Shown here: piece by piece, positions 1 through 49,008 of the stretch | How positions within the stretch are numbered: position 1 is the first letter of the stretch | How the letters are laid out: each line of letters opens with the position of its first letter | IMG/VR virus record: IMGVR_UViG_3300034682_000282 | Coordinates: 1 to 49,008 of that record | From: a virus | Direction: 5' to 3' (one strand) | DNA length: 49,008 bases | Notes under the pieces: model-generated | What the model was told of the DNA's origin: nothing | Databases searched by the model: none | The model's input: the letters and a program-made list of their open reading frames with translations, nothing else | Position numbers and translations under genes: made by a program

Positions 1-119
1 GAACACTGATTCTGGAAATCGGGCAAAAGTGTTCACTTTGCGCCAGAATAGGTGTTCACATTAAATCAGAATGGGTGTTCACTTAAAACCAGAACGGGTG
101 TTCACTTTGGGCCAGAATA
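1..119. repeat. Terminal repeat block of an IS21-like insertion sequence
   Basis: Four direct repeats of exactly 23 bp stand head to tail at 28-50, 51-73, 74-96 and 97-119. Each follows the pattern GTGTTCAC, then a variable centre, then CCAGAA or TCAGAA. An inverted partial copy lies at 1-15. Multiple short repeats at the termini are typical of IS21-family elements, and the GTGTTCACTT...CCAGAAT pattern resembles known ends of that family as I remember them. No istA or istB gene is visible because the window starts here. The block runs into the 3' end of hsdR, so it is read as the tip of an inserted element. Confidence 0.6.
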
Positions 120-3100
120 CGCAACAAATCAAACACCACCTTCGAAAACGCAGCTAGTTTTTTCGGATCTCCCAATAGCTGCATCATCTGGTTCTGCTGA
201 GCTTCACTACTATCTAGGATCGCGTTATCAATAGCTTTTGAGAAATCACCCAACATGGCTTGTTCGGGTGAGTTATTGGCGATTTGGGTCATCACTAACG
301 CATTCTCGCCAACTTTATCGCGGATGGTGAGGGCGTAGTTGACCATGTCAGCATCGGTCAGTTGGTCGGTAATAAACAGCTCGTTGAGGCGAGCGATGAT
401 TTGCGATAAAAATTCTTCTTTTTTATCTTTTGGTCGTGCTGTCCCTAAAGCTTCGTTTGGCTCTAGGTTGTATTCGCCGTTGTTTTCTTTGAGCTGCAAA
501 TTTTGCTGGCGAATTTTCGATACGCGGTAATGGCTTAGCATCACGTTGTTCAGGTCGATATCGTCCTCGTCAACCAAGGTATCGCGCAGCATGGGGCGCA
601 GGTTCCGCGCATACAGGCACAGCTTTTCTAAGTTGGTGTCGTCGTAGTCGACGATTTGCGACATAAACTCGTAGAACCGAACAAAGGTGCCTAAGTCTTT
701 TCTGAAAATTTCCAAGGCATCTTTTTCTTTTTGGCAGTCTTTTAAGCTGTTTTCGGCATTAGCAATCAATACGGCATCGCCAGTCTTTTTGGTGCGTTCA
801 AACATGTCTTTGGCTTGTTTAAACGCGTCTACCGCCGACTTATAGCGCTTTTGCCAACGCTCGACCGCAGGCTTGCAGATATTGGCAATTGCCGCGTTAG
901 ATTTATTACTTTCATAGAAGTAACTGCAAAATTGCTCCACTTCATGCCAGGTGAAAATGCTTTGGCCGCGTAGTTTGTCGTACAGCTGAAAAATCAAATT
1001 TGGATCAGATACATCGGCCAGCTCTGCCGTTTGATAATAAGGCTGGAACGCCGCCAGAATATCTTCGGGGTCGTTGAAAAAATCCAGCACAAAAGTGCCG
1101 GTCTCTGCTTTGCCTGGGTAGGTGCGGTTTAACCGTGACAATGTTTGCACACATTCCACGCCACCGAGCTTTTTGTCCACGTACATGGCGCAAAGTTTCG
1201 GCTGGTCAAAGCCGGTTTGGAACTTGTTGGCGACAATCATCACTTGATAGTCATCGGAATCAAAGGCTTTGCGCATATCGCGGCCTTTGAGGTTGGTGTT
1301 CATGTTGGTTTCGGTGAATTTATCGCCCAGTAACGCGGCTGAATTGGGGTCTTTCTCGCTAAATTCGACTTCCCCCGAGAACGCCACCATGGCGCGAATA
1401 TGCTGGTAACCCTTTTCCGTGATGTATTTATCAAAGCCCAGTTTGTAACGCACCGCTTCTTTGCGCGAGCTGGTGACCACCATGGCTTTGGCTTGGCCGC
1501 CTAACAGCCCCATCACGTTGTCTTTGAAGTGCTCGACAATCACCATCACCTTTTGCGAGATGTTGTGGTCATGCAAACGCACCCATTGGTTTAACTTCAC
1601 CTTGGCCTTTTTGCTATCCACTTCCTGATCGGCAGCATGGATTTTCTGCGCCAGGTTATACGCCACCTTGTAGTTGGTGTAGTTCTTCAGCACATCCAAG
1701 ATAAAGCCTTCTTCGATGGCTTGGCGCATGCTGTATACATGAAATGCAGCTTGTTTATTCGTTTTCGAAGGTGCTTCATCAGGTTTAGGTAAGCGTCCAA
1801 ATAACTCCAACGTTTTGGCTTTTGGCGTGGCGGTAAAGGCAAAATAACTTAAGTTTTTTGAGCTGCGCCGTGCCGCGACCGCAGCAGCAATGATGTCATC
1901 GGCACTGAGTTCTTCATCGTCATCACTGCTTTCTACCATCAACACTTCTTTCAGTTTACGGGCGGTAGAGCCGGTCTGCGACGAATGCGCTTCGTCGGCA
2001 ATAATAGCGTAACGACGCTCTTTGAGTGTCGCACTCTTTTCAATCGCCTTTAACACATGCGGGAAAGTCTGAATGGTCACGATGATAATGGGCTGAGCGC
2101 TTTGCAGGGCGCTGGCCAGCTTTTCTGATTTGGAGCCGTCACCTTCTTCGCGGTTAATCCGCCCGACCACGCCGTCGGTATGTTCAAACTGATAAATGGT
2201 ATCTTGCAGCTGTTCATCCAGCACGGTGCGGTCGGTGACCACAATCACCGAGTGAAATTGCTTGTCGCCTTTGTCGTCATAGAGCGATGACAGCTGATGG
2301 GCAGTCCAGGCAATCGAATTGGACTTACCAGAGCCCGCGCTGTGCTGAATAAGATACCTTTGGCCTGCGCCTTCGGTTTTTGCCGCCTGCAGTAATTTCT
2401 TCACCACATCCCACTGGTGATAACGCGGGAAAATCATGCTTTCTTTTTTGTATTTACGGCCTTCCCAGTCTTCTTTCTCTTCAATGTGTAAATGCACAAA
2501 GCGCGCGAGGATATTTAAAAAATTTTCCGGCACTAACACTTCATTCCACAGGTAATCTGTGGCGTAGCGGGAGATATCTTGCGGGATATCGTTACCCGCC
2601 GCGCCGTCTTTCGTGCCTTTGTTAAAGGGCAAAAAGTAGGTACTCGCGCCGTTCAGCTGGGTGGCCATATACACCTGATATTGGCTCACCGCAAAATGCA
2701 CAATGGCACCGCGCTTAAAGGTCAGCAGCGGCTCAGGCTTTTTAGTGGTGGGGCAAATTGGAAAACGCGTGGTGCGATATTGCTTCAGTGCATTATCCAC
2801 CGATTGTTTGAATTCTGATTTAAGCTCCAGCGTGGCAATCGGCAGGCCGTTGACGAATAGTACCAAATCAATGCGCCAAGCCTTGGCTTTAATGCCGGTT
2901 TCTAACAGCTCCGCGTCGGTTGCCCAAGGGCTATACACCAGCTCTGGCACAATCCGCAGACGGTTTTGCTGATAACGCGCCAAAGTATCGGGGTTTAAAT
3001 CATGCTCGGGTTTAAACTGGCACAACGAAATGCGCACATTGCGGTCACGCAGTTCATGGCGCAGCACACCCAAAGTGCCGTAAGTGCGCGAATCTTTATG

Positions 3101-3358
3101 CGTGGCGTTTGGGTCCGCTTTATTGAGCTGCGCTGCCACCAACTCCAATAACTTCTGCTCGGCATGGTGCGGGTACAGCGCTTTAAATTTTTGCCACTGC
3201 GTATCTTGCGTGTCTTGCACAAACCCCAGTAAGTCTTCTGGGTATAATGCCAGCTCCCGGTTGTAGTTTTCCGCTTTCCCAAGCTTCCAACCGTTGGCCA
3301 GCATCTGCTTGATTATGTCATTTTGAAAAACGCGTTCAGTTGACTGATCAGACATCAT
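83..3358 (-). CDS. hsdR: Type I restriction enzyme subunit R (HsdR), C-terminus altered by an IS end
   Basis: This is the motor and nuclease subunit of a type I restriction-modification complex, which translocates unmodified DNA and cuts it. The 1091-residue product has the family layout. A PD-(D/E)xK nuclease is at the N-terminus, with Asp164 and the Glu-Leu-Lys triplet at 178-180. A superfamily 2 helicase follows, with Walker A (HSAGSGKS, about 339-346) and a DEAH box at 455-458, and then a helical C-terminal region. The gene starts 20 bp after the hsdS stop and is probably co-transcribed with it. The last 12 or so codons (RILAQSEHPFWF) and the stop are encoded by the 23-bp repeats of an IS end, so the native C-terminus has been replaced. 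The loss seems small and both catalytic regions are intact. Confidence 0.93.
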   Translation of the reverse strand: MMSDQSTERVFQNDIIKQMLANGWKLGKAENYNRELALYPEDLLGFVQDTQDTQWQKFKALYPHHAEQKLLELVAAQLNKADPNATHKDSRTYGTLGVLRHELRDRNVRISLCQFKPEHDLNPDTLARYQQNRLRIVPELVYSPWATDAELLETGIKAKAWRIDLVLFVNGLPIATLELKSEFKQSVDNALKQYRTTRFPICPTTKKPEPLLTFKRGAIVHFAVSQYQVYMATQLNGASTYFLPFNKGTKDGAAGNDIPQDISRYATDYLWNEVLVPENFLNILARFVHLHIEEKEDWEGRKYKKESMIFPRYHQWDVVKKLLQAAKTEGAGQRYLIQHSAGSGKSNSIAWTAHQLSSLYDDKGDKQFHSVIVVTDRTVLDEQLQDTIYQFEHTDGVVGRINREEGDGSKSEKLASALQSAQPIIIVTIQTFPHVLKAIEKSATLKERRYAIIADEAHSSQTGSTARKLKEVLMVESSDDDEELSADDIIAAAVAARRSSKNLSYFAFTATPKAKTLELFGRLPKPDEAPSKTNKQAAFHVYSMRQAIEEGFILDVLKNYTNYKVAYNLAQKIHAADQEVDSKKAKVKLNQWVRLHDHNISQKVMVIVEHFKDNVMGLLGGQAKAMVVTSSRKEAVRYKLGFDKYITEKGYQHIRAMVAFSGEVEFSEKDPNSAALLGDKFTETNMNTNLKGRDMRKAFDSDDYQVMIVANKFQTGFDQPKLCAMYVDKKLGGVECVQTLSRLNRTYPGKAETGTFVLDFFNDPEDILAAFQPYYQTAELADVSDPNLIFQLYDKLRGQSIFTWHEVEQFCSYFYESNKSNAAIANICKPAVERWQKRYKSAVDAFKQAKDMFERTKKTGDAVLIANAENSLKDCQKEKDALEIFRKDLGTFVRFYEFMSQIVDYDDTNLEKLCLYARNLRPMLRDTLVDEDDIDLNNVMLSHYRVSKIRQQNLQLKENNGEYNLEPNEALGTARPKDKKEEFLSQIIARLNELFITDQLTDADMVNYALTIRDKVGENALVMTQIANNSPEQAMLGDFSKAIDNAILDSSEAQQNQMMQLLGDPKKLAAFSKVVFDLLRILAQSEHPFWF

Positions 3359-3378
3359 AAATCCCTTTATTTTTGCTT

Positions 3379-4719
3379 TTAGTTGGTTGGGGCTTGCCAG
3401 TTACGCACGTCGATTTTACCAGTGACGGCGGCGGAGATTAGCGCAGTGCGGCGTTCTTGCATTAGGATGATTGCTTTCTCAGCCTTTTTTATCAGACTAT
3501 CAAATTTGATAGTTTCAGCTTCAAGGAAAGTGCAAATATCCTCCTGCTCAGAAAGTGGAGGCACAATTACAGGAAGATTTTCGAACCCCTGCTGATTAAC
3601 ATATACAAGAGTCGCTGCCGTGCCAATCAATTCAAAATATGATTTGGAAATTGAAACAATCTCTCTTAAAAATCCCGCTTTAATTTTTTTAGGTACGAAG
3701 GCTTGTAGTTGCTGATTAATTATCAAATCAACTAGATTTATCGACGCAATACCAAAATTACCAACACAGCTTGCAATCACTGAGCCGGCTCTCAGCTTTT
3801 TCGAGCCTGAAAATTTAGCTGCATCATCAGACACATAATAGTTAGTAGATTCAATGTAAGAGTTTTTCATATCCTCCATGGTAGCCCAAGGAGTACCGCT
3901 TTCTTCGTTTAATTCTGGTTTGTTTCGTTGAGGGACAAATATTTCAGACACATATTTGGCACGGGTAACTTCCCAATGCGCTGGCACTTGCCCCAACCAT
4001 TCCACACCGGAGTCTTTCATCGGGGCATCTGGGTTAAGGCCTTTGGTGACGGCGTGGCTGATCACGGCTTGGAGCTTTTCTTTGAGCAGTTGAACCAACT
4101 GTTGCTGCTTTTCAATCAGCGTGTCGATTTTTGCCGTTTCGTGGTCGAGGAATTGTAAAATTGAAATTTGTTCAGTAACACTAGGTAGCGGCAACCTGAG
4201 GGACTTTACAATACTTGAATTCAGCCCATGCATAATAGAGCCTTTACCGGCAATCTTTATTTGATTTGCAATCTCCGGTGATTCGTCGATTAGGAGTCGA
4301 AAAAAACTTGGTAAAATTTCGTTTTCTTTTACCCGGACTCTTAATAAGTGCGAATCTATAATTCCGATTTCAGCTGTTTTTGGAACAATAATACACTTCC
4401 CACTAGTACCCATCATCGTTATTAATATGTCATTTTCTATAACTTTATAGACAGTCATCTCTGAAAATTTTAACTCGCTAATTCGACGAGAACCTAAGCT
4501 AAAGTCACGCTGAATCACATTTTCTTGACCATAGACGCGTATACCATCATCTACCATGTCTTCTAGCTTTAAAGCACTACCAAATGGACCAATTTTAATA
4601 CCTTCGGCTCCATCTTTAAGTAGATAGCGAACTTGCTTTGCTTTCCATGAGGATGGTATTTGGCCGAACATTTCTATGTTAGAGTCTTTATACTCCAGAT
4701 ATGCCTTATAACGCCCCAT
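3379..4719 (-). CDS. hsdS: Type I restriction-modification specificity subunit (HsdS)
   Basis: HsdS directs methylation and restriction to a bipartite DNA site. The 446-residue protein has the usual two-repeat layout: target recognition domain 1 (about 15-175), a conserved helical spacer beginning with LPLPSVTEQ at 176-184, target recognition domain 2 (about 245-385), and a second conserved helix beginning PPLSEQ at 387. Both recognition domains look complete, so an asymmetric bipartite target is expected. The start codon overlaps the hsdM stop in a TAATG junction, which points to translational coupling. The recognition-domain DNA is more AT-rich than the flanking hsdM and hsdR, as is usual for exchanged specificity modules. 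The target sequence cannot be predicted from this. Confidence 0.92.
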   Translation of the reverse strand: MGRYKAYLEYKDSNIEMFGQIPSSWKAKQVRYLLKDGAEGIKIGPFGSALKLEDMVDDGIRVYGQENVIQRDFSLGSRRISELKFSEMTVYKVIENDILITMMGTSGKCIIVPKTAEIGIIDSHLLRVRVKENEILPSFFRLLIDESPEIANQIKIAGKGSIMHGLNSSIVKSLRLPLPSVTEQISILQFLDHETAKIDTLIEKQQQLVQLLKEKLQAVISHAVTKGLNPDAPMKDSGVEWLGQVPAHWEVTRAKYVSEIFVPQRNKPELNEESGTPWATMEDMKNSYIESTNYYVSDDAAKFSGSKKLRAGSVIASCVGNFGIASINLVDLIINQQLQAFVPKKIKAGFLREIVSISKSYFELIGTAATLVYVNQQGFENLPVIVPPLSEQEDICTFLEAETIKFDSLIKKAEKAIILMQERRTALISAAVTGKIDVRNWQAPTN

Positions 4720-7079
4720 TACGAATGCACCTCTTGCAACAGCGCCAGAATATCCTTGGTCACGGCATCCAAATCGGCATCAATAGCTTCTAACGGGCGC
4801 GGTGGCTGGTACACATAAAAATGGCGGTTAAATGGAATTTCATAACCGACAATACCAATTTCACCGTCTTTAGCATCCCGTTTATCTGGGTTGATCCACG
4901 CGTCTGGCACATGCGGCGCTACTTCTTTTTGGAAATAGGCTTCATTGATTGCATTGACGCTCAGGCTTGGGTTTAGTGGCACGTTCTCGTTGTCGCGCAG
5001 GTCGCCGTCGGTTTCAAATTCCACCACTTTGCCTTGGTAGCTGAACTTGCCGTATAACGGGTTATGTTCAGGATGAGCGGTACGCGGCGGCGTCATGGAT
5101 GACGAGGAGCCGCGGGCTGCATCTTTTAGAACTTTTCTGACAATAGGTTCAGCATCTGGGTTTTTCCAGGTAATGGCATCCAGTAATTGCTTTTGCTCTT
5201 TGGCATCAAGTTTTGCCGCTGCGTTTTTTTGGGCATTGCTTAAGATTTTATCAAACTCGTTAAAGTCGTCATGCTGTGCATCCCCAATAACCGCTCGTAG
5301 CTTTTGCGCTTTTTCCATCAAGGCTTTTTGCGAAAGCCAAGTGCTTGCGTCTAACAGGTCTTTGATTTGTTTTTCTTTTAAATCGGCAAAGTCTTTTTTG
5401 ATTTTGCTACGAATAGCCTCTTCATGGCTGGCCAATTGCCCGTAAGTGGCTTCAGTCCACTCATCGCCAATATGCTGGTACACCCATTCCATCACTGGTT
5501 TCAGTGCGCCTGGTGCAAAACGTAACGAGGCAATGGCTTCATCGGTGAACATGGCAGATAAGCGCAGTGGCCGCTCAATAGTAATGCGGCGGTAGCCAAA
5601 TTCATGGGTGGCGAATATTTTGCTGGCGAAGGTCTTCGGTACGTCTGCTTTGGGTGTGGCCGACTGACGGCCGCGATTGCTTTTTACATCAGCGGCTTTA
5701 TCTAAACTGTAGGCATCGACCGCTTCGAAATTACCAAAGGTGCGGGTGATGGTGGCGATATCGCTGTCATCCATCAGATTACGCTTCGAGCCTAACGATT
5801 TACGCATTTTGCCGCATAAATCCGCGCCGTTAATCAGCTGGACTTTTCCTTTGCGCTCGCTGGCTTTTTTATTAGAAAGCACCCAGACATAAGTTGAAAT
5901 GCCGGTGTTGTAGAACATATCGGTTGGCAGCGCGACAATTGCTTCCAGCAAATCGGCTTCTAGGATGTAGCGGCGAATTTCGCTTTCACCGCTACCGGCA
6001 CCGCCAGTAAAAAGCGGTGAGCCATTGAGGATAATGCCTATACGGCCACCACCGTCGGCGGCATCACGCAGCTTGCTAATTAGGTGCATTAAAAACAGCA
6101 ACGAACCATCTGACACCCGCGGTAAACCGGCACCAAAGCGACCATCAAAGCCTTTTTCGTTATGTTCTTTTAAAATGTCGCCTTCGATTTTTTTCCAATC
6201 CACACCAAACGGCGGGTTGGACAGCATGTAGTCAAATTTTTCGCTATAAAGGTGGTCGTTGGACAGCGTATTACCCAACTTAATGTTGCTGACTTCCTGA
6301 CCTTTAATCAACATGTCGGCTTTACAGATGGCGTAACTTTCTGGGTTTAATTCTTGGCCATAAGCACGCATCACCGCTTGCGGGTTTAGCTCATGCACGT
6401 ATTCCATACCCGAAGATAAAAATCCGCCGGTACCCGCTGTTGGGTCATAAATGGTGCGGATGATGCCAGGCTTTTGTAAGGCGTCATCATCTTCCATAAA
6501 GACCAAGGACGTGGTCAGGCGCACAATATCGCGTGGGGTGAAGTGCTCACCGGCGGTTTCATTGGAACTTTCCGCAAAGCGGCGGATTAACTCTTCAAAC
6601 AGCAAGCCCATATCATGGTTGGAAATGACCTTGGGGCTTAAATCGATGGTTCGGACTTTTTGCACCACCTTGTACAGCAGGTTGGCGTCGTTGAGCAGAC
6701 CGACAAATTCCATAAATTTGAAGTGCTCAAAAATCTCGCGTGCGTCTTTCGAAAAGCCTTGAAGATAGTTTTCCAAGTTGGCTTTGATGCCGGATTCACC
6801 CAGCTTGGATAAATCCATTTTCGAAGTGTTGAAGAACGATAAACCGTTAGTTGCATGCAGCAGCATTTTTTCCTGTGCTTCTTCTGGCAGGTTCATGGCC
6901 TGTATTTCTTGGAATTTAGCCAGTACCGCTTCTTTGGTTGGTGCTAGAACACACTCCAAGCGGCGCAATAAACAAAACGGCAGAATGATGCGACCATATT
7001 GGCTTTGTTTAAAATCACCACGAAGTAAGTCGGCAATAGCCCAGGATTCGGCGGCTAGGTTGTTTGAAGATTGAGACAT
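4719..7079 (-). CDS. hsdM: Type I DNA adenine methyltransferase subunit (HsdM), intact copy
   Basis: This is the N6-adenine methyltransferase subunit that protects host DNA and forms the core complex with HsdS. Of 786 residues, the N-terminal helical domain includes GEHFTPR (177-183), the SAM-binding motif I is DPTAGTGGF at 212-220, and the catalytic motif IV is NPPF at 288-291. The C-terminal third ends with the normal HsdM tail ([16 protein letters not shown] and following). It is the first gene of the hsdM-hsdS-hsdR operon and overlaps hsdS by one base. A second, closely related copy lies just upstream and is split by the prophage. The two copies share long nearly identical DNA stretches up to the GIVGYEI segment and then diverge completely. 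Confidence 0.94.
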
Positions 7080-7204
7080 AAGAGTAATTTTTTACCAAAG
7101 TTGTGTTGCCGCATCATAGGCATGCTTTTATCAGTCTGCCTTATGGAGCTTTATCATTTGAAGCTAAAATAGTACCTGAAGCAGCTTGCACGAGCCATGT
7201 TTTA
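7080..7204 (-). promoter_or_regulatory. Upstream region of the intact hsdM, resembling that of the split hsdM-like gene
   Basis: These 125 bp separate the second hsdM-like gene from the intact hsdM and should carry the promoter of the hsdMSR operon. Two blocks recur upstream of the split copy at 47624-47740: one next to the start codon (an AT-rich stretch then ACCAAAGTTG) and one further upstream (AATAGTACCTGAAG, near 7168-7181 here and 47713-47726 there). The shared blocks suggest that the upstream region was duplicated with the gene. I could not assign -35 and -10 boxes with confidence. Confidence 0.45.
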
Positions 7205-9854
7205 CTAAGGAAAAAGAACGCTACTAGGCTTAAATTTCCTTTCAGTGGTACATGGGTATGGGCAGACATACATTAATTGGGGAGATTCGCCATTCGTCTC
7301 TTTATCTGCAGAATTGTAAAAGTAAAATGCCATAAACCCTGTTTCTTCTGTGACCTCTTCAAAAAGGACAAGTTCTAATACAGGGAAAAAATTACCAGAA
7401 TCTTTGTCATTCAAGGACCCCCAGTAAAGTTTCTCGGAAATTAGAGGATGCTTTGTAATAGCTTTAGCTATGTTGCTAGGATTAATAGCAAGCCCGCTTA
7501 GGATCTCAAGTTCATTGTCAAAAGATATGCCGTCATATGTTGACCTCAAAGGCCTGACAAGCGTGTAGTTTGAGAAGTTTTCGTAAGTGAGATCTTTGAA
7601 TCGTTCATTTATGTCTTCAAGTTTTTTAATCGTTTCGCTAATAATAGATTTGGTTGTCAATCCTCGGTGCGCGATATCATTTCTAATCTTTGTTACTTCC
7701 TCCAAGACACCACCTATTGACTCGTTCATGACCCACCTAAGTGCAGGTGGAATGGAAGACGAGTAGTCTCTACGAAGTTCATTCAACCTCTGATAACCAA
7801 ATGCCATTGTCAAGCTATTGAACTTAGGGGGATTGAATTTCAGCAATTTTTTTTGCTGTTCAATAGACAAACTTCCTAATATCGTTGCGACTAAAAACAC
7901 CCCTAAGAACTCGTAGAATCGGCAATAGAATTCGCATTTTTCTTTATCCGCAAACGTTGCTGTGGCTTGATTCCAAAGAATAGCTAAGGGCACAGGAAGC
8001 TTAGTTTCAAAAGACTCCTCATATCTTTCTGATGCTCCAATATAAGATGTTATTTTACGTAATGATTTATGTGGATTAGTAAAGACATCATCTTTAAGCA
8101 ACCGTATGTCATCAACTAACGACTCGGCAAGTTTAAAAAATTCAATAATTGAATTTTGCTCCTCAATAGAGGGTGTGTCTATTTTTGCAGCTCTGAGTCG
8201 CTCCAAATTGTAGGATGGGTAATTGAGCGGGGGGAATTCATTCTTCAGCCAGGTTTTCCCTTGAACAGAACTAATAAACAGATTGAAATACTCAACCTTA
8301 AGTATGTTCTCATCAATGTCAAACGCTGAAAGTTGGTCCTCACCATTACGCACAGATACCATTTTGGCCGTTATCCGGTCTATTACATAAGCTCCAGCTC
8401 TATGGGGTTTAATAATCGATCTGAGTTTTATTTGACGATAGATTGACGAGCTATTTTCGCGAAGTTTGTTTTTAATATTAATTTCATAACCGACAATGCC
8501 TATATCCTTGTCTTTGCTGTCGCGTTTGTCTGGGTTTATCCAGGCGTCTCGCATACTCGGCTGTATTTCCATTTTGAAAAAAGCTTCATTGGTTTCGTTT
8601 ACTGTAGAGCTTGGATTGAACGGTATATTCTCGTTGTCGCGCTGATCAATATCAGCTTCAAATTCAACCACCTCGCCTCTGTAGGTGAACTTGCCGTAAA
8701 TCGGATCTTCTGCTCCTTGAACTATGTTTTTTACAACAGGTTCGGCCGTAGGGTTTTTCCAGGTAATAGCATCCAGCAACTGCTTTTTCTCTTTGACATC
8801 GAGTTTTGCTGCTGCGGTTTTTTGGGCTTGAGCGAGAATTTTATCAAACTCGTTAAAGTCGTCATGTTGGGCATCCCCAATCACAGTACGTAGCTTTTGA
8901 GCTTTTTCCATTAGGGCTTTTTGCGAAAGCCAAGTGCCTGCGTCTAACAGATCTTTGATTTGTTTTTCTTTTAAATCGGCAAAGTCTTTTTTGATTTTGC
9001 TGCGAATAGCCTCTTCATGTCTGGCCAATTGCCCGTAAGTGGCTTCGGTCCATCCATCGCCAATATTCTGATAAACCCATTCCATCACAGGCTTCAGTGC
9101 GCCTGGGGCAAAACGTAACGAGGCAATGGCTTCAGCGGTAAACTTGGTAGATAAGCGCAGCGGCCGCTCGATGGTAATGCGGCGGTAGCCAAATTCATGG
9201 GTGGCGAATATTTTGCTGGCAAAGGTCTTCGGTACGTCTACCTTGGGTGTGGCGGACTGACGGCCGCGGTTGTTTTTAACATCGGCGACTTTATCTAAAC
9301 TGTAGGCGTCGACCGCTTCAAAATTACCAAAGGTGCGGGTGATGGTGGCGATGTCATCGTCATCCATCACGTTGCGCTTGGAGCCTAATGACTTTCGCAT
9401 TTTACTGCAAAGGTCGGTTCCGTTAATCAGTTGCACCTTGCCTTTTCGCTCGGCGGATTTTTTATTCGATAACACCCAAATGTAAGTGGCTATACCGGTG
9501 TTGTAGAACATATCGGTTGGCAGCGCGACAATGGCTTCCAGCAAATCGGCCTCTAAGATGTAGCGGCGAATTTCGCTTTCACCGCTACCGGCGCCGCCAG
9601 TATAAAGTGGCGAGCCATTAAGGATAATGCCAATACGACCGCCACCGTCGGCAGCATCACGCAGCTTGCTAATCAGGTGCATTAAAAACAGCAACGAACC
9701 ATCCGATACCCTTGGTAAACCTGCGCCAAAGCGGCCAGCGAAACCTTTTTCGTTATGCTCTTTTAAGATCTCACTATTAATGTTTTGCCAATAGGCGCCA
9801 AATGGCGGGTTAGAAAGCATGTAGTCAAACTTATCGCTGTACAGGTGGTCGTTA
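7205..9854 (-). pseudogene. C-terminal part of a split HsdM / HsdS-like / HEPN-like fusion gene
   Basis: This is the downstream part of a second hsdM-like gene cut by the prophage. From the first internal Met at 9820 it encodes 871 residues. The methyltransferase part (about 1-447, with NPPF at 4-7) is nearly identical to the intact HsdM. After GIVGYEI the sequence changes completely. Residues about 450-580 resemble the end of an HsdS half (the [17 protein letters not shown] segment at 539-555). Residues about 600-871 form a helical domain with [10 protein letters not shown], an R-x4-H motif (Arg713, His718) as in HEPN ribonucleases. This 3' half is much more AT-rich than the methyltransferase part. 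The prophage has removed motif I and the native start, so the fragment should not be a working methyltransferase, though an internal start might express the C-terminal domain. Confidence 0.85.
9849..9854. repeat. Target-site duplication, left copy (TCGTTA)
   Basis: TCGTTA directly precedes the prophage terminus, and the same six bases directly follow the other terminus at 46800-46805. Joining the flanks through one copy restores the second hsdM-like frame. With TG...CA element ends the duplication is 6 bp. A 5-bp duplication (CGTTA), as in Mu, would fit if the element had one extra base at its other end. Confidence 0.88.
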
Positions 9855-9945
9855 TGAAGCGGCGCGCGAAAATTAAAGCATGAATGCTGAGAAATTTATA
9901 GTTTTTGAGTTTTTCAAATAGCGTAAGGATATTTCAAATAAAGAC
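9855..9945. other. Prophage terminus equivalent to the Mu right end (attR-type transposase sites)
   Basis: The terminus TGAAGCGGCGCGCGAAAA matches the outermost part of the Mu right end, as I recall it, at 17 of 18 positions. Further AT-rich stretches with TTTTTCAAATA and ATTTCAAATAAAG follow inward and could be inner transposase sites. Late genes are transcribed toward this end, as in Mu. Confidence 0.75.
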
Positions 9946-9950
9946 AGAGA

Positions 9951-9969
9951 AGCAGGGTTAAGCCCTGCT
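9951..9969. terminator. Hairpin at the end of the leftward late genes
   Basis: AGCAGGG and CCCTGCT pair in a 7-bp stem around a 5-nt loop that contains the stop codon of the last phage gene. On the + strand the stem is followed by TTTCTTTTT, giving a good terminator for rightward transcription. On the - strand the tail is weaker (TCTCTGTCTTT). It could work in both directions near the prophage edge. Confidence 0.55.
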
Positions 9970-10749
9970 TTCTTTTTGGTGTGGTAAAACGTCAGCTGAA
10001 CAAACGTATGAGGCAGCATCAAGCAATGCTGTGATTGCTAGACTGTGGTCTTGTAATGTCTCATCTTCGCGGTGTAATAACTCTCTGGCTGACTCTAACA
10101 GCGATAAAGCATAAGCCTGGCGTTCAGGGTCAGCAGAGTACGCCAGTTCCTCCAGTGTTGATATACGCTGCTTATGGTTGCTCTGAGTAAAACTCAAGGC
10201 GAACACATTCTTTACCCAACCCTTTAACGCATCCATTGCTGTTTTACCTCTCAGACTAACTGGCATCAGGAAAGCCAATACCATTAAAAAATTGTCTATG
10301 TTGCTCTGTGCAGAATACCAAGTCCACAGCCACCATTTATCGTTGCGCCAACTGCTGTTTGCAGGGCCAAAGTCGTTTAAACCAATCCAGTTTTGGTCGA
10401 CGTGCATTGTCAAATTGAAGAAGGCTTCGCCGCACATTAATACAACTATACATTTAGCAGGCCACAGCATGCGCAAATTAAAGGAAATGTGACCTATTAA
10501 AACACCGCCAGCTATTGCCAAGCAGGCGGTGGTCCAGATGTGGTATTGAATACCGACCTGGGCTGAGTACTTCAAACCCGACAGCATTTGAGCTGACGCA
10601 TAATGGTTGACCAAAAAAACAACCAACACGATTAAAGCGGTTAGTGAGTTTGATCGCAAGTCTCTGCGCATGACCATACCAAAAATCCACACAGCACAAA
10701 AACCTATTATCCATATAGCGTCAAGCAAGAATGCAGTCAGATTATCCAT
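9958..10749 (-). CDS. Membrane protein encoded next to the prophage end, unknown function
   Basis: The 263-residue protein has about four or five hydrophobic segments in its first 190 residues (for example near 5-26, 37-55, 72-90, 98-112 and 153-165), then a soluble helical C-terminal region of about 70 residues. I recognise no family. It is the last gene before the phage terminus, where Mu-like phages often carry accessory genes such as mom, but it has no likeness to Mom. It starts directly after a small secreted-protein gene and may be expressed with it in the lysogen. A role in superinfection exclusion or host-envelope change would fit its location but is only an inference. Confidence 0.7.
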   Translation of the reverse strand: MDNLTAFLLDAIWIIGFCAVWIFGMVMRRDLRSNSLTALIVLVVFLVNHYASAQMLSGLKYSAQVGIQYHIWTTACLAIAGGVLIGHISFNLRMLWPAKCIVVLMCGEAFFNLTMHVDQNWIGLNDFGPANSSWRNDKWWLWTWYSAQSNIDNFLMVLAFLMPVSLRGKTAMDALKGWVKNVFALSFTQSNHKQRISTLEELAYSADPERQAYALSLLESARELLHREDETLQDHSLAITALLDAASYVCSADVLPHQKESRA

Positions 10750-10750
10750 A

Positions 10751-10954
10751 TCAGCCTTTTACTTTTTTAACTTCTTCATCATCATCGCCGCCAGTACCGC
10801 CTGAGCCAGGGCCCATAGGTTGCATTACTGGTTCTTCTACGCAAATCCATTCACCTTCAGGTGTTTGGTAGCAAAAAGTCTCAGTTACAGCTGAAGCGCT
10901 GGCTGAAGACAAAAGCAACACTGCAATGGCTAAAGATAATTTCGATTTTTTCAT
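10751..10954 (-). CDS. Small secreted protein near the prophage end
   Basis: This 67-residue product starts with a clear signal peptide (MKKSKLSLAIAVLLLSSASASA), with likely cleavage after the Ala-rich stretch near residue 22. The mature part of about 45 residues has two cysteines (FCYQTPEGEWIC) that could form a disulphide. It ends in a Gly- and Asp-rich linker and a Lys tail. No family is recognised. The gene is preceded by a separate intergenic region with an operator-like palindrome and is followed within two bases by the membrane protein gene, so the two probably form a small accessory operon independent of the late genes. Confidence 0.65.
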   Translation of the reverse strand: MKKSKLSLAIAVLLLSSASASAVTETFCYQTPEGEWICVEEPVMQPMGPGSGGTGGDDDEEVKKVKG

Positions 10955-10979
10955 TTGTATCTCTCTAAATTAATTAATA

Positions 10980-10996
10980 GTGTACCAAATGTACAC
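10980..10996. promoter_or_regulatory. Operator-like palindrome upstream of the end-proximal accessory genes
   Basis: GTGTAC and GTACAC form a perfect 6-bp inverted repeat around a 5-bp centre (CAAAT), about 26 bp before the start codon of the small secreted protein. The core half-site TGTAC is the same as in the palindrome over the early promoter at 36277-36294, though the spacing differs (5 versus 8 bp). An AT-rich stretch next to it could be a -10 region. Confidence 0.45.
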
Positions 10997-11062
10997 ACAA
11001 AAAATACGACGAAACTCTGATATTGATGTTACGTCGCGGTGATATTGGCAAATAAGTAACGT

Positions 11063-11079
11063 TTACATAGGTCCTCCTT
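11063..11079 (-). other. Strong ribosome binding site followed by a start-stop minigene (ATG TAA)
   Basis: Just downstream of the 122-residue tail gene, AAGGAGGA (11072-11079) is followed by ATG at 11066-11068 and directly by TAA. No longer frame begins here. It is either a chance remnant of a lost gene or a minimal start-stop element. The surrounding stretch, 10955-11083, holds no gene. Confidence 0.4.
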
Positions 11080-11083
11080 AGGG

Positions 11084-11452
11084 TTACTCACCAATAGATA
11101 TATTGATACCAGGAAAAGAAAACTGTTGGTCAGTGGGCAGGTGAGCGTTGATTTGTGCCTCTGTCACCATCCATTCACCGCTGGCATCAAAAACCACTTC
11201 ACGCTCAGCGACTCCATCGACAAATTCAAAATGGAATGTTTTGCCTGGTGTGGCAAATAACCCCGCCAATGGAACAGCAAATATGTCGTTCAACGGCAAA
11301 CTGCACTCAACACGAAATACTGCCGGAGTGTTTTTATTGCCTACAAATCGCGGCACTATTTGACCATTAACAGATACAGCCATTGTGCCAATATACTGCG
11401 TTGTTTGCTGCGGCTGTAACAGCCCAGTGTTCAATCCACCTATCACTGCCAT
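11084..11452 (-). CDS. Putative small tail protein downstream of the receptor-binding protein
   Basis: The 122-residue product has no signal peptide or membrane segment, and alternating hydrophobic and polar residues suggest beta structure. It overlaps the end of the Asp-box tail fibre gene by one base and is the last gene of the continuous late cluster. That position suggests a fibre tip component or fibre assembly chaperone. I do not recognise a family. The next genes toward the phage end are separated by a gap of about 130 bp. Confidence 0.6.
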   Translation of the reverse strand: MAVIGGLNTGLLQPQQTTQYIGTMAVSVNGQIVPRFVGNKNTPAVFRVECSLPLNDIFAVPLAGLFATPGKTFHFEFVDGVAEREVVFDASGEWMVTEAQINAHLPTDQQFSFPGINISIGE

Positions 11453-12849
11453 TACGCTATCCTCATGTAAAAGGCCGCTGTGTGGGCCAACTCAAATCCT
11501 GAGGCTGGAACGTCCATGCCCACACCATGATGGCCAATAGAAAAGAACGCTCCATTGCGCATGAAATACGCCCCGTTTTTATATAAAAGCGCAGTTCTAT
11601 TACCAAGGTCTACGTGAACCAGGGAAAGTGGCGCTGCAAATCCAGCCTGCTCTTTATATACAGCTGAACCACCAACTGCCCCGCCATTAAACAACAAGCA
11701 GCCAGCGCCGTTTGATACGATAGAACACCATGATGCGATGACGTATGAACCTGTTGATGTAATTGTCGGCGCTGCATCTTTTGAGATACCCGTGACCATA
11801 AGCACTGGTGCTGTTTGCCCGCTTACGCCATCAGTTAAGTAAAGGCGGCCAAAGACAGGTGAATAGCACATTGCCAAACATGGAGTATTGCCTATTGAAT
11901 TAGTAATTTTTGCGGCTCCAAAACTGGCGCCATTGTCATCACTTACGAAGATAGCCGGTATATTTGTTGTTGAGTTAGCAGTACCACCTAATACAAACTG
12001 CCCACCTGTCGTGTGTGTCGCAACATATATCCTGATTGAAGAACCACCCAAAGCGACATCGCCACCAAATGTTGCGCCAGCGTCAATAGAGCGCCGATAG
12101 GTATGGTTACCACTACCAATCAAGACAATGTCACCATTTGAAGCAATCCAGGCTTGATTGTATGTGGTGGCCGATCCAACCGTAGCCCAAGTCAGGCCTC
12201 CATCCGTACTGCGCTTACAAATGGTTTGCGTCTGCAGCAACCAGACCGAAGCATTGCCTACACCTTTTATATGCTTAATAGCAGTCTGCCCTGCAGTACC
12301 TGTTGGAATGCCTGCGCTGCCATTGACGTCAGCCCATGTTTGGCCTCCATCAATACTGCGCCACACCTTTGTTAAGTCGGCAGACGATCCACGCGTTACA
12401 TAAATGATTAAGCTGTTGCCATCTGTATCGACAAATTGACCGTCTGCCGTGCTACCACCTGCATTATGTGCCAATGAAAAACCGACTGTGTAGTCAAAGA
12501 CTGGTTGCAGCTCAGGGGCAAAATCAGTTGTTTCGTAGTAACCAGCGCGTAAGTACGTACCTTTTGCAGCTGTGTATTTAATCGGTAGTGCTGCGTTTAG
12601 TTGGATAACAGAGCCGACGCTTATATCACCCCGTAACTTTTGACTTGCGTGAGCAAGGGCAAAAATTTCAGACAGAGGTGTATTTTCGTCTGCAGCAGCT
12701 GCACGGGCTTCAACAGCGTCATCTAAGTCAGATTCGTCCATCAACGAGCTGGATGCTAACACTCTGAGCTTTTGCAATTCACCAGGCGATGCACTGCCAT
12801 CTGCTGCAGATAAAAGCCCCTGAATTATTGTTCTTAAATTTGCGTTCAT
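11452..12849 (-). CDS. Tail fibre or receptor-binding protein with sialidase-type Asp-box repeats
   Basis: The 465-residue protein has a helical N-terminal region (about 1-80) that probably attaches to the tail. After it come four Asp-box motifs spaced about 45-50 residues apart: SIDGGQTW (165-172), STDGGLTW (214-221), SIDAGATF (254-261) and SDDNGASF (303-310). Such repeats form beta-propellers in sialidases and related carbohydrate-binding or glycan-cleaving proteins. Its place near the end of the tail cluster fits adhesion to, or trimming of, a surface glycan. I cannot identify sialidase catalytic residues, so binding is the safer reading. It overlaps both neighbours by a few bases. Confidence 0.72.
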   Translation of the reverse strand: MNANLRTIIQGLLSAADGSASPGELQKLRVLASSSLMDESDLDDAVEARAAAADENTPLSEIFALAHASQKLRGDISVGSVIQLNAALPIKYTAAKGTYLRAGYYETTDFAPELQPVFDYTVGFSLAHNAGGSTADGQFVDTDGNSLIIYVTRGSSADLTKVWRSIDGGQTWADVNGSAGIPTGTAGQTAIKHIKGVGNASVWLLQTQTICKRSTDGGLTWATVGSATTYNQAWIASNGDIVLIGSGNHTYRRSIDAGATFGGDVALGGSSIRIYVATHTTGGQFVLGGTANSTTNIPAIFVSDDNGASFGAAKITNSIGNTPCLAMCYSPVFGRLYLTDGVSGQTAPVLMVTGISKDAAPTITSTGSYVIASWCSIVSNGAGCLLFNGGAVGGSAVYKEQAGFAAPLSLVHVDLGNRTALLYKNGAYFMRNGAFFSIGHHGVGMDVPASGFELAHTAAFYMRIA

Positions 12850-13256
12850 TGCACACCACCTAATGCGTAAATCTCAACATCATCTAATCGGCCTGCCAGA
12901 CCATCTATATCAGCAATATCCAGGCGAATGTCTGCTTCGCCGCTAAAGTCCTTTTGGCCTATTTTCCGCGACGTCAGGAACTGGCGGGCGTATGTCGCTG
13001 TGTCTCCTGCAGTACCAATTGCAGCGTAAGCAGCGGCCAAAGCCTCGTTCATTTCGATCTGGATTTGTTCCACCTGTGATTTCATCAACGCTGTGGCTTC
13101 GCGGATTTGTTCAGCGGTTTGCGCTGCATCCACTTGGCTATTGAATGCCTGAACAGTGGTATCTATTGCAGCGGCCAGCTGTTGAAGCTTTGGCAGATAT
13201 TCACCGCCCCGGTCCAAGGTTGTCAGCGATATACCTGGTATTGGTAGGTACTCCAT
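12846..13256 (-). CDS. Putative tail tip or fibre-attachment protein
   Basis: This 136-residue, mostly helical protein carries a likely coiled coil near residues 30-90, rich in Ala, Gln and Glu. It has no signal peptide and no recognised family. It lies between a probable tail tip protein and the Asp-box fibre gene, with a 4-bp overlap into the fibre gene. A linker between tail tip and fibre is likely from position alone. Confidence 0.6.
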   Translation of the reverse strand: MEYLPIPGISLTTLDRGGEYLPKLQQLAAAIDTTVQAFNSQVDAAQTAEQIREATALMKSQVEQIQIEMNEALAAAYAAIGTAGDTATYARQFLTSRKIGQKDFSGEADIRLDIADIDGLAGRLDDVEIYALGGVQ

Positions 13257-14102
13257 TTATGCCTCCCTCACTACATACTTAATCGTGTAGTTGTTAAATG
13301 CTGAATTAATGAGTGCTGGCAGCGCGGTAAACTTTGCAGCCATCGCATGTTCAATTTCCTTGATACCACCTAATTCGGGGTAAAGGCTGATAAACCAGTC
13401 TTTGGATATCCCCACATCCTGAAAGGCCGCTGACAGGTGTGGACGTTCCGACTCAAGGATGTAGTCCAAACTAAAAGCCAACTGGCGGGTTTTGGGTTTA
13501 GCAGCAGCAAAGACAGAACCTGCAGCCGTCTCTTTTTGCTTCGCTGTAGTTTGCCAGGCGAATTCACTGCCCCAGCTAAAATTGAAGGATGGTTGAAACG
13601 TAACCCCCATGTAGATGCGATCAAACTCATGTATGCCGTCACGGCCATATTCATCCTGCAGCGTCATTCGGCCAGAAAACGCGAATGCGTCAGAAAACCA
13701 CAACTGGCTGAACTTGAACGGCCATGTATCAAAGGCACTGGCCACCAGAGGGTCTACCAACCAATCCAGTTCGCCCAGGGTTTTAGTCGGTATTGCATCA
13801 ATCAGTCCAGAATCAAAGAGTTTTATGCCGCTGCAATTGAGCCCGTCGAAAAGCTCCAAGCGCCATTTTGCGCTATTGCTTAACCAGTGGCGGTAGAGGA
13901 CAAAACCGCTTAGCAGTGTCAGCTCCGGCAGATTAAATTCAATCGCCGATACCCCTGATTCATCTGGCGTAATGCCTGCGGTCAAGCTGCGGCCATAAAG
14001 CTGACTGTGAGTTAAAGGCAGGGTTGAAATTTCTGTGCCGGTGACTGCCACCAGCTCGGCTTCATCCCATTTATTTTTTAGCAGCAGCCTTACTTTATTC
14101 AT
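13257..14102 (-). CDS. Putative distal tail protein
   Basis: The 281-residue product is rich in aromatic and beta-type segments. It has no signal peptide or membrane segment. It follows the 478-residue tail tip protein with a 4-bp overlap and precedes the fibre genes. In D3112- and B3-type transposable siphophages several proteins of unknown sequence family fill the same stretch after the tape measure and build the tail tip. The assignment rests on gene order. Confidence 0.6.
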   Translation of the reverse strand: MNKVRLLLKNKWDEAELVAVTGTEISTLPLTHSQLYGRSLTAGITPDESGVSAIEFNLPELTLLSGFVLYRHWLSNSAKWRLELFDGLNCSGIKLFDSGLIDAIPTKTLGELDWLVDPLVASAFDTWPFKFSQLWFSDAFAFSGRMTLQDEYGRDGIHEFDRIYMGVTFQPSFNFSWGSEFAWQTTAKQKETAAGSVFAAAKPKTRQLAFSLDYILESERPHLSAAFQDVGISKDWFISLYPELGGIKEIEHAMAAKFTALPALINSAFNNYTIKYVVREA

Positions 14103-15535
14103 CGGATCACCTCCACTGTCGCTGTGTCAAAAAGCAAGTCGTCTGTAATGCGGGTGATCACAGCGCTTTGGCCACCAACAAAGTAGCGCGGGTAATGAAT
14201 GGTCACGGTCTGTCCTAAATCCAGATTAAAAGGGGCAGCAAAAGCTGAAAACTCGTAGACATGGCGAGGCACAGAGGCCCAGACGGCGCGACGTGCGGCC
14301 TCTGATTCGGCGTCGGCCTTTAGTACAATCAGAGTGCTGGCTTTGATTTCTGTCGCGTCTGGGTGATCAACAGAAACACCAGCGTTATCAACATTGACTT
14401 TGCTTTCAGGTTGTTCATACGCCGTGGCCAGTAGCGGTGTGGTTTCACGCACTGAGCCTGCCAGACCATCCGCCTGCGGGGTCCAGTTTCTTCTGTAGCC
14501 CAAGGCAACGGTCTTTGCCGGAGCAATGCGCCGCCTTGGCCAGAGTGTGTCATCCTCAATATGGTCTGCAACGAGGGCTTGTGTCGGTGCGCCTACACCA
14601 TTAAACCAATACCACTGCAATTGGCCTGCGCGGGTGAAATACCAGGCAGCAGCAACACTGGCACTAATGTCATCCAATACGGCGGATAAGGTTTTATCTC
14701 CCGTGATGTAAACCCCTAACTGATATTCAGGTAACGCAGAAAGTCCAGTAGGTTCAGCAAGATCAAATCGGGTGGTCAGATAGGTAATCATCTGTGCTGC
14801 GGTCTGAAGCCAGACGCCTGCTGGTTTTGCTCCATCGACATCCGCAGTCACACGACCTTTGGCGTTATTGGTCAACGTGAACGTACCATTCGCCAGATTC
14901 GCTGTGTACGGTATAGACACGCCATTTTCGCGTACTGCAGTAATGGCATGGATCGCACCGTCGTGCACCTGGTAGGTTTTAGTCGCTTCATTTATAAGTA
15001 CTGGCGACACGTTAAAACACCTGCCCAGGCAAATAGGTGCAGGTTGGCCAGCATTCGGCCCCACACTAATTAATGTGCTTTGCACCTGTCGTTTTAGTAG
15101 CTCTGATGGGTCGCGCAGAGTCAATTGCGCCGTATCGTAACTTGTGGCTTTTAAAGCTTCTGCCACGGCTGATACGACTATGCCAAATTGGCTCAGCGGC
15201 CAACGTGCATCGCCACAACGGATCACAACGGGTAAGCCACCGACATTGACACTATCTACCAAAGCCGCCAGCTCATCATCCATAAACAACTCAATACTTG
15301 TTTGAGCTGTCGTGCTGTAACCTGTAAATAGCTCTGTTAATTCACGGCCCCATGTGCCGACTGACAGAATGGTATCCTGATAAGGGGTTAGAGCCGGTGC
15401 ATCGCCTGGCGCAGTTCTGTAAGGATGCGTAGAGCGACGAACCGTATTCACTACACCGCCATCGCGAGCCTGAAACTCCACAAGATAGCAGCGGTCTGCG
15501 CCAGGTGTTTGGATCCATTCAGCAAACGTCATCAT
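14099..15535 (-). CDS. Putative tail tip or baseplate hub protein
   Basis: The 478-residue protein is encoded directly after the tape measure gene, overlapping it by 4 bp (ATGA). This is the usual slot for tail tip or hub proteins in siphophages. The N-terminal 200 residues look like beta-rich modules, and the C-terminal part has a hub-like flow of short beta segments. I recognise no catalytic motif. It probably forms part of the tip complex at the base of the tube. Confidence 0.6.
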   Translation of the reverse strand: MMTFAEWIQTPGADRCYLVEFQARDGGVVNTVRRSTHPYRTAPGDAPALTPYQDTILSVGTWGRELTELFTGYSTTAQTSIELFMDDELAALVDSVNVGGLPVVIRCGDARWPLSQFGIVVSAVAEALKATSYDTAQLTLRDPSELLKRQVQSTLISVGPNAGQPAPICLGRCFNVSPVLINEATKTYQVHDGAIHAITAVRENGVSIPYTANLANGTFTLTNNAKGRVTADVDGAKPAGVWLQTAAQMITYLTTRFDLAEPTGLSALPEYQLGVYITGDKTLSAVLDDISASVAAAWYFTRAGQLQWYWFNGVGAPTQALVADHIEDDTLWPRRRIAPAKTVALGYRRNWTPQADGLAGSVRETTPLLATAYEQPESKVNVDNAGVSVDHPDATEIKASTLIVLKADAESEAARRAVWASVPRHVYEFSAFAAPFNLDLGQTVTIHYPRYFVGGQSAVITRITDDLLFDTATVEVIR

Positions 15536-18500
15536 GCCATCAGTCTCCGGCTTTCCTGCAGCAGCTGCTGTGTGCGCTGCAATTCAGTCTGCAGCTGCCG
15601 GTTTTGCTGCGCAGACTGCGCTTGCGCTGCAGAGGCTTGTTGCAACTGCTGCTGCAGTAAATCATTGGTGCGCTCTAAAATCGGGTTCGTGACCGGTTCG
15701 CCTACGTTGATTGGCGCAGTGCCAACGCCAGTTCCTGGTGATACTGGTGCTGGATTCACAACAACAGGCGGGATCACAACTGGCGGCGGTGGATTCACAA
15801 CAACAACCGGAGCAGGCATTGCAGCAATTGCATTAGCGATAGACTGCATGCCGCTATTGAGTGCATTGACTGCAGCAATTTGTTTTTCTGCAGCTGCCAG
15901 TAACTCGCTTTTTGCGGTTTCAAAAGTCGCCGTTAACTTATCCAGCTGCGCCGCTTGCTCAGCACGGGCCTGTGCATCTAACTCTGCCAACTTAATTTGC
16001 AGCAATTGCAGCTCAGTCACTGTGCCTGTTTGCAAGGCTAGTAACTGTTCCTGGTATTTTGCTAACTCCGCTTTTGCTGCAGCTTCTGCGGCCAGCAGCT
16101 CTGCCTTGGCTGTGGCATCTAGCCCTGAAAGCAGCAGCTGTAATTGCTCCAGCTCTTTGATAGCAGCAGTTTGCAGTTCAGCATCCGCTTTTTGATAAGC
16201 CAGTACTTCACGTGGTACTGAGGGGGCTGCACCTATAGAGTTTCCAAAGCTTCTGTAGGCGTTTTGTACTTGTGCAAAGATGGCGGCATATTCGCTACTA
16301 CCACTAGCCAGGTAATCCTGTGCCAAGCCTAAATAGGTCGAGCCGACAGATTCCAGTTGTTTTGCGGCGTCCGCATCACCACCACGTGCTTTACGCAGGA
16401 GGTCGTTAAACTGCTTCTGGGCTTCAGCGAATTGATCACCCATTTTTGCTGGGCTTAGTTCAGACAGTAGCAATGCATCTGCAGCACTGGATAACTGTTT
16501 TGCTGCATCTTTTAAGGCATTGTATGCAGATAAATCTGCATCGTAGCGCTCCTGTGCAGCGCTGATCAGCTGTTGATTAGCGGCAAGCTCGGCATTGTAA
16601 CGATCCACAATCGCTTGCTGTAACTGACCGACACTGTTGATTTGATCTAAGACTGAGCCTTTGCCCAACTGTGATCGCAAATCGCCAATCCGGCTATTCT
16701 GATAGCCAACTTCATTCCAACTGGAGCCCTGGCGGCGCAAATCCAGAATGCTGGAGGCGATGCTTTCTTGCACGCTACTAAGCGCTGACTGTAACTCAGC
16801 GAAAGACGAATTAAGGCCGTCCAGCGTTGACTGAGCTTGTTGAACCAAGGTGCTGTTTTGCGCCAGCTCAGCCTGATAGCGGCCCATCATCGCAGCCTGC
16901 AGCTGCTCAATAGTTTTGATTTGAGTCGCTAAATCGCCTTTACCTAACTGGCCGCTCAGGCCGTCTACTTGTTGCTGTTGATAGCCAACCTCATCCCAGC
17001 CGGCTATCTGACGCTTAATGTCCAGAATTGAACTACCAATGGTGCTACTGACAGCACTGATGCTATCTGTCAGGGCTTTATACGTTGACTGCAAATCATT
17101 GACTGCGCGCTCATGTTCACTGGTCAGTGTCTGCATACGCTGCGCGGTATCTTCGTTGATCGCCTCCAGCTCCTCAGCGATTAAATCAGCACGTTTACGG
17201 GCATACAGACGTTCTAACAGCGTAGTGTCGGCTCCCAGTTCTGCTGCTTCAGCAATTTGTGCGTCATACCAGGATTGTAGTTCTGCCATGCTGCGCTGAA
17301 ACGGGCTCATGTCGAGGCTTGCAAGCTCGTCACCGATAGATTTAGTCCAGTTAGCTAACTCGGCTGCGTGCTGCTCTGCTTGGTCATAATACTGGTCCAT
17401 AGCCTGATTGAGTTTCATCATCGCAGCAAAGGTTTGTTGGCCTGCTTCAGTCGTTAGATCCAGACTGGCAACAAAGGCTTTAAATGCCTCACGATTTGCA
17501 GGCATTGCAATCCCAAGACTGGCAAACTGAGCCTGAGCTTGTTTAGTCAAATGAGCCATTTTTTCCTGCTCAGTGAAGAATGCAGAAAAGTAGTCACTGG
17601 TGGCGCTACTGAATTCTTCAATGCCGCCCATTAATTCGATGAGTGACTGAGCTACGTCTATTTCAAGCGTTTTTGTCATGCCGCTAAAGCGCGTCAGCTG
17701 CAAGCCTAAACTGTCCATAGAGGCATTAAAAACAGCTTGTTCCTGAGCAACCCTGATCAACGTATCGTAGAGCCCTTCACCCATCTGCTGAAACTCAGCA
17801 ATGCCTGGTACTAAGTACTTGGCCATCAAATCGCCCTGCTGGCTAAATATCGCCTGCAGCTCTTCTTCGATCTCTTCTCCGGTCAGGTCTTTAAAGCTTA
17901 TGTTAGGCAGTTTGATTACAAAGTTTTCTAAGTCTTTGGTTGTGGTCAGTCCCAGCAGTTTTACTGCATCCGTGACTGAGTTACCTATGTAGCTGAATAC
18001 GCGGCCAAACTCGGCGCGTATATCCTCATCAAGAGTTTTATATGAAGTTTCCTCATAAGTCTTTTTGCTCAAACCAAATGCTTTTTTCTTAGTGACTTTA
18101 ATAGTGTCGTAGAGTGTGGCTTTGACTAAACCACTACTTAAAATGTCACCGAGTTCCTGAGCCGCAAAGCTAATGCCGCTGTCCACCAACTCTTTTTTGG
18201 TTGAACCAAATAAACCGCCAAGTACTTTGTTAGTGATGCCGGAAAGCAAGCCGCCCAGCATGTTGTCAACTGCGGCGCCAATCACACCACCAAGCACCAG
18301 AGCACCGGCAGTACTGCCAAGTTGCACGTTGTAGTCTTTGCCCAAATCGCCTTGGTAACTGCTTTCATCAAATTTGCCATAACTGGCGACCAGGTTAACT
18401 GCGAGCTTTGCAATACCGGCATTCAGTGCCCGGATTGATGCGTTGATTGATCGCAGCTCTGAGTACTGATCCAGCTCCAGGCTTTCGATACGCTCTAAGC

Positions 18501-21285
18501 TGTTGGCTATCGATTCAGATTTTGCGCTGCTGTCGCCAAGGACTGTACCTGTGCCCTGGGATTCTTGACGGTCTTGCGCTGACGGACCACCTGATGATGA
18601 TCCGGTAAACACACCAAGGCCAGCCATGATCGCAATCATTGCTGCACCACTGGCGAAGTTAATAGGGAACGGGGCAGCAAAGGCGCTGGTGATGGCTTCA
18701 AGGGCATTGGCCGCAGTGCGCTGAATTGACATAGCCAGCTCAATTGCACTAAAGGTCATTTCCATTCTATGCAGTGCCTGACGGCCTTTTGACTGCTCGC
18801 TGAACATCGACTTAGCGGCACCCGTAATACCAGCCATGTGGCCAATTTGAGATTGATAATTTTCTTTTTCTAAGCGACCTTTTTCGCGTTCAATATCAGT
18901 CAGGGCTTTGGTTTTAATGGCGCTGTCTTTTAGCCGGTCAACTGCAGCTTTTTTCTTTTCTAACTGATCAAGTTGTTTTGCATATTCCAATTGGCCTTTG
19001 GTCATTTCGTTCAGCTGTTGAGCCACACGGCCAAAGGCTTCTACTATGACTTGGCCAGCGCCATCAGCGGCTGTTTGTATCGCAGTAATACCGTCCAGAT
19101 ATTCTTTAAATGCACCACTGGTTATTTCTTCTGTAATGGCAATTTGTTCGTTTAGCAGCTGCTGCGCACGCACCTGAGCTTCAATGGCCTGAAGCATTGC
19201 AGGGTCGCCACCTTTCAGCTGATATAGCGCCTTTTGTACTTCGTATTCTTTTTCGCCTTGGGTCAAACGGATGCCTAAAAGCTCAGTTTCTTTTTTAAGA
19301 GCGTCCAGAGTTTCTTTGCCCGTGACTGCCAGCTTTTTCTTTTCCAGCAGCTTTAATTCGTTCTCTGCAGCTTTTAACCGCTCCGGGCTTACACCAGTGA
19401 ATTGCGCCAGGGCTTTTTGCTGTTCGTACTCTTGTTCGCCTTTTTGCAGGCGCACATCCAACAAGCCCAGTTCTTGCTGCATTTGCTTAAGGTAGCCGTC
19501 TAAATTTAAGGTGGCGGCAGCAACTTTGTATTGCTCGGCGTAGGCTTTGATTGCTGCGGCAGCGTTTTCCGGCAGGTTGGTGGCTTCTACAAACTGAGCC
19601 TTAAACAGCTCTAAGTCGATGCCTGTCAATGCTGCGCCTGTTGCACTAATAGCTTCGGCGTTTAGCTTTTGCTGGTTATACAGCTTTAACAGTTCATCCT
19701 TAAATGCGGTGGTGGATGTTGAATTATTAGTTAGCCGGTCACTGTAATCATCCAGGGCAGGTAAGCCAGCATTAAAGTTTTTATTCAGCTGATCAATTAC
19801 ACGATTCAGTTCTTCTTTTTTTGCCTTTAACTCAGCCAGCTCTTTTTCTGCATTCAGCACATCGCTGCGGCTAACACCGTCAGACAGAAAAACCTCAGAG
19901 CCTGGCCTAAAAGATGCTTTTATCTTTGCCTGAGTTGCATCTATTTGACTATTTAATTCATTGAGCTGGTTAACTGCACCATTATAGGCGTCAGCTTTTC
20001 TTTGGTTGCTCCAGTTAGCAAACGAGTTTTGCAATTCGTCGTTTTTCTTTTTCGCCTCTTCAGCAGCATCCCTGTACGTGTAAAACGCTGTAGCCGCGAC
20101 ACCAAGCACACCAATGAGTATACCAATAGGACCAAACAGCGCATTCTTGGCCATATTCAGGGCGTTCATGGCTACTGTTGTTGTCACAGCGCTCGCAGTA
20201 ACCCCAGCCAGAGCAGCTCTCGTTGCCGCAAACTGTGTATTCAAAATCAGCTGACCAACAATTACGCCACCTTGTGCATAACCATACTTCGCCAGTGCCG
20301 CAACACCAGCCACGCCCAGCATATAGGTCAGCAGTTCTACCGTTTTTACCGTAGCCTGCAGCGACGGATCTAACTCTTCCAACGGCTCTGTGGTAATAGA
20401 CATAAGCGCTTCAGCCACATCTACAATGCCTTCTGCCAGCAACGCAGTTACACCGTAAGCCTCGTTTTGCTTACCAATATAATCACTGGTGAAGTTACCC
20501 AGGCTTTGCAGTGCATCACGCACCGTGGTTGGCATTTCTTTTACTGCTGCCAGGTTAGCCTGCTGGTTTTGCAATAAAGCATTGGTTAGCTCGGTAATGC
20601 TGAGCTTTCCTTCAATACCCAACTGGCGGATTTCTGCCCCTGTTTTTCCTGTCGACGCTGTTAAGTTATCCAGGATAGTAGGCATGACACCAAACAGCGT
20701 TTGCCAGGCATCGGATTCAACCCGGCCTTTCTGTATAGAGCCAGCCAACGCATCTTGGGCGGAGGCCGCGCGGTCAGCGCTTACAGCATTGGTTACTAAT
20801 AAGGCGCTGAATGAATCTGTGATGTCGATACTTTGCGAAAGTGAATAATTCATATCGCGCAGGATAGGCGACATGCTGATAAAACCTTCACGGGTTTCAG
20901 TGATTGAGCGGAATGTATCGTTAGCGCTTTTAATCATGCGCTGCTGCACATAATTGTATTCGCCACTGGTTTCTGTCGCTTGTTTTATCCTGGCAGCCAT
21001 TTGGCCCCAGTCGTCACCCACACTTATTAATTGCAAAGCACTAAAACTGCCAACTAAGGTTGCCAGCGTTGCTTTTAATAAAGTGGTGTATTGGTTAGCA
21101 TCGGAAGCACCTGCAGCAGTGGCATCTAAACCAGTTTTGGCTTTAGCGCCAGCGGTTCCTACATGCTCCAGTTGTTGTGCAGCCTGGGCACTGACTTGCG
21201 AAATGCTGGTTACGTCTTTTACAACGACTTGACCACCAGCGGTGGTAAAGTGAATTGCTACATTCATATCGTTGTTGTTACTCAT
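15532..21285 (-). CDS. Tail tape measure protein (1917 residues)
   Basis: This very long protein sits right after the tail chaperones, as tape measures do. It sets tail length and probably passes into the host envelope during injection. It has long coiled-coil stretches rich in Ala, Gln, Leu and Glu, and hydrophobic segments near 310-345 and 370-410 and around 870-900. Two internal tandem repeats are visible. One is about 70 residues, marked by LQKGEQEYEQQKAL and LTQGEKEYEVQKAL. The other is about 100 residues, marked by GWDEVGYQQQQVDGL and SWNEVGYQNSRIGDL. By the usual rule of about 0.15 nm per residue the tail would be near 290 nm, unusually long for a 37-kb transposable phage. The C-terminal end has a Pro/Val-rich linker and a coiled coil. 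Confidence 0.88.
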   Translation of the reverse strand: MSNNNDMNVAIHFTTAGGQVVVKDVTSISQVSAQAAQQLEHVGTAGAKAKTGLDATAAGASDANQYTTLLKATLATLVGSFSALQLISVGDDWGQMAARIKQATETSGEYNYVQQRMIKSANDTFRSITETREGFISMSPILRDMNYSLSQSIDITDSFSALLVTNAVSADRAASAQDALAGSIQKGRVESDAWQTLFGVMPTILDNLTASTGKTGAEIRQLGIEGKLSITELTNALLQNQQANLAAVKEMPTTVRDALQSLGNFTSDYIGKQNEAYGVTALLAEGIVDVAEALMSITTEPLEELDPSLQATVKTVELLTYMLGVAGVAALAKYGYAQGGVIVGQLILNTQFAATRAALAGVTASAVTTTVAMNALNMAKNALFGPIGILIGVLGVAATAFYTYRDAAEEAKKKNDELQNSFANWSNQRKADAYNGAVNQLNELNSQIDATQAKIKASFRPGSEVFLSDGVSRSDVLNAEKELAELKAKKEELNRVIDQLNKNFNAGLPALDDYSDRLTNNSTSTTAFKDELLKLYNQQKLNAEAISATGAALTGIDLELFKAQFVEATNLPENAAAAIKAYAEQYKVAAATLNLDGYLKQMQQELGLLDVRLQKGEQEYEQQKALAQFTGVSPERLKAAENELKLLEKKKLAVTGKETLDALKKETELLGIRLTQGEKEYEVQKALYQLKGGDPAMLQAIEAQVRAQQLLNEQIAITEEITSGAFKEYLDGITAIQTAADGAGQVIVEAFGRVAQQLNEMTKGQLEYAKQLDQLEKKKAAVDRLKDSAIKTKALTDIEREKGRLEKENYQSQIGHMAGITGAAKSMFSEQSKGRQALHRMEMTFSAIELAMSIQRTAANALEAITSAFAAPFPINFASGAAMIAIMAGLGVFTGSSSGGPSAQDRQESQGTGTVLGDSSAKSESIANSLERIESLELDQYSELRSINASIRALNAGIAKLAVNLVASYGKFDESSYQGDLGKDYNVQLGSTAGALVLGGVIGAAVDNMLGGLLSGITNKVLGGLFGSTKKELVDSGISFAAQELGDILSSGLVKATLYDTIKVTKKKAFGLSKKTYEETSYKTLDEDIRAEFGRVFSYIGNSVTDAVKLLGLTTTKDLENFVIKLPNISFKDLTGEEIEEELQAIFSQQGDLMAKYLVPGIAEFQQMGEGLYDTLIRVAQEQAVFNASMDSLGLQLTRFSGMTKTLEIDVAQSLIELMGGIEEFSSATSDYFSAFFTEQEKMAHLTKQAQAQFASLGIAMPANREAFKAFVASLDLTTEAGQQTFAAMMKLNQAMDQYYDQAEQHAAELANWTKSIGDELASLDMSPFQRSMAELQSWYDAQIAEAAELGADTTLLERLYARKRADLIAEELEAINEDTAQRMQTLTSEHERAVNDLQSTYKALTDSISAVSSTIGSSILDIKRQIAGWDEVGYQQQQVDGLSGQLGKGDLATQIKTIEQLQAAMMGRYQAELAQNSTLVQQAQSTLDGLNSSFAELQSALSSVQESIASSILDLRRQGSSWNEVGYQNSRIGDLRSQLGKGSVLDQINSVGQLQQAIVDRYNAELAANQQLISAAQERYDADLSAYNALKDAAKQLSSAADALLLSELSPAKMGDQFAEAQKQFNDLLRKARGGDADAAKQLESVGSTYLGLAQDYLASGSSEYAAIFAQVQNAYRSFGNSIGAAPSVPREVLAYQKADAELQTAAIKELEQLQLLLSGLDATAKAELLAAEAAAKAELAKYQEQLLALQTGTVTELQLLQIKLAELDAQARAEQAAQLDKLTATFETAKSELLAAAEKQIAAVNALNSGMQSIANAIAAMPAPVVVVNPPPPVVIPPVVVNPAPVSPGTGVGTAPINVGEPVTNPILERTNDLLQQQLQQASAAQAQSAQQNRQLQTELQRTQQLLQESRRLMA

Positions 21286-21291
21286 AACCAG

Positions 21292-21663
21292 CTAGTTTCC
21301 TTCCTGTTCGCGCCAACACTCCAGCGCAGTACTTTCGATGACTTGCAACCCGAACCACACCTTGTCTTTCAGTTCCGTACTCAACTCAGCGTAACCAGGT
21401 ACCGCATTTGCTCTACATTCAATAGCGGGGTAGTTCAAACCAACCCGCACACCCGACATGCCTGCATAAACCCACTGGGTTGATACTCTGTAAAACAGGT
21501 CGACAATAAACTGATTACAGGGTTGTACTTCCGGGGCTGCTGACTTCTCAGCCGCCATTTTCTTTACAAGTTCTGGCGGTGCCCCTGCGGCTTCCAGTGC
21601 TTCCGCCAGTTTCTTCGGGTTCTTTACGCCTCCAGTGCTCCAGTGCCTGGCGATTTCTTCGAG
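21292..21663 (-). CDS. Tail assembly chaperone, downstream part read by -1 frameshift (GT-type)
   Basis: This frame is open from the slippery site at 21663-21669 to a stop at 21292. It would be translated as the C-terminal 123 residues of a 259-residue fusion with the upstream chaperone. An internal Met at 21558 exists (MAAEKSAAPE), but the open frame continues upstream past it with protein-like sequence (GGVKNPKKLAEALEAAG). Paired chaperones joined by frameshift just before the tape measure gene are a near-universal feature of long-tailed phages, as with lambda G and GT. The fusion is thought to hold the tape measure while the tube is assembled on it. Confidence 0.75.
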   Translation of the reverse strand, partial: LEEIARHWSTGGVKNPKKLAEALEAAGAPPELVKKMAAEKSAAPEVQPCNQFIVDLFYRVSTQWVYAGMSGVRVGLNYPAIECRANAVPGYAELSTELKDKVWFGLQVIESTALECWREQEGN

Positions 21664-22070
21664 TTTTTTCTTTCGATGCCTTTGGAGCGGGCTTCGTTGT
21701 AAGCGGCCTGAATGGCGTCACGCACTTCTTTTGAGTTCAGCAGCGCCTTTATTGACTCAGCCGAACTACCCACGTCATCATCGCCATCCTTAAAAGGCAT
21801 TGGGTACAGAGGGTGTTTTTCAAAGCCAATAAATACCTGCGTTAACTGCTTGTTCACGGCCGCGACCATGCCTTCGTAATCATTGTTGGATACTTCACCC
21901 AGGGCCTTTGCCATTTCCTGGCCTTCATCGACAGAGGCGGATTGAAACTTGCCAACAAAATGTGCTTCGGCGAAGACGGTATTACCCTGGTCATCCAGTT
22001 TTTCGGTTGGCAGTACTGCGCATACTGGGTATTTGAATATGTTTTTTGCTAAAGCTTTAAGTTGAAACAT
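21624..22070 (-). CDS. Tail assembly chaperone (G-type)
   Basis: The 148-residue protein lies between the tail tube and tape measure genes. The sequence is helical and charged at its C-terminal end. Its reading frame carries the slippery heptamer A-AAA-AAC at codons 135-136, a classic -1 frameshift signal, and the -1 frame continues into the next open frame. The normal product should be made in excess and the fusion in a small share. No specific family is claimed, and the call rests on position plus the frameshift arrangement. Confidence 0.75.
   Translation of the reverse strand: MFQLKALAKNIFKYPVCAVLPTEKLDDQGNTVFAEAHFVGKFQSASVDEGQEMAKALGEVSNNDYEGMVAAVNKQLTQVFIGFEKHPLYPMPFKDGDDDVGSSAESIKALLNSKEVRDAIQAAYNEARSKGIERKNSKKSPGTGALEA
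21663..21669 (-). promoter_or_regulatory. Programmed -1 frameshift site A-AAA-AAC
   Basis: On the - strand the heptamer AAAAAAC lies in phase with the chaperone codons as A AAA AAC. A shift of -1 enters an open frame that runs to 21292. The sequence downstream (CCAGGCACTGG and a GC-rich stretch) could form a small stimulatory hairpin. Confidence 0.75.
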
Positions 22071-22117
22071 GGAGTACTCCTGGTTAATCAGTTTTAAAAA
22101 GGTTTTTCAAATTAGGT

Positions 22118-22132
22118 GGGGCATCCAGCCCC
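22118..22132 (-). terminator. Attenuator-like hairpin between tail tube and chaperone genes
   Basis: GGGGC and GCCCC pair around a 5-nt loop about 40 bp after the tail tube stop. On the - strand it is followed by an AT-rich tract, TTTGAAAAACCTTTTT, though not directly by a U run. It may lower transcription after the highly needed tube gene. Confidence 0.35.
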
Positions 22133-22172
22133 GTACTCGGCCATCCATGTTTTGCGCTTGGGTTTTATTCAG

Positions 22173-23114
22173 TTAACGGAAAATCAACTCAAAATCGTTG
22201 TCCCGCGCTGTTGGTACTATGTCGAGCACCATCTTCAGGTGGCTGATACCGTCCGTGATGCTTGGCGCAATGCTGATGAGCTGCACATTGGGTACATTAA
22301 GCTCAACAATGCTGCCTTCGTCGGTAACGTCATCACCTAACTGATATTCAAGTGCGCCGAAGGTGCTCAGCTTTTCCCACCAGTTAAAGTCAGCCAGCAA
22401 TGGCTCTTCAACGGTGATTTCAATCTGTGGTTTGCGGTTGGTAATTTGCACGCTTTCGTCATTGGTGACGCTGCGATAGGTAACTGTGTTCCCCATTTTG
22501 AACATCAGTTCAGACATATTTACTGCCTGACCAAACAGGTTCATTTTGGTAATAGATACTGGATCAGTAACCAGCGGGTTTTCAAAGCCACTGAAATCTA
22601 CCGTCTGAAACGCCGCAACTTGCGTAGGGTCGGCAAACAGCGCAATCAGGTTATTGAACGTAAATTTAGGCAGCGCATTGGTACCTAAACTTAATTCCAT
22701 ATTTGCCCTAGCACCTAACATTGGGTGCTTAATTTTCCCCCTGAACACATGCAGAGTGCAGCTGTCATAATTGTCAGATACAGGGGTATAAACAACTTTT
22801 TCAGCAGCGGTGATTGTTGGTTTCAAACCTGCCATCTGCAGCAATGGGCCAAAGGCCGGTGCAGTGCCCGCAGTGCCAACGCCAGACAAGTAACAAGTTA
22901 AATCACCGGTCACTCGCTTATTTCGTTGAATACTGCCTTTGCTACCGCCACGGCCAGCGTCGTATTCCATCGCTTCCTGGTCACCATCTAAAAAGGTCAA
23001 GTTAGCTTTCACGCGCATTGCGTTGGCAGCACCTGTTGGTGTGGCATCAGTACCGTAAGTGGTTTCAACTTTTGCCAGGGTGACTGTGTCCTGCTCATAA
23101 ATTTTCTGGCCCAT
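22173..23114 (-). CDS. Major tail tube protein
   Basis: The 313-residue, beta-rich protein precedes the tail chaperones. Segments such as VDFSGFENPLVTDPV and a regular beta pattern fit tube proteins of siphophages. It should stack in rings to make the tail tube. Its start overlaps the stop of the preceding small gene (TAATG). No sheath gene is present next to it, which supports a non-contractile tail, unlike Mu itself, where sheath (L) and tube (M) are adjacent. Confidence 0.72.
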   Translation of the reverse strand: MGQKIYEQDTVTLAKVETTYGTDATPTGAANAMRVKANLTFLDGDQEAMEYDAGRGGSKGSIQRNKRVTGDLTCYLSGVGTAGTAPAFGPLLQMAGLKPTITAAEKVVYTPVSDNYDSCTLHVFRGKIKHPMLGARANMELSLGTNALPKFTFNNLIALFADPTQVAAFQTVDFSGFENPLVTDPVSITKMNLFGQAVNMSELMFKMGNTVTYRSVTNDESVQITNRKPQIEITVEEPLLADFNWWEKLSTFGALEYQLGDDVTDEGSIVELNVPNVQLISIAPSITDGISHLKMVLDIVPTARDNDFELIFR

Positions 23115-23272
23115 TAGTTGGCTCCTTTCTTCGCTTTGGCCCGCTGAGCGCGACGCTCTTCCAGATAGCCATTTTTAGTGTTATCAGTAGACACCACTTT
23201 TTGTGCCTCTGGTTTCTTAGCTACAGCTGTTTCAGCTTTAGCTGGGTCTGTTTTTTTCTCTTGTTCGCTCAT
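23114..23272 (-). CDS. Small basic/acidic tail-region protein (52 residues)
   Basis: A short open frame fits exactly between the gp37-like gene (2-bp gap) and the tail tube gene (TAATG overlap). It starts MSEQEKKTDPAKAE and ends QRAKAKKGAN. It is highly charged, with no hydrophobic core segment. Mu has a similar small gene (gp38) at the matching position before its sheath gene. The tight packing supports it as a real gene, and its role is unknown. Confidence 0.6.
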   Translation of the reverse strand: MSEQEKKTDPAKAETAVAKKPEAQKVVSTDNTKNGYLEERRAQRAKAKKGAN

Positions 23273-23274
23273 CG

Positions 23275-23700
23275 TTAAGCTCCACTGTTAAAGTATTTTG
23301 TTTCGTAAACGTCCATCCACATCAGTACTGACTGGTCGTGGTCCATCACACCGCCGCGCTTCCACACGGGTTGGCCGAACTCACGGCCTGCTGGTTTCCA
23401 ATTGATAAGTGCCGTCCTGGTGTCACCAATCAGTTTTCGGGCTGATGCCATTAACTCTTCACTGCGGCTATTCACTTCAACCACCACCACCGCGAATTTG
23501 CCTGTGACCTGGTGAGTGCGCGTTGGCAGGTCAGAACTGCCGGTTTCATCGTCCAAAACCACAAAAGCACTGCGTCCACGAAAACTGCGTAAATCCTTTA
23601 TTGCATCAAGCGCCACGCCATCGTCGACAATATCCAGCTGCGGACAAGCCGCTTTAATGCGCTCAATGATCAGCTGTATATCCAGTGGCTCGTTCATCAA
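23275..23700 (-). CDS. Mu gp37-like protein, probable tail terminator
   Basis: The 141-residue product resembles the Mu gp37 family (DUF1834), which follows the gp36-like protein and precedes the tail genes. It shows the pattern of a tail completion protein: a helical start, then the VTGKFAVVVVEVNSR beta segments, ending in VLMWMDVYETKYF. It probably caps the tail at the neck. It starts within the end of the preceding gene (4-bp overlap). Confidence 0.7.
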   Translation of the reverse strand: MMNEPLDIQLIIERIKAACPQLDIVDDGVALDAIKDLRSFRGRSAFVVLDDETGSSDLPTRTHQVTGKFAVVVVEVNSRSEELMASARKLIGDTRTALINWKPAGREFGQPVWKRGGVMDHDQSVLMWMDVYETKYFNSGA

Positions 23701-24200
23701 AAATCCTTCAGCGCATCACGCAAAGTGCTTTGCCCTGGAGTAAATTCCGGCATGCCTGCGCCCTGGGTAATTACCTTGTCCTCAACGCCCAGGCTGAATT
23801 TGCCTTCAGCTGTTAACTTCAACAGCTTCATAGCGTCTGTGTAGGCGCGGGTTATTGGGTCTTTGTCATCGGCGTTTAGCCGGTTCTGGTGCAACTTGTA
23901 GCGAGTGATCGCACGGCACCAACTGCTGACAATATCCGGCACATTCTGCAGAGGCAGGTAACCACGTGGGCTTAAAAATCCGTCTATTTCAGCAACCGCC
24001 TCAGTAATGGCGGAGTTAATTCTGGCCACAGCCAGATCAGCAACTGCAGTTTCTTCAGCAGTCCAGACGCTGCGGTCAGTTCCTGTCAGCGTGGCGTGCA
24101 TCAGGTCGTAATCGACCAAGCGCAGGTGAGCTGGCGTGGCGACTTCTGCCAATTCTTTTACGCCTGGTTGCTCTGCCAGCTGGGCCAATGTGATGTACAT
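23697..24200 (-). CDS. Mu gp36-like protein (DUF1320), head-tail connector
   Basis: The 167-residue protein begins MYITLAQLAEQPGVKELAE and includes INSAITEAVAEIDGFLSPRGYLPL, which fits the DUF1320 family of Mu gp36-like neck proteins: a helical bundle expected to bind below the portal. It lies between the capsid genes and the gp37-like gene, as in Mu. It overlaps the next gene by 4 bp. Confidence 0.78.
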   Translation of the reverse strand: MYITLAQLAEQPGVKELAEVATPAHLRLVDYDLMHATLTGTDRSVWTAEETAVADLAVARINSAITEAVAEIDGFLSPRGYLPLQNVPDIVSSWCRAITRYKLHQNRLNADDKDPITRAYTDAMKLLKLTAEGKFSLGVEDKVITQGAGMPEFTPGQSTLRDALKDF

Positions 24201-24278
24201 GCAGTTACTCCTAAAAATTCGGGCCGGTTCGAAAGGTAATTACCCGCTATCAACCGGAAACTTCGCAGGTGAACGGAG

Positions 24279-24689
24279 CTAGTCCTTAGCCTTTGCAGCG
24301 CCATTATTGGCAGCTGCAGCATCCTTTTTCTTTTGCGCTTCCAGCGCGGCAGCATCTTCCTGAGCTTTCTTTTGAGCAGCTTCTTCGTCAGCTTTCTGCT
24401 TCAACAGCGCAGCAGCTTCTTCGTCGGCTTTTTGCTTCAACAGTGCAGCGGCTTCTTCGTCAGCTTTCTGCTTCAGCAGCGCAGCGGCTTCTTCATCAGC
24501 TTTTTCCCGAAGGTAGCGAGCCTGCAGCCTTTGGTCTAATTCAATGTCTTCTTTAGTGATCTCAAGCACTGCACCGACCTTTAACAAAGGGGTCGCTTGT
24601 TCTGCAGTCAGAGTAATAGGGTCGCCCAAACCATAATTGGCTTTGTCGTGTTCCAGGTTGGGGCGGTTTACTTTAAAAACGTTTTCCAT
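24279..24689 (-). CDS. Head-region protein with three 12-residue tandem repeats
   Basis: The start at 24689 is chosen because AGGAG lies 6 bases before it. The 136-residue protein begins with a folded segment (MENVFKVNRPNLEHDK...) of the kind seen in small Mu-like capsid-region proteins. It continues into an Ala/Glu/Lys helix made of KADEEAAALLKQ repeated three times plus a partial copy, and ends in an Ala/Lys-rich tail. It follows the major capsid gene, so a minor head or head-completion role is likely. The repeat region is a long solvent-exposed helix and could vary in length between phages. Confidence 0.65.
   Translation of the reverse strand: MENVFKVNRPNLEHDKANYGLGDPITLTAEQATPLLKVGAVLEITKEDIELDQRLQARYLREKADEEAAALLKQKADEEAAALLKQKADEEAAALLKQKADEEAAQKKAQEDAAALEAQKKKDAAAANNGAAKAKD
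24376..24500. repeat. 36-bp in-frame tandem repeat, three full copies plus a partial one
   Basis: Full copies lie at 24376-24411, 24412-24447 and 24448-24483, with a partial fourth starting at 24484. They differ at a few positions, mostly silent or conservative. They encode the KADEEAAALLKQ repeats. Confidence 0.85.
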
Positions 24690-24695
24690 TTTCAT

Positions 24696-24725
24696 CTCCT
24701 GCAGGTGGCCACCGCGGCCACCTGC
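24696..24725 (-). promoter_or_regulatory. Strong hairpin abutting a ribosome binding site after the capsid gene
   Basis: GCAGGTGGCC (24701-24710) and GGCCACCTGC (24716-24725) form a 10-bp perfect stem with a 5-nt loop, 24 bases after the major capsid gene stop. The Shine-Dalgarno AGGAG of the next gene (24696-24700) touches its base. There is no U-run, so it looks more like an mRNA processing, stability or translation element than a terminator. Confidence 0.6.
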
Positions 24726-24748
24726 TTTAGTGCTGGTCACTAACGCGA

Positions 24749-25681
24749 TTAATTGCCAGTTATTGCGTTTTCAAAGAAGAAACCTAAGTCCGGGGCTGTG
24801 ATCAGTTCTTTCACCGATTCACCGACACGTACCATTTGGCCGCCACGTAAACCTATGTTTTTGTCTGGTGTTGCACCCGCGATGCGTGTGCCAAATTCAC
24901 CCGTTAAACCAAAGGTGGTACCGCTTCTGGCATCCGCTAAACGGTCACGGTAAATAAAGGAAGCGTGGCCACCCCATACGCGTTGCACACTAATGGCTTG
25001 ACCAGGGCGTGCAATATTCAGGCGGGCTTCACCGACAAAAATGGCCTCCAGCTCAAACAGCTCTTGCAGGAACGCCAGTGGCACCATGCCGTCTTCACCT
25101 AATGTGCCGTTGTACGCTTTCACGACAGACGGGTTCATGCGTAACTTGGTTGAGGTGGCGCGGCCCAGTATGGCGATGTTTGGACGCATAATGCAGGAGT
25201 CGAGCGCGTTAACTATTGCAGGTATAGGTTTGGATTCGGCATGGCTCCACTGACTTGTACCAGACAGCGTTGTTTTATTGTTTGGCGCGTAGCTGGCAGC
25301 ATTGAAAACTAACTGAGATGTACGAACCTCTCTGTCTAATAAGATAAGGTTCGTAGTTTGCTCCGTGGCTTTGCCCAGTGGGTCATAACCCGGAGGAGCA
25401 ACATCAATGTCTGATTGTGGAACAGGTGCTTCTAAACCCCAGTCATCAACACTGGCTGTTTCTTCAGTGGCGCTGAAAGCCACTTTATTAACTTGACCAG
25501 TGCGGCTTACTTTGGTGTCTGGCACAGTAAAACCGTCGGCAAGGTTGTGCTTCAGGTATTTAAAGTCACGGGCAACAGGCACACGTGGCAGTACTTCATC
25601 TGCAATCATACGGGTATTGCGGTAGGCAATAGCAATTGCCGTATATTGGGCATTCACTGGAAATGGGGCTGGTGTACTCAT
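24749..25681 (-). CDS. Major capsid protein
   Basis: The 310-residue product has the length, position and sequence style of major head proteins of Mu-like phages (Mu T and D3112/B3 head proteins). It begins MSTPAPFPVNAQYTAIAIAY and continues with an N-terminal arm and a shell domain containing ILGRATSTKLRMNP and VWGGHASFIYRDRL. It lies after the protease/scaffold and decoration genes. It should assemble around the scaffold and may be trimmed by the phage protease. Confidence 0.85.
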   Translation of the reverse strand: MSTPAPFPVNAQYTAIAIAYRNTRMIADEVLPRVPVARDFKYLKHNLADGFTVPDTKVSRTGQVNKVAFSATEETASVDDWGLEAPVPQSDIDVAPPGYDPLGKATEQTTNLILLDREVRTSQLVFNAASYAPNNKTTLSGTSQWSHAESKPIPAIVNALDSCIMRPNIAILGRATSTKLRMNPSVVKAYNGTLGEDGMVPLAFLQELFELEAIFVGEARLNIARPGQAISVQRVWGGHASFIYRDRLADARSGTTFGLTGEFGTRIAGATPDKNIGLRGGQMVRVGESVKELITAPDLGFFFENAITGN

Positions 25682-25725
25682 AATCTTTGTAACTCCTAAA
25701 GTCCGGCTGTTATCCGGGCGCTGAA

Positions 25726-26103
25726 TTAAGGTGCTGGGATAAAGCCAGGCACAATGTTGACTGAACCAAGATCACCGACCACACCACCACCTTCCGAAAA
25801 ACCTATTGTGTAGGTGGCGACGGATACAGGTAATGTGACTGCAATAGCGCGGCCCTGAGCGTCAGAGGTAAGCAAAGCTCCGTCTGCGGCTGTACCACCG
25901 TATTCAACAGTTGCTAAGCCATTACGAACAACATCGGTAATAGAACCTGATGCAGCAGGGACATCTGTGCTAACACCAATCAGTGCTGCCGCCACGCCAA
26001 CGGCTTGTTTAGTGCCGCCAACTGCAGCACCAGTGATTAAAATGCGATGGCGGGCAATAGCCGCTTCAGCGCGACGGGCTGTAACTAAACCTGGAATATT
26101 CAT
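25726..26103 (-). CDS. Putative head decoration protein
   Basis: The 125-residue protein is rich in Gly, Ala, Val and Thr (GAAVGGTKQAVGVAAALIGVST), typical of small beta-barrel capsid decoration proteins of the DUF2190 kind. It sits between the protease/scaffold gene (4-bp overlap) and the major capsid gene, the usual place for a capsid-stabilising protein. The family link is tentative. Confidence 0.65.
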   Translation of the reverse strand: MNIPGLVTARRAEAAIARHRILITGAAVGGTKQAVGVAAALIGVSTDVPAASGSITDVVRNGLATVEYGGTAADGALLTSDAQGRAIAVTLPVSVATYTIGFSEGGGVVGDLGSVNIVPGFIPAP

Positions 26104-27248
26104 TTCGCATTACCTTTCTGGACATGCATGACCGCATCAGTAGCACTGACGGTCACGCCTTTGGCTTGCATTTCAGCCTGATACTGCGTTGCTGCTGCAG
26201 CTAGGGCTTTCGGATTTTCGGCAAAGTCCACAGTCTCGTTGTCTTTGCCTGAGTGCTCGGAGAAATCGACGCGGGCTGGCAGGCCGGATAAGAAGCCGCG
26301 CAACCATTCGGTGGCAGGTTTCTTCACTTCACCTTGACCTTCTGGGGCTGCAAAGCTGACTGTCAGCTCCTGATTAAGGCAGGCCATAAAGCTAACCAGG
26401 CCATCTTTTTCACCAGGTAACAACTTGCCTTCCGTTACCAGTTGCGTGGCGAAACTAACCGCCGCTTCCTGTTGGGCTGCCAGTTCTTTATCCGCCAGTG
26501 CTTTCTCACGCGCAGCCAATTTGCTTTCACGGGCAGCAAAGTCGGCCGTTTTGTCTTTGTCTTTGTTTGGGTCCACAGGGAGCACCTCCGGTTTGGGGTT
26601 GTCTTTCGATAAATCAGTAGGGGCAGCAAAGCCTGGATAAGCTTTTGAAAGCTCCTGCATTGCTTCGGTTTGCTGGGTTTCTATGTCACGAACCACATAA
26701 TCTGGGACCACCTTGTCGGCTGTTTCAGCACCAAACTGCTCTAACATCCAGTCACGTAGGCCACGGGCCAGTTTGCTGAGTGACCAAAGCGCCTGGTCGG
26801 CATTGCTTGCAGCAAAGTCGATAGTCACCAGCTCGTTGGTATCGGCACCAAATTCAGCCATTTTCAAACCAGGTATTGCCGGAGCAGCAGCACCTAAAAA
26901 ACCAACATGACGTAGGTACCAAACACCAGGCTTAGGGTTCGCTGAATGCGTAGGTGGAAAAAAGGAAGCGCTCATTTTTGGAAAACGTTTTTCGTTTACC
27001 ATTGCGGCGAACTGGGGTTCTACATCCATTGGCTCAGCAACAACCAGATCACCGTCCAGGTTGATTGACTTCACCAGGCCATAGGCAGGGTCTTCCATTT
27101 TCGGATGACCGATCACCAGGGGGGCAGCAAAGACTACAGGGTCGTATGCAGCAACAGATGCTGCCATCTGTTCTTTAGTAAAAGTCCATTCGCGGCCTTC
27201 GCTATCTTTGTGAGTACCTGCACGGAAAATCTCAAGTAATTTGCTCAT
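26100..27248 (-). CDS. Capsid protease and scaffold (Mu gpI-like)
   Basis: The 382-residue protein has an N-terminal protease-like region (about 1-150, with GHPKMEDPAYGLVK and FPKMSASFFPP as in Mu gpI). It is followed by a long charged helical part (about 190-290, scaffold-like) and a C-terminal tail. In Mu, gpI is the maturation protease and its C-terminal part also acts as scaffold. The tetrapeptide pattern (D/S)FA(A/T/E) recurs through the protein (IDFAAS, ADFAAR, VSFATQ, VSFAAP, VDFAEN), which could mark self-cleavage sites, though this is unproven. A copy of the repeated late-promoter block lies about 80 bp upstream. Confidence 0.75.
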   Translation of the reverse strand: MSKLLEIFRAGTHKDSEGREWTFTKEQMAASVAAYDPVVFAAPLVIGHPKMEDPAYGLVKSINLDGDLVVAEPMDVEPQFAAMVNEKRFPKMSASFFPPTHSANPKPGVWYLRHVGFLGAAAPAIPGLKMAEFGADTNELVTIDFAASNADQALWSLSKLARGLRDWMLEQFGAETADKVVPDYVVRDIETQQTEAMQELSKAYPGFAAPTDLSKDNPKPEVLPVDPNKDKDKTADFAARESKLAAREKALADKELAAQQEAAVSFATQLVTEGKLLPGEKDGLVSFMACLNQELTVSFAAPEGQGEVKKPATEWLRGFLSGLPARVDFSEHSGKDNETVDFAENPKALAAAATQYQAEMQAKGVTVSATDAVMHVQKGNAK

Positions 27249-27326
27249 GGTTGCATGTCATCCTCGGCCACAGAGTGAAAAGTCAAAAACGGGTTTGTGA
27301 CCATCAGAATGCAGAATCGGGGCGGC

Positions 27327-27351
27327 AATGTAATTTGAACGCGGACAAAAT
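27327..27351 (-). promoter_or_regulatory. Candidate late promoter/activator site (PI-like) before the protease gene
   Basis: This 25-bp block matches the one at 35459-35483 at 24 of 25 positions and faces the same way. Its core on the - strand is the imperfect dyad TTTGTCCGCGTTCAAA followed by TTACATT. It lies about 80 bp before the protease gene, in the largest gap of the late head cluster. Mu places its C-activated promoter PI at the same spot. Confidence 0.65.
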
Positions 27352-27423
27352 ATGTGGGGATGCCTAAAACAGGCATTTATAAACGTTTACAAGGGGGTTA
27401 AAGGGGCAAACCAAAGCAAGGTT

Positions 27424-27474
27424 ATAGCCCAGACCTCTTAAAACGCGCTACAGCGCGTTTAAGAGGATGCGGAG
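27424..27474 (-). other. Long hairpin overlapping the stop codon of the morphogenesis gene
   Basis: CCTCTTAAACGCGC and GCGCGTTTTAAGAGG pair in a stem of about 14 bp with one bulged base around a tetraloop. The TAA stop of the morphogenesis gene lies inside the stem. No U-tract follows on the - strand, so it may be an RNA stabiliser or processing site that separates the upstream head genes from the PI-like unit. Confidence 0.55.
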
Positions 27475-28019
27475 TTCTTGAGCCATCTTACTGTTAAACG
27501 GCCAATATAACTGCTGTTATCGCTACTCAAGCCCAACCATTGGCGTTTAGGCATATTAATTTCGTATGGGCCAACAGTGGCATCTTGGGCAAAGTTACTC
27601 TTTTTCCTTTTGACAAAACGGTTGCCTACGCTGCCATCTTTATTCTGCTGAAAGTACACAGTAGTTTGACGGGCCTTTTGCTTAATCACACCACCGAAGT
27701 TGTGAATGGCACCGTAAATGTTATTGGTACCAAAGCTTAACCTCTCGTCATCAAACTGGCCACGCAATGTTCCCTGCAGATAACCACGGAAGGTAAGCAC
27801 TTTGCCTTTGTTTCTGTGCTTGCGTTTCTGGTACCTGGCTGACAGACGCTGCCAGGCTTTACCATCAGGATCAGTCTGGCTGCTAAAACGTGCACGGGTA
27901 GTACGCATCATGTATTCGTTGATTTGGGCAAACAACGGAGCTGGGTGCTGTAGCCGGTGATTTAAGTCAGCCAGCTTTGCTGCAACATCGGATGTTATAT
28001 CTACCTTTACGCCTGTCAT
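27459..28019 (-). CDS. Phage virion morphogenesis protein (Mu G-like)
   Basis: The 186-residue product fits the virion morphogenesis family (Mu gp31/G, P2 S-type): the DGKAWQRLSARYQKRK stretch, then LQGTLRGQF and YGAIHNFGGVIKQK are typical. In Mu it follows the F protein, as here. It has a role in head-tail assembly. Its stop codon lies within a strong hairpin, and a gap of 210 bp then leads to the protease gene. Confidence 0.82.
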   Translation of the reverse strand: MTGVKVDITSDVAAKLADLNHRLQHPAPLFAQINEYMMRTTRARFSSQTDPDGKAWQRLSARYQKRKHRNKGKVLTFRGYLQGTLRGQFDDERLSFGTNNIYGAIHNFGGVIKQKARQTTVYFQQNKDGSVGNRFVKRKKSNFAQDATVGPYEINMPKRQWLGLSSDNSSYIGRLTVRWLKNSASS

Positions 28020-28050
28020 GGATGCTCCTATACTATGTTCAGCTGATGAG

Positions 28051-28109
28051 GGTCTGTCCCTGACCGTTGGACCTCCAACCGATTCAGTGCCGCACGGGTC
28101 AGCGTGCGG
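28051..28109 (-). other. Three consecutive hairpins between the MuF and G-like genes
   Basis: The 90-bp gap holds GGTC/GACC (28051-28065), GTTGG/CCAAC (28066-28079) and CCGCACG/CGTGCGG (28090-28109). The last directly follows the MuF stop codon. No U-run follows on the - strand. Most late genes here overlap, so this structured gap stands out. Confidence 0.5.
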
Positions 28110-29357
28110 TTAATCTTCCCTTCGATACACCCTTACACCAACCCGTAAATCATTTAAGTCCGTTTCAGGGTTAAAGGTAGTAATACCAGACCAACCATCA
28201 GCGCTCCACTCAAACACAGCCAAAGCCGGCACCTTTTGCCCTGGCACCATAAACTGAGCAATGTAACGGCGACGCACTACAGTTTTTTGTTGCGCTGCCT
28301 GGTATTCCATTCTTACCCATATTTCGTCTGGTTCCATTAAGCCTTTAGCCATCAGGCCCATGTACTGACCACGTTCCCGCTTGTTGGCTTTGATTGCTCC
28401 AGTTTTACGATCAGTAAACAAAGCTCGGCCCATCACCAGGCTGTCGCCTAACACGTCCTTGAAAATAGAACTTTGTTCCAGCGTTGCGCCAAAGGGCTTT
28501 AAAAAAGCTTCGGCATAGGCTTTATCTGACAACCCTTTGCTGAGCAAAAGGTCTGCTGGTACAGATCGTGGCGCTGGCAAGGCATCTTTTGGCCTGGAGT
28601 TTGGTAAACCATAACTGCCAGAACTACCGCTTATTGGCGGGTCTGGTAACTCAGGCGGTACTGCACTATCTAACCGGCTGCGCCCTGGTGCGTGTTCAAA
28701 GCCCGGATCAATACCTTCCGGCACTTCCACAATGCGTGGGCCATCAGGGTGGCGCTTACCAATTTCACGCTGCAGCATTTTAACTGCAGGTGCTTTGTCC
28801 GGGCCTGCTTTACCCAGTGCTTTTAAATCATCTTCAGTTAAAGCTTCCACATAACACTGGCAACCCCAGCCATTGGGTGGGTAATGAGTTTGCCACCAAG
28901 GATCATCTGCAGACAAAATCAGGCCATCCCACTCTACGTGTTCATGGCGCGGGGTTTCTACAGCATCGCTGTGCTTATAACGCCAATAGGGTAAGGCGCT
29001 TTTTTGCGACTGTAGCTGCTCCTGACGCCCCGCGTTATAGCTGCTGAACAGGTTGGTTTCGTAAATAGTGCGGCTTCGCCATTCACGGCCACCGTTATAG
29101 TCCCAGCCGTTCTCTGCCACGATGCGGTCAAAGTCTTTGCGGAATTGATCCAGGGTGCCACCGTCTGCGATCACCTTTTCGATAGCGGTGCGAAAGTCGG
29201 CCAGCATGCTGTCACGGGTAACACCGGCCACCATGAAAGCCCAATCGTGTTCTGCATTGTAAATATCAGTCCAATGGGTAGTTGGCATATTGAGCTTACG
29301 CCGGAAGAACGCCAGCTGCTGCTCAAAGGGCACAGAACCATAACTGGCGTCAGACAT
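28110..29357 (-). CDS. MuF minor head protein with C-terminal nuclease-like (PBECR-type) domain
   Basis: The start at 29357 follows AGGAGG by 7 bases and overlaps the portal gene. The first 240 of 415 residues are a MuF/SPP1 gp7-type head morphogenesis domain, including WRSRTIYETNLFSSYNAGR and PPNGWGCQCYVE. After a Pro/Ser-rich linker (about 240-275) the C-terminal 140 residues resemble the phage nuclease-like PBECR domains often found at the end of MuF proteins (QAAQQKTVVRRRYIAQF, then a final RVGVRVYRRED). MuF proteins enter the virion through the portal, so the C-terminal domain may be delivered into the host as an effector. The nuclease assignment is by pattern only. Confidence 0.78.
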   Translation of the reverse strand: MSDASYGSVPFEQQLAFFRRKLNMPTTHWTDIYNAEHDWAFMVAGVTRDSMLADFRTAIEKVIADGGTLDQFRKDFDRIVAENGWDYNGGREWRSRTIYETNLFSSYNAGRQEQLQSQKSALPYWRYKHSDAVETPRHEHVEWDGLILSADDPWWQTHYPPNGWGCQCYVEALTEDDLKALGKAGPDKAPAVKMLQREIGKRHPDGPRIVEVPEGIDPGFEHAPGRSRLDSAVPPELPDPPISGSSGSYGLPNSRPKDALPAPRSVPADLLLSKGLSDKAYAEAFLKPFGATLEQSSIFKDVLGDSLVMGRALFTDRKTGAIKANKRERGQYMGLMAKGLMEPDEIWVRMEYQAAQQKTVVRRRYIAQFMVPGQKVPALAVFEWSADGWSGITTFNPETDLNDLRVGVRVYRRED

Positions 29358-31077
29358 TCTTCGCCTCCTGCTCATCAAGTACTTCAACTTGGCCTGCCAG
29401 TTTTGCGGTGGCAGTGGCAGTGGCCATCGCATCAGCAAACTGGGTTAAGGTCATTTTGGGGTAAAGGCTGAGTAAACTATCCTGCAGCTGCTCTAAGCTT
29501 TCAGCTTCATCAGCTAATTTCTTCACCTGGTTAATCCATTCGCTGGTCGCTTTCTCTGCATTAGCACGGACCTGCTCAGCCATTTGCGCCGGAGCTTGCG
29601 GTGCTTCATCTGCAGCTGCAAAGTCGGCGGTTCCAATCAGCTTGTCTATCTGCTCAGGCAATATCGCCGGAAAGCCAGCCTCAATTAAAGCTCTGGCGCG
29701 GCTGCGGTCTAAGGTTCCGGCCTGCACCTGGGCAATAACGTCAGACAGCGATTTAATCTGTGCGCCGTTTAAAGCGGTTTGCTGTACCGAGGCAGCGCCT
29801 GTTGCAGCTAATGGATCAATGGTTTCTGATTGCGGTTCGGTACCTGCAGGTAACTCCTGGCCTTCAACTGTTTTGCCTGCTCCAGTAACTGGGGCCTGTA
29901 CCGGCTCTTTTTCTACCCAGCCATCACCATAGTTCTCCTGGATATATTCCAGTGTTGGCTTATAGCCCAAACCAAATACTTTGGTGTCGCGTTCTGCCCG
30001 TTTGGCTGTGTCTTCATCTGGCGCCACCTGACGGTAAACGCGGGGTGGTATTGCGCCAGGGAAATTCCATTCGGTTAGCCATTTGCCAATGCTGCGGTTA
30101 AAGGACTCACAGACTAAATCAGCATCGGCCTTAATCAGGTCGGTTCTTACATCACCCTGCAGTTCGTCATTACCCAGCTTGCCAGGTGTGCCCTGGGTGC
30201 TGGCAGTCTGGCCTAAAATCACTTTGGCTATGGCATTATCCATAGTGCTATACAACGACATATAGTCGGCGGTACCAGAGCGGGCGGCTTCAATAAGCTC
30301 TATTTTCATGCCTTCGGGAATGGAAATGCCGCTGTCTGTTGAGATCGCAGCCAGAGCCTGTAACAACTTGTTCTTTTCTTCTGTACTAGCATTTGGCCCA
30401 TAAGTACCTTTGGCGGTGGGTTGGCCAAACTTCTCTAAAAAAAGCAGCCAGTACTTCAGGCCATTTCGTTTAAAGAATGCTGGCCAGTAAAGCCAATGCC
30501 CTAAGCCCATGCCGTAGGGTTCGTCGTCATGGTCTGAGCCGGTACTGAAATGCCAGAACTTATTGTCAGGCAGTAACATGCCTTTTGGCTCTGCCTGGGT
30601 TTTCATTCGCAAGCGGCCCATACCGTCAAAACCAAAACGGCGACGGTCCCGCACTTTAATATCAGTCAGTGCTATGGTGTTGCCATCTGTGGCATAAAGG
30701 GCTTCAGATACTGCAAAGCCGTAATACACGCCATACAGCATTTTGTCTGTTACGCGGTCCCAGCCCACATTGTCCAGCTGTTCTTTCATGTAGTCAGCAG
30801 CCATTTTATCGGCCTTGCTTTCGCCGCCAGCTTCCACAGTCCAGTCCTTACCAATCACTGCCAGGCGGCGCTGAGCAAAGCAGGCAGATACTTGATCGTC
30901 ACGCAGTACTTCGGCATAGATTTTTAAATCACCTCCACGGGCATTTAATACCGAGTCTGTTGGGGCAGCAATACTCAAAGGGTCGAGATAACCACGGGTA
31001 ACGTCTTTACCATCACCTGTGGTGGCCACTTCGGTCATTTCTGGTTTTGCTAATTTTTCTTTTTTATCTTTGGCCAT
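29350..31077 (-). CDS. Portal protein (DUF935, Mu gp29-like)
   Basis: The 575-residue protein is the Mu-type portal through which DNA is packaged. Family features include RDDQVSACFAQRRLAVIGKD near residue 57, FWHFSTGSDHDDEPYG and KYWLLFLEKFGQPTAKGTYG near 195-230, and EGMKIELIEAARSGTADY near 265. The C-terminal 150 residues are helical, Ala/Gln-rich and probably internal to the head. It starts one base after the terminase stop and overlaps MuF by 8 bp. Confidence 0.88.
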   Translation of the reverse strand: MAKDKKEKLAKPEMTEVATTGDGKDVTRGYLDPLSIAAPTDSVLNARGGDLKIYAEVLRDDQVSACFAQRRLAVIGKDWTVEAGGESKADKMAADYMKEQLDNVGWDRVTDKMLYGVYYGFAVSEALYATDGNTIALTDIKVRDRRRFGFDGMGRLRMKTQAEPKGMLLPDNKFWHFSTGSDHDDEPYGMGLGHWLYWPAFFKRNGLKYWLLFLEKFGQPTAKGTYGPNASTEEKNKLLQALAAISTDSGISIPEGMKIELIEAARSGTADYMSLYSTMDNAIAKVILGQTASTQGTPGKLGNDELQGDVRTDLIKADADLVCESFNRSIGKWLTEWNFPGAIPPRVYRQVAPDEDTAKRAERDTKVFGLGYKPTLEYIQENYGDGWVEKEPVQAPVTGAGKTVEGQELPAGTEPQSETIDPLAATGAASVQQTALNGAQIKSLSDVIAQVQAGTLDRSRARALIEAGFPAILPEQIDKLIGTADFAAADEAPQAPAQMAEQVRANAEKATSEWINQVKKLADEAESLEQLQDSLLSLYPKMTLTQFADAMATATATAKLAGQVEVLDEQEAKNV

Positions 31078-32543
31078 TAGTCATACCCTCTGTAATCGTT
31101 ATTGCCAGAGACAACGCCAAAGCCTCTGTCGTTATTTATTGGTGTAGTTGTATCGCCCAGGGCATTCAGTGATTCGCGGCGGCCAGTAGTCTGAAAGTCG
31201 ATTGCTGCAGCCGGTTGTGATGCAGCATGGATAGCTAAACCTAAAGCCCAAAAGTGATCGGCGTGGCCGTCGACAGTGCGTTCTGCAGCAAAGCGGATAT
31301 TGCCAGCGGCTGTAACTTGTTTGGTTACCTGGCGTAAATCGGACCTGATTTTAGGATCATGAGGGATGCGAAGCTTGCGATCTTCCATTGCCCCACGAAT
31401 TGGATAAGCCAGCGCTTCTTTAACTTTTGGTGTAAAGGTAACTGCTTCAACACGTTCTTTGCCGAAGTAGTCCTGGGCATCATCTGCCCAGCCAATACCT
31501 AAGCCGGTTGCATCAATGCAGATGCGATCACAACGTTGCAGCCAAGGCCACATGATGGCCTCCTGGTCTGACTTTCGCATGTTCTGCATACGTTCTATGT
31601 GCCTTGTGTAAAGCACATCGCCCAGCTGCTCTACAATCCAAAGCACGGTTAAGTCTTTCTTCCGGCCTATATCAATGCCCGCATACAAGCGGCCACCTTC
31701 AAGCGCCGTCCAGTTCGCTGTGGTTCCGTATTCTGCTGAAGCAATCAGGTCGTATTCCAAAAAGGCAACATCATCATCTGCAGGGTTGCACATGTACTCT
31801 TGTTGGAACGATTCTTCGTCAGCACAGCCAGAGCGCACAAAATCAAAATAGGCGGCTTCGTCCATTGCCTGAATAGGGTCGTCTGAGGTTAGTTTCTGTT
31901 GAAGCTTGTACAGAAACCCTTCATCCAACGCATTTTGCAGGGTAATTCTGTGCAGGCTGATCCCCTTAGGATTGCCGTTCTCGCGGACTTCACGCACTAA
32001 CTGATTAAAAAAGTTATGACTGCCCCGGTGCGTAGATATAACTTCAAGGCTACCGCCCCAAGTGATACCAGGATAAGCAATAGACCAAAGCTTGCGAGGG
32101 TCTGGGTGCAATGCAAATTCGTCAAGAATCCGGCCACCACGCTTACCAGCTTGTGCGTCCGGGTTGCTAGACATGCTGTGAATACGTTTGCTGCTGGCGA
32201 ACTCCAGAACATAAGCTGAAATACGGTCTTTTGGATCTAAGACCAGTTCGCCTAAGTCTTTGGCTGCCATGTTCAGAATCCCAGCCCACATTTTGCAGTC
32301 TTCAACAAATAATCGGGCCTGCAGGTCATCACGACTACTCACCCATTGATCGAACATAGCGCCTTGCTCTGATGTTCGCTCTGTGGCTGCGTAGGCAGAG
32401 GACCAAGATATACCTATCTGACGGGCTTTCTCCATCAGCTTTAACCGGCTCTTATCCATGATCCATTTAATTTGCGATGGCAAAAAAATAGCTGCTGGAT
32501 TTTCCGGTATGTTTTTGGCGTTACCTTTAGCCTTCATAACCAT
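31077..32543 (-). CDS. Terminase large subunit (Mu gp28-like)
   Basis: This is the ATP-driven DNA packaging motor and headful nuclease. Of 488 residues, a deviant Walker A (KARQIGIS, 39-46) and Walker B (RILDE, 138-142) mark the ATPase. The nuclease domain follows, with its first acidic residue at Asp291 (YAGIDIGRKKDLTV) and another in CIDATGLG near 345. Mu-like terminases cut outside the phage ends and package flanking host DNA. It overlaps the small subunit candidate upstream by one base. Confidence 0.9.
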   Translation of the reverse strand: MVMKAKGNAKNIPENPAAIFLPSQIKWIMDKSRLKLMEKARQIGISWSSAYAATERTSEQGAMFDQWVSSRDDLQARLFVEDCKMWAGILNMAAKDLGELVLDPKDRISAYVLEFASSKRIHSMSSNPDAQAGKRGGRILDEFALHPDPRKLWSIAYPGITWGGSLEVISTHRGSHNFFNQLVREVRENGNPKGISLHRITLQNALDEGFLYKLQQKLTSDDPIQAMDEAAYFDFVRSGCADEESFQQEYMCNPADDDVAFLEYDLIASAEYGTTANWTALEGGRLYAGIDIGRKKDLTVLWIVEQLGDVLYTRHIERMQNMRKSDQEAIMWPWLQRCDRICIDATGLGIGWADDAQDYFGKERVEAVTFTPKVKEALAYPIRGAMEDRKLRIPHDPKIRSDLRQVTKQVTAAGNIRFAAERTVDGHADHFWALGLAIHAASQPAAAIDFQTTGRRESLNALGDTTTPINNDRGFGVVSGNNDYRGYD

Positions 32544-33115
32544 TAGCCGATCCCCAATGCTTCACGGATAGCGGCCTTAGTCTCAGCGGTAACCCCACCT
32601 TTGCTTTCCATAGCGGCCAGTTTGGCTTTCTGCTCTTCCAGCAACTTCTGACGCCCACGCTCTTCAGCTTCTGCCTGGTACTTCTTCAGCGTGACAGAGC
32701 TGCGGGTTAAGGTGGCTATGTTCTTTGCTGCATTGGCCAATAGCCCAACACGTTCAGAAGCTGGCATTTCTTCTTCGCTGGCCTCCTGCAGCGTCATGAT
32801 GGATTCAAACAGTTCCGACTGGATCATGGCAATCAATGCTTCTGATCGGGCGTCTTCTTTGTCGCCCACCTGGTCGCGAATAATTTTCGCGGCTTCGGTG
32901 CTGGCCCTGATAGCTGACAAACGGCTTTCTAACTGCTGGCCGTAACGCCCCACAGCGCTGCGGCTTGGCAGTTCGCCAGCTGCAGCTTCTTCAGGGAAAC
33001 GCTGTTGCAAGTCGGCTATCAGTTCATCCAGGGTCATATTGCCTTTGGCAAGCTTTCCCTGGATGTATGATTTAATGACGTCCGGCAGACGATCTAATGA
33101 AGATTTACGGCCCAT
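32543..33115 (-). CDS. Mu gp27-like protein (DUF3486), candidate small terminase
   Basis: The ATG at 33115 is preferred because the family starts with a short basic stretch (MGRKSSLDRLPD). A GTG three codons earlier is also possible. The 190-residue protein has an N-terminal DNA-binding helical region (DVIKSYIQGKLAKGNMTLDE) and a helical C-terminal half. In Mu-like phages it lies directly before the large terminase and is thought to be the small subunit that recognises phage DNA for packaging. Confidence 0.8.
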   Translation of the reverse strand: MGRKSSLDRLPDVIKSYIQGKLAKGNMTLDELIADLQQRFPEEAAAGELPSRSAVGRYGQQLESRLSAIRASTEAAKIIRDQVGDKEDARSEALIAMIQSELFESIMTLQEASEEEMPASERVGLLANAAKNIATLTRSSVTLKKYQAEAEERGRQKLLEEQKAKLAAMESKGGVTAETKAAIREALGIG

Positions 33116-33120
33116 AGCAA

Positions 33121-33429
33121 TCACCAGTACTTAGCAGGCCGGGCAATGCCTGGCGCACAGTCTACGGTATATTCAACTATGTCAGTGCCCAATCGGGTGA
33201 GGTCTAAATGCCAGCGGCCATTAGGCTCTTTGACAATATCGACCATTTTACGATCTGACAGGTAATCGGCTTCACGGCGCAGCTCCAGTGCTGTTGCGTC
33301 CTTGTATTCACTTTGTACCACAGACAACGCAATGCCCTCATAAGCGCCCAGTGGCCGGGCATTGTTCAGCGTCAGCAGAATTAACCACCGCATGTGTTCA
33401 CGCCGGATCTTTTCCATATCAATACTCAT
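33121..33429 (-). CDS. Mu gp26-like protein (VpaChn25_0724-type family)
   Basis: The 102-residue product has a winged-helix-like pattern: an N-terminal helix (EHMRWLILLTLNNARP), then SVVQSEYKDATALELRREADYLSDRK, then a short beta hairpin and LTRLGTDIVEYTVDCAPGIARP. It resembles small conserved proteins found between lysis genes and terminase in Mu-like phages. The function is unknown, and a DNA- or terminase-linked role is possible. Confidence 0.65.
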   Translation of the reverse strand: MSIDMEKIRREHMRWLILLTLNNARPLGAYEGIALSVVQSEYKDATALELRREADYLSDRKMVDIVKEPNGRWHLDLTRLGTDIVEYTVDCAPGIARPAKYW

Positions 33430-33442
33430 TGCTCTGCCTCAC

Positions 33443-33790
33443 TTATGGTTGTTTTAGCTGGTTACGCAGCTGGATGTTTTCTATCTGCACAGCCACTTTG
33501 TCGATTTTGTTTTCCAGAATGCTCTGGCCGCGAATGTAGTCTTCACGCCGGACGTATTGATCGGGCAAATGCGCCTTTAGCTCCATCAGTTCGCGCTCTA
33601 CCCGTTGCCACTGTTTTGCTTCTTCTTTGTTAGTTTCTTCTATTCCATCCAGCCGCTTACCCATAGCTCCAAAGCCTTTATCTATGTAGCTTTGAAACAA
33701 ACCCATAAACCACTTAAATGCGGCGATACATCCGCCCAAAAATGCCACCAACAGCAGCACCAACTCCCAAAATTCAACCTGCACTTGCAT
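33443..33790 (-). CDS. Mu gp25-like membrane coiled-coil protein (DUF2730-like)
   Basis: The 115-residue product has one transmembrane segment near residues 8-29 and then a helical coiled coil. The segment DQYVRREDYIRGQSILENK fits DUF2730 proteins found after lysis genes in Mu-like phages. It overlaps the Rz-like gene by 17 bp. It could help lysis or anchor assembly at the membrane, but no function is established. Confidence 0.65.
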   Translation of the reverse strand: MQVQVEFWELVLLLVAFLGGCIAAFKWFMGLFQSYIDKGFGAMGKRLDGIEETNKEEAKQWQRVERELMELKAHLPDQYVRREDYIRGQSILENKIDKVAVQIENIQLRNQLKQP

Positions 33791-34403
33791 GGCTCTGTCC
33801 TTGTTTTTCTAAGTAGTCAATCAATGAATTCAGTTGGTCGGCGGTGTCCTGGCATTGCTGGCCGTAGCCGGTAATGTGTTGCAGGATGTCGGCCCGCTGG
33901 ACGTTGCTGGGTTGCAGCGAGGGGTCAGGGGTTTGGGTGGTGCTGGACGTTCCATCAACTCCGGCGGCACGTACAGTGGCGGACAGGTTGGCGGCAGACT
34001 GATCTGCAGCTCCGATGGCGTCGTTGTACACGCGGACAAAGCCGTTAGTGAACATGCAAGCAGGAGCAGGTAAAGCCGTCGATTTGCCAGGAGGCGTCCA
34101 GTGTTCGGTAACATAGTCAATTTCCTTCAGCAGTTCGCCATTACGTTTGGCCGTAGCGGCTTTGTCCAGGCGAAGTTGTTTAACGGTTTGGTCAGATAAA
34201 GCCAGCAGTTTTTGTGTGTTGGCCAGTTCCTTCTCTTTTGCACTCAATAATGCTTTGGTGTTCGCTTCGAGGCATTCACCTTTGGCACGGTCATAACCGG
34301 CTTTATCTGCATCAGTAAGAGCTGTTTGCCAGGCGTTGTGAGCGAAATAAAGTGCCCCGGCTATGCCGATGAGAAACACAAGAACACGGTTAAAAGTGAG
34401 CAC
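33774..34403 (-). CDS. Rz: Rz-like inner-membrane spanin
   Basis: The 209-residue protein has an N-terminal membrane anchor (about 5-22) and a long periplasmic helical stretch (about 30-100), the layout of inner-membrane spanins. With the lipoprotein encoded inside it in another frame it would bridge the envelope and fuse the membranes at the last step of lysis. It overlaps the transglycosylase gene by 14 bp and lies in the holin-lysozyme-spanin cassette. The C-terminal part beyond residue 140 is longer than in lambda Rz. Confidence 0.75.
   Translation of the reverse strand: MLTFNRVLVFLIGIAGALYFAHNAWQTALTDADKAGYDRAKGECLEANTKALLSAKEKELANTQKLLALSDQTVKQLRLDKAATAKRNGELLKEIDYVTEHWTPPGKSTALPAPACMFTNGFVRVYNDAIGAADQSAANLSATVRAAGVDGTSSTTQTPDPSLQPSNVQRADILQHITGYGQQCQDTADQLNSLIDYLEKQGQSHASAG
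33830..34120 (-). CDS. Rz1: Rz1-like outer-membrane spanin lipoprotein, nested in Rz
   Basis: This 96-residue frame is wholly inside the Rz-like gene in a different frame, as in lambda. It begins with a signal sequence and a good lipobox, LTALSAC, with the lipidated Cys at 31. The mature part is Pro-rich (PPTCPPLYVPPELMERPAPP), typical of Rz1. The lipobox and proline content make a chance open frame unlikely. Confidence 0.78.
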   Translation of the reverse strand: MTMLPNTGRLLANRRLYLLLLACSLTALSACTTTPSELQISLPPTCPPLYVPPELMERPAPPKPLTPRCNPATSSGPTSCNTLPATASNARTPPTN

Positions 34404-35118
34404 TGTTACCTCCTACACCGCACACAGCGGCACCCCAGCCAGCCGCTATGTAAAGCGGTTGGTGGCGGTAAATAATGGCTTTAGGGTAATGGCGGTTTTC
34501 AGCAAAGGCAGCTTTAGAGCGGCCAGCGTTGTAAAGCTCAGTGGAGTCAAACCAAGCCAGCGAGTCGGCCCCTGAAGCCGAAGCCAGCGCTTTGTCGCGG
34601 TTTAACCAACCTAAGCCGCCGTTGTAGCTGCTTAGCGTAAATGCCCATTGCTGGCACGGGCTGCTGGCTTGGATTTGCTTAAATAGATACTGGTTGTACA
34701 ACACCAGGGCGCGCATGGCCCAGGCAGGGTTGTACGGTTGTGCTGTGGTTAAATCACGCGGGTTACGAGATGCGAACCACTCACTGGTAGCAGGCATAAA
34801 CTGGGCTAAGCCTTCAGCGCCTGCAGGTGACCGGGCATCAATGCGCCAGCCGCTTTCCTGATGGATTTGGGCAGCGAACAAAGATACCGGCGCATCTAAG
34901 CCAGCATGGGCATGGGCAGTGCGGATTAAGGTGCGCTTATGGGCATTGGCCTGTTGTGGGACTGCTGCATGGGTCTTGCCAGCCCATAAAAACAGAGCAA
35001 CAAGCGCAACGGTGTAACTGGCCAAAATACATAAGATGAATAAATTCACACGCCACGATGGTTTTTTAATTTGAGCTATTTTTGCAAAATGCTCCGCCAG
35101 TCTTTTATCCATAATCAC
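34390..35118 (-). CDS. Phage endolysin, lytic transglycosylase (SLT fold)
   Basis: This enzyme cuts the glycan strands of peptidoglycan. Of 242 residues, a hydrophobic N-terminal anchor or signal-arrest segment lies at about 24-46. The SLT domain follows, with catalytic Glu88 in AQIHQESGWR, then the GLAQFMPAT motif at 103-111 and LSSYNGGLGW further on. The membrane segment suggests export without full dependence on the holin. It overlaps the holin gene by 4 bp. Confidence 0.88.
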   Translation of the reverse strand: MIMDKRLAEHFAKIAQIKKPSWRVNLFILCILASYTVALVALFLWAGKTHAAVPQQANAHKRTLIRTAHAHAGLDAPVSLFAAQIHQESGWRIDARSPAGAEGLAQFMPATSEWFASRNPRDLTTAQPYNPAWAMRALVLYNQYLFKQIQASSPCQQWAFTLSSYNGGLGWLNRDKALASASGADSLAWFDSTELYNAGRSKAAFAENRHYPKAIIYRHQPLYIAAGWGAAVCGVGGNSAHF

Positions 35119-35405
35119 AGTCCCAACGTCAGGCCAAGCACGCAGGCCAGCACGATTAAGGCGCGGCGCAGCATAGCTAAACCACGGGGAATTAAGTCTT
35201 CCCCTGTTTCAGCGTAGGTATGTGGGCGGTCATAAGGGAATAAGGAACGGTCAACCCAGTAAGCTAATACAGCGCCCAGGGTAACCAGGGCAAGTTTGTA
35301 AAGCACCACTGGTAAGTTGACTGGATTAACAAAGGCAATAGCAACAAGCAGCAGTGCGCTAAGCAGCGCCCACAGCCAAAAGCGTGGCAAGAATTGAAGG
35401 TTCAT
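35115..35405 (-). CDS. Putative holin
   Basis: The 96-residue protein has membrane segments near 9-26, 32-50 and 78-96. The sequence FWLWALLSALLLVAIAFVNP followed by PVVLYKLALVTLGAVLAYW resembles a conserved putative holin family of Mu-like phages. It is the first gene of the lysis cassette and the first leftward gene after the candidate Plys promoter block at 35459-35483. Confidence 0.75.
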   Translation of the reverse strand: MNLQFLPRFWLWALLSALLLVAIAFVNPVNLPVVLYKLALVTLGAVLAYWVDRSLFPYDRPHTYAETGEDLIPRGLAMLRRALIVLACVLGLTLGL

Positions 35406-35458
35406 AAGGCATCCTTAGTGGTGAGTGATCACCACCAACAATGCCTTTACTCATGCGG

Positions 35459-35483
35459 AATGTAATTTGAACGAGGACAAAAT
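35459..35483 (-). promoter_or_regulatory. Candidate late promoter/activator site (Plys-like) before the lysis genes
   Basis: This is the second copy of the 25-bp block also found at 27327-27351, with one mismatch. The core on the - strand is TTTGTCCTCGTTCAAA followed by TTACATT. It lies 54 bp before the holin start. In Mu, the C activator opens Plys at the matching place. The phage encodes one Mor/C-type protein (46320-46685) that could bind here. Confidence 0.65.
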
Positions 35484-35493
35484 TAACGTGGAA

Positions 35494-35793
35494 CTAATTT
35501 CCAGCTGGGCAATGCTTCTGATCCATTGCTGCGGTTAATGCGTCTATCCTGGCAGACAGAGTATCGTTAACTGCAGAACGGCGGTTGTACTCAATTTTAT
35601 CAACCAGCGTTTTACTGTTTTTGTAGTCAATAGTTTCACTGGTTGCTTCTAAACCAGCCACCACTAAACCTTCTAACTCTGTGCTCATTTCATCACAGGA
35701 TAGGTTTTTGTATTCATTTGGCGACACATGATCAGCGGCAAAAGCCGGTACATTTAAAACAGCCAGGGTAAGCAACAACACAAATTTATTCAT
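35494..35793 (-). CDS. Small periplasmic protein co-transcribed with the repressor
   Basis: The start at 35793 has a strong GGAGG ribosome binding site. The 99-residue product begins with a signal peptide (MNKFVLLLTLAVLNVPAFA, cleavage near residue 19-20). The mature helical domain of about 80 residues has two cysteines (LSCDEM and HCPAGN) that may pair. No family is recognised. The gene overlaps the repressor stop by 8 bp and lies upstream of the late promoter, so it should be made in the lysogen. It is a candidate lysogenic-conversion gene acting in the periplasm. Confidence 0.7.
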   Translation of the reverse strand: MNKFVLLLTLAVLNVPAFAADHVSPNEYKNLSCDEMSTELEGLVVAGLEATSETIDYKNSKTLVDKIEYNRRSAVNDTLSARIDALTAAMDQKHCPAGN

Positions 35794-36253
35794 GGTTATC
35801 CTCCTTTTTTCCAGACTGCTGGGCAGCAAACGCTGAGCTGGTGGCTTTAATTGCAGCCTTACCCTCTGGCGGGCACTGTCGATAATTTGCTAGTAGCTCT
35901 GCTTCATCATCACTCAAATTTTGTTTTTTGTACAACTCATGCAGTGAATTAAACACAGTTTCCTGCACTTCCCGCTGTTGCTCTGGCGTCTTTCCTAGCT
36001 TGTAAGCTATCGCTGTCGCTATCTCGACAGAGGATAAAACACTCTGTACAGGGGTACGAATACCGGTAAACAGATATAGCAAATCCACGCCTATCTCACT
36101 GATAGCCGTTAGATATTTTGAATCAGGATAACGCTCTTCTTTCTCATAGTTGATTTGTGCCTGTCTTCTGACACCCCCCACTAATCCGAAATCATCCTGG
36201 CTCATACAGAGGCGATCCCGCTCTGCTTTTAAGCGCTCACCAAACGTATTCAT
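35786..36253 (-). CDS. Lysogeny repressor, XRE-type helix-turn-helix
   Basis: The start at 36253 is preferred because GGAAG lies 8 bases before it. An in-frame ATG at 36295 overlaps the operator and lacks a binding site. The 155-residue protein has an N-terminal helix-turn-helix (FGERLKAERDRLCMSQDDFG and the following 40 residues) and a helical C-terminal part likely to dimerise. It is transcribed away from the early operon and probably binds the 18-bp palindrome at 36277-36294, shutting off the early promoter. It has no LexA-like peptidase motif that I can see. Confidence 0.78.
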   Translation of the reverse strand: MNTFGERLKAERDRLCMSQDDFGLVGGVRRQAQINYEKEERYPDSKYLTAISEIGVDLLYLFTGIRTPVQSVLSSVEIATAIAYKLGKTPEQQREVQETVFNSLHELYKKQNLSDDEAELLANYRQCPPEGKAAIKATSSAFAAQQSGKKEDNHE

Positions 36254-36269
36254 TTGAAAACTTCCGCTG

Positions 36270-36298
36270 TTGACAATGTACTCGTTTGAGTACAATAT
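36270..36298 (+). promoter_or_regulatory. Early promoter with overlapping 18-bp operator palindrome
   Basis: TTGACA at 36270-36275 is a perfect -35 box. A -10 region follows at TACAAT (36291-36296, 15-bp spacing) or CAATAT (36293-36298, 17-bp spacing). Between and over them lies TGTACTCGTTTGAGTACA (36277-36294), a perfect 7-bp inverted repeat around a 4-bp centre. It should drive the rightward early operon and be blocked by the divergently encoded repressor. Confidence 0.75.
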
Positions 36299-36343
36299 AT
36301 GTCATAACTCATTCGCAACTAATTAGCAATAACGGAGAATACA

Positions 36344-36574
36344 ATGAAAGTCCCTTATCCGCCACCGCAGAACACTCCATACAGCGGTGAAAAAGTAAAA
36401 AAGTTATTTGAATCAGCAGGTACACCCATTTCCAAATGGGCTGAGGCCAACGGTTTTACCCCTCATAAAGTTTATTGCGTTATCAACGGCCAGTTCAAAG
36501 GTAAGCGTGGCGAGTCACATAAGATCGCAGTGCTTTTGGGTATGAAGCTACCCGCTGAATCAATGGCTGCATAA
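36344..36574 (+). CDS. BcepMu gp16-like / Ner-like DNA-binding regulator
   Basis: The 76-residue protein is the first gene of the early operon. It fits the BcepMu gp16 family: VKKLFESAGTPISKWAEANG, then a recognition helix (FTPHKVYCVINGQ) and the GKRGESHKIAVLLGMK ending typical of that family. It takes the position that ner has in Mu, so it probably tunes the early and repressor promoters, like Cro. GGAG lies about 8 bases before the ATG. Confidence 0.78.
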   Translation: MKVPYPPPQNTPYSGEKVKKLFESAGTPISKWAEANGFTPHKVYCVINGQFKGKRGESHKIAVLLGMKLPAESMAA

Positions 36575-36585
36575 CCGGAGGCTTT

Positions 36586-36900
36586 ATGACTGCGAAGAGT
36601 AATGACCGTGTTAGCTCCAGCGCCCTAAAAGTGCTGACTGTTTTAAAGGCACTAAAGGGCCACACCTTGGTTGGCCTAAGCAATAACGAACTAGCCACAG
36701 CTCTTGGCGAAACCCCAACCACCATAAACCGTTGTCTGAACACTCTGATCGAAGCTGGTTTAGCTACCAAGCTCGATACAGGCCGCTTTGCCTTGAGTGT
36801 TGGGATGCTTCAAATCGCCCAGGCTCACGCCAACGAAATGAACCGTGCAACAAACCGAATCAACGAACTACAGCAGCGTATCCACGCTGGCAGCAATTAA
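36586..36900 (+). CDS. IclR-like winged-helix protein
   Basis: The 104-residue product has an N-terminal winged helix-turn-helix of the IclR type: SALKVLTVLKALKGHTLVGLSNNELA, then TTINRCLNTLIEAGLATKL. A short C-terminal helix follows. It lacks the IclR effector domain. Similar small proteins lie before the transposase gene in several Mu-like phages. It may regulate early genes or assist transposition. Confidence 0.7.
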   Translation: MTAKSNDRVSSSALKVLTVLKALKGHTLVGLSNNELATALGETPTTINRCLNTLIEAGLATKLDTGRFALSVGMLQIAQAHANEMNRATNRINELQQRIHAGSN

Positions 36901-36910
36901 GGGATAGATC

Positions 36911-38008
36911 ATGACTTCAAAAGACAAACAAAACTTAGACCAGACTGATGATTTAGAGGCGACCTTAGAAGGCTTGACTGAACTGCAAACTAGCGGCTTT
37001 ACAGATGCTGACGAATCCTTTCATCAGGCGGTTGAGAACAAATATAAGGCCACGCAGACAGCCGAAGTTCAACTGGATACTGATAAGGCTGCATCACTGC
37101 AAAACACTGCAGCTCTGTTAAACCAACAGACAGATGATCGTGATCTGGCAAACCAGATCTTAGGTCAGGTGCAAATGGCCAATGCATTGGCAAAATTTGC
37201 CGACGTCGTCAGTTTGACAAAATTGCAGTACATCAAAGAAACCAAGCTGTATCGGGCTTTGAAGGGCAAAAAAGGGATCACACCTGATGGATCTGAAATT
37301 GCCGACGTCGGCACTTTTGATGGTTTCTGCCAAATGCTTGGTCTATCCAGAACTAAGGTCGATGAAGACTTAGCTAATCTGCGCGTGTTTGGTGAAATGG
37401 CACTGGATAACCTGACCGCTATGGGCATTGGTTATCGTGAAATGCGCCAGTACCGTAAGCTTCCAGAAGACCAGCAACAGGCCCTGATTGAAGTAGCGAA
37501 GGCAGGCGACAAAGAAGCCTTTTTGGATTTAGCCGAAGAAATCATCAGCAAACATACCTTTGAAAAACGCCAGTTGATTACCGATCTGGACGAAACTAAG
37601 GCCGACTACGAAGCCCAAGGCGAACTGTTGTCAAAGAAAAGCAAAGAGCTGGACGATGCAAAACTTGAGCTGGAGAAAATCCGCCGCCGCATTCAAACCC
37701 AACAACCTAACGAAGTTATACAGCAGCTTCATGTTGAAACCAGCAGCATCTTTGCTGAAGTAACCTCCATTCTGGTTGGCAAAATAGCCCCTGCTATGCA
37801 AGCTCTGGCTGAAACAGGCAAAGAGATTGGCGACGATCAACGCCAGTACATGGCCAGCATGTTGAATTTACTGGAAAGCCGCATTAGTAATCTGCGCCAG
37901 GAATACGACCTTACCGACTTAAACCCAACAGAACCTGACTGGTTACGCGCTGGTGCACTTGAAGAAGCCGAAGCCTTAGTGGCATCCCAGCAAAGTCAGG
38001 AGCAGTAA
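36911..38008 (+). CDS. Early protein preceding the transposase, unknown function
   Basis: The 365-residue protein is acidic and mostly helical. Residues about 95-200 form a folded region, which includes a segment like the helix-turn-helix of ParB-type proteins (GTFDGFCQMLGLSRTKVDED, 134-153). A coiled coil lies near 220-270 (SKKSKELDDAKLELEKIRRR). It ends 2 bp before the transposase gene and is surely co-transcribed with it. Proteins of this size and place occur in other transposable phages. A DNA-binding helper in transposition is possible, but I assign no family. Confidence 0.65.
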   Translation: MTSKDKQNLDQTDDLEATLEGLTELQTSGFTDADESFHQAVENKYKATQTAEVQLDTDKAASLQNTAALLNQQTDDRDLANQILGQVQMANALAKFADVVSLTKLQYIKETKLYRALKGKKGITPDGSEIADVGTFDGFCQMLGLSRTKVDEDLANLRVFGEMALDNLTAMGIGYREMRQYRKLPEDQQQALIEVAKAGDKEAFLDLAEEIISKHTFEKRQLITDLDETKADYEAQGELLSKKSKELDDAKLELEKIRRRIQTQQPNEVIQQLHVETSSIFAEVTSILVGKIAPAMQALAETGKEIGDDQRQYMASMLNLLESRISNLRQEYDLTDLNPTEPDWLRAGALEEAEALVASQQSQEQ

Positions 38009-38010
38009 GC

Positions 38011-39774
38011 ATGAATCCGGTTATTAACGAACGCATAACAGCACTGGCGCAGGCTGTGCGCTCTGCTGGCCACGGCGAAAAGCAGAAGTTAATTGCCGAT
38101 GCAGCACGCGAACTGGGCAAAGCGGAATCCACTATTTACCGCCTGCTGGAAAAGTTGACCATAAAGACCAAAACCCGCAAACGCCGTGCTGATGCAGGCC
38201 AAAGCAACTTAACCCGTGATGAAGCATTACTGATCTCTGGTGTGATGATTGAAAGCTATCGTGGTAACAGAAAGCGCCTGTATAGCCTTAATGATGCTGT
38301 GGATCATCTGAGGGACAACGGCATGTTGCGGGCTGAGCGTATAGACAACGACAGTGGCGAAGTACTGCCACTGAGTTATGACGCTATTGCCCGTGCTATG
38401 CGGACTTATGGAGTGCATCCCGACCAGTTGGCACAGCCTGACCCGCACGTGGAAATGGCAACCGATCACCCTAACCATGTGTGGCAAATCGACGCCAGCT
38501 TGTGTGTGCTGTACTACCTGAAACCCAGCGCAGGCCCTAACGGTTTGCATGTTATGGATGCTGACAAGTTCTATAAAAACAAGCCAGCCAACGTGGCCAG
38601 AATTATGGCTGACAGGGTGTGGTCGTATGAAATTACCGATCACGCCTCTGGCTGGGTTTACGTTGAATATGTTATGGGTGCTGAAAGCGGATTTAACCTG
38701 TGCAACGTGTTTATCAACGCCATGCAAGAGCGTGGCGGTGCCGACATGATGCACGGCGTACCAAAAATCCTATACATGGACCCAGGCAGTGCAAACACCG
38801 GAGCTTTAACGCAAAACCTTTGTAAAAGCTTAGGCATTAACGCTATTGCCCACGCAGCTGGTAACGCTCAGGCCACTGGGCAGGTGGAAAATGCCCGTAA
38901 CATTATTGAACGTAAGTTTGAAGCGGGTTTGCGCTTTCGCCCAGTCGCTGACTTAGCTGAACTGAATGCACTGGCCGCACAATGGCGCTCTGTATTTAAC
39001 GCCAAAGCTGTCCACAGACGCACCAACGCTACTCGCAGCAGCGTATGGATGCGGATCACTCAAGAGCAGTTAGTAAAAGCCCCAAGCGCCGAAGTATGCC
39101 GCGAACTGGCTGTCGCTAACCCTCAAGAACGCAAAGTAACACCCAAGCTGCGGGTTAACTTTAACGGTGCTGAATACGACGTAAGCGGTGTTCAAAGCGT
39201 TATGGTTGGTGAAAAGATTCTGATCACCCGCAACCCGTGGCGCACCGACGCAGCCCAGGTGGTGATGCGCGATGTTGAAGGTAACGAAGTATTTTTCGTG
39301 GTACCAGAAGTTAAAAAGGACGATTTGGGTTATGCCACTACGGCTCAGAAGTTTGGAGAAGGTTACGCCCGCAAGGCCAGCACCAAGGTACAGGATGCCA
39401 AAGCTGAAATAGAAAAAGTCATGACGGGTACCGACACAGCTACCGCAGCTGAAGCGGCCCGTAAAGCCAAAGCTCTGCCACTGGACGGCAAATTCAACCC
39501 TTACAAAGGGCAGGAAGATGCGCAGCTACCCACCTTTATGCCGCGCAAAGGGACTGCACACGACCTGAAAGCCCCGACAGTGGAAACCCCAACACTTACC
39601 ACAGTGCAACTCGCTATGCGTCTGCGCACCCGCATGGGCGCCAGCTGGACAGCAGAGCATTTTGCCTGGTTGCAACAAAGGTTCCCTGAAGGCGCAAAAG
39701 AAGACCAGCTGGACAGCATAGTGCAACAGCTGACTAAACCAGTAGCCGCCTTGCGCGTGGTAGGGAATGAATGA
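38011..39774 (+). CDS. DDE transposase (MuA-like)
   Basis: This protein carries out integration and replicative transposition of the phage. Of 587 residues, an N-terminal helix-turn-helix (about 20-50) and a second DNA-binding part come before a retroviral-integrase-type core. The catalytic triad appears as Asp161 (VWQIDASLCVLYY), Asp257 (ILYMDPGSAN) and Glu293 (TGQVENARN), with 35 residues between the last two, which is shorter than the spacing in MuA. A Mu-type C-terminal beta domain (about 370-440) and a tail that would contact the B protein follow. It overlaps the B-like gene by 4 bp. Confidence 0.92.
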   Translation: MNPVINERITALAQAVRSAGHGEKQKLIADAARELGKAESTIYRLLEKLTIKTKTRKRRADAGQSNLTRDEALLISGVMIESYRGNRKRLYSLNDAVDHLRDNGMLRAERIDNDSGEVLPLSYDAIARAMRTYGVHPDQLAQPDPHVEMATDHPNHVWQIDASLCVLYYLKPSAGPNGLHVMDADKFYKNKPANVARIMADRVWSYEITDHASGWVYVEYVMGAESGFNLCNVFINAMQERGGADMMHGVPKILYMDPGSANTGALTQNLCKSLGINAIAHAAGNAQATGQVENARNIIERKFEAGLRFRPVADLAELNALAAQWRSVFNAKAVHRRTNATRSSVWMRITQEQLVKAPSAEVCRELAVANPQERKVTPKLRVNFNGAEYDVSGVQSVMVGEKILITRNPWRTDAAQVVMRDVEGNEVFFVVPEVKKDDLGYATTAQKFGEGYARKASTKVQDAKAEIEKVMTGTDTATAAEAARKAKALPLDGKFNPYKGQEDAQLPTFMPRKGTAHDLKAPTVETPTLTTVQLAMRLRTRMGASWTAEHFAWLQQRFPEGAKEDQLDSIVQQLTKPVAALRVVGNE

Positions 39775-40925
39775 TGTTAAAGCTCAAAAATTTACTGACA
39801 AAGTGCAAGGCCAGCCAGGCGGAACTCTCCCGCCATCTGGCGATAAGCGCGGCTTCTGTAGCGCAATTGGTGAACCATAACCAACTGCCAAAAAATGCCG
39901 GAGAAATTCAGCTGCAGGAAAAGATTTATCAGTTTCTGGTGCAACGGGGTATTGCCCTGAATGAAGCGCACCAGGCGCTGGAAGAAGAGGCCGGGGCTGC
40001 TGTGAACAGCCCCAACCAACAACATACGTCCGTGGAGGACCCATTAATGTTACTACGTAAACAGAACTTAACGCCAGCCGCCAAGCAATTCTTTGGTTTA
40101 GTACGCAACCCGTTTGATGAAGTACGTGCTGCCAATGAGGTGTTTTTAACACCAGACAGCCGCTATGTGCGTGAAGCCTTACGCCACACAGCCCGCCACG
40201 GCGGCTTTATGGCCGTAGTGGGTGAATCAGGTGCAGGTAAAAGCACGCTGCGCCGTGATTTAGCTGACTGGATCAGCCGCGAAAAACAGCCTGTGCTAGT
40301 GATTGAACCCTATGTATTAGGTATGGAAGATAACGACACCAAAGGCAAAACACTAAAAGCCGCACACATTGCCGAAGCCATTATGGCAACAGTTGCACCT
40401 GGTATCAGCCTAAAGCGCAGCCCTGAATATCGCTTCAGACAAATGCACAATGCGTTGGCTGAATCACACCACGCGGGCAACCGGCACGTATTGATCATTG
40501 AAGAAGCCCACGGCTTGCCAATCAAAACCCTGAAACACCTGAAACGCTTCTTTGAGTTGGAGAACGGCTTCAGCAGCTTGCTTGGCATTGTACTGATTGG
40601 TCAGAGCGAACTGGCGCAAAAGCTGGACGAGCGCAACCCCGAAGTACGTGAAGTAGTACAGCGCTGTGAAGTTGTGACTTTAAACCCACTGGATAACGAG
40701 CTGGAAGGTTACCTGAAGCACCGCTTTAACATGGCAAACAAAGCTCTGCCGGATGTAATGAACGAAGCAGCCATTGAAGCGCTGCGCACCAAGCTGACAG
40801 GCTCTACAGGCAAACACAGCGTGCTTTACCCGCTGGCCATTCACAACGTGCTGACTGCAGCCATGAATTTGGCAGCAGATCTTGGCGTGCCGCAACTAAC
40901 TGCCGAACTCATTTTGGAGGTGTGA
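39771..40925 (+). CDS. AAA+ ATPase, transposition target protein (MuB-like)
   Basis: The 384-residue protein starts with a helix-turn-helix (KCKASQAELSRHLAISAASV, 11-30), as in MuB. An ExeA-type AAA+ ATPase follows, with Walker A GESGAGKST at 151-159 and Walker B LIIEEAH at 241-247. MuB-type proteins coat target DNA, stimulate the transposase and give target immunity. The gene overlaps the transposase gene. Confidence 0.9.
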   Translation: MMLKLKNLLTKCKASQAELSRHLAISAASVAQLVNHNQLPKNAGEIQLQEKIYQFLVQRGIALNEAHQALEEEAGAAVNSPNQQHTSVEDPLMLLRKQNLTPAAKQFFGLVRNPFDEVRAANEVFLTPDSRYVREALRHTARHGGFMAVVGESGAGKSTLRRDLADWISREKQPVLVIEPYVLGMEDNDTKGKTLKAAHIAEAIMATVAPGISLKRSPEYRFRQMHNALAESHHAGNRHVLIIEEAHGLPIKTLKHLKRFFELENGFSSLLGIVLIGQSELAQKLDERNPEVREVVQRCEVVTLNPLDNELEGYLKHRFNMANKALPDVMNEAAIEALRTKLTGSTGKHSVLYPLAIHNVLTAAMNLAADLGVPQLTAELILEV

Positions 40926-40926
40926 T

Positions 40927-41187
40927 GTGAGAACAAATCAGCAAGTGATGGCAGAGCTTTCTGCTGCCATCACCGGAGTTCGAAAATTAACAAAAAGCGG
41001 CTTTCAGGTGCTTGATGTGGCAATGGGCAACACCCGCCCGCTGATCACTATTAAGCCACCGTCAAAGCCAGTGAAAGGCAGCGCACCTGTGCGTATTCGC
41101 CACCAGTTCGGCATCACCGAGCAGGTACATGTAGCTAAATTTGCCGGTTGCCTGATCACCTGGGCCGCTGAAGTAATTAACGGTTAA
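40927..41187 (+). CDS. Small early protein, unknown function
   Basis: The start is a GTG one base after the B-like stop, with GGAGG 6 bases upstream. The 86-residue product has a helical start and a compact basic stretch (PLITIKPPSKPVKGSAPVRI). Such small genes directly after the B gene are usual in Mu-like phages. No family is recognised. Confidence 0.6.
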   Translation: MRTNQQVMAELSAAITGVRKLTKSGFQVLDVAMGNTRPLITIKPPSKPVKGSAPVRIRHQFGITEQVHVAKFAGCLITWAAEVING

Positions 41188-41196
41188 GGGGGCTTT

Positions 41197-41679
41197 ATGA
41201 CTTCAGCTTTAAATACAGCCAAAGCGCCTACTGCAGAAGCGGTTTTGATGGAAATTGCAGTGGCTGCCAGCCTGCGCGAAAAGTACGGCACCAATCAGCC
41301 AGATAAAGCCTACGAAGACGGCGTGATGGATGCGCTTTTGTGGGTGCTTGGCGGCAAACAGCCGCAGCTGGTGGAAGATGATCAGTCGGAAACTATGCCA
41401 GTTATTGCCTGGGAAAAAGCGCCTGAAAACTGTGTTGGTTATTCAGTTGGCACTGCAGGATCAGGCTATTGGGTAACGTACAACAGCATTGGCACCTTGC
41501 TGCAACCAACGAGATACCAGCACGCACTGAATGAAGTCGGCTTTTACCGCAGGCCCTGCAACGGCTGTGGCAAAACAGGTGGCGGCAAATGCCCCGACTG
41601 TGGCGCGGTGATGGGCGATGCAACCTATGCCGAAATGCTGGGCGCTGGCGTGTTTGCTATTGGGGGCTTTAAGGCATGA
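41197..41679 (+). CDS. Early protein with C-terminal zinc ribbon
   Basis: The 160-residue protein has a helical N-terminal half and a four-cysteine zinc-ribbon motif (C121-x2-C124, then C132-x2-C135 in [16 protein letters not shown]). It overlaps the DUF2786 gene by 4 bp. Zinc ribbons of this type bind nucleic acid or partner proteins, but the role is unknown. Confidence 0.65.
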
Positions 41680-42362
41680 ACGAGAAAGCCCTGGATAAAA
41701 TCAAAAAGTTGTTAGCTCTGGCCAAATCCACCAGCAGCGAACACGAAGCGGCGAATGCTCTGCGTAAGGCTCAGGCGCTTATGCGTGAGTACCAGCTCAA
41801 TGAAACCGATGTGGCCCTGCACGAAATATCAGAGCAGCACACAAAGCGCGCCAACAAAGCTGCCAAACAACCTCGCTGGGCATCACTTCTTGCCTACACG
41901 GTTTGTCAGGCATTTGGCATTAACCATTTCATAGACTGGCGCAGGGATATTGGCAGCTGTATCACGTTTTATGGCCCAAAAGACCGAGTTGAAATTGGTA
42001 CCTATTGCTATGAAGTGCTGGCACCTCAACTGGTAAAGGCCCGTAAAGAATTTCAGGCGGGTTTAAGTAAACGCCTGCTGAAAACCACCAAAATCAACCG
42101 TGCTGACCTGTTCGCCGAAGGTTGGATCACATCTGTTTATCACAAGGTTGAAGCTTTGGTACCCACCGAAGAAGAGCAGCAACTTATCCAGCTCTATCAG
42201 GAAAAGAAATATCCCAACTTAACCACAGTGAAAAACCGCTCTGCAGAACAGCGCAAGCGTGACATGGGTGGATTTTTTGAGGGATTAGTGCAAGGCCGCA
42301 AGGCTCAACTTAATGCCGGTGTTGCAGGTGCAGCACAAGGGCGCATCGCTAAAACGGAGTAA
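41676..42362 (+). CDS. DUF2786-containing protein
   Basis: The 228-residue product begins with a clear DUF2786 segment ([20 protein letters not shown], followed by [19 protein letters not shown]). A second conserved domain found in phage DUF2786 proteins follows at about 60-170 ([16 protein letters not shown]). The C-terminal tail is basic. Such proteins are frequent in the early regions of Mu-like phages. The function is not known. Confidence 0.8.
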
Positions 42363-42366
42363 CACC

Positions 42367-42999
42367 ATGACAGAACAGCAAGCCATACCAACGCCAGAGG
42401 GGTATTGGAAAGACGCCAAAGGCAAATTAACCCACGAGTCTCTGATACGCCCGATCGACAGGGAACGCGACAAGTTGGTTAAAGAGTTATTCAGTAAATC
42501 GCTAGCCGTCAGTGCGTGCCTGGCTGAATTTAAAAAGCGCGCCTTTGGTGACATTGAAGCCTTTGTTGCTTTGTCGCTGGAGCAATACAAGGTGGATGTT
42601 GGTGGTAAAAAAGGCAACGTTACGCTGTATAGCTACGATGGCCAGTACAAAGTCATGCGCGCCATACAGGACAGCATGAAGTTTGATGAACGCATCCTGG
42701 CAGCGAAGGAGCTGATTTATCAGTGTGTCACTGAATGGACACAGGGAGCACGGCCAGAGGCAAAAGCCATCATTGATCACGCATTTAAAACCGACAACGA
42801 CGGCAATTTAAGTGTGTCTCGCATCCTGTCCCTACGCAAGCTGGATATTAAGGACGCACGCTGGATACAGGCAATGGATGCCATCAGCGAGTCGCTGCAG
42901 GTAGTAAGCAGCAAGGCTTACATTCGGGTGTATGAGCGCATTGGTGAAACTGATCTATATCGCCAGATCCCCCTTGATTTATCAGCGGTGTCGTTATGA
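42367..42999 (+). CDS. DUF3164 family early protein
   Basis: The start at 42367 has GGAG 7 bases upstream and matches the family start (PEGYWKDAKGKLTHESLI). The 210-residue protein contains the typical VGGKKGNVTLYSYDGQYKV segment near 80-100. DUF3164 proteins are common in transposable phages, between the B gene and gemA. A regulatory or DNA-metabolism role is possible but unproven. It overlaps the next gene by 4 bp. Confidence 0.8.
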   Translation: MTEQQAIPTPEGYWKDAKGKLTHESLIRPIDRERDKLVKELFSKSLAVSACLAEFKKRAFGDIEAFVALSLEQYKVDVGGKKGNVTLYSYDGQYKVMRAIQDSMKFDERILAAKELIYQCVTEWTQGARPEAKAIIDHAFKTDNDGNLSVSRILSLRKLDIKDARWIQAMDAISESLQVVSSKAYIRVYERIGETDLYRQIPLDLSAVSL

Positions 43000-43265
43000 G
43001 CGCCGTTTCTATTCTCCAGCATCAGCCAGTGCCAGAACTGCCAGCAGCTCTGGTTGATAGCCAATACGACAACGACCTGCTGAACCGCATTGCTTGCGAA
43101 TCGCCAACCTTTGCCAGGCTGGTGATTGACTCGCTGCAGTACCTTGACCAGTACGAAGACGATCACCTGCCAACCTGGTTAGGCAGCTTTATGGATGGTC
43201 GACCAAAAACACAGGTTCAGCTGGTTTTAACCCAAAACCACCAATTTACTATTGACGAGGACTAA
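42996..43265 (+). CDS. Small early protein, unknown function
   Basis: The 89-residue acidic protein overlaps the DUF3164 gene and precedes the next by 3 bp, so it is in the operon. The sequence is helical (NDLLNRIACESPTFARLVID). No family or motif is recognised. Confidence 0.55.
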   Translation: MSAVSILQHQPVPELPAALVDSQYDNDLLNRIACESPTFARLVIDSLQYLDQYEDDHLPTWLGSFMDGRPKTQVQLVLTQNHQFTIDED

Positions 43266-43268
43266 GCC

Positions 43269-43610
43269 ATGTCACGCGATAAATACCACTGCCAATCATG
43301 CGGCAAACTGAAAAGAATTGAAGGCCCGGTCACTATGGCATTAGGTGACAAAGTGAACTTTACGATCACTGCTGTGAACGGCAGAAAAGTGCGAGCCAAA
43401 GCCGCTAAAGGAACCTTAGTGGAGCTTCAGCCACTTTCGGCAATTGTGAGTTGCAAAGGCGTTCTTCATCAAGTAAAGCGCGATTCAGTTACCCCTGAAG
43501 ACGCACCAAACCCGCTGACTTACGCCTTTTCAGAACTGTGCGAATGCCCGAAGGAAGTAGCAGCAGAAGCCACAGCAACTGAAAGCAACCACTGCGCCCT
43601 GGAGCTTTAA
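43269..43610 (+). CDS. Small early protein with a Cys pair, unknown function
   Basis: The 113-residue product has a CxxC pair at its start (YHCQSCGKLK, Cys8 and Cys11) and further Cys residues late (SELCECP). It may bind zinc. The central part (LGDKVNFTITAVNGRKVRAKAAKGTLVEL) looks like a small beta-barrel. No family is recognised. Confidence 0.55.
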   Translation: MSRDKYHCQSCGKLKRIEGPVTMALGDKVNFTITAVNGRKVRAKAAKGTLVELQPLSAIVSCKGVLHQVKRDSVTPEDAPNPLTYAFSELCECPKEVAAEATATESNHCALEL

Positions 43611-43612
43611 CT

Positions 43613-43891
43613 ATGGCTACTCCAATCATGATGAACATACACCCTGACGTCTTAGTCAGGGTTGCCAAAGAGGTGGTGCACCAGAACAAAAAATGGGGCA
43701 CCGATCACATTAAAAGCCAGTCGGTACCAGGGCATTTACTGGTACTGAAAAACCTACTGCAACGCGCAGAACAGGGCTGGCTCAACGGCACCCAGGGCCG
43801 CACGTCGGCAGAAGGCGAACTGTTGCAACTAACCGCAGTCGCCCTGCAGGCGCTGAACAATATTCACCTGGACCGCGAAGCAAAGCGCTAA
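43613..43891 (+). CDS. Small early protein, possibly related to phage MazG-like proteins
   Basis: The 92-residue helical protein has KEVVHQNKKWG, then PGHLLVLKNLLQRAEQG and GELLQLTAVALQALN. The order of a KWG motif, an acidic helix and an EL-x-Q-x-x-AVA helix recalls small phage proteins of the MazG-like type. It lacks an obvious full set of Glu/Asp metal ligands, so the link is weak. It lies 2 bp after the preceding gene. Confidence 0.5.
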   Translation: MATPIMMNIHPDVLVRVAKEVVHQNKKWGTDHIKSQSVPGHLLVLKNLLQRAEQGWLNGTQGRTSAEGELLQLTAVALQALNNIHLDREAKR

Positions 43892-43914
43892 CCACAACTT
43901 AGGAGAACTGAATT

Positions 43915-44187
43915 ATGAAAGTTATGAAAAATCAGTACGGCTATATGGACGGTTTAGGCAAAGCCCTCCTGGTGATTGTTATCGTTTTAGTGGTCATTGC
44001 TGCTTTGCTTGGCGCAGCCATTGGCGCTTTTGCCACTGGCCTGCCGTCAGAACTCACCGAAATGAAGGAACACTGCGAATCGGATCTGCCACGGGATGAA
44101 GTTTGCGTATTTGTCGCAATACCTGAGCAGCAAGACGCCTTCTGCCCTCAAGCCGAAGTATTTAACCAGGCAGAGGTGCTGAAATGA
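43915..44187 (+). CDS. Small single-pass membrane protein
   Basis: The 90-residue protein has one strong transmembrane segment (about 16-42, rich in Val, Ile, Leu and Ala) and a C-terminal domain of about 45 residues with three cysteines, probably outside the cytoplasm. AGGAG lies 9 bases upstream. It overlaps the next gene by 4 bp. An early-expressed membrane protein could act in superinfection exclusion, which is an inference only. Confidence 0.6.
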   Translation: MKVMKNQYGYMDGLGKALLVIVIVLVVIAALLGAAIGAFATGLPSELTEMKEHCESDLPRDEVCVFVAIPEQQDAFCPQAEVFNQAEVLK

Positions 44188-44849
44188 AAACAGTTATTAA
44201 CGCAGTGGCCGATCTGGTGACTTGGGGCAGTGTATTTGATTACCTTTTCTGGAATGAAAAAGAAGGCTGGTTTTACTCAACTCCAGAGCAATCTGCACCA
44301 CAGCGAGCAGTGTGCTCCAGGGAACAATTTGAAGTAGAGAAACGCCGTCAAAATCCATTGTTTCAGTGGATTTCATGGCATCAGCCAACCGAAGACCATC
44401 GCCCACTTACATACCCACCAAACAAAGCAATTATGGGCTGGTGGTGCAGTGGTTACAGTGGCCGTGATGCAATCATTTGTGCACTGGTCGACGCATCAGA
44501 CGAGCCTACCGCGCAGGCTGCTGTTTTAAAGGATTGGCCTGAAGCAGAAAGATGGCGTTTTTGTGAAGCCCGCGATAACACGAACTTAGGCGATAGGTTT
44601 CCGCTAAAAGCTTGGATGCTGGAGCGTATGCCAGCCACTCCTGCAAAGCCTGCTATAGCTGAGCCAATAAAAGTGGTTTGTCGGTTTAGAAGCGGCACGT
44701 ACATCACAAACAAGGTCAATGGAAAGCAAGCTTCTAATACTGCAGGAGCTGACGGCGCTGTAAGCGCGCTGGGTAGAAAGCTGCTGCCCGATCAGGAATT
44801 CGCTGTAACTAATGTTGATGGTGATAACTGGTTAATCATCCCCCAATAA
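44184..44849 (+). CDS. Early protein, unknown function, ending at the first hammerhead
   Basis: The 221-residue protein is rich in Trp (WGSVFDYLFWNEKEGWFY, then QWISWHQPTEDHRP and MGWWCSGYSGRDAI). The C-terminal 60 residues look like a separate beta domain (SALGRKLLPDQEFAVTNVDG). No family is recognised. Its TAA stop (44847-44849) is followed directly by the first base of the ribozyme at 44850, so cleavage removes the message downstream of this gene. Confidence 0.6.
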   Translation: MKTVINAVADLVTWGSVFDYLFWNEKEGWFYSTPEQSAPQRAVCSREQFEVEKRRQNPLFQWISWHQPTEDHRPLTYPPNKAIMGWWCSGYSGRDAIICALVDASDEPTAQAAVLKDWPEAERWRFCEARDNTNLGDRFPLKAWMLERMPATPAKPAIAEPIKVVCRFRSGTYITNKVNGKQASNTAGADGAVSALGRKLLPDQEFAVTNVDGDNWLIIPQ

Positions 44850-44907
44850 GCGAAACGCCCAGCAGTATGGGGCGTCTGCCAGTGGTGGTTCACTGGTACT
44901 GATGAGC
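44850..44907 (+). ncRNA. Hammerhead-type self-cleaving ribozyme, copy 1
   Basis: In order, the RNA has GC, GAAA (44852-44855), stem III CGCCC/GGGCG (44856-44860 with 44870-44874, 9-nt loop) and UC. Stem I UGCCAGU/ACUGGUA follows (44877-44883 with 44892-44898, 8-nt loop), then CUGAUGA (44899-44905) and GC. This is the full hammerhead core in the permuted order with stem II open (type II). Cleavage is expected after C44876. Stem II is only a GC/GC 2-bp helix. Loop I (GGUU, 44887-44890) can pair with AGCC at 44908-44911 beside stem II, a plausible stabilising contact. It starts right after the stop codon of the upstream gene. Confidence 0.85.
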
Positions 44908-44936
44908 AGCCAATAGTTAAACGAGTGGAGTTGAAT

Positions 44937-45218
44937 ATGAGTAACTTAGATTTACCGAATCTTGAACTGAAAGAAAGCGGTATTACGAATGAGGATGGTG
45001 CCCAACTGATCCTGCAATGCGAAGCCTGGTTTCAAGCCAGGATTGACCTTCTGAATGAAACTGCTGAGCACATGAAGAAGGCTGAAACTGTTGATTTGAA
45101 TGGTACGGAAATAACTGACCCTAAAGTTATTAAAGGTATGAGATATGGCTTCCTTACTGCTGTCTCGTTACTTGGAAAATTTCCACTGAAACTTGGTGGC
45201 CTAGCAGAAACAGAATAA
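44937..45218 (+). CDS. 93-residue protein enclosed between two hammerhead ribozymes
   Basis: The start at 44937 follows GGAG by 6 bases. The product is small, acidic and mostly helical (GAQLILQCEAWFQARIDLLN, then VIKGMRYGFLTAVSLLGKF). I recognise no family. Its stop (45216-45218) directly abuts the second ribozyme, and its 5' leader begins with the 3' half of the first. It is therefore the only gene on the 362-nt RNA that double cleavage would release. Confidence 0.65.
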   Translation: MSNLDLPNLELKESGITNEDGAQLILQCEAWFQARIDLLNETAEHMKKAETVDLNGTEITDPKVIKGMRYGFLTAVSLLGKFPLKLGGLAETE

Positions 45219-45269
45219 GCGAAACGCCCAAGGGCGTCTATCCAGCGTTGTGGCTGGGTACTGATGAGC
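45219..45269 (+). ncRNA. Hammerhead-type self-cleaving ribozyme, copy 2
   Basis: It has the same order as copy 1: GC, GAAA (45221-45224), stem III CGCCC/GGGCG (45225-45229 with 45232-45236, 2-nt loop), UC, stem I UAUCCAGC/GCUGGGUA (45239-45246 with 45253-45260, 6-nt loop), CUGAUGA (45261-45267) and GC. Cleavage is expected after C45238. Stem I differs from copy 1 at several paired positions with pairing kept. Loop I (UUGU, 45248-45251) can pair with GCAA at 45271-45274, the equivalent contact to copy 1. Its CUGAUGA contains an ATG in frame with gemA. Confidence 0.87.
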
Positions 45270-45287
45270 AGCAAGAGGTTTTACCAA

Positions 45288-45842
45288 GTGAGCGCAGATA
45301 AAAAACGACTGATTGGCCTGATCCATGTAGCCAAAACTGACCTGGGCATGGCGGAAGAAAGCTACCGTGCCCATTTGCAGCACTATGGCCAACATAACAG
45401 CTGCAAAGACATGAATTTAAGCCAGTTGATCAAGGTGATGGACGGTATGACGGCTTTGGGCTTTAAATCCAAGCCAGCCAAGGTTGGTAGACCAAAATCA
45501 GGCCGTTTAAGCCCTAAAACACCTATAAATGCAGACGAGCGCAGTGTGATCCGTGCCATTTGGATATTCATGCACCGCAACGGCTTTATTAAAGATGGTA
45601 CCGAAACCGCGTTAAACGACTTCGTGAAGCGCCAGACCGCTGAACTGAACAACGGTATAGGTATTAATGAGGTGGAATGGTTGCAGCAGGATCAGGCTAT
45701 TCCGGTGCTGGAATCACTTAAAAAGTGGTGCCGCCGCTGCATGTTCAACGCACTGCAGAATCAAGGCTATTCATTGTTCCCTCAGATCAGCTATTTCCAG
45801 CTTTTAGCTAAGTGGGAAGAGATTCACGGAGCCAAACCATGA
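45288..45842 (+). CDS. gemA: GemA-like regulatory protein (Mu gp16, DUF1018)
   Basis: The protein resembles Mu GemA/gp16: KKRLIGLIHVAKTDLGMAEE, then SYRAHLQHYG and LSQLIKVMDGMTALGFK are family features. In Mu it affects host gene expression and DNA topology. The GTG at 45288 (184 residues) is preferred because AGAGG lies 9 bases upstream and downstream of the ribozyme. An in-frame ATG at 45264 lies within the ribozyme's CUGAUGA and has no good binding site. It overlaps the next gene (ATGA). Ribozyme cleavage leaves its mRNA with a 5'-hydroxyl and a structured leader. Confidence 0.82.
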   Translation: MSADKKRLIGLIHVAKTDLGMAEESYRAHLQHYGQHNSCKDMNLSQLIKVMDGMTALGFKSKPAKVGRPKSGRLSPKTPINADERSVIRAIWIFMHRNGFIKDGTETALNDFVKRQTAELNNGIGINEVEWLQQDQAIPVLESLKKWCRRCMFNALQNQGYSLFPQISYFQLLAKWEEIHGAKP

Positions 45843-46333
45843 AGTTGTTCCGATGCCCAGTCTGCCATTCAAGCATTCACCTGGATCAGCTGGTCGCTGA
45901 CGAAGCTGGCCGCCAGCTGCTGGGCGTCATGGCAAAACTGAATTACCGCATGGGCCCGGCACTGGTTTCATACCTGGCTATGTTCCGGCCACCAAAACAA
46001 GACTTGAGCAACGCCAAAGCATTAAACCTGGCCACAGACACTCTGGCTTTAACAACCAACCACGCGGTATTGGCAGAAGCCCTGCAGGATACCGTCAGTT
46101 CGCTGCAGGCAAGCCGCCAGAACGCTCCTGCAAAGCAGCTAACCAACCACAACTACTTAAAGGCAGTACTGGCGGCCAAGTTAGGCGATGCAGCAGTAAA
46201 GGCCACTGGTACCACTGTTGAAATCAAACACCAGGCAGCAGTTTCTAAAGAGGCTGAGCAGGCCGCATTTGAAGAACGCATGAAGTTATTAGGCGGTAAT
46301 ATTTACGGGAAGGTGCCAAATGACAGCAACTAA
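45839..46333 (+). CDS. Early protein between gemA and the Mor-like gene
   Basis: The start at 45839 overlaps the gemA stop (ATGA), with GGAG upstream. The 164-residue product starts with a CxxC pair (FRCPVCHSSIHLDQL) and an Ala-rich helical middle. The C-terminal part includes NHNYLKAVLAAKLGDA. Small proteins in this slot are known in Mu-like phages, without a firm function. It overlaps the Mor-like gene by 14 bp. Confidence 0.65.
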   Translation: MKLFRCPVCHSSIHLDQLVADEAGRQLLGVMAKLNYRMGPALVSYLAMFRPPKQDLSNAKALNLATDTLALTTNHAVLAEALQDTVSSLQASRQNAPAKQLTNHNYLKAVLAAKLGDAAVKATGTTVEIKHQAAVSKEAEQAAFEERMKLLGGNIYGKVPNDSN

Positions 46334-46685
46334 AAAAACCGGTATGAGCGCGCTACGTAGCGAGCTGTTGGACGATATTGTGACCCACGTATCAACCATA
46401 TTGGAAGACAACGGTATTGCTGAAGACTTGGCAGAACAGAGCGCCATTGCAGCAGCCGACTTTTTGGCCGAGCATTGGGGCGGTCAGTTGATTTGTTTCC
46501 CTAAAAACTTCCTTTTCAAACTGGCCCAGCGCGACTTGCTGATATATGATGAATTCAACGGACGCAACCACGCCCAGTTAGCTAAAAAGTGGCATATGTC
46601 TGTTAGAGGTATTTACAAGTTGGTCAATCGGGTTCAAAAACGAGTAGTAGCAGAGATTCAACCGGATTTATTCGCAGAAGAGTAG
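46320..46685 (+). CDS. mor: Mor/C-type middle or late transcription activator
   Basis: The 121-residue protein fits the Mor family: a dimerisation region followed by AEHWGGQLICFPKNF, FNGRNHAQLAKKWHMSVRGI and YKLVNRV, the last two forming the helix-turn-helix. Mu has separate Mor and C proteins. Only one is visible here, and it is the last early gene. It is the natural candidate to activate the late promoters marked by the 25-bp repeats at 27327 and 35459. Confidence 0.85.
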   Translation: MTATKKTGMSALRSELLDDIVTHVSTILEDNGIAEDLAEQSAIAAADFLAEHWGGQLICFPKNFLFKLAQRDLLIYDEFNGRNHAQLAKKWHMSVRGIYKLVNRVQKRVVAEIQPDLFAEE

Positions 46686-46799
46686 TTGTTGCGTATATTG
46701 AAAATGTTTTTCATTTTTTATTTCGTTTGATCCTTCTATATCCCCTTTGATCCCATAATTATCTTACTTCTTTGGTGTTATTTATCTCACTCTCTTTCA
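46686..46799. other. Prophage terminus beside the early operon (left-end equivalent) with weak terminator
   Basis: The last 114 bp before the junction are AT-rich and hold no gene. TGAAAA/TTTTCA (about 46699-46713) followed by TTTTTT may be a weak terminator for the early operon. GATCC and AAGGGG-type repeats (TTTGATCC at 46727 and 46747 on the + strand) could be transposase sites. The end reads TGAAAGAGAG inward, so it shares TGAA with the other terminus. Confidence 0.6.
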
Positions 46800-46805
46800 T
46801 CGTTA
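46800..46805. repeat. Target-site duplication, right copy (TCGTTA)
   Basis: Identical to 9849-9854, directly after the prophage end. Confidence 0.88.
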
Positions 46806-47623
46806 GAAAGCGTATTACCCAGTTTAATGTTGCTAATTTCCAGGCCTTTAATCAGCATGTCGGCTTTACAGATAGCGTAACTTTCTGGATTTAATTCTTG
46901 GCCATAGGCGCACATCACCGCCTGTGGATTTAGCTCATGCACGTATTTCATACCAGCCGATAAAAAGCCGCCAGTGCCAGCTGTTGGGTCATAAATGGTG
47001 CGGGTGACGCCAGGTTTTTGTAAGGCGTCATCGTCTTCCATAAACACCAAAGACGTTGTCAGGCACACGATATCGCGCGGCGTGAGGTGATCGCCGGCGG
47101 TTTCATTGGAACTTTCCGCAAAGCGGCGGATCAGCTCTTCAAACATCAAGCTCATGTCATGGTTGGAAATGGCTGTAGGGCTTAAATCAATGGTGCGGAC
47201 TTTTTGCACCACTTCATATAGCAGGTTGGCTTCGTTGAGCAAGCCAACAAATTCCATAAATTTGAAGTGTTCAAAAATTTCACGCACTTCTTTCGAGAAG
47301 CCCTGTAGGTAGTTTTCTAGGTTGGCTTTGATGTCCGATTTACCAAGCTTGGATAAATCCATTTTCGAGGTGTTGAAGAACGATAAGCCGTTAGTGGCGC
47401 GCAGCAGCATTTTTTCCTGCGCTTCTTCTGGCAGGTTCATGGCATGTATTTCTTGGAATTTAGCCAGTACCGCATCTTTGGTAGGTGCTAACACACACTC
47501 TAAGCGGCGCAATAAACAGAACGGCAGAATAATGCGACCATATTGGCTTTGTCTAAAATAACCACGAAGCAGGTCGGCAATCGCCCAAGATTCAGCGACG
47601 AGGTTGTTTGAAGAGTGAGACAT
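46800..47623 (-). pseudogene. N-terminal part of the split HsdM-like fusion gene
   Basis: The fragment encodes 275 native residues, starting [20 protein letters not shown], then runs into the prophage for three more codons and a stop. It is very close to the intact HsdM over the same length and retains motif I (DPTAGTGGF, about 212-220), but motif IV lies on the other fragment. It differs from the intact copy at a conserved spot, [12 protein letters not shown] in place of [12 protein letters not shown]. Joined with the other part it gives about 1155 residues. Alone it should have no methyltransferase activity. It keeps its start and its upstream region. Confidence 0.92.
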
Positions 47624-47937
47624 AAGAAAAATTTTCCACCAAAGTTGGTTCGCAAACCATGGCAGTCCTGAAAAGTTTATGCTCTGCCATGCGTTTTAAG
47701 ATGTTTCTGGAATAGTACCTGAAGATTAGGCGATGATGCTACGGGAATGAAATATTTTGGGGCTTGGAGTGTACTTAAAGCTATCATCACCATAGATTTT
47801 CTGACTAAACGTTTTCGATTTTAGTGGTGATATGTACATTTGCGACTGGGCCTGTATTATCAGTTTTTGTGTGTTAAGTCTTATTTGGTATTAATAGTGA
47901 GCCTTTTGTTGATTGAATCTTCAGTACAAGGAGTGGT
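47624..47937. promoter_or_regulatory. Divergent intergenic region between the split hsdM-like gene and the HNH gene
   Basis: These 314 bp hold no gene. The part next to the hsdM-like start shares blocks with the upstream region of the intact hsdM (AATAGTACCTGAAG near 47713). A 7-bp inverted pair, ATCACCA and TGGTGAT, lies in the middle. The right part is AT-rich, with an AAGGAG binding site before the HNH gene. Divergent promoters are expected, but I could not fix their boxes. Confidence 0.5.
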
Positions 47938-48666
47938 ATGGCGTCGAAAATTACCAAGGATCAATATTCTGCAGCATTTAGTGTGGCCATCGATTTCTAT
48001 CATGGGCGTTTAACCCTAACAACTGGCTCTGATCATCTCAATAAAGTACATAAACTTAATCTCGCGTCTGCGCGGGATTATATGTATGACTTTAAGTGCA
48101 TGATGAATGGGGAAGTATTTCACCGAGCAATGAGTGCCGATGCTATTGATTATTTTTTAAGTGAAATCCAGTCGCAATTCGGCTTAGACGTTTTAAAAAA
48201 TGCTGTCAAAGCAACTGAGCTGCACATCACTTATTACGAGGCGCTAGACAGGGGAAAGCTCAATAAACTCCGTGGTGTCGTTGAAAAACACAAGAAAAAA
48301 TTCGACGCAGTTACTAATTACAGCGACCTTGAACGAGTTTTTCAAAAGCAAGTGTCTGATTCCTTGAACATTACGTCAGAAGCACGCCGTCAGCGTTTGC
48401 AAAGTGCGTCAACCAAGCCAAAACAGATGCAAGTTACGACGACAGTGTTTATCCGAAATCCTGACGTAGTTGCGCAGGTATTACTTAACGCAAATGGCAT
48501 TTGTGAAGCTTGCTTGCAACTTGCACCATTTATTAAGAAGAGTGATGGCTTACCCTATTTGGAAGTGCACCACAAAAAACGCTTGGCTGATGGCGGTGAA
48601 GACTCGGTGGAAAATGCTATTGCGCTTTGCCCGAACTGTCATCGGAAGTTTCATTTCGGGGTATGA
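47938..48666 (+). CDS. HNH endonuclease (McrA-like)
   Basis: The 242-residue protein has a C-terminal HNH nuclease domain with zinc-binding pairs Cys189-x2-Cys192 and Cys231-x2-Cys234. Its catalytic region is LEVHHKKRLADGGEDSVENA (His211, His212, Asn226), and CPNCHRKFH ends the protein. The N-terminal 160 residues are helical and of no clear family, perhaps recognising modified or specific DNA. It reads away from the hsd genes. Proteins of this shape in defence loci are often modification-dependent or stand-alone restriction enzymes. An AAGGAG site precedes the ATG. Confidence 0.82.
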   Translation: MASKITKDQYSAAFSVAIDFYHGRLTLTTGSDHLNKVHKLNLASARDYMYDFKCMMNGEVFHRAMSADAIDYFLSEIQSQFGLDVLKNAVKATELHITYYEALDRGKLNKLRGVVEKHKKKFDAVTNYSDLERVFQKQVSDSLNITSEARRQRLQSASTKPKQMQVTTTVFIRNPDVVAQVLLNANGICEACLQLAPFIKKSDGLPYLEVHHKKRLADGGEDSVENAIALCPNCHRKFHFGV

Positions 48667-49008
48667 AAGTAGCCAGTGTTTTAATGATCTTGTAATCAGT
48701 TAACGCCTTTAAATTTGCGAGCCCCCCAGTGCAGATTTTGCCGTGAACGTCCGCTTTCAGTGAAAAGCTGCGATTTGGCATCATTCAGAACCAATATCCG
48801 CTCTTGGCACAAAGTGACGATTAAGCTAACGTCCCTATACCACCAGCCAGCCGACTCAACCTATCTGGCTGTTTTTCAGGCAAACCTGCACTGAGGCACA
48901 CAGCGTGGCATCATCTGCAACACTGCTTTATTTCTACTACACCCTTGCCAGAGCCTGCTCGTTCATAAACACTATAGCCACTGTTTTTAAAGGACTATCG
49001 GCGCTTTA
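48667..49008. other. Stretch without a recognisable gene
   Basis: No open frame of credible length and no RNA gene is seen in these 342 bp. A short - strand stretch at about 48692-48724 reads HWGARKFKGVN then a stop and could be the decayed end of a gene, but nothing upstream of it supports this. Confidence 0.5.

Follow-up and report, generated by a model that had tools for sequence, protein, structure and literature searches.

Type II hammerhead ribozymes often flank single genes or short blocks of genes in prophages, an arrangement that, according to Perreault et al. in 2011 (PMC3088659), might give rise to unit mRNAs. The prophage arrays that they tested cleave in vitro, and one of them also cleaves in E. 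coli, while 4 of the 18 consensus hammerheads assayed were inactive; circular or spliced RNAs were considered but not detected. In this class, stem II often has no more than two base pairs, and loop I forms a pseudoknot with the tail past stem II that keeps stems I and II side by side (PMC3088659). Hammerheads and twisters are most strongly associated with the genes of Mu-like phages, for reasons that are unknown (PMC10085705), and the role of prokaryotic hammerheads has been called open in a review (PMC6155905).

The stretch of DNA analysed here, which we term the window, is a 49-kb virus record (49,008 nucleotides) containing two such hammerheads around one gene. Hammerheads that frame a single prophage gene are an arrangement already known and not new. 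The original prediction presented the pair itself as the observation; the pair is real, but pairs in prophages had already been described (PMC3088659), and what the prediction missed is the comparative evidence, new here, which suggests that the ribozymes are joints for gene exchange. A literature search for hammerheads as recombination joints, which covered open-licence papers, found none.

Two type II hammerheads in a Mu-like early region

The genes around the pair form a Mu-like early region in the order DUF3164, several small unknowns, a 221-aa gene, a 93-aa gene, GemA, an unknown and Mor (Pfam and PHROG). The features of the locus are as follows, 5' and 3' halves being separated by the predicted cleavage sites.

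44184..44849, plus strand: upstream early gene of 221 aa (ORF), its UAA stop abutting copy 1
44848-44915, plus strand: type II hammerhead ribozyme copy 1 (Rfam RF02276, 64.7 bits, E 3e-11; covariance model R1, 67.5 bits)
44850..44876, plus strand: 5' half of copy 1, read from the sequence as stem II strand GC, GAAA, stem III hairpin and GUC
44877..44912, plus strand: 3' half of copy 1, read from the sequence as stem I hairpin, CUGAUGA, stem II strand GC and pseudoknot tail AGCCA
44877..45238, plus strand: cleavage-to-cleavage unit of 362 nt (half-ribozyme, gene, half-ribozyme), bounded by the predicted cuts and absent from the closest relative (L108, which is one contig with L125 and L153)
44937..45218, plus strand: cassette gene of 93 codons (ORF; phrog_12368), Shine-Dalgarno sequence GGAG at 44927-44930
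45217-45277, plus strand: type II hammerhead ribozyme copy 2 (Rfam RF02276, 64.7 bits, E 3e-11; covariance model R1, 62.7 bits)
45219..45238, plus strand: 5' half of copy 2, read from the sequence, with a short stem III
45239..45274, plus strand: 3' half of copy 2, read from the sequence as stem I, CUGAUGA and the pseudoknot UUGU 45248-45251:GCAA 45271-45274
45288..45842, plus strand: gemA (Mu gp16-like), likely with a GTG start, Shine-Dalgarno sequence AAGAGG at 45273-45278 (Pfam GemA, E 7.8e-31)
46320..46685, plus strand: mor, the late transcription activator, at the end of the Mu-like early region (Pfam Mor, E 3.2e-34)

Both copies lie on the coding strand, exceed the curated gathering score of RF02276 (37 bits) and cover the whole of that model (positions 1-66 of 66). 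Their core elements occur in the permuted order and are all intact: GAAA at 44852-44855 in copy 1 and 45221-45224 in copy 2, GUC (a GUH triplet) with predicted cleavage after 44876 and after 45238, and CUGAUGA at 44899-44905 and 45261-45267. Stems I and III are closed by loops, and stem II is open. In the rest of the 49-kb window, an Rfam scan gave no match above any cut-off and no third hammerhead. The single-strand folding energies of the two copies (z of -0.8 and -1.2) are unremarkable and uninformative. Taken together, the Rfam and covariance-model scores, the covarying pairs and published work support both elements as full-length type II hammerheads, for which self-cleavage is predicted.

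Much of what had been read from the letters of the window alone thus stands: there are two type II hammerheads with permuted GAAA, GUC and CUGAUGA on the strand of the early genes; each begins directly at the upstream stop codon (UAA at 44847-44849 and 45216-45218); and cuts after 44876 and 45238 would release a 362-nt RNA carrying only the 93-codon gene, the coordinates being confirmed and the processing predicted. The covariance search with type II models that had been proposed as a check matches both copies and finds type II copies in related phage loci. Stem III, described as identical in both, agrees in its stem bases but not in its loops (9 nt in copy 1, a 4-nt hairpin loop in copy 2), and stem I, described as fully paired over 7 and 8 bp, is 8-9 bp long. 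The 2-bp stem II, which had been regarded as the weak point, is no such thing, two pairs being common in the class and a loop I-tail pseudoknot being present in both copies.

This pseudoknot is UGGU:GCCA in copy 1, where the tail AGCCA (44908-44912) pairs with the loop UGGUU (44886-44890), and UUGU:GCAA in copy 2; the replacement of a G-C pair in the former by a U-A pair in the latter is a compensatory change. A loop I-tail pairing of at least 4 bp is found in 104 of 119 distinct loop/tail combinations, whereas 500 shuffles averaged 83 and never exceeded 92. The stems covary too: 79 cells have a compensatory change as against 19.4 in shuffles, 97.3% of cells are paired, and both sides have changed in 12 of 15 stem pairs, as counted in 28 sequences picked for diversity. 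In 24 of these 28, stem II is G-C/C-G, and its inner pair is invariant. Since the pseudoknot would hold the fold, a stem II of 2 bp is normal for the class.

The fit of the ribozymes between genes is general. Of 177 distinct hammerheads, taken from 118 viral loci, 171 follow the stop of an ORF of 40 or more codons at a distance of no more than 32 nt; in 112 the stop ends 1-4 nt ahead of GAAA, and in 60 the gap is exactly 2 nt, as in both window copies, the expectation for random positions being about 0.6% per distance. The downstream ribosome binding site follows closely behind the pseudoknot tail. The ribozyme takes up the whole gap between stop codon and ribosome binding site, and its cleavage site falls between the stop and the Shine-Dalgarno sequence; after the predicted cut, one mRNA would therefore end in stem III and the following one would begin with stem I.

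The Shine-Dalgarno sequence of gemA overlaps the pseudoknot tail of copy 2, and the most likely start of this gene is the GTG at 45288, which is preferred because L108 retains the GTG and the Shine-Dalgarno sequence with no hammerhead core alongside; an ATG within the core of copy 2 was rejected as the start on the same grounds. The 221-aa gene gave no match in Pfam and PHROG searches. Close relatives of the 93-aa gene are absent from the viral contigs and phage records searched; the PHROG profile alone ties it firmly to a distant phage (L008), the direct comparison with the L008 protein being weak, and there phrog_12368 again lies between two hammerheads.

DNA similarity between the window and L108 stops at about 46.8 kb, just past mor. 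The remaining part of the window (46683-49008), judged by eye from translations, has a minus-strand gene for an HsdM-like methylase and also encodes an HNH-like protein (47938-48666), and it is possibly host DNA or a foreign insert.

Half-ribozyme exchange and homology breaks upstream of gemA

The closest relative, L108, whose GemA is 95% identical to that of the window, has a single hammerhead at this place. The 5' half of this hammerhead differs by one base from the 5' half of window copy 1 (96% identity), and its 3' half is identical to the 3' half of window copy 2. L108 lacks the 93-codon gene and has a different small gene between its hammerhead and gemA. Its hammerhead thus combines the 5' half of copy 1 with the 3' half of copy 2, and the window, relative to L108, holds one additional cleavage-to-cleavage unit. 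The small gene of L108, which is unrelated, is flanked on both sides by CAGCAAGAGGT (11031-11366), the first copy being part of the hammerhead tail and the second standing ahead of gemA, as if these repeats were a second kind of joint.

Exchange of halves is also found between L126/L139 and L135/L145/L148, between L152 and L015, and between L128 and L130. In the comparisons of the window with L108 and of L152 with L015, the inserted unit extends from cleavage site to cleavage site within a few bases; in L171 and L216, homology breaks in the CUGAUGA core or in the tail, away from the cleavage site. Most of the units with two hammerheads hold one small ORF, whose end is at the second ribozyme; the cargoes are mostly unrelated to one another (a DNA-binding protein family, phrog_421, phrog_5671, phrog_12368 and others). 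Nearly all the copies found have intact cores, while the stems vary with compensatory changes; the original prediction had named relatives that keep the sequence without the core residues as the finding that would speak against it, and the reverse is seen.

The first two sets of loci were picked by their hammerhead sequence, which biases the identities of the halves in those sets. As a control for this bias, 77 loci were fetched by the GemA profile alone (GemA was not found in genome_contigs). Type II hammerheads occur in 36 of these loci, with 46 copies, every one of which is upstream of gemA and on the same strand, and they are present in all 21 loci whose GemA reaches 48% identity or more across most of its length. 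A first breakpoint test, on the loci picked by hammerhead, was discarded as biased and redone with the GemA-picked loci, where the effect grew.

In the GemA-picked loci, junctions were compared between pairs of loci sharing at least one flank. Homology is broken at 89% of hammerhead junctions on average and at 53% of other junctions, and the within-locus excess is at the hammerheads in 31 of 32 informative loci and in the opposite direction in 0, figures that suggest a strong tendency and are to be read as such rather than as an exact probability, because the loci are few and related and the pair counts are not independent events; the viral contigs are partly fragments. This tendency perhaps rests on seven or more separate events. 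Between loci that share the upstream gene alone, identity in the 5' half is 93% (background 72%); between loci that share the downstream gene alone it is down to 76%, with 90% in the tail (background 61%) and 85% in stem I (background 73%).

One explanation is that the hammerheads serve RNA processing only, that is, that they cut the operon or stabilise its mRNA, with the exchange nearby being ordinary phage mosaicism. Natural hammerheads in phage operons are indeed known to cut (PMC3088659), and the broken state of about half the other junctions reveals that gene exchange upstream of gemA is general. However, hammerhead junctions break more than their neighbours in the same loci, and many of the breaks are inside the ribozyme, where they part its two halves, which makes this explanation rather unlikely, if still worth keeping in mind.

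Several other loci deserve mention. By far the densest arrays seen are those of L038 (IMGVR_UViG_2974780946_000001, 1137-10061, minus strand), a GC-rich phage contig in which about 9 kb hold thirteen type II copies that pass the Rfam cut-off, and of L030 and L069, with seven or more each. A decayed hammerhead with the core CUGAUUA (L042:5302-5369) lies about 320 nt upstream of an intact copy. Unannotated type II hammerheads are present upstream of gemA in Shewanella phage vB_SspS_MuM16-1 (L122, 2970-3042), Alteromonadaceae phage B23 (L123, 3007-3071) and Vibrio phage vB-Vv-ZX4290 (L124, 3631-3701). Prophage-like loci with a hammerhead 3' half of the same type exist in the cultured marine bacteria Neptunomonas japonica (L149), Amphritea atlantica (L150) and Photobacterium sanguinicancri (L147), which could serve as living test systems.

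Probable punctuation of the operon and joints for cassettes

We consider it probable that these hammerheads are punctuation ribozymes, dividing the mRNA of the operon into pieces of one gene each, and that they are at the same time joints at which one-gene cassettes recombine. Each fills the whole gap from the stop codon of one early gene to the ribosome binding site of the next. Co-transcriptional cuts after 44876 and 45238 would split the polycistronic early mRNA, leaving the 93-codon gene on its own 362-nt mRNA with a pseudoknotted stem I at the 5' end and a stem III hairpin at the 3' end, and giving the gemA mRNA its own hairpin-capped 5' end; stem I at the new 5' end might still be pseudoknotted. 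By analogy with RiboJ (PMC8794103), such hairpin ends may protect or insulate the mRNAs.

The same architecture could account for the exchange. The two halves of a type II hammerhead would meet through the core and the almost invariant stem II (G-C/G-C) alone; as every other contact is inside one half, any 5' half should be compatible with any 3' half after recombination. With halves that are interchangeable, the ribozymes could also act as joints where single-gene cassettes enter or leave the operon. Recombination would occur in or between halves, and the insertion of a half-gene-half unit at a resident hammerhead would rebuild two working ribozymes around the new gene, which would thus automatically be cut from the operon mRNA. 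The simplest route would be DNA recombination across short conserved stretches, helped by selection against recombinants with broken stems. It speaks against joints that genes are exchanged generally in the region upstream of gemA, where the hammerheads may merely sit because exchange is tolerated, and that some breaks, those of L171 and L216, are in the CUGAUGA core or tail and not at the cleavage site; against cutting stands the inactivity of 4 of the 18 consensus hammerheads assayed in 2011.

Another possibility, put forward in the original prediction, is that the 362-nt RNA freed by both cuts becomes a circular mRNA, its two ends making up a composite hammerhead that ligates them as in viroid-like RNAs. 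This is chemically possible: the halves that the freed RNA retains match each other (GC/GC stem II and a full core), and in a folding model of the 362-nt RNA both terminal hairpins form. Nevertheless, the ends would be joined by just two G-C pairs and the core, with stem I, the pseudoknot and stem III each internal to one half; comparable prophage arrays in which circular or spliced products were sought yielded none (PMC3088659); and a circle would leave the exchange of halves at the DNA level unexplained. The composite hammerhead found no support here, and we regard a circular mRNA as very improbable. Even less credible is a transfer by RNA, in which a released half-gene-half RNA would be ligated into another cleaved hammerhead and copied back to DNA. 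Such a route would put insertions exactly at the cleavage site, as the units of the window/L108 and L152/L015 pairs fit within a few bases, but the breaks of L171 and L216 in the core or tail are those expected for DNA recombination over short conserved stretches, and strict insertion at the cleavage site was rejected as a general rule; nor was a reverse transcriptase noticed. That the hammerheads are inactive, decaying relics, kept as stem-loops or by chance, can practically be dismissed, since the broken core CUGAUUA in one L042 copy stands against the intact cores and covarying stems of nearly all the others.

Returning to ribozymes that both punctuate and join, we propose, more tentatively and with somewhat less conviction than doubt, that Mu-like phages carry self-punctuating cassettes (3' half, gene, 5' half), in which the unit of RNA processing would be the unit of gene exchange. 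If true, this would explain the clustering of hammerheads in Mu-like phages, and half-ribozymes that travel with their neighbour gene would give a concrete and checkable reason for the position as well as the clustering. The window and L108, with 95% identical GemA proteins and respectively with and without the cassette, make the joint idea directly testable.

Comparison with known systems

The closest system is that of the type II hammerheads themselves (RF02276, PMC3088659), which are alike in the permuted order, the loops closing stems I and III, the very few pairs of stem II, the loop I-tail pseudoknot, the phage or prophage context, and the pairs flanking single genes. No structural difference is apparent; the stop-codon fit and the exchange of halves between phages are not described in the accessible part of that paper. 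In the A. tumefaciens ardA triple (PMC3088659), several hammerheads likewise cut a long phage transcript into gene-sized pieces, there in vitro and in E. coli. The genes and host differ, and the inventory was noted there as not constant, whereas here the presence or absence of a unit is traced between close relatives.

The PeSL promoter-terminator cassettes of T4-type phages (Arbiol 2010 and Comeau 2014, via PMC4503421) likewise have a short conserved boundary element with an RNA function as a joint for small early genes, and, as with PeSLs, the boundary motif here is common to phages while the genes on either side differ. PeSLs consist of a promoter and a stem-loop; the joint here would be a ribozyme that can be split into two reusable halves.

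Synthetic insulators of the RiboJ type (PMC8794103) also have a hammerhead directly ahead of the ribosome binding site, where it removes upstream RNA and leaves a 5' hairpin, an action that is predicted here. They were engineered from a plant satellite RNA, whereas the hammerheads here are natural, type II and in mid-operon, and would be a natural counterpart to these tools of synthetic biology. Finally, in retrozymes and viroid-like circular RNAs (PMC4918200, PMC7229834), two hammerhead copies likewise bracket an excisable unit, excision being predicted here. Those hammerheads are type I or III and flank non-coding units that spread via RNA circles, whereas in the window type II hammerheads flank a coding gene, and a circle would not be needed.

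Follow-up and report, generated by a model that had tools for sequence, protein, structure and literature searches.

Two type II hammerhead ribozymes upstream of gemA in a Mu-like phage, with pairing between loop I and the 3′ flank

Natural type II hammerhead ribozymes were first reported by Perreault et al. in 2011 (PMC3088659), and by that paper's account they share a conserved pseudoknot in which loop I pairs with the 3′ tail beside stem II. In other type II hammerheads than those described here, disruption of the pseudoknot led to a drastic loss of activity and a compensatory mutation brought the activity back; in-line probing is mentioned there among data that are not shown (PMC3088659). 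The same paper describes multiple or tandem hammerheads around single prophage genes, and the terms "stop codon" and "recombination" are absent from its main text. A further report, citing its references 25 and 26, notes an enrichment of hammerhead and twister ribozymes in the vicinity of genes of Mu-like phages (PMC10085705). The locus that we describe resembles the ribozymes of PMC3088659, as they are presented there, in architecture, in the contact, in the short stem II and in having multiple copies that flank single prophage genes, but it lies in a different phage. The Mu-like setting agrees with PMC10085705, whose text, as far as it bears on this point, deals with gene association only and not with covariation between paired copies or with cassette exchange. 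The loop I-flank contact is already published (2011) and its novelty is low, and its occurrence here confirms published structural biology. The surroundings of the ribozymes bear on why phages retain hammerheads at all. Swapping of genes at hammerheads in related phages looks less familiar; a search by titles and the beginnings of abstracts, with supplements and most subscription papers outside its reach, returned no paper on gene exchange at phage hammerheads; this is the part that deserves further study.

The window, i.e., the whole stretch of 49,008 nucleotides that we analyzed (IMG/VR record IMGVR_UViG_3300034682_000282, positions 1 to 49,008), represents a Mu-like phage and carries, in order and on the + strand, a transposase (phrog_310), a DNA transposition protein (phrog_296), GemA (phrog_286/PF06252) and a late activator (phrog_532). 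Two elements on the + strand, copy 1 at 44848-44915 and copy 2 at 45217-45277, each matched the full Hammerhead_II covariance model (RF02276) with 64.7 bits against a gathering cut-off of 37, and no further Rfam RNA family reached gathering level within the window. The structure line of RF02276 leaves the flank AGCC unpaired, so the model itself is without the pseudoknot. In both copies stems I and III are closed by loops and stem II is open, which is the type II architecture. A hammerhead core comprises CUGANGA, GAAA, the A15.1-U16.1 pair and a cleavable H17, and both copies have CUGAUGA, GAAA, A15.1-U16.1 and C17. In copy 1, stem II (GC/GC) pairs 44850-44851 with 44906-44907, stem III pairs 44855-44860 with 44870-44875, and the predicted cleavage site 3′ of C44876 is followed by the stem I arm (44877-44898). 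Its loop I is GUGGUU (44885-44890), of which U44886-U44889 would form the 5′ strand of the pseudoknot, and the 3′ flank AGCCA (44908-44912) would supply the other strand. The corresponding parts of copy 2 are stem II (45219-45220 with 45268-45269), stem III (45224-45229 with 45232-45237), a predicted cleavage site 3′ of C45238, the stem I arm (45239-45260), loop I GUUGUG (45247-45252, with U45248-U45251 as the predicted 5′ strand) and the flank AGCAA (45270-45274) as the predicted 3′ strand. Lengthening of stem II by the flanking bases in place of a pseudoknot was ruled out, since A faces A in both copies and stem II remains at 2 bp. Minimum-energy folds of the isolated copies lacked stem II and favored a local hairpin on the 3′ side of stem I, which speaks against the explanation preferred below. 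The folding energies of the two copies were unremarkable (z −0.96 and −1.69), and folding energy was dropped as uninformative.

Both ribozymes are tightly packed against genes on the + strand. Copy 1 directly abuts the stop codon (TAA, 44847-44849) of a 221-aa gene (44184-44849), for which we found no family match, and copy 2 directly abuts the stop codon (TAA, 45216-45218) of the 93-aa gene that lies between the ribozymes (phrog_12368, 44937-45218), for which tblastn against viral contigs found no relatives. gemA (PF06252, 45288-45842) follows with a probable GTG start at 45288, and its ribosome-binding-like stretch AAGAGG (45273-45278) overlaps the last two bases of the copy 2 pseudoknot strand. 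An in-frame ATG at 45264 sits within the conserved ribozyme core CUGAUGAG but is less likely to be the start of gemA, because a related contig, L243, retains AAGAGG and GTG ahead of gemA without a ribozyme there.

With a probability of about 93%, we consider that these elements are type II hammerheads that lie among the early genes of a Mu-like phage, ahead of gemA, and are shaped by a pseudoknot between loop I and the flank. A pseudoknot of 4 to 5 bp, formed by loop I and the bases just 3′ of the 2-bp stem II, would hold stem I alongside stem II, and by the precedent described in PMC3088659 this docking would give the catalytic core its active form. Self-cleavage at the two predicted sites would then divide the early transcript on either side of the 93-aa gene. 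As a type II hammerhead is cut between its two closed stems, the stem III hairpin would terminate the upstream product, whereas the downstream product would start with the stem I hairpin. Cleavage in the cell may in this way process the transcript into single-gene mRNAs and affect their stability or translation, and we infer that the two cuts separate, and perhaps protect, such mRNAs.

To place the pair among its homologues, we scanned viral contigs and genome contigs with sequence patterns, the resulting set being a sample. The nearest relative among the matches listed was L243, whose upstream gene and GemA are 92% and 95% identical, respectively, to those of the window at the protein level. 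In the slot between them, an unrelated 91-aa gene replaces the 93-aa gene, and a single ribozyme is found (L243 4664-4740 versus window 44850-45280). This ribozyme is a hybrid: its stem III part is that of copy 1, with one letter different in 27, whereas its stem I arm agrees with copy 2 in 22 of 22 letters and with copy 1 in 10 of 22, and its flank is that of copy 2. The junction lies within GGGCGTCT, next to the cleavage site. Likewise, L298 has a single hybrid ribozyme, with the junction in CTGATGAGCAGCCAA, where L294 has ribozyme-gene-ribozyme. L260 and L254 represent an empty and an occupied version of one site, with 98% identity on one side of it and 97% on the other, and the extra 694 bp hold a DUF2786/DUF7168 gene and begin just past the pseudoknot strand. 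Additional empty/occupied sites emerged when L260 1742, L271 9196 and L122 2327 (reverse-strand, 0-based) were compared with L072, L245, L254, L275, L280, L283, L290, L293, L297, L300 and others. In all 38 empty/occupied comparisons among the matches listed, the extra DNA (218-1541 bp) was located at or beside the 5′ or 3′ edge of a ribozyme, and gemA was the next conserved gene in those comparisons that we read gene by gene.

We also counted breaks of homology, leaving out L001 and L002 (copies of the window), L244 (which duplicates L243) and L287 (from the contig that also holds L243). Among the matches listed, breaks occurred at ribozymes in 541 of 690 comparisons and at control gene boundaries in 3168 of 5624. 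When related loci were collapsed, the controls were made 75 nt wide and only boundaries within 3 kb were used, the counts among these matches were 535/656 for ribozymes and 2384/3884 for other gene boundaries. The break frequency was higher at the ribozymes in 42 of the 59 clusters, lower in 13 and equal in 4 (among the matches listed), giving a Wilcoxon p of 4e-5 that overstates the certainty because the phages in the set are related. The excess may be read as support for exchange at ribozymes, not as proof, since the clusters are still related to each other and their selection depended on the presence of a ribozyme. Taken together, these comparisons raise the possibility, to which we give somewhat less than even odds, that type II hammerheads, pseudoknot strand included, serve transposable phages as modular seams: they would abut the preceding stop codon, end shortly before the next ribosome-binding site and recombine with one another through their conserved core, with accessory genes dropped in, swapped or lost and with mRNAs cut free that bear a hairpin at both ends.

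A rival reading holds that the ribozymes are chiefly short conserved seams for the exchange of accessory genes, RNA cleavage being secondary or relaxed. The hybrid ribozyme and unrelated gene of L243, the hybrid of L298 opposite the ribozyme-gene-ribozyme arrangement of L294 and the excess of breaks over other boundaries within 3 kb all fit this reading. However, an intact catalytic core and a covarying pseudoknot (see below) indicate that selection acts on the fold of the RNA. Breaks are also frequent at other gene boundaries, variation in the slot ahead of gemA may have causes of its own, and the relatedness of the phages inflates the apparent significance of the excess. We regard a role chiefly as exchange seams as rather unlikely.

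The packing of genes against ribozymes seen in the window recurs in the homologues. These counts are confined to the 136 distinct ribozymes of the first pattern, as the second pattern itself demanded AA before GC and a count over 191 ribozymes was dropped. Among the matches listed, a stop codon that closes an open frame of 60 or more codons exactly abutted the ribozyme in 19/136 and fell within −11 to +1 nt of the ribozyme 5′ end in 88/136; a start codon lay 10-25 nt past stem II in 44/136, and in 15/136 the longest downstream frame had the AUG of the core as its first start codon. Such proximity could mean that the pseudoknot works as a switch, in which a ribosome ending at the abutting stop codon or starting at the overlapping binding site blocks the fold and cleavage reports low translation. 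The stop codons that directly abut both window ribozymes, the overlap of the copy 2 flank with AAGAGG and the frequency of nearby stop codons in homologues are in line with a switch, but compact gene packing by itself accounts for the adjacency and copy 1 sits farther from its ribosome-binding site, which makes the switch improbable in our estimate.

We then return to the preferred reading and to the pairing on which it depends. The preliminary description had proposed four pairs in each copy, between GGUU (44887-44890) and AGCC (44908-44911) in copy 1 and between UUGU (45248-45251) and GCAA (45271-45274) in copy 2, the latter including one U-G pair; letters and coordinates proved correct for both copies. 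It had also placed the partner strand 1 base after stem II in copy 1 and 2 bases after it in copy 2, a difference that turned out to be an artefact of the register chosen for copy 1. Separate registers for the two copies were rejected, as a single one, in which positions 2-5 of the loop pair with positions 2-5 of the flank, suits both copies and the family. In this register the predicted pairs are U44886-A44912, G44887-C44911, G44888-C44910 and U44889-G44909 in copy 1, with U44890-A44908 as a fifth, and U45248-A45274, U45249-A45273, G45250-C45272 and U45251-G45271 in copy 2. Of the claim that the bases differ between the copies while pairing is kept, one pair therefore stands as compensated (G44887-C44911 versus U45249-A45273), whereas the other three are identical. 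At least four contiguous pairs, G-U allowed, arose by chance in 21% of trials with random 6-nt loops and 8-nt flanks, and in 22% when pieces of the window served as the source. At such a rate per copy, two copies alone amount to only about 1 in 20, which is weak evidence. The predicted energy of the loop-flank duplex was −3.7 kcal/mol for copy 1 and only −1.1 kcal/mol for copy 2, so the copy 2 pseudoknot is weak on paper. Judged from the sequences, the case for the pairing rests on the homologues and not on the two copies in the window.

The first scans, of viral and of genome contigs, yielded at least 137 distinct ribozymes that satisfied the stem criteria (among the matches listed, the two in the window and that of L243 included), and addition of a second scan raised this to at least 188. 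We aligned the 77 listed ribozymes with a 22-nt stem I arm (alignment A1, 72 distinct rows) and found 86% of the cells of the pseudoknot helix paired. In these 72 rows, the second pair (columns 11-35) was G-C in 56, C-G in 6, U-A in 2, A-U in 1, G-U in 2 and other in 5, and the third pair (columns 12-34) was G-C in 60, C-G in 2, U-A in 1 and other in 9. Changes on both sides were present in 9/72 rows for pair 11-35 and in 3/72 for pair 12-34, while the first and fourth pairs varied on one side only and were unpaired in 15/72 and 11/72 rows, respectively. These unpaired rows weigh against the contact, though some of them are ribozymes whose stem II is longer and whose register is shifted. Sliding the partner strand by 1-3 columns lowered the pairing of the whole structure, a measure that includes stem I, from 93% to at most 56% among these matches. 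This alignment of homologous elements, which had been suggested as a check, shows the pairing retained through compensatory changes and bears out the earlier view that selection acts on RNA structure. The cleanest natural experiment on the compensated pair is the comparison of window copy 2 with L285, which shares its locus with L110 at 97%. L285 has two ribozymes with the arm of copy 2 except for C in place of U in loop I; the flank has G in place of A, so that C faces G in both ribozymes.

Among the matches listed, 101 of the 103 distinct ribozymes with a 2-bp stem II had a stem I arm of exactly 22 nt, and such a fixed arm length would be expected if loop I has to reach the flank. All four pairs formed in 89 of these 101 and were incomplete in 12, whereas re-dealing the flanks among the ribozymes gave a mean of 75.9 full matches and a maximum of 82 in 1000 shuffles. 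Much of the four-pair agreement stems from the common GUGGU/AGCC consensus, for which 76/101 is the expectation after re-dealing. It is nevertheless very improbable that the complementarity arose by chance or only reflects conservation of GUGGU and AGCC for other reasons. The match rate per copy and the reach of the re-dealt flanks favor such a reading, but the observed count exceeds every shuffle and, in ribozymes with another base than G at loop position 3, the flank changes too, giving C-G, U-A and A-U in several phages.

The preliminary description had further proposed that this tertiary contact accompanies the very short stem II. Among the matches listed, a loop-flank helix of at least 4 bp was present in 93/103 ribozymes with a 2-bp stem II (shuffled mean 79.3), in 35/43 with a 3-bp stem II (19.2), in 7/38 with a 4-bp stem II (6.0, i.e., no more than in shuffled sequences) and in 2/4 with a 5-bp stem II (0.6). 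The trend agrees with the proposal, though loop size is confounded with stem II length in these matches, since 21 of the 38 types with a 4-bp stem II have stem I arms of 17 nt and hence tiny loops.

We note a dense array of ribozymes in L302 (record G001 of L064), a virus contig of 57 kb, where 24 Hammerhead_II matches above the cut-off lie within 7.6 kb (9932-17520). Neighboring ribozymes there are mostly separated by one short open frame, with its stop codon at or beside a ribozyme, and some of the loops read GUCGCG and face an AGCGA flank, which represents a change from G-C to C-G within one phage. Together with the breakpoints inside ribozymes, this array offers material for weighing mRNA processing, cassette exchange or both. 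Finally, a ribozyme with the exact stem I arm of copy 1 was found in the genome of the Rheinheimera pacifica type strain (L154, ∼4580-4650), upstream of a gemA-like gene, pointing to the host group of the window phage.
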